33,067 bases of DNA from contig WGAY01000027.1 of assembly GCA_015494585.1 (NCBI GenBank), positions 1 to 33,067 on the forward strand, given 5' to 3'. The notes beneath the pieces are model-generated. The model made no database searches. It was not told where the DNA came from and worked only from the letters and a program-made list of their open reading frames with translations. Of this stretch, positions 1-33,067 are shown piece by piece (the stretch's first letter is position 1; each line of letters opens with the position of its first letter). The DNA is from Candidatus Omnitrophota bacterium (GTDB lineage: Bacteria; Omnitrophota; Gorgyraeia; S143-82). A program made the translations under genes and the position numbers.

Positions 1-2
1 GA

Positions 3-245
3 TATGAGATAAGGGCAGAAGATGTAACGAACATAGGCAGGGCAGATTTGACGATGATAATGAAGGATAGGATATATATTTTTGAGATAAAGCTAGACAC
101 AAAAGAGGATGCGATAAAGCAGATAAAGGAGAGGCAGTATTATAGGAAATACGAGAATCAGGACAAGCCTATCTATCTGGTAGGGATAAAGATAGGCAGT
201 AAGGAGAGGAATGTAGTTGGGTTTGAATGGGAGAGGATGAAGTAG
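3..245 (+). CDS. C-terminal fragment of AAA-ATPase-like / PD-(D/E)XK nuclease (DUF1703-type) protein, truncated by window start
   Basis: Open frame from nt 3 reads YEIRAEDVTNIGRADLTMIMKDRIYIFEIKL..., nearly identical to the C-terminus of the following ORF (314-1873), including the D...ExK motif; stop at 243-245. Confidence 0.85.
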   Translation, partial: YEIRAEDVTNIGRADLTMIMKDRIYIFEIKLDTKEDAIKQIKERQYYRKYENQDKPIYLVGIKIGSKERNVVGFEWERMK

Positions 246-313
246 GAAGGAGAGTTATTTAGACTAGAAATAGGATGCTAGATTAGAAAGAGAATAAAAG
301 ACGGAGAATTATA

Positions 314-1873
314 ATGGATAATTCGAGATTAAAGAGATTGCCCATAGGGGTGCAGGATTTTAGGGAGATAAGGGAGGAGGATTATCTCTATGTGGATAAG
401 ACTGAGCCGATATACAGGTTGATAACTGAGGGCAAGTATTACTTTCTCTCCCGCCCGCGCAGATTTGGAAAGAGTCTGCTTGTATCCACATTGAAATACC
501 TATTCCAGGGTGAGAGGGATCTATTCAAGGGGCTTTATATCTATGATAGGTATGATTTTCCGAAGTATCCGGTGATACATATATCGTTTAGGGGGGATAT
601 GCGTAGTCCTGAACAGCTTGAGAGAAAGATATTGAGTATTTTGAAGGGCAATGAAAAGGCATTAGGGCTAGACTGTGATAGTCTGGATGACCCTTCGGAT
701 TGCTTTGAAAGCTTGATTATTAAGGCTTATGAAAAATACAACCAAAAAGTTGTAATCCTGATAGACGAATACGACAAGCCTATCATCGACAATATAGACC
801 AGATAGAGGTAGCGATGGAGAATCGGAATATCCTGCGGGGGCTATATTCCATAATAAAGGATATGGATCCCTATATAAAATTTGCCTTCTTAACAGGGGT
901 AACCAAATTCTCAAAGGCAGGGATATTCTCTGGGTTGAATAATCTAAAGGACATAACATTATATCCTGAGTTTGGGAATATGCTTGGTATAACTCAGGAA
1001 GAACTAGAACAGCATTTTGGCGAACTCTTTATAAAAAATGGGGTAGATTTAGAGAAGGTAAGAGAATGGTATAACGGATATAACTTTTTGGGGAATCTTG
1101 TATACAATCCATTTGATTTATTAATGTTTGTGGATAGAAAATTCGTTTTTAAGAGCTATTGGTTTTCAACAGGCACGCCAAAGTTTTTGATAGATGTAAT
1201 AGATAAGGGTAAATTTTATATACCGAGACTATCAGCAGGGATAGAAGTAGACGATACAGTATTAGACAGCTTTGATGTAGATAGGATGCAACCAGAGGTA
1301 GTTCTGTTTCAGGCAGGGTATTTGACAATAGATAAAATGATAGAGCGTCCAATGGGGGGATGCGAATATTTGTTGAGATTGCCCAATAAAGAAGTGCGGG
1401 TATCATTGATGAGCACGCTATTAGATTATATAGAAGGAATAAGAGAAGATAGGGTAAGGCATCAAAACAAGATAACTAAATTAGTAGACAGTGCAGACAT
1501 AGAAGGGTTAAGGATCGAATTAGAGGCGCTATTTGCAGGAGTGCCGTATCACTATCATACACACGGGAAGATAGGCGAATATGAAGGTTATTATTCGTCA
1601 GTGATATATGGGTATCTACAGAGTACGGGATATCCGGTGATAGGGGAAGATGTAACCAGCCGTGGCAGGATAGATCTCACATTAATAACCAGAGATAAGA
1701 TATATATCTTTGAGATAAAGCTAGACACGAACGAATCTGCAATAAAGCAGATAAAGGAGAGGCAGTATTATAGGAAGTATGAGAATCAAGACAAGCCTAT
1801 CTATCTGGTAGGGATAAAGATAGGCAGTAAGGAGAGAAATATAGTTGGGTTTGAGTGGGAGAGGATGAATTGA
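314..1873 (+). CDS. AAA-ATPase-like protein with C-terminal PD-(D/E)XK nuclease-superfamily domain (DUF1703 type)
   Basis: 519 aa; N-terminal LPIGVQDFREIREEDYLYVDKTEPI...SRPRRFGKSLLVSTL (modified Walker A), VVILIDEYDKPI (Walker B), C-terminal GRIDLTLITRDKIYIFEIKL. Confidence 0.9.
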   Translation: MDNSRLKRLPIGVQDFREIREEDYLYVDKTEPIYRLITEGKYYFLSRPRRFGKSLLVSTLKYLFQGERDLFKGLYIYDRYDFPKYPVIHISFRGDMRSPEQLERKILSILKGNEKALGLDCDSLDDPSDCFESLIIKAYEKYNQKVVILIDEYDKPIIDNIDQIEVAMENRNILRGLYSIIKDMDPYIKFAFLTGVTKFSKAGIFSGLNNLKDITLYPEFGNMLGITQEELEQHFGELFIKNGVDLEKVREWYNGYNFLGNLVYNPFDLLMFVDRKFVFKSYWFSTGTPKFLIDVIDKGKFYIPRLSAGIEVDDTVLDSFDVDRMQPEVVLFQAGYLTIDKMIERPMGGCEYLLRLPNKEVRVSLMSTLLDYIEGIREDRVRHQNKITKLVDSADIEGLRIELEALFAGVPYHYHTHGKIGEYEGYYSSVIYGYLQSTGYPVIGEDVTSRGRIDLTLITRDKIYIFEIKLDTNESAIKQIKERQYYRKYENQDKPIYLVGIKIGSKERNIVGFEWERMN

Positions 1874-1874
1874 A

Positions 1875-1980
1875 GATAGAGAAGGGAGAATAGAGAAAGG
1901 ATGAAAATATATTGGTAAAAAAATCCTTCATAGTTCATTCTCCCTTCTCTATCCTTAATTAAAAAATGCTGTTGTTTTGA
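1875..1980. repeat. Dispersed hairpin repeat, copy 1 (17-bp perfect inverted repeat plus conserved tail)
   Basis: GATAGAGAAGGGAGAAT (1875-1891) pairs with ATTCTCCCTTCTCTATC (1937-1953); centre ATATTGGTAAAAAAATCCTTCAT and tail AAAAATGCTGTTGTTTTGA (1962-1980) recur at ~12.8 kb. Confidence 0.75.
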
Positions 1981-2198
1981 TTTTTGGGTCTTATTTCAAA
2001 AATAAGATGGAAGAAATCGAAATTCTAATGCATAATATACGGGAGTACCTATTCCATATATTTGTGGGTGCGTAGGGAGGATTGCAGGTGGGTCGAAGAA
2101 TTATTTACTTATTTGTGGATTCGAATTCTATATTGGAAAACAATAGATTGTGAAAGTAATAACAAGCCATAGCTTGGCTTTTAGTTTATTAGGAGGGA

Positions 2199-2666
2199 GT
2201 GATGGATACAGAAGTAAAAGATATCGTATCGGCAGTGGTCGAGAAGTGGCAAGGAAAAGAAGATGCCCTGATTATGATGTTGCACGAAATTCAGGAGAAA
2301 TTTGGTTACATCCCTCGCGATGTAGCCCTAGATCTTTCTACAAAGACAGGAGTGCCCTTAGCGCGCATATATGAGGTGATTACTTTTTATCATCTATTTA
2401 AGACATCTCCTCCAGGTAAACACAAGATAGCTGTGTGCATGGGGACGGCCTGCTATCTAAAGGGTGCACCTCAAATAGTAGAGAAGTTGAAAGAAATACT
2501 TGAGGTAGAAGAAGGGCAATCCACGCCGGATGGATTGTTTCAGTTCGAGACCGTAAGGTGCCTTGGCTGTTGTGGACTTGCACCTGTGGTTATGATAGAC
2601 GATAAGGTATATGGTAAGGTCAGGCCAGATCAGGTAATGGATATCTTGTCGGAATATAATAAATGA
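2199..2666 (+). CDS. NADH-dependent (bifurcating-type) [FeFe] hydrogenase subunit A / NuoE-like [2Fe-2S] protein
   Basis: 155 aa; MMLHEIQEKFGYIPRDVALDLSTKTGVPLARIYEVITFYHLFKTSPPGKHKIAVCMGTACYLKGAPQI...CLGCCGLAPVVMID; SD AGGAGGG; first gene of a Hnd/Hyd-like operon. Confidence 0.93.
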   Translation: MMDTEVKDIVSAVVEKWQGKEDALIMMLHEIQEKFGYIPRDVALDLSTKTGVPLARIYEVITFYHLFKTSPPGKHKIAVCMGTACYLKGAPQIVEKLKEILEVEEGQSTPDGLFQFETVRCLGCCGLAPVVMIDDKVYGKVRPDQVMDILSEYNK

Positions 2667-2717
2667 TAGACGAAAGAGATTTCTAAAAGATATCCGGGTT
2701 TAAAAAGAGAGGGGTTT

Positions 2718-3071
2718 ATGGTGAAGCTGGATTTAGAGAGGTTAAAAGGACTCCGGGCGGAATTGAAGGACAAAAATAAAGGGGATTATATCAAAGTAGG
2801 AATGAGTACCTGTGGAATAGCTGCGGGTGCAGATAAGGTCTATGAGCTGTTTAAAGAGGAAATAGAGAAGCGTGGTTTGCCTATCTCTCTGGAGAAATGT
2901 GGATGCTTGGGCATGTGTTTTGCAGAGCCATTGGTAGAGGTTGGGATGGCAGGGGCTCCGGTAGTTATATACGGCAGAGTCAATACCTCGGTAGCCCATC
3001 GTATCATAGACGAACATCTGTGTTGTGGAAGGATAGTTAGTGATCACGTGTACGAATTGAGGAGAAGCTGA
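2718..3071 (+). CDS. Thioredoxin-like [2Fe-2S] ferredoxin subunit (HndB-like)
   Basis: 117 aa; GMSTCGIAAGADKVYELFKEE...LEKCGCLGMCFAEPLVEV; between NuoE-like and NuoF-like genes. Confidence 0.88.
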   Translation: MVKLDLERLKGLRAELKDKNKGDYIKVGMSTCGIAAGADKVYELFKEEIEKRGLPISLEKCGCLGMCFAEPLVEVGMAGAPVVIYGRVNTSVAHRIIDEHLCCGRIVSDHVYELRRS

Positions 3072-3072
3072 T

Positions 3073-4824
3073 ATGGGCAATATGTATAAGAAGATAGTCT
3101 TTATCAAGGATACCAATGCCGGAAAGGCAGATCTAACTCGTCACTATGCGAGTCTGTTCGCCAAATACGCCAAACCATTTATAGAAGATATGCAATTGTA
3201 TGTAGTAAGGGCAGCTGACTTGGGTATATATGGCAAGGGAATGGTGGTAAAGATATGGCCCCAGAATATCTACTATGCATCGGTAAAAGAAGAGGATATT
3301 CCTGAGATAATCGAGGCTTCTGTTAAAAACGAAGGAGTTGTTGATAGACTCCTTTACCGTCCTTCTGATAAACAGATGCGTATTGTACTGCGTAACTGTG
3401 GTGTTATAGACCCTGAGAGCATAGATGAATATATAGCAAAAGATGGCTATGGTGGCCTTGAACGGGTATTATCAGGTATGTCTGCGGAAGATGTGATAGA
3501 GGAGATAAAGAAAAGCGGTTTGAGAGGAAGGGGAGGCGGAGGCTTTCCTACTTGGATGAAGTGGAATTTTGCCAGGAGTGTTTCTTCAGATGAGAAGTAC
3601 ATCATCTGTAATGCAGATGAAGGCGACCCTGGGGCCTATATGGATAGGAGTGTGCTGGAAGGTGATCCCCATTCGGTAATAGAAGGTATGATTATCGCTG
3701 GCTATGCAGTTGGGGCCTCTAAGGGGTTCTTTTACATAAGGGCAGAGTATCCACTTGCAATTGAACGTGTTAAACAGGCTATAGATCAGGCCTATGAATA
3801 TGGATTGCTTGGGGAGAATATCCTTGGAACTGGTTTTTCGTTTGATATAGAGATAAGGCTTGGTGCTGGTGCGTTTGTCTGTGGCGAGGAAACAGCCCTG
3901 ATTGCCTCTATTGAGGGCAAGAGGGGCACTCCCAGACCAAGGCCTCCTTATCCGTCTGTTAAAGGATTATGGGACAGACCCACGGTGATAAATAATGTCG
4001 AGACCCTTGCAAACGTTCCATTTATTTTGCTAAAGGGTGGAGATTGGTTTGCTAGCATTGGTACAGAAAATTCTAAAGGGACAAAGGTCTTTGCCCTGAC
4101 CGGTAAGGTGAAGAATTCTGGACTTATAGAGGTCCCTATGGGGACGACCCTCAGGGAGATAGTCTTTGACATAGGCGGTGGGGTTATTGGGGATAAGAAG
4201 ATAAAGGCAGTCCAGACCGGCGGACCTTCAGGCGGTGTTATACCTGAACACCTGCTCGATACACCGGTCGATTATGAAAATCTTCAACGGCTGGGATCGA
4301 TTATGGGTTCGGGGGGGATGATAGTTATGAGTGAAGATGATTGTATGGTGGATATATCTAAATTCTATCTAAAATTCTGTGTAGATGAGTCCTGCGGCAA
4401 GTGCGCTCCTTGTCGAATTGGTGGCTATCAGATGCTCAATATATTGAATAAAATTACAAATGGCGAGGGAGAAGAAAGGGACCTGGAGAATATATCTCTG
4501 ATTGCCCGAGCTATGCAGAGGGCATCCCTCTGTGGACTGGGCCAGACCGCTCCCAATCCTGTGGTTTCGACGATGAAGTTTTTTGAAGAGGAATACAGAC
4601 AGCATATCTTTGATAAGAAATGTCCTTCAGGTAAGTGTAAGAGGCTTATTCATTATGAAATAGTCCAGGAGAAGTGCGTCAGGTGCGGTATGTGTTATAT
4701 AAACTGTCCTGTCGAAGCCATAACTGGTTCTAAGGCAAAAGGATTTGTTATCCATCAGGACCTTTGTATAAAGTGTGGTAAGTGTTATGAGGTCTGTAAG
4801 TTTGGGGCAGTTATATTGAAATAG
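3073..4824 (+). CDS. NuoF-like FMN/NAD-binding subunit of bifurcating-type hydrogenase (HndC/HydB-like)
   Basis: 583 aa; GLRGRGGGGFPTWMKW, CNADEGDPGAYMDRSVLEGDPHSVIEGM, ESCGKCAPCRIG, and C-terminal 2x[4Fe-4S] CVRCGMCYINCP / CIKCGKCYEVCK. Confidence 0.95.
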   Translation: MGNMYKKIVFIKDTNAGKADLTRHYASLFAKYAKPFIEDMQLYVVRAADLGIYGKGMVVKIWPQNIYYASVKEEDIPEIIEASVKNEGVVDRLLYRPSDKQMRIVLRNCGVIDPESIDEYIAKDGYGGLERVLSGMSAEDVIEEIKKSGLRGRGGGGFPTWMKWNFARSVSSDEKYIICNADEGDPGAYMDRSVLEGDPHSVIEGMIIAGYAVGASKGFFYIRAEYPLAIERVKQAIDQAYEYGLLGENILGTGFSFDIEIRLGAGAFVCGEETALIASIEGKRGTPRPRPPYPSVKGLWDRPTVINNVETLANVPFILLKGGDWFASIGTENSKGTKVFALTGKVKNSGLIEVPMGTTLREIVFDIGGGVIGDKKIKAVQTGGPSGGVIPEHLLDTPVDYENLQRLGSIMGSGGMIVMSEDDCMVDISKFYLKFCVDESCGKCAPCRIGGYQMLNILNKITNGEGEERDLENISLIARAMQRASLCGLGQTAPNPVVSTMKFFEEEYRQHIFDKKCPSGKCKRLIHYEIVQEKCVRCGMCYINCPVEAITGSKAKGFVIHQDLCIKCGKCYEVCKFGAVILK

Positions 4825-4847
4825 GGATAGGTTATAAAGGAGAGGAT

Positions 4848-6593
4848 ATGGTAGTAAAGGCAACTATAGACGGAATACCGGTAGAGGTAGAATACGGGAC
4901 AACTATACTAGATGCAGCCAGAAGTGTGCAGGTCAAGATCCCTACCCTTTGTAAACACCCTGATCTGCCTGCATCGGCTGCTTGCGGTATCTGTATTGTA
5001 AGGGTAAAGGGCAACAATAAGATGCTAAGGGCCTGTTGTACGCCTCTGGAAGATGGTATGGAGATCATTACCAATGATCCGGAGATAGTAGAGGTCAGGA
5101 GGACCGTATTGGAGCTGATTTTATCTAACCATCCAGATGAGTGCCTTATCTGCGGTAGGAATAATAATTGTGAGTTGCAGAGGTTTGCAGCGGATTTTGG
5201 TATAAGGGAGGAGCGCTATTCCAAGTTCCTTAGAGATATACCTGCGGATGTTTCGACTGGGACGATAGAACTGCATCCCCAGAAGTGTATCCTCTGTGGC
5301 AGGTGCGTTGAGGTATGTCAGGAGGTTCAGGATGTCTGGGCCCTATCTTTCCTGGAACGTGGTTTCAATACCAGGATCTCTCCAGCAGGGGACATAGAGT
5401 TAAACGAATCTCCCTGTGTCAAGTGCGGACAATGTTCTGCCCACTGTCCAACCGGGGCCATCTTTGAGAAAGACGATACCTCAAAGGTCTGGGAGGCCTT
5501 AAGAGACGCTGATAAATACTGTGTTGTACAAATAGCGCCTGCGGTTAGGGTGGCTATAGGGGAGGCCTTTGGTTATCCTTATGGGACTAACCTTACGAAG
5601 AAGTTATATGCCCTGCTAAGGAGGCTTGGATTTAGGGCAGTCTTTGATACCTCTTTTGGAGCTGATCTGACCGTAATGGAGGAGGCCAGTGAATTTGTTA
5701 AGAGATTCGCCGAAGGCAGGGGGCCTCTGCCATTGATAACTACCTGTTGCCCTTCCTGGGTCGATTTTATGGAGAAATTTTATACAGATATGATAGAGCA
5801 CTTCTCGTCTGCAAAGTCCCCTCATGAGATGCTAGGGGTACTTTCCAAGACCTACTACGCAGAGAAGAATTCGATTCCACCAGAGAAGATATTTATGGTC
5901 TCTATTATGCCCTGTACATCCAAAAAGTATGAGATAACCCGCAGTGATGAGATGTTTGCCTCTGGTTATGCGGATATAGATGTTGTTTTAACCACTCGAG
6001 AATTGGCTAGGATGATAAAACAGGCCGGTATTGATTTTAACAACCTTGCCGATGAGGAACCCGACCACATACTAGGCGACTATACTGGTGCGGGGGTCAT
6101 ATTCGGGGCCACGGGTGGCGTTATGGAGGCGGCACTGCGCACCGCCTATTTCTTTATTAGTGGAGAGAATCTAAAGGAAGTGGAGTTTAAACAGGTGCGG
6201 GGTCTTGATGGTGTAAAAGAATGCGAAGTAGATGTGGCCGGCAGAGGGGTGCGGGTAGCAGTTGCCCATGGATTGTCGAATGTCGAGTTTATATTAAACA
6301 AGGTGCGGCGGGCAAAGGAGAAAGGAGAGGATTTGCCCTATCACTTTATCGAGGTTATGGCCTGCCCTGGTGGGTGCGTGGGGGGAGGTGGACAGCCTTA
6401 TGGTGTGACCGATGAGCTGCGTATAGCCAGGGCCAGGGGTTTGTATGAGGATGATGAAGGGCGGATAAGGTATGCGCATGAAAATCCCTATATAAAGAAA
6501 CTCTATGAGGAATTTTTAGGTGAGCCGCTAGGAGAGAAATCTCATCATCTGCTTCATACGAAATACACCCCCAGGCCGGTGTATGTAAGATGA
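4848..6593 (+). CDS. hydA: [FeFe] hydrogenase catalytic subunit (HndD/HydA-like)
   Basis: 581 aa; H-cluster motifs TTCCPSWVDFMEKF, MPCTSKKYE, EVMACPGGCVGGGGQP; N-terminal [2Fe-2S], HPDECLICGRNNNCELQ and two [4Fe-4S] motifs; C-terminal small-subunit-like tail. Confidence 0.95.
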   Translation: MVVKATIDGIPVEVEYGTTILDAARSVQVKIPTLCKHPDLPASAACGICIVRVKGNNKMLRACCTPLEDGMEIITNDPEIVEVRRTVLELILSNHPDECLICGRNNNCELQRFAADFGIREERYSKFLRDIPADVSTGTIELHPQKCILCGRCVEVCQEVQDVWALSFLERGFNTRISPAGDIELNESPCVKCGQCSAHCPTGAIFEKDDTSKVWEALRDADKYCVVQIAPAVRVAIGEAFGYPYGTNLTKKLYALLRRLGFRAVFDTSFGADLTVMEEASEFVKRFAEGRGPLPLITTCCPSWVDFMEKFYTDMIEHFSSAKSPHEMLGVLSKTYYAEKNSIPPEKIFMVSIMPCTSKKYEITRSDEMFASGYADIDVVLTTRELARMIKQAGIDFNNLADEEPDHILGDYTGAGVIFGATGGVMEAALRTAYFFISGENLKEVEFKQVRGLDGVKECEVDVAGRGVRVAVAHGLSNVEFILNKVRRAKEKGEDLPYHFIEVMACPGGCVGGGGQPYGVTDELRIARARGLYEDDEGRIRYAHENPYIKKLYEEFLGEPLGEKSHHLLHTKYTPRPVYVR

Positions 6594-6678
6594 TGTTGGA
6601 TATTAGGTGATAAAGGCTTTATATTTAGCTTTGAGATTTCAGTTTTGATGTGATACCATATTCTTACATGGAGGGCGC

Positions 6679-7143
6679 GTGTTAATGATTAAAAACAAAG
6701 GCTTTACTCTAATTGAACTCTTAGTCGTAATAGGTATAATTCTCTTGCTTGCGGCGATGCTCTTCCCAGCGCTTCAAGGGGCAAGGGAGCAAGGGCGCAG
6801 GGCAAAGTGTGTAAATAACCTGAAACAGATAAGCGCTGCCCTTCATATGTATGCATCTGACCACAATGAGAGGTTTCCTGATAAATTGCAAGATTTGGTT
6901 GACGAAGGCTACATCGATGATGTCAATGTCTTTATTTGCCCGAGCTCTGGGCTTACGTCTATTTCCTCTGCTGACGAGGGAAGTTATTTGTATAATAGCG
7001 GTCTAACGGAAAGTGCATCCTCCACTACCCCTATTGTATGTGACAAACCAGAAAATCACAAAAAGGGTGGCAATGTATTGTATGTTGGGGGTACAGTAAA
7101 GTGGTCTCCTGGGAAAAAGGGACAGTGGCAGCCTCCGTTTTAA
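6679..7143 (+). CDS. Type II secretion/type IV pilus-like prepilin (pseudopilin) with H-x-G-type C-terminal motif
   Basis: [33 protein letters not shown] prepilin signal; C-terminal [20 protein letters not shown] start at 6679 or ATG at 6685. Confidence 0.9.
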
Positions 7144-7220
7144 TGGTAATAATTGGGTTCTAAGGTTAGCTAGTTTTTAGCTTTTAGTTTCTATTGGGGC
7201 GTTGTAACCAAGGAGGGGTA

Positions 7221-9161
7221 ATGAAAAAGGGGCGCCTTTCTATAAAGATATTTAGTCGTATATTGTTTGTTCTACTTATTGGTCAGGTTTTGTATGGACT
7301 TATTTATTTCCATGATGTTAAGGGCGAAAAGATAAAAGATGTGGCGAATCGCGAAAAATTGGCTGCGGAGATTATTAGAAGTAAGTTTGAAAGTATGCGC
7401 AGGGTTGGCAGTCTCGCAATAGATTCTATTACCAGCAATCCTGTTATAGAAGAGGCATTATATCTTAGACAAAGGGCGCGCCTTAAATTCTATACACTTC
7501 CGTTGTGGAAATCTCTAAAGGAAAAAGGAGTTGCCCAGTTTCAGTTTCATACACCACCCGCAACTTCCTTTCTGAGGCTTCATAAGCTTCGCAAATATGG
7601 CGATGACCTCTCAAAATTCAGGAAAACCGTTATTAAGTGTAACGCGGAAAGGCGTCCTATCTATGGCTTTGAATTAGGCCGCGGTGGATGGGGGTATAGG
7701 GTTGTTGCTCCTGTATTTTATATGGGCAGGCATACCGGTTCGGTTGAGTTGGGGATGAAAATAAGTGAGAATACTTTACAGGAATTTAAAGATATGCTTG
7801 GTGGGGAATGGGCCTTATTTTCCCTCTCAAAGCTTACCGAGGAGGGAGATCTTGTATGGTTGGATAAACCAAAGGCAATAGCTTATACTAATGATGATAT
7901 AAAGCAAAGTGATGTTTCTGATTTCTTAGAGGATAATCTTGATAAATTAAAAGATGGAGAGATTGTATCCCGGCTTGACCCAGAAGACGGGATGATAGAG
8001 GTATTATTGCCTATGAAGGATTTTTCGGGTAGAGTTGGTTTCGTATTTGTTTATCTTTATCCAAGTAATATGCAGGCCATTATAAGAGGAGTGATCTTAA
8101 AAACATTAGCGCTTTCCCTGATACTGCTTATAGTGATGTCGGTCGTCTCTATGTTGACAATAAATTCCTCTTTGAAACCAATTGTTGAAATAACTGGTAT
8201 GATAGATGAAATATCCTCTGGAGAAGGTGACCTTACAAAACATATAAGAGTGAATTCTAATGATGAGATTGGGGAACTTGCTAAAGGGTTTAATCGATTT
8301 ATAGATAGCCAAAGGGAAATGATAGGAGAAATAAAGGCGCGCGTGGATAAGCTTCTAGCTCAGATGAATGATCTGGTGAATCAGATTATACAGGTTGATC
8401 AATCTGCCAAGGAGCAGAATGACCATGTTTCACGCGTTGCAACGGCTGTTGAAGAGATGAACTCAACGGTAGCAGAGATCGCCAATAATGCTGATTCTGC
8501 GGTGCAGGTATCGGATGAGGCATCTAACAAGGCCAAACATGGCCGGGATGTAGTTGGACAGACAATGCAGGGTATGAATACCATTGCCCAGGTAGTGGGA
8601 CGGGCATCAGAGAGGATAAACAGCCTTGGCGAAAAGAGCGCCCAGATAGGTGAGATTATCGGGGTGATTGATGATATCGCTGACCAGACAAACCTGTTGG
8701 CATTGAATGCTGCAATTGAAGCGGCCCGCGCTGGCGAGCAGGGAAGGGGATTTGCGGTAGTTGCTGATGAGGTGCGAAAACTGGCAGAACGCACCTCTCA
8801 GGCTACAAAGGAGGTCGCTGACACCATAAAGACTATTCAAAAGGAGACAAAAGATGCGGTTTCTGCTATGGATGAGACCCGTCAGGAAGTGGAGAGGGGC
8901 AAAGAACTGGCAGATGCATCTTCTCAGGCCTTAAGCGAGATCGAGAATTCGACAGATACAGTGAGTGCAATGATAAGCCAGATTGCCAATGCTACTCGTG
9001 AGCAAAGTCGAGCAACCGAAGAGATTACACAGAGCATCGAGGGAATAACCCTTTTATCTAATCAGGCATCCGAGATAAGCTCTTCTTCGCGCCAAATAGT
9101 TGAGTCTCTGGCCAATCTAGTAAATGAGATAAAGTCTCAGGTAGATAGATTTAAGTTATAA
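7221..9161 (+). CDS. Methyl-accepting chemotaxis protein (dCache_3-like sensor, HAMP, MCP signalling domain)
   Basis: Two TM segments; [25 protein letters not shown] sensor motif; [45 protein letters not shown]. The ORF track starts at 7194, but SD AAGGAGGGG and ATG at 7221 are preferred. Confidence 0.93.
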
Positions 9162-9187
9162 TCCCTTAACATAAGGAGGGAGATGAA

Positions 9188-10510
9188 GTGAAAAGGATAT
9201 TGTTATTACTAGTATTTTTATCGCTTTCTTTGCCTTTATATTCCTCGGATAAGGCATCTATAAAAGTAGGGATTTCCTGCGATTTGTCTGATAGATATGG
9301 CGAGGTGGGAAAGGCCTATCTAGCTGGATGGCAGACCTATTTTAAAAAAATTAATAAAGAAAGAGGAGGCCTAGATGGCAAGAAGATTATCTGGAAGGTA
9401 TTAGATGACAGATCCAATCCAGAAAGGGCTGTTAAGAATACAGAGGAGTTATTAGCATGGGGGGCCGATGTCTTGGCAGGCTATGTTGGCCCTGATTGTA
9501 CAAGCAGTGTCGTAGATTATATTGAGGAAAATAAGAAAGAAATTAATTTATTTTTCCCTTTAAATGGTGGGAAGTTTATAAAGGAAAACCTCAGAAACAG
9601 GCTGTATTCAATAGATCCGCTTTTCTCTGACGAATCGGACCTCTTATTTTCCTATTTTGTTACTGAACAGCGTTCTGATAATTGGGGTATTGTCTATGAT
9701 GATTCCTATTCCGCCCAATATGTGAAGCAGGTCTTAGAGGAGAGGCTTTCTGAATATGCATTACGGCCTATACTGGTCGATATAAATAACGATATGGCGG
9801 TTACTCAGTTGATTGAATTCTGGCCAGATGTTATCGTCGTTGTACTGGATCCAGATTCGACATATAATTTTGTGAAGCGCCTTGTTGATAACATAGATGC
9901 CAAGAAGATGCCTTCGGTGGTTATAGTCTCTTCGGCATTTTCGTGTGAGAATATTCGTAAGATTTCTGATGTTATGCCTCCGGGAAAGTTTTTCTTTGTG
10001 CAGACAACCCCTTATCCTCAGGATAGGGATTATCCATTGATTAGGGAATATTTAGATGCTCTAAAGAAATACACCTCTGAGACTAAACCGTGCTTTATAT
10101 CCCTCCATGGTTATATTGCGGCAAAGATAATGTGTAACATACTCGCCAAATCAGGGGATACTTCAGTTTATTCTGTATCTCAGATAGCTGAGAGTATAGA
10201 TAACGATGTAGGTATTGGCAAGGACATCCGTTTTACCTCTGTTATTCATAGGATTCCAATTGGTGTTGGTCTATTTCAGATAATCGGAAAGAGCCCTGAG
10301 ATTAGGGAGGTTCTGTGGGAGAGTTTCTCTCATAGAAATTGTGATGTTGGTAAGGAATTTAGACAAGGGATAGAGAAAAGGCCAAAGAAGTCCATAGTTT
10401 CTTCTGTAGGCAAAGAGACAAAGCCCACTAATAGTGGTGATTCTCTGGACCAGTCTTCTGAGGCCTCAAGCGTTTCGGTTGAGATAAAAGACGTTGCGCC
10501 TGCGAATTAG
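9188..10510 (+). CDS. Periplasmic substrate-binding protein, branched-chain amino acid ABC (Peripla_BP_6) type
   Basis: 440 aa; signal peptide; IKVGISCDLSDRYGEVGKAYLAGWQTYFKKINKERGGLDGKKIIWKVLDDRSNPERAVKNTEELL; no permease/ATPase genes nearby. Confidence 0.82.
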   Translation: MKRILLLLVFLSLSLPLYSSDKASIKVGISCDLSDRYGEVGKAYLAGWQTYFKKINKERGGLDGKKIIWKVLDDRSNPERAVKNTEELLAWGADVLAGYVGPDCTSSVVDYIEENKKEINLFFPLNGGKFIKENLRNRLYSIDPLFSDESDLLFSYFVTEQRSDNWGIVYDDSYSAQYVKQVLEERLSEYALRPILVDINNDMAVTQLIEFWPDVIVVVLDPDSTYNFVKRLVDNIDAKKMPSVVIVSSAFSCENIRKISDVMPPGKFFFVQTTPYPQDRDYPLIREYLDALKKYTSETKPCFISLHGYIAAKIMCNILAKSGDTSVYSVSQIAESIDNDVGIGKDIRFTSVIHRIPIGVGLFQIIGKSPEIREVLWESFSHRNCDVGKEFRQGIEKRPKKSIVSSVGKETKPTNSGDSLDQSSEASSVSVEIKDVAPAN

Positions 10511-10553
10511 TCCTTGATTTAGCTCAAGTATTCCTTTAAAATCTTAAATTCAT

Positions 10554-10629
10554 GGTGGCGTACCCAAGTAGCTAAGGGAACGGTCTGCAAAACCGTCATT
10601 CGCGGGTGCAAATCCCGCCGCCACCTCCA
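10554..10629 (+). tRNA. tRNA-Cys (GCA), with encoded CCA
   Basis: Acceptor GGTGGCG/CGCCACC, anticodon arm ACGGT-CTGCAAA-ACCGT (GCA), T arm GCGGG-TGCAAAT-CCCGC, then T + CCA. Confidence 0.93.
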
Positions 10630-10644
10630 AATTGAAATTGTCCT

Positions 10645-10730
10645 GCCGGGATGGCGGAATTGGCAGACGCAAGGGACTTAAAATCCCTCGCCCCTCTGTG
10701 GGCGTGCCGGTTCAAGTCCGGCTCCCGGCA
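10645..10730 (+). tRNA. tRNA-Leu (TAA), CCA not encoded
   Basis: Acceptor GCCGGGA/TCCCGGC, anticodon arm AGGGA-CTTAAAA-TCCCT (TAA), long variable arm, T arm CCGG-TTCAAGT-CCGG. Confidence 0.93.
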
Positions 10731-10738
10731 TATTTTTT

Positions 10739-10818
10739 AAGCATGAAGCATGAAGAAGGAAGGGATTTTATTTTCAAGAAATTTGTCCTTTATTCTCTAT
10801 CTTTCACTCTTCATGCTT
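10739..10818. repeat. Imperfect inverted repeat, possibly related to the dispersed hairpin repeats
   Basis: AAGCATGAAG (10739-10748) / CTTCATGCTT (10809-10818) with a purine-rich 5' arm and pyrimidine-rich 3' arm as in the copies at 1.9 and 12.8 kb; the conserved tail is not evident. Confidence 0.45.
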
Positions 10819-10859
10819 TGTTCTTGAATATGTTACGTTTTTATCCTCTTTAAATATCT

Positions 10860-11762
10860 ATGATTCAAGATATATATAAATTTAAAGATAGATTTTTACT
10901 GTATCTCAGCCTAGAGCGCAATTATTCAGATAAGACGGTTTATAACTATGCCTTGGATTTGGGTGATTTTATCGATTTCCTCTCGAAGGATGCGGGTATC
11001 AATGATATTTCAGGTGTCTCACCTCTAGTAGTAAGGATGTATTTGTCATCCCTTAGAAGGAGGAATTATAGCCGGCGTTCTATTTCGCGTCGACTTGCGG
11101 CTTTGCGTTCATTTTTTAGGTATTTGCTGCAACGTGATGTCATTAATAAGAGTCCAATGAGTGCTGTAAGGAATCCTCGTATAGAAAAGAAATTGCCTTT
11201 GTTTTTGACTGAAGAGCAGGTAGAACATCTTCTCTCTATGGATTATGGCACAGATTTCAAGGGGCTCAGGGATAGGGCTATTATTGAGGTGCTTTATTCG
11301 ACGGGAGCGAGGGTTAGTGAATTGGTTGGGATTTCCCTATATGACATAGATATCTCGGCTAATACGGTGCGTCTTATGGGAAAGGGACGGAAGGAGAGGA
11401 TTGCAGTGCTTGGGTCGATGGCCAGGAAGGCGATAGATGCCTATCTGCCGTTGCGCGCAAGGTTAGTCAGTGGAGATGAGACGGCCCTATTTGTGAATAA
11501 ATTTGGGAAGAGGATTTCGGTACGTTCAGTTGAGACTATAGTGAAGCAGAGGCTTATTCAGGCGGGTATATGGAAGAAGGGATTGAGTGTCCATAGTATC
11601 CGCCATTCATTTGCTACTCATCTATTGAATAGGGGGGCGGGTTTAAGGGATGTGCAGGAGATGTTAGGGCATAAGAACCTTATTACCACTCAAATATATA
11701 CGCATTTAACAATAGATAAGATGAGGCAGGTCTATGATGCAGCTCATCCACATGCCCACTAA
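10860..11762 (+). CDS. Tyrosine recombinase, XerC/XerD type
   Basis: 300 aa; SAM-like N-domain; LYSTGARVSELVGI, HSIRHSFATHLLNRGAGLRDVQEMLGHKNLITTQIYTHL catalytic region. Confidence 0.93.
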   Translation: MIQDIYKFKDRFLLYLSLERNYSDKTVYNYALDLGDFIDFLSKDAGINDISGVSPLVVRMYLSSLRRRNYSRRSISRRLAALRSFFRYLLQRDVINKSPMSAVRNPRIEKKLPLFLTEEQVEHLLSMDYGTDFKGLRDRAIIEVLYSTGARVSELVGISLYDIDISANTVRLMGKGRKERIAVLGSMARKAIDAYLPLRARLVSGDETALFVNKFGKRISVRSVETIVKQRLIQAGIWKKGLSVHSIRHSFATHLLNRGAGLRDVQEMLGHKNLITTQIYTHLTIDKMRQVYDAAHPHAH

Positions 11763-12510
11763 TCTCCTTGTTTTTGTTGTCTCTCTTGTCTTTCCGATGT
11801 TTGGACAGGGTGGTGGGGCTGTCTATGTGCCGTTATTCAATGCCAATGGATATGATTTCTATACATCAGTGGCACTGAGTCAGCTGCTTATATTTTTCTC
11901 GGCCTTGACAGTGGTCTTTGTCTATCATAGGGCGCGGTTGATTTCTTGGCCGTTGTTTCTACTGATAGAGTTGCCGACTATAATCGGGGCCTTTTTTGGC
12001 GGGGTTGTGTCGTATTTTATCCCTACAGAATGGGCCAGGGTGTTTTTTATAATACTGGTGTCTTTGAGTGGGGCATCTATGCTCTTTGGTTGGGTGAATG
12101 ATTCCTCCCATAGTGACTTTGATTTTGCGCGGGTGATTAAAGAAAAGAAGTTGCGATTTATCTTTGGGGCATTATTTATGTTTTTCGCGGGTGCTATGGC
12201 AGGGCTTCTGGGTATAGGAGGGGGGATAATTAAAGTTCCGGTAATGGTTTTGTTCCTGGGGATACCTGTGAAGGTTGCAGCGGCTACATCAGGGCTTATG
12301 GTGGGATTTACTGCGATAAGTGGTCTGCTGGGGCATAAGGCAGTGGGACATATTGTGTTATCCTCTAATGTGGTGGTTTATGTGCTTACGGTTGTTGTTG
12401 GTTCGGCTGTAGGGGCGCGTATTGGTGTGCGGCTAGATAGGAGGCGATTTAGACGATATATAGGGGGTTTGCTTTTGACTGTGGCATTGCTTTATTTGTT
12501 TATTAGGTAA
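11734..12510 (+). CDS. TauE/SafE-type membrane permease
   Basis: Multi-TM; GQGGGAVYVPLF and AGLLGIGGGIIKVPVMVLFLGIPVKVAAATS motifs. Start may be 11752. Confidence 0.88.
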   Translation: MMQLIHMPTNLLVFVVSLVFPMFGQGGGAVYVPLFNANGYDFYTSVALSQLLIFFSALTVVFVYHRARLISWPLFLLIELPTIIGAFFGGVVSYFIPTEWARVFFIILVSLSGASMLFGWVNDSSHSDFDFARVIKEKKLRFIFGALFMFFAGAMAGLLGIGGGIIKVPVMVLFLGIPVKVAAATSGLMVGFTAISGLLGHKAVGHIVLSSNVVVYVLTVVVGSAVGARIGVRLDRRRFRRYIGGLLLTVALLYLFIR

Positions 12511-12606
12511 GATGGGTCAGAGGGGATTTGGTTTACTAGATTTTTATCTGGGATAGTACTTATTAGTGTATAATGTGTTTTTGCCTATTTGGGGTTTTGG
12601 TATAAG

Positions 12607-12679
12607 TGGACCAGAGGGGATTCGAACCCCCGACTTCCACAATGCGAATGTGGCGCTCTCCCAACTGAGCTACTGGCCC
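12607..12679 (-). tRNA. tRNA-Ala (CGC)
   Basis: Reverse complement GGGCCAGTAGCTCAGTTGGGAGAGCGCCACATTCGCATTGTGG...GGGGGTTCGAATCCCCTCTGGTCCA; G3:U70 acceptor pair present; anticodon CGC. Confidence 0.93.
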
Positions 12680-12697
12680 ATTTGATTTGAAATTTGT

Positions 12698-12706
12698 ATT
12701 ATAACA
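12698..12706 (-). promoter_or_regulatory. Candidate extended -10 element for tRNA-Ala
   Basis: Minus strand TGTTATAAT, -10 TATAAT at 12703-12698, 19 nt upstream of the tRNA 5' end; -35 weak. Confidence 0.4.
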
Positions 12707-12767
12707 TCTATGGATTTTTTAGTATGATATTATATAAACCCAGATTATGCAATAGGGTATTAATATT

Positions 12768-12879
12768 AAGAATAAAGAATGGAGTATGGAGAATGGAGGA
12801 AAATATAATATTAGTAAATAAAAATCCTTCATGTTTCATGTTCCCTTTTTCATTCTTGATAAAAATGCTGTGGTTTTGA
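12768..12879. repeat. Dispersed hairpin repeat, copy related to 1875-1980
   Basis: 33-nt arms 12768-12800 / 12825-12857 (24/33 complementary, many remaining positions G-U compatible); centre and tail AAAAATGCTGTGGTTTTGA (12861-12879) match copy 1 (18/19 in tail). Confidence 0.7.
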
Positions 12880-12927
12880 GATTTGTGATTTTTATTGTGA
12901 TAATAGGTTATTTTTATAGGGTGACAT

Positions 12928-14127
12928 ATGAAATATATTCTTCTAGTTCCAGATGGTGCCTGGGATAGGCCTCTTGAGCAATTGAAAGGGCGGACCCCCT
13001 TGGAGGTTGCGGACACACCTAATATGGATAGACTTGCCAGAGAGGGGGTTGTTGGTATGGTCAAGACTGTGCCGGATGGTTTTTCCCCTGCTAGTGATGT
13101 GGCCAATATGAGTCTATTGGGTTATCCACCTGAAGAATTCTACTCCGGAAGGGCCCCCCTGGAGGCCGCTAATATAGGTGTCTCTATTGGAGAAGATGAA
13201 GTTGCTTTCAGGTGTAATTTGGTAACTGTCTATGATGGCAAGATGGTCGATTACAGTGCCGGACATATATCGACGCATGAGGCCGAATACCTTATAGATG
13301 ATCTCAATAATGCCTTTGGTCCGGGTTTTAGATTCTACACTGGTACGAGTTATCGCCATCTATTGGTCATCAAAACCGATGCTCCTGGCTCTTTCCTAGA
13401 GGTGGAATGCACCCCGCCTCACAATATAATTGGGCAGGAGATCGATAGATATCTGCCTCGTGGAAATGATAAGGCGGCCTCTGTATTGGTACGGTTGATG
13501 GAGGATTCGGTGGCCGTATTGTCGGCAAGCGATGTGAACAAGGTCCGTATTGACCTAAAGGAGAATCCTGCGACGATGATATGGCTCTGGGGGCAGGGTG
13601 TAGCTAAGGAGATGCCTTTGTTTAAAGATAGATATGGGATAAGCGGTGCTATGATATCTGCAGTTGACCTGTTGAAGGGGCTTGGTCGAAAGGTAGGTCT
13701 GGAGATTATAGATGTGCCTGGTGCTACTGGTTATTACGATACAAATTATAGGGCAAAGGCTGAATATGGTTTGAAGGCATTGAGGGAACATGATTTTGTT
13801 ATGATTCATCTGGAGGCCCCTGATGAGGCCGGCCACAATGGCCATCTCGATGAGAAGATTCGGGCAATAGAGCGGTTTGACCACATAATAGTTGGTGGGT
13901 TTTTGAATGAGTTCGGCCGTTCTGCTGGTGCCAGGATCTTGGTTTCCCCTGATCACCCGACGCCTCTTTCCATAAGGACGCATAGTTCTGATCCAGTGGG
14001 ATTTGTGATATGGGGAGATGGGGTAGCTCCGGATTCGGCTAGTAGTTATTCAGAGAGGGTCTGTCAGGCCTCTGACTTGTTTTTACCTTCAGGGTCAGAG
14101 TTATTTACGCAGTTTATTGGGAGGTAG
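12928..14127 (+). CDS. apgM: Cofactor-independent phosphoglycerate mutase, ApgM-like
   Basis: 399 aa; KYILLVPDGAWDRPLEQLKGRTPLEVADTPNMDRLAREG, SPASDVANMSLLGYPPEEFYSGRAPLEAANIG, HLEAPDEAGHNG, SPDHPTPLSIRTHSSDPVGFVIWG. Confidence 0.9.
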   Translation: MKYILLVPDGAWDRPLEQLKGRTPLEVADTPNMDRLAREGVVGMVKTVPDGFSPASDVANMSLLGYPPEEFYSGRAPLEAANIGVSIGEDEVAFRCNLVTVYDGKMVDYSAGHISTHEAEYLIDDLNNAFGPGFRFYTGTSYRHLLVIKTDAPGSFLEVECTPPHNIIGQEIDRYLPRGNDKAASVLVRLMEDSVAVLSASDVNKVRIDLKENPATMIWLWGQGVAKEMPLFKDRYGISGAMISAVDLLKGLGRKVGLEIIDVPGATGYYDTNYRAKAEYGLKALREHDFVMIHLEAPDEAGHNGHLDEKIRAIERFDHIIVGGFLNEFGRSAGARILVSPDHPTPLSIRTHSSDPVGFVIWGDGVAPDSASSYSERVCQASDLFLPSGSELFTQFIGR

Positions 14128-14131
14128 GTTT

Positions 14132-15718
14132 ATGGTCTTCTTCCTAATTACTCTGGGTTTTGGGTTTTTCTTTTTGGGTTTTTCTTTTTATGCGCGGCTT
14201 CTAGAAGGACTTTTTGATGTGGATGCTTCCAATCCTACACCTGCTGTACAGAAGTCAGATGGGGTAGATTCTGTTCCAGCTAAGTGGCCGGTATTATTTG
14301 GACATCACTTTGCCTCGATTGCAGGGGCGGCACCTATTATTGGTCCTGTACTGGCGGTGAGCCTATGGGGATGGGTACCTGTCTACTGGTGGGTAGTGCT
14401 TGGTTCGGTTTTTGTGGGTGGTTTGCATGACTTCGGTTCTCTTATGCTTTCCCTTAGGTTCGCTGGTAAGACGGTTGCTGAGGTGGCAGAGGGGATTATC
14501 TCTTCTCGTGCAAGGCAGGTCTTCGCTATGTTTCTCTGGTTTGCTCTGGTTTTGGTTGTTGCAGTCTTTGCATCGGTATCGGCGAAGACTTTTGTAGAAG
14601 GACCTGAGATAGTTTTACCTTCCTTTGGCTTGATATTGGTGGCGGTCTTGGTTGGTTTTTTAATGAATAAAAAGGGAATGTCTCTCTTACCTGTAACATT
14701 TATTGGATTGGGGTCTTTTATACTTCTTATAATACTCGGCCAGTTTCTTCCAGTACAGATGGTGGGTAGGGATGCCCTGGCTATATGGGTTATTTTGCTT
14801 CTGCTTTATGCCCTTGTTGCCTCGGTTGCACCTGTTCATTATCTCCTTCAACCGAGGGATTATTTATCTTCTTATCTATTGTTCTTTGGTCTTGTAATCG
14901 GCTATATTGGGCTATTTCTATCTCATCCGACTATAAGACTTCCTGAGACGACGATGAAGGCACCTTTCGACTTTTGGCCTATGCTTTTTATAGTGGTTGC
15001 CTGTGGGGCGGTTTCTGGATTCCATTCCCTGATAGCGAGTGGTACCACTGCCAGGCAGATATCCAATGAGGGCCATGGCAGGTATGTGGTTTATCTGGCT
15101 ATGCTGGCAGAGGGTGCGCTTGCATTGCTGGCGGTCTTTGCTGTTATAGTGGGTTTCTCTTCAATGGATGAGTTTCTCAAGGTGCTGAAGTCAGGGGGAC
15201 CTATAGAGGCCTTTTCTGTAGGATTTGGCCAGCTGACAAGGGTAGTCCTTGGCGATTGGGGTAAGTCGTTTGCAGTGATTATGTTAAATGCCTTTGTCCT
15301 GACAACCCTGGATACGGCTACCAGGATAGGTAGGTATATAACCGAAGAGATAACAGGCATAAAAAATAGGTGGATTACTTCCCTTATTGTTGTTGTGCCA
15401 GCGGCTGTCCTGGCCCTTACAGGGAAATGGAAGGCAGTCTGGCCGTTGTTTGGCGCTGCAAATCAGTTGATAGCTGCAATGGTTTTGCTTTTGATAGCTA
15501 GCTTTTTGGCCTATAGAAAAAAGAAGGCAGGGTTTGTGCTTATCATATCTATTTTTAGCTATATAACTATAATGTCGGCGTTGATGAAGAAGTCTATTGA
15601 GTTTTTTGATAAAGGAGAGACCTTATTATTGACTATTGGAATTGTCCTGCTATTTCTGTCTTTATATATGGTTGTGGAGCTGTTTAAAAAGCGTGCTAGT
15701 AGTGGTGGCCAATTGTGA
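14132..15718 (+). CDS. cstA: Carbon starvation protein CstA family transporter
   Basis: Multi-TM; DGVDSVPAKWPVLFGHHFASIAGAAPIIGPVLA, SGFHSLIASGTTARQ, TTLDTATRIGRY. SD GGGAGGT before ATG 14132. Confidence 0.9.
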   Translation: MVFFLITLGFGFFFLGFSFYARLLEGLFDVDASNPTPAVQKSDGVDSVPAKWPVLFGHHFASIAGAAPIIGPVLAVSLWGWVPVYWWVVLGSVFVGGLHDFGSLMLSLRFAGKTVAEVAEGIISSRARQVFAMFLWFALVLVVAVFASVSAKTFVEGPEIVLPSFGLILVAVLVGFLMNKKGMSLLPVTFIGLGSFILLIILGQFLPVQMVGRDALAIWVILLLLYALVASVAPVHYLLQPRDYLSSYLLFFGLVIGYIGLFLSHPTIRLPETTMKAPFDFWPMLFIVVACGAVSGFHSLIASGTTARQISNEGHGRYVVYLAMLAEGALALLAVFAVIVGFSSMDEFLKVLKSGGPIEAFSVGFGQLTRVVLGDWGKSFAVIMLNAFVLTTLDTATRIGRYITEEITGIKNRWITSLIVVVPAAVLALTGKWKAVWPLFGAANQLIAAMVLLLIASFLAYRKKKAGFVLIISIFSYITIMSALMKKSIEFFDKGETLLLTIGIVLLFLSLYMVVELFKKRASSGGQL

Positions 15719-15749
15719 ACAGGCAATAATGTAAAAGAGGGGCGTGTAT

Positions 15750-16796
15750 ATGGAAAAAGAGGTGAAGATAAATCCTACTTATGAAGAGGTCAGGGATAGG
15801 GATGTACTTAAGTGTGAGGAGGATTTGCCAGGGAGATATTGGGAATATAGACGAAAATGGGAAGAGAATCCAAAGAAGAATATAGTGGAAGATTTCCCTT
15901 TGAATCTTGATCTGGAGGTCTCTTCTTACTGTAACCTGCGTTGCCCTATGTGTTACAGGACGCTGGTTGATTTTGAGGGGAAAGAGAATAAGAGATTAGG
16001 ATTTATGTCCTGGGAGCTGTTTAGTAAGTGTATAGATGAGGGTGCAGAGTACGGGCTTTATGCGGTGAAGTTGAATTATCTTGGAGAGCCCTTGATGCAT
16101 AAGGATATACCCAAGATGATTGCCTATGCGAAAAAGAAGGGGGTTGTGGATGTCCAATTTAACACCAACGGAGTGCTTTTGGAGGGTGAGCTTGCAGAGA
16201 GGATAATAGATAGCGGAGTGGATAGGGTCATTATCTCTTTTGACTCGATAAAAAAAGAGAAATATGAGGCGATAAGGATAGGTGCAAGGTTTGAAGATGT
16301 GGTGAAAAATGTAGAGGATTTTATTGCGTTGAGGAGGAAGAAGGGGCTAAAGCGGCCCTGTATTCGTGTTTCTATGGTGAAGATGCGGGACAATCTCGAT
16401 GAGGTTGATGAGTTCTACAACTTTTGGATGGAGAGGGGAGTGGATCTGGTGACTTATGTGAACTATGTGAATTATATGGGTAAAGATCCAGATGCTGAGA
16501 AGCGCTATATAAGCAAACCGGCTAAGATGAGGGACGATTTTATATGTGCCCAGCTATGGCAGAGGTTGTTTGTATGGTGGGATGGACGGATTACACCATG
16601 TTGCGGAGATTACGAGGCAGGATGTCTGTTGGGTGATGCGAATAAGGATAGCCTGCACGAGATTTGGGTAGGTCCGCGCTTGCAGTCTTTAAGGGATCTG
16701 CATTGGAATGGAAGATATAAGGAGATGAGTATATGCAGACAGTGTACCCTTCCATATACAGTGGCGGTTATGGAAGGAATGGATACGGACGGTTAG
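15750..16796 (+). CDS. Radical SAM protein with SPASM-type C-terminal domain
   Basis: LEVSSYCNLRCPMCYRTL (CxxxCxxC); C-terminal WWDGRITPCCGDYEAGCLLGDANKDSLHEIWVGPRLQSLRDLH...CRQC. Confidence 0.9.
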   Translation: MEKEVKINPTYEEVRDRDVLKCEEDLPGRYWEYRRKWEENPKKNIVEDFPLNLDLEVSSYCNLRCPMCYRTLVDFEGKENKRLGFMSWELFSKCIDEGAEYGLYAVKLNYLGEPLMHKDIPKMIAYAKKKGVVDVQFNTNGVLLEGELAERIIDSGVDRVIISFDSIKKEKYEAIRIGARFEDVVKNVEDFIALRRKKGLKRPCIRVSMVKMRDNLDEVDEFYNFWMERGVDLVTYVNYVNYMGKDPDAEKRYISKPAKMRDDFICAQLWQRLFVWWDGRITPCCGDYEAGCLLGDANKDSLHEIWVGPRLQSLRDLHWNGRYKEMSICRQCTLPYTVAVMEGMDTDG

Positions 16797-16817
16797 TGAG
16801 AGAATGGAGGTAGAAAT

Positions 16818-17564
16818 ATGTTTCGTAAGGTAGTATTGGTATTGTTGCTTGTTTCCCCTCTGTTTTTTACGAGAGGTTTTGCCTTTGATGCGCAGAAGGC
16901 TGGAGTGAAGGGTGAAGACCAAAAGAAAGGTTATACCATTGTTTACCTCGGCAGGGACAACGATATTTTTGGCTTTGATGTCGAGCCTTATACCCTGGGC
17001 AAAGACGATGTGATTCAGATAGATGTGCAGGGGCATCCAGAGTTTAGCGGTCAGTTTACGGTCAGCCCAGAAGGTAAGATTCAGTATCAATACATTGGAG
17101 ATATAAGCGTGGAAGGACTAACGAAAGAAGAGGTTAGGGATAAGATAAAGGGATTATTGGCTGAGTATATACATCAGCCTCAGGTTATGGTGAAGATACT
17201 GCAGTTTAGGAGTAAGTATATATATGTTATGGGAGAGGTAGGCAAGCCCGGGAAGTACCCTATGAAGGGGGCAGGAATGTCAGTAAGGGATGCCATTATT
17301 GCGGCAGGATTGGTGACCTCTGATGCGGGTATGCGGGGTACGCGTCTAATAAGACCTATGGACGATAAGGTATATGTGCGTAAGGTTGATGTTTGTAAGA
17401 TCCTTTATGAAGGTGTCCTCGATGAAAACTATATGTTAAGGCCAGGCGATATTATTTATGTGCCTACCCTGGCCGTGAGTAAGATCTCGCGTGTAATAGA
17501 CAAGATAGTTAGCCCATTTTATAAGGCGGCAATAGTGAAGGATGTTGCCGATATAAACGATTAG
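16818..17564 (+). CDS. Polysaccharide biosynthesis/export protein (Wza-like, Poly_export + SLBB)
   Basis: Signal peptide; YTLGKDDVIQIDVQGHPEFSGQFTVSPEGKIQYQYIGDISVEGLTKEEVRDKI...YVMGEVGKPGKYPMKGAGMSVRDAIIAAG. Confidence 0.9.
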   Translation: MFRKVVLVLLLVSPLFFTRGFAFDAQKAGVKGEDQKKGYTIVYLGRDNDIFGFDVEPYTLGKDDVIQIDVQGHPEFSGQFTVSPEGKIQYQYIGDISVEGLTKEEVRDKIKGLLAEYIHQPQVMVKILQFRSKYIYVMGEVGKPGKYPMKGAGMSVRDAIIAAGLVTSDAGMRGTRLIRPMDDKVYVRKVDVCKILYEGVLDENYMLRPGDIIYVPTLAVSKISRVIDKIVSPFYKAAIVKDVADIND

Positions 17565-17584
17565 TATTGATATTAACATAGATT

Positions 17585-18067
17585 ATGAGGCGAGTTGAAG
17601 AGAAGATAATCGGCATTAAGGCTATTGGTCCATTGGTTTCTCATCTTAGAAAGAGCGGTAAGCGTATTGTCTTTACAAATGGCTGTTTTGATATAATTCA
17701 CTATGGACACGTATTTTATCTGGAGAAGGCAAGATTACTTGGGGATGTCTTAATAGTTGGTGTCAATTCAGATGCCTCTGTAAGGAGACTTAAGGGGAAA
17801 TCTCGCCCTATAAATAGCTTGCGGGATAGGATGCGTGTACTGGCTGCCCTTGAATCCGTTGATTATGTAATCTCTTTCTCTCAGGATACGCCGCTTGGAC
17901 TTATAAAACGGATTCTGCCGGATGTGTTGGTGAAAGGTGGAGATTGGCCTATTGATAGGATAGCCGGTGCGAATGTAGTGCTTGAGTCAGGGGGGCAGGT
18001 CGTTAGGATTCCTTTGCGTAAGGGCAGGTCAACGACTTCTTTGATTCGTAGGATTATGTCGCTGTGA
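17585..18067 (+). CDS. RfaE2/HldE C-terminal-domain-like nucleotidyltransferase (ADP-heptose synthase type)
   Basis: [48 protein letters not shown]...[25 protein letters not shown]. Confidence 0.9.
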
Positions 18068-18068
18068 T

Positions 18069-18470
18069 TTACTCTCTATCGGGGAGTTTTACCTCCCATT
18101 GGTTACCATCTCGTATGCAGATTATTGTACATCCTTTCCACTTTAGAAACTCTGATGCCTTTTGTGGAATACCGGCAATGGGATTGTTTATAAGGACCCA
18201 AGGCAGATTTAGGTCGTTTGTACAAACCTGTTCTTGAGGATAATGGCCTATTATATGAATGAGTTTCTGTTGGCCGTCTTTATGTTTTTTAAGGAATTTG
18301 TATAGATCAATTTCACGTAATATGGAGATGCAGGAATATAACGCGATAAGGCCTAGCAAAATGCTCTGTATAATTCGTCTGCGTGTTTGTGATATGAGAT
18401 AAAATATGATTACTATTGACATACCTATGTCTATGGAGTGATATCTGTATACATCAATGGGCAATAGCAT
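18069..18470 (-). CDS. C-terminal part of a membrane protein (possible frameshifted continuation of the ORF at 18454-19422)
   Basis: 133 aa; begins with TM-like MLLPIDVYRYHSIDIGMSIVIIFYLIS and overlaps the upstream minus ORF by 17 nt in another frame. Confidence 0.6.
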   Translation of the reverse strand: MLLPIDVYRYHSIDIGMSIVIIFYLISQTRRRIIQSILLGLIALYSCISILREIDLYKFLKKHKDGQQKLIHIIGHYPQEQVCTNDLNLPWVLINNPIAGIPQKASEFLKWKGCTIICIRDGNQWEVKLPDRE

Positions 18471-19422
18471 GTATTATCTCCCTTATGCTCCTTATGATTA
18501 ATAATGAGGGATAGGTAAGAAATAACAAGATGGCCGTGGCTATAATCTTTTTGGTTATGAGAGGGATGCCGCGTATGTTTTTTCGGTATGTTATGGCGAT
18601 TAGAGATGCTAGAAATAGTATGCTTATGGGGTTTAGCAAGAGCTGAGTTAGGGTTTTGATAATATCTATTAATGCCTTTGATAGATTGAAGTGGACTGGA
18701 TTGTGAAATAATCCGGCATAGTTTGAGATATTTATGTATATCTGGGGATAGATTGTCCTGTATTTGGTAATGCAAAAGGCCTCGTATAGGGCTGGAATTG
18801 TGAGAGACGACACTATGAATCCTATGCGTTTTGCCCTGTCTGTTAATAGAAGGCCGATGAGTATGGCTGGAAAGAAATACGGCGGCCGTGTGAGGAATAT
18901 GAGGCCGATTATTATTGCGGCTATATAGGATTTCTTTGAGGATGGATTAGGGGATTGGGAGATGAGTATATATATCGTTAGATTTATCAAAAAAAGACCT
19001 AACGATTCTGTCCAGGGATAGGTGCTGATTAATAGCATTGGCATACTAGTATATGCCAGCATGACGGCTGTCAGCGCCCAGCCTATAGCTATTGTTTCTT
19101 TTGCTATCCGAAACAGTAGGATGGCCGAGGCTATTACTATGCTTGCGTTGAATACAGATATGGCCTTGAGTCCTCCTATAGAAAGAATTAGACCTGCAAT
19201 TATTGGCCATAATGGCGGGATATATGGCAGAGACGGCATGCATCTGTCAGGTGTTGCCTGGTAGATGTCAAAGCAGAGGACAGGTCTTTTCTCCAGTATG
19301 AGGTGTTTGCCGGCATCTATGTACAGATTGGAGTCTGCCGTAGTGAAAGTACTCAGGGCCGGGATTATGTATATTGCGCTTAGCAAGATGATAATGATTG
19401 CTTCTGCTGCATACTGTTTCAT
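18454..19422 (-). CDS. Multi-TM membrane protein, GT39/ArnT-like glycosyltransferase family (N-terminal part)
   Basis: 322 aa polytopic; TTADSNLYIDAGKHLILEKRPVLCFDIY...; FLTRPPYFFPAILIGLLL; resembles GT-C membrane glycosyltransferases. Confidence 0.65.
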   Translation of the reverse strand: MKQYAAEAIIIILLSAIYIIPALSTFTTADSNLYIDAGKHLILEKRPVLCFDIYQATPDRCMPSLPYIPPLWPIIAGLILSIGGLKAISVFNASIVIASAILLFRIAKETIAIGWALTAVMLAYTSMPMLLISTYPWTESLGLFLINLTIYILISQSPNPSSKKSYIAAIIIGLIFLTRPPYFFPAILIGLLLTDRAKRIGFIVSSLTIPALYEAFCITKYRTIYPQIYINISNYAGLFHNPVHFNLSKALIDIIKTLTQLLLNPISILFLASLIAITYRKNIRGIPLITKKIIATAILLFLTYPSLLIIRSIREIIHAIAH

Positions 19423-19454
19423 GACAACACGATTATATCTTATAATGCTTATAT

Positions 19455-20555
19455 ATGGGAAATGATTTGTCTATATACCTGCACATACCATTTTGCCGGA
19501 GCAAGTGTCCGTATTGTAATTTTTATTCATTGGAGTCTCCTGTAAATCCTAAATTATGGGACAATTATAAAGCAGCAGTTTTGAGGCAATTAGGGACCCT
19601 TATTTCTAGATTTAGACTGGCCCACAGAACAGTAACCAGCCTCTATATAGGAGGTGGCACACCCTCGGTTGTAGGTGCGGAGTTACTGAGATCACTCATA
19701 GAAGGCATTGATAGATATTTAGGCCTTGATATGGTTGAAGAGGTTACAATTGAATTGAATCCTGCAGATGTCAGGCCAAATCTGCTAAGACAATATCGAG
19801 ATTTTGGTGTGACACGGGTGAGTCTGGGGGTGCAGTCATTTAATGAAAAGAAGCTTACCCTCTTGGGAAGGCGGCATAATGCAAGGGAGGCCCTGGCATC
19901 TATAAATATATGCAGGGATGTCTTCGGAGATAATATATCTATCGACCTCATATTTGGCCTGCCAGGGGAAGATTTGTCTATATGGAAGACCGATCTTGAT
20001 GTGGCCCTTTCGCTGAAGGTTAACCATATCTCATTATATTCCCTTAGTATCGAGGAAGGTACACCATTCTATCAGAAATATAGAGGCTTTGAAAACGACT
20101 GGACCTCTGCTCAGATGTATGTACTGGCAGATAGACTCCTTTCATCTGTTGGAATTAGGTGGTATGAGATAAGCAACTTTTCTCTTCCTGGTAGAGAGAG
20201 CTACCACAATTTAAGATATTGGCTTGGCGGTGACTTTATAGGGCTCGGTCCATCGGCCTGGTCTTATGTGGATGGCGTTCGATTTTCTGTGAGGCCGGAT
20301 TTGAACGCCTTTCTGAAATTCAAGATGGAATACGAAAAGGATATCCTGCCGGCCTCAAGACGCCTGAAAGAGGAGAAAGTCTTACAATTGAGGACCAGAT
20401 ATGGGATAGATAAAGAGTGTATACCTGATGGCTGGGTGGATAGGATAATGGATTTTGTTAAAATGCGCTGGATAGAGGAAATAGATAACAAATATGTATT
20501 GACTCTCCAAGGAAGGCTCTTTGCCGATGAGATAGCTACTAATCTAATATATTGA
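19455..20555 (+). CDS. hemW: Radical SAM heme chaperone HemW-like protein
   Basis: LSIYLHIPFCRSKCPYCNFYS, SLYIGGGTPSV, VTIELNPADV, VSLGVQSFNEKKLTLLGRRH, ISIDLIFGLPGE. Confidence 0.93.
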   Translation: MGNDLSIYLHIPFCRSKCPYCNFYSLESPVNPKLWDNYKAAVLRQLGTLISRFRLAHRTVTSLYIGGGTPSVVGAELLRSLIEGIDRYLGLDMVEEVTIELNPADVRPNLLRQYRDFGVTRVSLGVQSFNEKKLTLLGRRHNAREALASINICRDVFGDNISIDLIFGLPGEDLSIWKTDLDVALSLKVNHISLYSLSIEEGTPFYQKYRGFENDWTSAQMYVLADRLLSSVGIRWYEISNFSLPGRESYHNLRYWLGGDFIGLGPSAWSYVDGVRFSVRPDLNAFLKFKMEYEKDILPASRRLKEEKVLQLRTRYGIDKECIPDGWVDRIMDFVKMRWIEEIDNKYVLTLQGRLFADEIATNLIY

Positions 20556-20575
20556 TAACCAATAAGTTAACCTAA

Positions 20576-20669
20576 GTGAGACTAAATCTTCCAGGAAAAA
20601 TCAGTCTCATTATGTGAGACTAAATTTTCCTGAAAGAATCAGTCTCATTATGAAGAATTTGTCTCATTT
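20576..20669. repeat. Tandem near-palindromic 38-nt repeat (two full copies plus a truncated third)
   Basis: GTGAGACTAAATCTTCCAGGAAAAATCAGTCTCATTAT (20576-20613) and GTGAGACTAAATTTTCCTGAAAGAATCAGTCTCATTAT (20614-20651), 34/38 identical; partial GAAGAATTTGTCTCATTT (20652-20669). Confidence 0.9.
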
Positions 20670-20720
20670 GGTGAAAAAAGGGGGAGGGGAGGATGGGATG
20701 GTGTGTTAAAATAATAAGCT

Positions 20721-21314
20721 ATGGATAGATATGTATTTTGTGTAACTACGTCCTCTTACCCTGGTTTTGCCTGTTTCAGGAGGAGTGGGGTGTTATTTGA
20801 ATGGCGGTCAGAGTCTGTCCGTTCTCAGGAGATGCTTCCTTGCCTGTATGATTATTTGAAGGCAGAGGGAATTGGTATTGGAGATATTGGCTCTATTATT
20901 GTAGATATAGGGCCGGGCTCGTTCACTGGTTTGAGGATAGGGCTTGCTGCGGTGAAGGCCTGGGGGTATGCGTTTAGGGATATAGATATCTATGGGGTTT
21001 CCTGTCTGGATGTGGTCGCCTGGGATGTGTTGTCTAGGGAAGGGAGAGAGGAGATTGTTGTGGTAAGGGATGCGGGCAGGGGTAATGTCTATACTGGTAG
21101 ATATACGATTGGCCCTTCAGGCTTGGCGAGGGAGTATGGGCTTGTTCCTGTGGATGAATTGCATAGGTGGACAAGGAATATGAGGATTATCAAATTTTCT
21201 CCTCCGTTACCTGGGATGTTCAACCTGCCTCAAAAGTGGTTGAAGAAGATAGATGTGTTTGAGTTAAGACCTCTATATCTCTATCCTGATGATTGCTCAG
21301 TATCGAAAAAATAG
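20721..21314 (+). CDS. tsaB: tRNA threonylcarbamoyladenosine biosynthesis protein TsaB
   Basis: 197 aa; GIGIGDIGSIIVDIGPGSFTGLRIGLAAVKAWGYAF; VVVRDAGRGNVYTGRY. Confidence 0.9.
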   Translation: MDRYVFCVTTSSYPGFACFRRSGVLFEWRSESVRSQEMLPCLYDYLKAEGIGIGDIGSIIVDIGPGSFTGLRIGLAAVKAWGYAFRDIDIYGVSCLDVVAWDVLSREGREEIVVVRDAGRGNVYTGRYTIGPSGLAREYGLVPVDELHRWTRNMRIIKFSPPLPGMFNLPQKWLKKIDVFELRPLYLYPDDCSVSKK

Positions 21315-23079
21315 GCCGTTTTTCTGGACGGCGCTGATGTTATTGTTGTCTGTTTATGTTGGCCATTTTCTGTATATATGGGTTCACGATTATATAAGGA
21401 TATTTCCCTACTCTGATGCCCAATTTTACTGGGATTGGGCAAGGCAGATCTGTCAGGGGCGGTTTTCTGCACCGTTTCTGGGACTGCCTGGCTATGCCTT
21501 TTTTCTGGCGGCAATATATAGGTTCACCCATTCTATTGAATTTGTGGTATTTCTGCAGTATTTGATGAATGTTGCCTCTGGGATGCTTTTATTTTTATCT
21601 ATATCTTTCTTGCTGGGTAGATATAAGGTGCGTTATCCAGGTCTATATGGGCTCCTCGGGGTGGCGCTATATCTCCTTTATACGCCGTTTATTATGTATG
21701 CCTCGATATTGTCCCCTGAATCTTTTGCGGTATTTTTGTTTTCTGCCCTTGTCTATGTATTTGTGGGATTAAGTAATGCTAGGAGGTTGGGTTATGCGGT
21801 GTTATGTGGGCTTCTCTCTGGCATACTTGTAATAACCCGGCCTGTCTTTGGCTTCTGGGCAGCGGTTATGTCTGTGTATGTGCCTTTGAGGATATTGAAG
21901 GGGTATTGGCTGAGAAGGGCGCTTTGGGGTCTGGTTTATCTTTTATGTTTGATGATTCCGATCGTGATGGTACTGGTGATTAACTTCCGAGCAAGCGGCA
22001 GGTGGATTATATCCGCCCATACAGGTATAAACTTTTATATCGGCAATGGTCCGATTGCAACGGGTATTTTCTATACGGGTGGAAGGTTCAGGCCTACTCA
22101 GTCGGGTATAATAGAGGATGCGCGGATTGTTGCCTCTAAGATTAAAGGGCGGCCGTTAAGTGATGTCGAGGCATCTGAGTTCTGGACGGCTAAGACGATG
22201 GAGTATATTGTTCAGCACCCTTTTAGGTTTTTGAGGATGCTTGGGTTTAAGGCCTTGCTGCTTTTCAACGGCACCGAGTATCACGATGCAAACTGGCAGT
22301 CGATGAATATAAGGATATTGCCGTTCTTGAGTTTTGCATTTATTTTTCCATTGGCGCTTCTGTCTCTATGGCTTACGCGCAGGTATCCGGAAATAGGTAT
22401 ATTCAGGCTTGCATTGGTGCTTGGTTTTCTGGCCACGATTCTGGTGTTTATCAATACCCGATATAAGATGATGGTGGTTCTGCCGGCTATATATCTGTTT
22501 GTGTTTGGATTGTGGCAGCTTATAGAGAGTATAAGGAGGCGTGAATATCTGTTTGTGTCTTTGTATGTTCTGATAGTGGCGGGGCTTTTTGTCCTTGGCA
22601 GGCATTGTTGGATTCCTGTGGAAAAAAGCAAAATTGCTGTGAAATTTAATAATGCTATGGAGTTATTAGAAGGGGGACGATTAAATGAATCAAAGCAGCT
22701 GTTAGAGGAAGTACTGAGACAAAGTCCCCGTGATTATCTGTCCTGGTTTGCTCTGGGTAATATCTTTTATCGAGAGGGGAATCTGGATGAGGCCAAGAGG
22801 TGTTATCTGAATTCATTGAGGATAAATCCGTTGTATGCAGATGCCTTATTTAATCTCGGGATAATATGCTTGGATAGGGGGCTGTTTAGGGAGGCAGAAG
22901 ATGCGTTTATCCAGTTGTATCAGGTCTCACCGTTTAAGGCGGATGTCGTGTATAATCTTATGCGGGCAGAGCTGGGACTGGGCAAGTGCAGGGCGGCAAG
23001 GAATCTTGCCAGGCAGATTATCAAGATAAAACCAGAGGCAGAGGGTGATGTAGAAGTGATGCTTAAAGATTGCGATTAA
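21289..23079 (+). CDS. GT39-like polytopic membrane protein with C-terminal TPR domain
   Basis: SDAQFYWDWARQICQGRFSAPFLGLPGYAFFLAAIYRF; many TMs; GNIFYREGNLDEAKRCYLNSLRINPLYADALFNLGIICLDRGLFREAEDAF TPRs. Confidence 0.82.
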   Translation: MIAQYRKNRPFFWTALMLLLSVYVGHFLYIWVHDYIRIFPYSDAQFYWDWARQICQGRFSAPFLGLPGYAFFLAAIYRFTHSIEFVVFLQYLMNVASGMLLFLSISFLLGRYKVRYPGLYGLLGVALYLLYTPFIMYASILSPESFAVFLFSALVYVFVGLSNARRLGYAVLCGLLSGILVITRPVFGFWAAVMSVYVPLRILKGYWLRRALWGLVYLLCLMIPIVMVLVINFRASGRWIISAHTGINFYIGNGPIATGIFYTGGRFRPTQSGIIEDARIVASKIKGRPLSDVEASEFWTAKTMEYIVQHPFRFLRMLGFKALLLFNGTEYHDANWQSMNIRILPFLSFAFIFPLALLSLWLTRRYPEIGIFRLALVLGFLATILVFINTRYKMMVVLPAIYLFVFGLWQLIESIRRREYLFVSLYVLIVAGLFVLGRHCWIPVEKSKIAVKFNNAMELLEGGRLNESKQLLEEVLRQSPRDYLSWFALGNIFYREGNLDEAKRCYLNSLRINPLYADALFNLGIICLDRGLFREAEDAFIQLYQVSPFKADVVYNLMRAELGLGKCRAARNLARQIIKIKPEAEGDVEVMLKDCD

Positions 23080-23084
23080 AGTAT

Positions 23085-24326
23085 ATGGCAGGCAGGTTCT
23101 ATATAAAGACATTTGGGTGTAAGGTAAATCAGTACGAGTCTCAGTTGATAAGGGAGGCCCTGCTTATGAGTGGGTGGCAGGAGACAATCTCTCCTGAGTT
23201 GGCAGACCTTTGCATAGTAAATGGTTGTGCTGTCACATTAAGGGCAGAGGGTAAATCTATCGATGAGTGTCGCGGGGTTGTGCGCAATAAAAAAAGGGAT
23301 GCAGATGTTGTTCTGACTGGTTGTGCGGCCAGCAGCATTGAGAGAACCAAGAAGCGGGATAGGTTAGAGGGGAGGGTGTGTATTGTTCCACAGGCAGAAA
23401 AGGAGAGGATATTCGAGAAATTGGGCGTGGGCGCACGTCTTCCAGATGGTATTAGTAACCTATACGGGCACACGCGGGCCTTTGTCAAGCTGCAGGATGG
23501 ATGTAATATGGGCTGTTCCTATTGTTACATACCAGCCCTGCGTGGTCCTGCCAGGTTGAGGCCGGAGAGTCAGATAAGGGCCGAGATTATCAGTCTTGCC
23601 AAGGCTGGGTATAGGGAGATTGTGTTTACCGGGATATGCCTTGGCTGGGGCTCTCAGGATATAGCAGGCCTTGCTGAGTTTGCGGTGAGGGAGGCAGGGA
23701 TATCGCGGGTGAGGCTTAGTTCGATTGAACCGTTTTTTGTAACGGATAGGATTATTTCTGCTATAAAGGATGGTTATATCTGTCCCCATCTTCACATTCC
23801 CTTCCAGTCGGGTTCAGATAGTGTATTGAGGCGCATGAATAGGAATTATACACAGGGTTTTTATATTAATCTGGTTGAGAGGCTGCGCGGGGCTATCCCT
23901 GATATTGCGATAAGTACGGATATTATGGTGGGCTTCCCCGGGGAGACGGAGGAGGAGTTTAGAGAAACCGTTAAATTCTTGGAGAAAGTAAGGCCTATGC
24001 GCATCCACGTATTCCCGTATAGCCGCCGTCCAAATACAGTAGCAGCGGCTATGCCAGGGCAGGTCTCTTATAGGTTGAAAAAAGAGCGCCTGAGGGTGGT
24101 TTCGGAGTTATCAAAGAGCTTGGCGCGTAGTTATATAGAGGGGTTTATCGGGCGGGAGGTTGAGGTGATATTTGAAGAGGAAGTGGGTGGTTGCTGGCAT
24201 GGCTTTTCTGAGTATTATATAGATGTTGGAGTTAGGTCTCGGGATAATTTAAAGGGTAGGCTTGCTAGGGTAAGGTTGGTTGATATCGATAGACATGGCA
24301 GGGTCTATGGAGAGGTATCGGATTAA
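23085..24326 (+). CDS. mtaB: tRNA t6A37 methylthiotransferase MtaB-like (radical SAM methylthiotransferase)
   Basis: FYIKTFGCKVNQYESQLIREAL, LQDGCNMGCSYCYIPALRGPARLRP, HLHIPFQSGSDSVLRRMNRNYT, STDIMVGFPGETEEEF. Confidence 0.9.
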   Translation: MAGRFYIKTFGCKVNQYESQLIREALLMSGWQETISPELADLCIVNGCAVTLRAEGKSIDECRGVVRNKKRDADVVLTGCAASSIERTKKRDRLEGRVCIVPQAEKERIFEKLGVGARLPDGISNLYGHTRAFVKLQDGCNMGCSYCYIPALRGPARLRPESQIRAEIISLAKAGYREIVFTGICLGWGSQDIAGLAEFAVREAGISRVRLSSIEPFFVTDRIISAIKDGYICPHLHIPFQSGSDSVLRRMNRNYTQGFYINLVERLRGAIPDIAISTDIMVGFPGETEEEFRETVKFLEKVRPMRIHVFPYSRRPNTVAAAMPGQVSYRLKKERLRVVSELSKSLARSYIEGFIGREVEVIFEEEVGGCWHGFSEYYIDVGVRSRDNLKGRLARVRLVDIDRHGRVYGEVSD

Positions 24327-25032
24327 TGCCTTTGTTGCCAGGGCTATGGGGATATCGCGGCGCAGGGCGGATGTCCTTCTGAAAAAAAAGGCAAAAGACT
24401 TTTATATTAATGGCAGGCTGTTTGATGGTAATCTCGGCCTGAAGGTTACCAGTGATGATGTGGTTGAGTTTCAAGGCAGACGATTGCGCCTGCCTTCGCC
24501 GGTATATGTAATCTTAAACAAGCCCAGGGGCTATGTTTCCAGTCTCTCAGATCCACATGCTAATAAGTTGGTGATAGATCTTTTGCCGCAAAGGCTGCGC
24601 AGGCTTAAGCCGGTCGGGCGATTGGATAAGGAGACCAGGGGCCTGCTTCTATTTACGGACAACAGCAGGATTATTCATCAGTTGCTTCATCCAAAGAAGG
24701 GTGTGGAGAAGGAGTATCTCGTTACCGTTCACGGTCGGATTGCCCCTTCAGAATTGGATCCTGTAATAAATGGAATGGATATGGAAGGCTACCACAGTCT
24801 ACCTGCCCAGGCGAGGATAGAGAGGGTATCTATTGAAGAGAGTGTTGTCAGGCTGATAATGATAGAGGGCAAGAAGCACCAGATAAGGGAAATGTTCGCA
24901 AGGATAGGTCATCCTGTGAAGGATCTGGTGAGAATAAGGTTTGGTCCGTTGCACCTTGGTAAATTGAAAGAGGGTAGCTGGCGTTATTTGACAGGGACGG
25001 AGATAAAACGCCTGTCTCGGATTGTACAGTAG
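24307..25032 (+). CDS. RsuA/RluB-type pseudouridine synthase with N-terminal S4 domain
   Basis: AMGISRRRADVLLKKKAKDFYINGR (S4); YVILNKPRGYVSS, PVGRLDKETRGLLLFTDN, EGKKHQIREMFARIGHPVKDLVRIRFGPL. Confidence 0.9.
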   Translation: MERYRINAFVARAMGISRRRADVLLKKKAKDFYINGRLFDGNLGLKVTSDDVVEFQGRRLRLPSPVYVILNKPRGYVSSLSDPHANKLVIDLLPQRLRRLKPVGRLDKETRGLLLFTDNSRIIHQLLHPKKGVEKEYLVTVHGRIAPSELDPVINGMDMEGYHSLPAQARIERVSIEESVVRLIMIEGKKHQIREMFARIGHPVKDLVRIRFGPLHLGKLKEGSWRYLTGTEIKRLSRIVQ

Positions 25033-25103
25033 GAACTTAAAACTGAGGATATAGGCGGAGATCAAAATATCAGTCAAAATCTTAGTAAAATAGGCTGAGT
25101 AGG

Positions 25104-25131
25104 TTGATTTTTAAGGAATTCCGGTTATACT
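25104..25131 (+). promoter_or_regulatory. Candidate sigma70-type promoter upstream of the fibre locus
   Basis: TTGATT (25104-25109) - N16 - TATACT (25126-25131), ~80 nt upstream of the TTG start at 25213. Confidence 0.4.
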
Positions 25132-25212
25132 TTGAGAGATATATAAAAAAATTTGTCTAATAGGTAAAAATATGATATATTAAAAATGTTTTAAAAATAA
25201 TGGAGGTGGGTA

Positions 25213-26421
25213 TTGGAGCTAAAACGGGCGGTATTAGCCGGATTTGGCCTGGCCCTGTGGACGACAGTAGGGCTTTGTAGCGCTGGATTGGTGGTCTCTC
25301 CTTCGAGTGTTTCGGTTTCCAGTGGTTCTGTAGGTGAGGTCAGTGTCAGGGTATCTGGGAACCAGGCCTATTATCTGGAGCAGTTTTTGTCTGCACCGCT
25401 GAGGGATTCTGATGGGCATATTCTTCAATCAGGAATACTGCAGTGTGTTGTGTCCTTATCCTCGCCGGCCGTAGGAGATGTTATCTGGCCTGCTGGAGAT
25501 GCGGTTACGACTATGCCGAAGCGTCTTTACATATCGGATAATAATGGACATAGCATTTCTCTTAAGTTGATTTATTCATTGAGTTTAGGTTCTAATATTA
25601 CGCCAGGCCACTATAGAGGAGAATTGATCTATCGGATTAAGGATGAGCAGGGTCGTGTACTTTCTGTGTACAGGCTTGCGCTACGAATTGTGGTGGAGGG
25701 GATCGGTTCGTCTAACAGGTCGTTGAGGCTCTTGGAGGGTAGGGTTTCGGGTGTCGAGTTGGTGATCGATTCGCCTGTTAGGCTGTTAGGAGAGGGAGAG
25801 TTACCGGCAATAGAGGTAAGATTTTTGAAGAATGGAGCTGTTTTCCTGCCATGGACACCCCTTAAAAATGGGATTGTCCTGAAGGAAGCGGGAAATTATA
25901 TTATGGAGGTAAGGCTTGCCTCTGATGTAATGGCTGGCAGTTATTCCGGTAGATTGGTTGCCTACGATATGCACGGGAAGGAGTCTTTTTCTGTTAATGT
26001 GTCTGCAGATATAGAGGAGAGATTTTCTCTGGATGTAAATGATGTGGTATTTGTAATGCGGCCCTCTGAGGATGGAGGACTTGTCTCATCTCCTGTGGAG
26101 ATTTCTATTTCCAATAATCTGGGTAGGGATTTTATGATTTATGGGAAGCTAAACGTGATATCACCTGAGTCCGCTAGGAGAAAATCGAGTGCTGATATTC
26201 GCCTTGAGGCAAAGGTGATGGTCTTCTGCAATGGTAAATGGAGGCAGTATAGGAGTTGGTCCCCTGTCTATATGATGAGGCAGGTGGTCTATGTATCTGA
26301 TGTGAGGCATTGCAACGCAAATAAATTAAAGGTGATTTATAGAATAAGTCCGAAGAACAAGAAAAAGATGCTGGCCGGTGAGTATGAGTTTAATGTCAGC
26401 TTTTATCTTATGCCTAAGTAA
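25213..26421 (+). CDS. Secreted three-domain beta-sandwich protein, putative fibre component/accessory subunit
   Basis: TTG start with SD GGAGGTGG; signal peptide; three segments each ending in a pilin-like strand: ITPGHYRGELIY..., VMAGSYSGRLVAY..., KMLAGEYEFNVSFYL. Confidence 0.6.
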   Translation: MELKRAVLAGFGLALWTTVGLCSAGLVVSPSSVSVSSGSVGEVSVRVSGNQAYYLEQFLSAPLRDSDGHILQSGILQCVVSLSSPAVGDVIWPAGDAVTTMPKRLYISDNNGHSISLKLIYSLSLGSNITPGHYRGELIYRIKDEQGRVLSVYRLALRIVVEGIGSSNRSLRLLEGRVSGVELVIDSPVRLLGEGELPAIEVRFLKNGAVFLPWTPLKNGIVLKEAGNYIMEVRLASDVMAGSYSGRLVAYDMHGKESFSVNVSADIEERFSLDVNDVVFVMRPSEDGGLVSSPVEISISNNLGRDFMIYGKLNVISPESARRKSSADIRLEAKVMVFCNGKWRQYRSWSPVYMMRQVVYVSDVRHCNANKLKVIYRISPKNKKKMLAGEYEFNVSFYLMPK

Positions 26422-26434
26422 AGGGGTAATTATT

Positions 26435-27229
26435 ATGAGGAAGGTATTGTTTTTGACGGTTATATTTGTTTTTGGTGTCCATTTTATGCTTTGGGCGGCC
26501 TTTGCCAGTATTGATAAGGTCAAGATACGCATAGAGGATCCTACGGGTAGTACGGCTTCGGGTATCATTACCTTGGAAAATAAGGAAGACAAGCCTATAG
26601 AGGTGAAGATATATCCAATGGAGTGGAGGTATGTTTCTCCTTATGATGGGTCTAAGGATTTTATGCCTCTGGGCAGTAGCTGTCCGGATATCGCTAATTG
26701 GTTCCAGGTTTATCCAGAATATGTCAGGCTTATGCCTGGCGAGAGGCAGAGTGTGCACTATAAACTCAATATCCCTGATAATCTAAAGAGACCATGTTAT
26801 CTGGTTATATTCTTTGAAACCGATCTTACGGGTAGCGGTTCGGTATCGGGCAAAAACAGGGTGGGGCTGCAGATATTTACTCGTATAGGTTCACTGTTAC
26901 TGGTTGAACCTTCTGATATTGTAGTCCGTTCGGCTGATGCGGTTTCTGTAACTATGTCTGCCGCAGATAGATTGACGGTGACCTTAAATAATAAAGGTAA
27001 TGCCGCCTTGATAGGTAGTGTAAGCGTATTTGTTATGGATAGAGATGGCAATATCCTGGCTCGCACAGAGAAAAAGGATATATATATGCCACCTCAAGCA
27101 AAGGGAGACGTAGAACTAAATATTATTGGTAGTGGTCTAGGTTTTAGTTCTGCTTATACTGCGCTTGTTACCATCCAACCAGAGGTAGGTCAGCCGATTA
27201 GTGTTGAACTGCCTATTTCTAGTGATTAG
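26435..27229 (+). CDS. PapD-like periplasmic pilus chaperone
   Basis: Signal peptide MRKVLFLTVIFVFGVHFMLWAAFA; SASGIITLENKEDKPIEVKIYPMEWRY...WFQVYPEYVRLMPGERQSVHYKLNIPDNLKRPCYLVIFFETD resembles PapD N-domain. ORF track starts at 26378; the internal ATG fits the signal peptide. Confidence 0.65.
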   Translation: MRKVLFLTVIFVFGVHFMLWAAFASIDKVKIRIEDPTGSTASGIITLENKEDKPIEVKIYPMEWRYVSPYDGSKDFMPLGSSCPDIANWFQVYPEYVRLMPGERQSVHYKLNIPDNLKRPCYLVIFFETDLTGSGSVSGKNRVGLQIFTRIGSLLLVEPSDIVVRSADAVSVTMSAADRLTVTLNNKGNAALIGSVSVFVMDRDGNILARTEKKDIYMPPQAKGDVELNIIGSGLGFSSAYTALVTIQPEVGQPISVELPISSD

Positions 27230-27252
27230 CTAATGTGTAAGGAGAGGTAGGT

Positions 27253-30200
27253 ATGAGGTATTTATTGCTCTATTTGTCGTCAATTAATAAAATATTTTAT
27301 ATTTATTTCAAACAAACAACAAAAATAATTAGAAAACATAATATTATAAATATAGCTATGCGGGTCTTTATTTCTGGGCTCTTTCTTTTATATCCTATCT
27401 CTCCACTGGCCTGGGCAGGCCTTGGAGCGGTGGAGACACCTATGGTTGAGGGCGCACAGGCCCATATCCTGTCTGCTATGAACGCTATTGATATAGAGGA
27501 CTGGGAGAGGGCAGAACGAGAACTGGAGGAGGCGATAAAGCGGGCCCCGTACAACGAGGATCTATATGAGTTGTGGAAGGATGTCCAGAGGATAGCCCTT
27601 TATATAGAGATTCAACGCAATAATCAAGAGGCGATTACGTCTGCTATCAGGTACTTGAAGATGAAGAAGGCATTGCTCGAAGCAGAGATGGAGTATGGGC
27701 GAAGAGGGGTGAGCGGGGTATCTTCAGGCCTTGGAGGACTTGAGCGGTTTCGTAAGGCAGGGAAAAGGGGGCAGGCGATGAAGGAGGCCCTGGAGGCATA
27801 TGATATCGAGAAAGAGGAAACGATGAGGAGGGCCCTTGATGAGTATAGCGCCAAAAGAGATCGGGCTATGGAGGAGGCCTTGTCTTTCTATGAAGAGAAG
27901 GTGGGACCTGCGAAGAGGAGGATAAGGCCTTCAGAGAAGATTCGTCCGTCTGAGGAGGTGATTGCGCCTGTAAGGCCTGAGGAAAAATTAAGGGCCTATA
28001 GGAAGGCACTAAAGGGCTATGCCCCGTCTCAAAGAAAAAGTGGGGCAGGGCCTGTTTCAATAGGTGGAAAGGAAAAAGAAATCCCTTCGATGGTTGAAAG
28101 ACAGGGCTACGGGCTGGTGGATGTGTCTGCCTATAATAGGGCAGAGATTATTCCACTTGAACTGGAGATAGATAAATTTTTGATTCTTAAATTTCCTGGC
28201 TCTGTGAGGCAGTATGTAGTTGTTGATGAGGAATTGGTGTCTATAGAGAAGGTGAGCGAGGATAAGCTAAAGCTGACTCCCACAGGTTCTGGCCTGGGGA
28301 ATACTATAGTATATGTCTGGGATGATGGCGGGAGGTGGATGTTCTCTTTGAAGGTCATCCCTTCTCGCCTGCTTGAGAGGGAGAAGGAAGAGAGTAGAAA
28401 GCGGATAGAGGAGAAGGAACATATACTTTTTGGATATGAGAATAATTGGTGGGCGTTCTATGACGATACAAATGGGAAGATGGAGAGAAAGAGTCTTGGG
28501 TTTGTCCAGGACTTTACGCTTAAAGGGCCTACGGCCTATGGTAATCTTTCTTCGATTGTTTCAGTGGCAGATAGGCAGGGCAATTACGATGTTGTTTACA
28601 GGTCTGCCAGATTGAGGAATATACGGCGCCTTGGATTTAGAGATGGCGATGTTGTTGTGGGAGACTATTTTGGCAACATATCAAGGTTTACCTTTCCGGG
28701 TAGTTCTCTAGATGGGATTATGGCCTCTGAAAGGCGGGGCAAGTTTAGTATAAAGGGGCTTTATGGTCAGATTACAAATACCTGGAATTACATTCCATTG
28801 ATAGAGAACGAGACAGGAGATATTTATGGCCTCTCAGTTGGCTATGATGGATTTTACTTCAATTATGCCTATTTGGACGAGAATGGAGCTCGAGATGGTT
28901 CGAGTAGGTTTTCAAATGAGGCCTATTCTTTTTACATAAACAGGCCGTTGGGTAAGGATTGGTCTATAGAATCTGAGATAGGTACGGATGAACACTCCTG
29001 GGCAGGGGTGTTGGATCTGAATGGTAGATTAGGTAAGTGGGATGTAAGTCTGAATTTCAGAGACGTGGAGCCAGATTATCTGACGCTTACCGGAACGCCT
29101 GCCTATTCTGGTGAGATTGGTTCCAGGCTGACCCTCTCTCGCGCATTCGAGAAGGGTCTTCAGATAACAACATATCTGGACGTGTATCGAGATAGGAAAT
29201 ATCCGAATCCAGACAAGCCTCATCGATTGAATGTAGATTATTCCTTTATGTGGGGCAGATACCTAGACAATATATCTTATGGGTGGGAGTTTGATTTGAT
29301 AGACCATACGGGTACAGTGGGGCCATATAGTTCTTATACATTGAGCGGATTTTATTCGAGGAGTTTTCATTTTCTGAATAGGGATTTCTACTGGAGGGCG
29401 GATGTGTCCCATACCCTCAATAAGGATAAGGCCCTTGATAGGGAGTATCTCGTGGATAGGATCTCTTCGCGCCTGTCTACCAATGTGGTAGGAGATTTCC
29501 TCAACGCCTATGTGTCATCGGATGTGGGGCGGGTAGAGGATAAAGAGGCGGATAAGGTGAGGTATCCTGTGAGAGTAGAGGCAGGATTAAATGCCAGGGC
29601 AACAAGCAGGGATTCACGCCTTGAGTGGACTGGCCATGCCTCCTATAGGTGGGAGACGAATGGTTCGGGTGCCTATAATTTTGTTTCGGATAGGGACCTG
29701 CTTTACCTGAGTAGTAAGCTGGAATATCGATTGAGCAATGATAAGTACCTATATTTGCAGGGAGGATTCAGGCGTTATTTCCCAAAGGATGGCAGTGATT
29801 ACTCTGAGGCAGAGATATATGCGGGTGTGAAATGGTATTGGGATACTGGCTTGAACCTCCTTCCGAAGACATTTGTCTACGGTTATGTATATGAGGATGA
29901 GAATGGCAATGGCCGGATGGATGAGAACGAAAGTGGGATTCCTAATGTTAGCCTATCCTGTGGTGGAAAGACGGCCCGTACGGATGCTGATGGTCGCTAT
30001 GAAATAGGTTGGGTGAAAAAGACATCTGCGTATCTTGAGTTGAATGTAAATGACCTGCCGACAGGCATGCTGCCGAAGGAAGATAAGTTTATAGTAAATA
30101 CGGCGGCTGTCAAGAGACTGCGCAAGGATTTTGCCGTTAGCTACATCACCGGAGTAAAGGGTTATGTATTCATAGATAAAGATGGGGATGGCCGCCTGGG

Positions 30201-30438
30201 CCCTTCCGATATGCCGGTTGGTGATGTGCGCGTCTGCATTGGAGATGAGTGTAGATACACGGATTCAAGAGGAATGTTTTTGTTTTCTAATCTGAATCCA
30301 GGTGATTATGCCATTTCCCTTGACCTTTCTTCTATCCCAGAAGATACCCTGCCATCTGGTAGACCAAAACAAGAGATATCCCTTGCAAAAGGGGTGCAGA
30401 GGCAGGTGTACCTACCCTTGAGGCAGGTTGCAAGATAG
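27253..30438 (+). CDS. Large outer-membrane beta-barrel, putative usher-like protein with secretin/CpaC-like N domain and two C-terminal SdrD/CNA-B-like domains
   Basis: 1061 aa; helical N-term; LILKFPGSVRQYVVVDEELVSIEKVSEDKLKLTPTGSGLGNTIVYVWDD (pilus-formation N-domain-like); long aromatic beta-strand repeats; YGYVYEDENGNGRMDENESGIPNVSLSCGGKTARTDADGRYEI and KGYVFIDKDGDGRLGPSDMPVGDVRVCIGDECRYTDSRGMFLFSNLNPGDY. SD AAGGAGAGG. Confidence 0.65.
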   Translation: MRYLLLYLSSINKIFYIYFKQTTKIIRKHNIINIAMRVFISGLFLLYPISPLAWAGLGAVETPMVEGAQAHILSAMNAIDIEDWERAERELEEAIKRAPYNEDLYELWKDVQRIALYIEIQRNNQEAITSAIRYLKMKKALLEAEMEYGRRGVSGVSSGLGGLERFRKAGKRGQAMKEALEAYDIEKEETMRRALDEYSAKRDRAMEEALSFYEEKVGPAKRRIRPSEKIRPSEEVIAPVRPEEKLRAYRKALKGYAPSQRKSGAGPVSIGGKEKEIPSMVERQGYGLVDVSAYNRAEIIPLELEIDKFLILKFPGSVRQYVVVDEELVSIEKVSEDKLKLTPTGSGLGNTIVYVWDDGGRWMFSLKVIPSRLLEREKEESRKRIEEKEHILFGYENNWWAFYDDTNGKMERKSLGFVQDFTLKGPTAYGNLSSIVSVADRQGNYDVVYRSARLRNIRRLGFRDGDVVVGDYFGNISRFTFPGSSLDGIMASERRGKFSIKGLYGQITNTWNYIPLIENETGDIYGLSVGYDGFYFNYAYLDENGARDGSSRFSNEAYSFYINRPLGKDWSIESEIGTDEHSWAGVLDLNGRLGKWDVSLNFRDVEPDYLTLTGTPAYSGEIGSRLTLSRAFEKGLQITTYLDVYRDRKYPNPDKPHRLNVDYSFMWGRYLDNISYGWEFDLIDHTGTVGPYSSYTLSGFYSRSFHFLNRDFYWRADVSHTLNKDKALDREYLVDRISSRLSTNVVGDFLNAYVSSDVGRVEDKEADKVRYPVRVEAGLNARATSRDSRLEWTGHASYRWETNGSGAYNFVSDRDLLYLSSKLEYRLSNDKYLYLQGGFRRYFPKDGSDYSEAEIYAGVKWYWDTGLNLLPKTFVYGYVYEDENGNGRMDENESGIPNVSLSCGGKTARTDADGRYEIGWVKKTSAYLELNVNDLPTGMLPKEDKFIVNTAAVKRLRKDFAVSYITGVKGYVFIDKDGDGRLGPSDMPVGDVRVCIGDECRYTDSRGMFLFSNLNPGDYAISLDLSSIPEDTLPSGRPKQEISLAKGVQRQVYLPLRQVAR

Positions 30439-30507
30439 GGTGTTAGAATAATTTTTCTTTGTAATTGACATTATATCTTCTGTATTATTAAAAAGTTTTA
30501 TAACCAT

Positions 30508-30536
30508 TTGCTTTTATTGTGTGTTTGTGATAAACT
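30508..30536 (+). promoter_or_regulatory. Candidate promoter for the GH26-pilin gene
   Basis: TTGCTT (30508-30513) - N17 - TAAACT (30531-30536) with TGA extended -10; 28 nt upstream of ATG 30565. Confidence 0.4.
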
Positions 30537-30564
30537 TGTAACAATAAGTTAGAGAGGCAATTTT

Positions 30565-32094
30565 ATGTTTAAGAAAGGCCAAAGGGGCTTAAACAGGTTG
30601 TGCTTGGAGATTGTAGGTATTTCTGTCCTAGTGGGCCTTTTAGTAGTTTTGCCATACAAGCCTGCCTTGGGAGAAGCGGATCTGGGCGTGTTCTTGGGAG
30701 TAAATTATCCCTCTAAAAAGGATGTAAGGGATTTTGAGGATATGATTGGCAGGCATGTGGGTTCTGTGCTTGTGTACCGTGCTATCTCTCCGATTAATTC
30801 CGATCGGGTTGGTGTTGGTTCCTGGAATAATATACGCTATCACGATGATTATGATACGCATACAGGACTTCACCTTGTGCTTGAGCCATGGGTGGGGCTC
30901 ACTGATATAACCAGGGGCATCTATGACGATGAGATAGGGGCATATGCGGATGCAGTGGCAGGATGGGAGGATCCAGTGCGTATTCGTTTTGGCCACGAGA
31001 TGATACAGGATGATGACCCTTCAACAGAAGGTTGGTACGGTTGGCAGGATAGGCCCGAGGAATACAAGGCTGCTTTTGCCTATGTCCACGATCTGTTTGT
31101 TCAGCATGGGGCGAACAATGCCGAGTTTGTATGGGCACCCAACCATCACCTTGCAGATTTCTCTATACTATCGAAATATTATCCAGGTAAAGAATATGTA
31201 GATTGGATAGGAATGGATGGCTGGGGATATCCTGATACGGACTTTGACGCAGTTTTCAAGCAATTATACGATGTGATAGTTAACCATCCTGAATTCTTTG
31301 GGGATAAGCCTATTATGCTGGCAGAGTTTGCGGCAATGGAGGGAGACTATAAGGCGGCCTGGATACAGGATGCTTTTAATAAAATAAAGAACGAATACAA
31401 TAAGATCTCAGCGGTGTACTGGTTCAATGTGAAAAAGGAGCATGATTGGCGGGTGGAGTCTTCTCAAGAGTCTCTAGAGGCCTCTAAGGAGGCAGTAAAG
31501 GATGCCTATTTTAGGGGACATAGGATTGGGAGTTCTGGGAGCTGGGCTGGTAGTTCGAATGGAGGGAATGAAGGGGAAGGTCCTGTTTTTTCAAAGACGA
31601 TTGACATCAGTGTGGATATCCCTGAGCAGAATGAGATAAAGGTGGTGATTTCTAGGGTAAATGTGTCCACTAATGACTGGGAGAGGCGTTCTGATATAGA
31701 CTTTGGAAATCTTCGTTTCGATAAGACTAGGCATATTTTTGTCTCGAATTGCTATTATGTAGTGGATATTGGCATTGTCTCTAATCACGGAGAATGGATG
31801 GTCTCACATGAAATTACCCCTATATTGGGACCCCAGGGCGCTTCTCTGGACAGGAATGTGAGTGTTGTCTTTGCCAGTATGGAGGGGGGAAGAGAGAAGG
31901 TATTGGGGCGTTATCTATATAAGGACAGCAGGAGGTCTTTTCATAGCTCGGAGATAAGGGATCGATGGCTTAGGATATATTACGGTATATCAATGGGTAT
32001 CGATGTAGCGGGTGTTGGTGTCGAACCTATCACAACAGATAAGCCCGCAGGTCAGTATTCGGGTACGATATCGATAGTTTTAGTGGCAAGGTAA
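30565..32094 (+). CDS. GH26-like glycoside hydrolase fused to a C-terminal pilin-like domain (putative fibre-tip enzyme)
   Basis: 509 aa; signal/TM N-term; VRIRFGHEM (E145, acid/base candidate), FVWAPNHH, YVDWIGMDGWGYP, PIMLAEFAA (E254, nucleophile candidate); Ser/Gly linker GSSGSWAGSSNGGNEGEGP; C-terminal domain homologous to ORF 32120-32719. Confidence 0.8.
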   Translation: MFKKGQRGLNRLCLEIVGISVLVGLLVVLPYKPALGEADLGVFLGVNYPSKKDVRDFEDMIGRHVGSVLVYRAISPINSDRVGVGSWNNIRYHDDYDTHTGLHLVLEPWVGLTDITRGIYDDEIGAYADAVAGWEDPVRIRFGHEMIQDDDPSTEGWYGWQDRPEEYKAAFAYVHDLFVQHGANNAEFVWAPNHHLADFSILSKYYPGKEYVDWIGMDGWGYPDTDFDAVFKQLYDVIVNHPEFFGDKPIMLAEFAAMEGDYKAAWIQDAFNKIKNEYNKISAVYWFNVKKEHDWRVESSQESLEASKEAVKDAYFRGHRIGSSGSWAGSSNGGNEGEGPVFSKTIDISVDIPEQNEIKVVISRVNVSTNDWERRSDIDFGNLRFDKTRHIFVSNCYYVVDIGIVSNHGEWMVSHEITPILGPQGASLDRNVSVVFASMEGGREKVLGRYLYKDSRRSFHSSEIRDRWLRIYYGISMGIDVAGVGVEPITTDKPAGQYSGTISIVLVAR

Positions 32095-32119
32095 AACAAA
32101 AGGAAAAAGGAGGTGTAGG

Positions 32120-32719
32120 ATGAAACGGACATTAGCAGCAGCACTTGTGGGCGTATTTTTGTGGGCGGGAGTGGGTCTGGCCGGCAATCAGGAGACGATT
32201 ACGATCAAGGCACATATTCCACAACAACAAGGCATGAATGTGACTGTCTCCAAGATAACGCCTGGTGCAGGGCCAAATGGCGATGACCTCTGGACACATG
32301 TGTCTACTATGGACTTTGGCACGCTTTCCTATGATTCTGACTTCAATATCTTTAAGTCTTCGGTATACTTTGCAGTGGATGTCGGAGTGACTGCAAATAC
32401 TGGCTCCTGGAATATAACACACACGATTACACCGGTAGTAAATAGTAACAATTCCAGTGCAAACCTGAACAAGAATATAAACGTAATATTTGTCTCTCAG
32501 CACGGAGACAGCTATTCCACGCAGATAGCAAAGTATGCCTATGGGAGCTCCAATAACGTAAAGATTAGCAAAAATCAAGTTGGGGAAGGCAACTGGCTGA
32601 GGATATATTATGGGATTGCTACTGGCAAAAACGATGCGCCGGGTGTTGATCCTATTACTGCAGACAAGCCGGCCGGACATTATGAGGGTACGGTGACCCT
32701 TACCCTGACTACGAATTAA
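32120..32719 (+). CDS. Pilin-like fibre subunit (putative major subunit)
   Basis: 199 aa; signal peptide MKRTLAAALVGVFLWAGVGLAG; ETITIKAHIP N-terminal strand, WLRIYYGIATGKNDAPGVDPITADKPAGHYEGTVTLTL C-term; homologous to the C-terminal domain of the preceding GH26 protein. Confidence 0.75.
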   Translation: MKRTLAAALVGVFLWAGVGLAGNQETITIKAHIPQQQGMNVTVSKITPGAGPNGDDLWTHVSTMDFGTLSYDSDFNIFKSSVYFAVDVGVTANTGSWNITHTITPVVNSNNSSANLNKNINVIFVSQHGDSYSTQIAKYAYGSSNNVKISKNQVGEGNWLRIYYGIATGKNDAPGVDPITADKPAGHYEGTVTLTLTTN

Positions 32720-32734
32720 TCTGGGATCTATCTT

Positions 32735-32770
32735 AGGGAGAGGGATAGGTCTTTCCCTCTCCCTTCTCTT
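32735..32770 (+). terminator. Rho-independent-like terminator after the pilin gene
   Basis: Perfect 11-bp stem AGGGAGAGGGA (32735-32745) / TCCCTCTCCCT (32754-32764), 8-nt loop, followed by TCTCTTTTAT. Confidence 0.8.
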
Positions 32771-32911
32771 TTATAACGGGACTGGACTGTTTATAGCATA
32801 TTTACCAACCAACAGACTCTGCCTTAAAATTACATTTATAACATTTTGATAATAAATAAGATGTGTTTTTCAGTGGTTGAGAATATTATTTAAAATAAGT
32901 TAATAAACTTT

Positions 32912-32940
32912 TTGACAAAGTGACTGTTTTGGGTTAAACT
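32912..32940 (+). promoter_or_regulatory. Candidate sigma70-type promoter reading out of the window
   Basis: TTGACA (32912-32917) - N17 - TAAACT (32935-32940). Confidence 0.5.
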
Positions 32941-33067
32941 TTTTATGGTAAGTAGGTATAGATAAATCCGTTATGTGTTTTTGTATATAAGTGTTTGTAA
33001 CATATTGGGATATCCCTAGATAGTGTTATAGATATTATGTATAGCAGAGTAAATAATATTAGAACAA

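Follow-up and report, generated by a model that had tools for sequence, protein, structure and literature searches.

A five-gene operon in an Omnitrophota genome, with products here called P1 to P5, probably encodes a divergent chaperone-usher (CU) fibre system, in which P1 would be the likely tip, P5 the shaft, and P4 the subunit that displays a lichenase-type GH26 enzyme on the fibre. This reading draws on the computed folds of the chaperone and the barrel, on the fusion of an enzyme to a pilin domain, on conservation of the operon, and on the presence or absence of donor-strand segments among the subunits.

The operon and its conservation in Omnitrophota

The window (the whole stretch of DNA analysed, 33,067 nucleotides) belongs to a genome of 1.53 Mb that is 94% complete. 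An earlier note on this DNA had claimed five consecutive + strand genes with export signals and a strong terminator. Five + strand ORFs do lie in a row, at or very near the coordinates given there; they make up an operon that ends in a strong terminator (Table 1). Every one of the five proteins starts with a hydrophobic export signal, that of P3 following an internal methionine (M36, 27358). The terminator is the strongest of its region; 14 terminator-like sites were found, against 5.5 +/- 2.2 expected.

Other genes of the window include those at 3073-6593 for NuoF-like and [FeFe]-hydrogenase subunits, beside a 155-aa NuoE-like ORF (2199-2666), a probable electron-bifurcating hydrogenase. At 6679-9161 there follow a type IV prepilin-like protein (N_methyl, DUF1559) and then a chemoreceptor with dCache and MCP signalling domains.

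Across the class, 148 of 384 genomes have a homologue of the chaperone; in a sample of the phylum, 45 of 145 do. Chaperone and usher genes follow one another on the same strand at 71 of the 98 loci examined, and at 62 of the 98 a subunit gene stands directly upstream, giving the order subunit-chaperone-usher. Gene order in related genomes is thus conserved far beyond chance, and the synteny on which the earlier reading had been staked is present in relatives. In a sister genome (L023:4358-11047) the operon's pilin is followed by a 2230-aa open frame that is cut by the contig end; it has no Pfam match, and the window contig ends before that point.

Table 1. Features of the P1-P5 operon in the window, and small donor-strand-like proteins of related loci
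Feature	Position	Strand	Size	Remarks
P1	25213..26421	+	402 aa	secreted, three pilin-like beta domains; probable tip or other terminal subunit
P2	26435..27229	+	264 aa from ATG	PapD-like periplasmic chaperone, two Ig-like domains (predicted)
P2 G1 donor-strand motif LQIFTRIGSLL	26867..26899	+		hydrophobic P3/P2/P0 strand positions and Arg150; aligned to EcpB G1 strand
P3	27253..30438	+	1061 aa	usher-type outer-membrane barrel protein (predicted)
P3 N-terminal periplasmic beta domain	28111..28359	+	residues 287-369	secretin/CpaC N-domain-like; PF13629, Pfam 5.1e-5
P3 barrel	28426..29844	+	residues 392-864	~26 strands; secondary structure of model, mostly pLDDT >90
P3 two C-terminal SdrD_B/Ig-like domains	29869..30426	+	residues 873-1058	Pfam SdrD_B 3.4e-11, two stretches; model
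P4	30565..32094	+	509 aa	GH26 enzyme, linker, donor-strand-like segment, pilin domain
P4 GH26 catalytic domain	30682..31497	+	residues 40-311	E145 acid/base, E254 nucleophile
P4 Gly/Ser linker	31528-31590	+		
P4 donor-strand-like segment SKTIDISVDIPEQ	31591..31629	+		after linker; aligned with pilin N-terminal segment
P4 pilin domain	31630..32091	+		39% identity to P5 over residues 24-197, 8e-34
P5	32120..32719	+	199 aa	stand-alone pilin, probable shaft subunit
P5 N-terminal donor-strand-like segment NQETITIKAHIPQQQ	32186..32230	+		conserved across pilin family; disordered in homologue model
Rho-independent terminator	32735..32764	+		closes operon; 11-pair stem and T-rich tail
Small donor-strand-like proteins of relatives	L027:10517-10813, L028:10713-11009, L026:317-580, L095, L061 and 27 further loci	L027 -, L028 -, L026 +		

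The chaperone and the usher-type barrel

By predicted fold, and partly by its key residues, P2 is a CU-type chaperone, but it does not fit squarely into the alternative clade. As a single protein it matched no CU family in Pfam or NCBIfam, and its sequence gave only chance matches in the PDB (phmmer). A profile of 15 P2-family sequences, searched against all PDB sequences, returned EcpB first (4.5e-5) and Enterococcus WxLIP second (7.9e-5). With E. coli K-12 ecp and fim as yardsticks, a 90-sequence profile of the family was aligned to EcpB by hhalign with 88.7% probability over 158 columns; FimC and unrelated E. coli proteins gave near-zero values.

The fold was compared through the predicted structure of a homologue, that of locus L070 (pLDDT 87). 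Its best Foldseek match was WxLIP (1.6e-12), and it also matched CfaA (TM 0.58-0.62 on the target), EcpB, FimC, Caf1M, CupB2 and CsuC. Profile search, hhalign and fold comparison therefore agree with the PapD-like assignment made earlier for P2. The place of WxLIP at the head of the family's fold matches suggests a kinship between CU chaperones and WxLIP. The adjacent in-frame chaperone and pilin genes of L070 were also modelled as one read-through product (TAA read as Gln); each half folds well, with low confidence in their relative placement.

P2 was read against the key residues that Pakharukova et al. set out for CU chaperones (PMC4654587). In their scheme an invariant D1-strand proline, Pro60 in EcpB, marks the chaperone superfamily, and an anchor arginine that is super-conserved (Arg89 in CsuC and EcpB) marks alternative and archaic chaperones (PMC4654587). 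The proline is kept (Pro94 in P2, aligned with EcpB Pro60) in 83 of 90 homologues. At the D2 anchor position (EcpB Tyr169) P2 has Tyr217, and 65 of the 90 have Tyr or Phe. The Arg89 position is replaced, by Leu in P2 and among the 90 homologues by Ala (54), Gly (20), Ser (10) or Leu (4). Conservation over the same set shows a G1 donor strand that is hydrophobic at strand positions P0, P2 and P3, and the arginine beside P0 (Arg150 in P2) is kept in 87 of 90. Retention of the classical Arg8/Lys112 pair in P2 was considered and dropped, FimC Lys112 not being aligned with the invariant Arg150.

P3, judged from its model, is an usher-type outer-membrane barrel with N- and C-terminal domains. In Pfam, P3 and its relatives matched SdrD_B-like, TPR and secretin-N models and never usher models; the single P3 sequence gave chance matches or SdrD only in the PDB (phmmer). 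No sequence relation of the P3 family to EcpC or FimD was found by hhalign, and the link to ushers therefore rests on fold. An AlphaFold2 model from a 52-sequence alignment (pLDDT 79) was searched with Foldseek against 350,542 PDB chains. Ranks 1-16 were all FimD or PapC (1.7e-20 to 1.6e-8), with FadL and porins behind them (1.6e-7 and weaker), which favours an usher over an unrelated porin as the identity of the large barrel that had been noticed earlier. Global TM-scores against ushers were low (0.28/0.36, rmsd 20), probably due to a different placement of domains; the FimD translocation domain taken alone gave a TM of 0.46 to the model. Barrels of CU ushers have 24 strands and a plug domain. 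The P3 model has about 26 strands, counted from its secondary structure, and no plug-like insertion stands out.

The subunits and the enzyme fusion

P5 is the probable repeating shaft subunit. Its pilin family occurs in 104 of the 384 genomes of the class, and its members conserve an N-terminal segment (NQETITIKAHIPQ in P5) that sits between the signal peptide and the first strand of the domain. In the L070 pilin model this segment is unstructured and the domain is confident. Searches of the PDB and Pfam with the pilin and P1 profiles gave no convincing match and no known pilin.

The earlier description of P1 as a three-domain beta-rich protein is plausible, its family being profile-related to the pilins (hhalign 96%). 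Unlike in pilins, the P1 domain begins straight after the signal peptide, with no N-terminal donor-strand segment. The distance from signal peptide to a conserved FG motif is about 12-18 residues in most P1-type proteins versus about 33-49 in pilins, as measured with a crude signal-peptide rule that misjudged some proteins. P1-type proteins occur in three-domain or single-domain forms, exactly one in many loci. Their gene, the conserved first gene of the operon, occurs at almost every locus, whether GH26 is there or not. If subunits are joined by donor-strand exchange, one that has no donor strand can only occupy the far end of a fibre; P1 is therefore probably the tip or another terminal subunit, and a better tip candidate than P4.

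Several loci (L034-L039, L043, L062, L067 and L075) carry three to five small pilins and one single-domain P1-like protein that lacks the donor strand. Such loci suggest fibres of multiple subunits.

The GH26 assignment of P4 stands: Pfam finds the domain above its cut-off (7.3e-7), and phmmer aligns 272 residues (40-311) with Lic26A/endoglucanase H of Clostridium thermocellum in the PDB (2.8e-28). Beta-1,3-xylanases and other GH26 members are far behind. The mannanase that had been envisaged is disfavoured, the nearest solved relative being of lichenase type. Both catalytic glutamates are shared, E145 and E254 of P4 aligning with E109 and E222 of Lic26A, and both are invariant in the aligned fusions; P4 differs from Lic26A in that its GH26 domain is carried on a predicted fibre subunit.

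The pilin-like tail earlier seen on the enzyme is likewise upheld by its identity to the stand-alone P5 (Table 1). The pilin profile matches all seven fusions from positions 24-27 on, that is, from the donor-like segment. Since a counterpart of the pilin donor segment follows the linker, P4 looks, from its sequence, like a shaft-competent pilin with an N-terminal enzyme, and the enzyme may decorate the shaft rather than the tip.

These seven fusions come from seven genomes in five families (the window, L023, L025, L026, L027, L065 and L070), and each sits in the operon wherever its contig permits the check. Among the matches listed for the 384 genomes, whole-domain pilin matches in frames longer than 350 aa are exactly these seven, and no other passenger fused to a pilin domain was found. 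In a fourth genome of the window's genus, the end of a second pilin frame lies just upstream of the pilin. The fused pilin domains form nearly one clade in a tree, with low support, in line with a single origin of the fusion.

A further component may be present in relatives. Among 64 ushers with enough downstream sequence, 32 are neighboured at the stop, on the opposite strand, by a gene encoding a small secreted protein. This gene is always convergent to the usher (32 of 32) and lies within about 160 bases of the usher stop. Each of the proteins, about 70-135 aa long, has a signal peptide in front and a short motif at the C-terminus, in many cases TxYSR; between the two come a segment of the type DSVTIAMSCTIPSIPGVNAP and then a stretch of variable sequence. 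After the proteins themselves, a profile built from them picks up the N-termini of pilins, with values from 1.4e-5 downwards in a small set and of 0.14 in the window genome, and several of the small proteins are recovered by the pilin profile; this likeness may owe part to the signal peptide. In the window's genus, a search for a donor-strand-only protein gave only pilin N-termini or weak matches. To judge from sequence, the small proteins look like donor strands with no pilin body; terminator, anchor and assembly brake are guesses at their role. A broader view, which we consider less likely than not, is that these loci represent a separate, unrecognised Omnitrophota CU clade, in which catalytic subunits would be polymerised into the fibre and a free donor-strand peptide would end, anchor or restrain the polymer.

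Fibre assembly, alternatives and significance

Our preferred model predicts donor-strand exchange, fibre formation, an order of subunits, passage of GH26 through the barrel, and enzyme activity. Sec would export the subunits to the periplasm, where P2 would lend its G1 strand to cap each of them. P3 would take P1 first, then P5 with some P4, exporting them and linking them by donor-strand exchange, to give a fibre with P1 at its end and GH26 domains along its shaft. Because P4 has kept a donor-strand-like segment, it could take a place in the shaft or one directly behind the tip, and polysaccharide hydrolysis would be displayed on the fibre. The weakest step would be the transit of GH26 through the pore in folded form; an usher pore may be too narrow for a barrel of that bulk.

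The earlier note had placed P4 itself at the tip, so that GH26 would be a distal effector, added first, with a P5 shaft behind it. Its plan of N-terminal effector and C-terminal pilin domain is that of FimH and CfaE, but tips of this type have a pilin domain with no donor strand, whereas in P4 the enzyme and the pilin domain have a donor-strand-like segment between them. To our knowledge a mid-chain donor strand has no precedent in a tip. P1, moreover, has no such segment and is encoded at almost every locus irrespective of GH26, and we consider a P4 tip unlikely.

A second alternative is a surface complex resembling that of WxLIP, with P2 as a structural holder, the barrel as an exporter, GH26 tethered at the surface and no long fibre. 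The rank of WxLIP, best fold match of the chaperone and second PDB sequence match, favours such a complex, as does the finding that WxLIP lends a beta hairpin to its partner WxL (PMC10599100). The Gram-positive WxL/WxLIP clusters (DUF916-DUF3324) differ, however, from our locus, where an usher-type barrel adjoins the chaperone and there are several subunits with a donor-like segment per locus. Neither the pilin nor the P1 family matched a WxL domain in Pfam, and no transmembrane helix is visible at the end of P2. This alternative is quite improbable. Least credible by far, and very nearly dismissed, is that P4 is an ordinary secreted hydrolase beside fibre genes, with a carbohydrate-binding module as its C-terminal domain: the pilins match no recognised family and the domain is unnamed, but it matches no known carbohydrate-binding module in Pfam, it resembles the stand-alone pilin of the same operon, the fusion lies in the operon at every checkable locus, and the GH26 of Omnitrophota locus L124, outside such an operon, has no pilin domain.

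The CU fibre system that we favour can be set beside those already known. With the alternative (alpha) systems, CFA/I class 5 and Ecp, it shares an operon of subunits, chaperone and usher, a donor-like N-terminal segment on subunits, and a chaperone nearest, among CU chaperones, to CfaA and EcpB. It differs from them in having Ala, Gly, Ser or Leu for Arg89 of the chaperone, an usher with a TPR/coiled N-terminus, a secretin-like N-domain and SdrD_B C-domains (and unrelated in sequence to EcpC of Ecp), a three-domain P1, and an enzyme passenger. With classical pili (type 1, P) it shares a barrel with an N-terminal and two C-terminal beta domains, FimD and PapC being the best PDB folds. It differs from these in that the P2 and P3 families have no PapD_N or Usher match in Pfam and the chaperone is not alignable to FimC. 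Classical CU pili have lectins, not hydrolases, at their tips. Membership in the classical or CFA/I type, as implied by the earlier comparison, is thus not borne out, the barrel having no usher Pfam match and the non-classical arginine being replaced. The locus would function like a CU system, and it shows neither the Pfam matches of the classical type nor the anchor arginine of the non-classical one.

The main survey of Omnitrophota genomes (PMC10066038) discusses type-4a/Tad pili and giant proteins and never mentions ushers; our locus would put a full CU machine in that phylum. Among open-licence papers we found none that joins 'chaperone-usher' with 'Omnitroph' and none on an enzyme-carrying CU fibre, an absence that is not proof. 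No current Pfam model of a CU chaperone, usher or pilin picks up any part of the P1-P5 system, and P2 ties the CU chaperone to WxLIP. CU fibres are known as organelles of adhesion, with a binding domain as the effector. If it does bear a hydrolase, the CU fibre becomes a device for enzyme display, which would suit a bacterium of small genome that attaches to cells or polymers.
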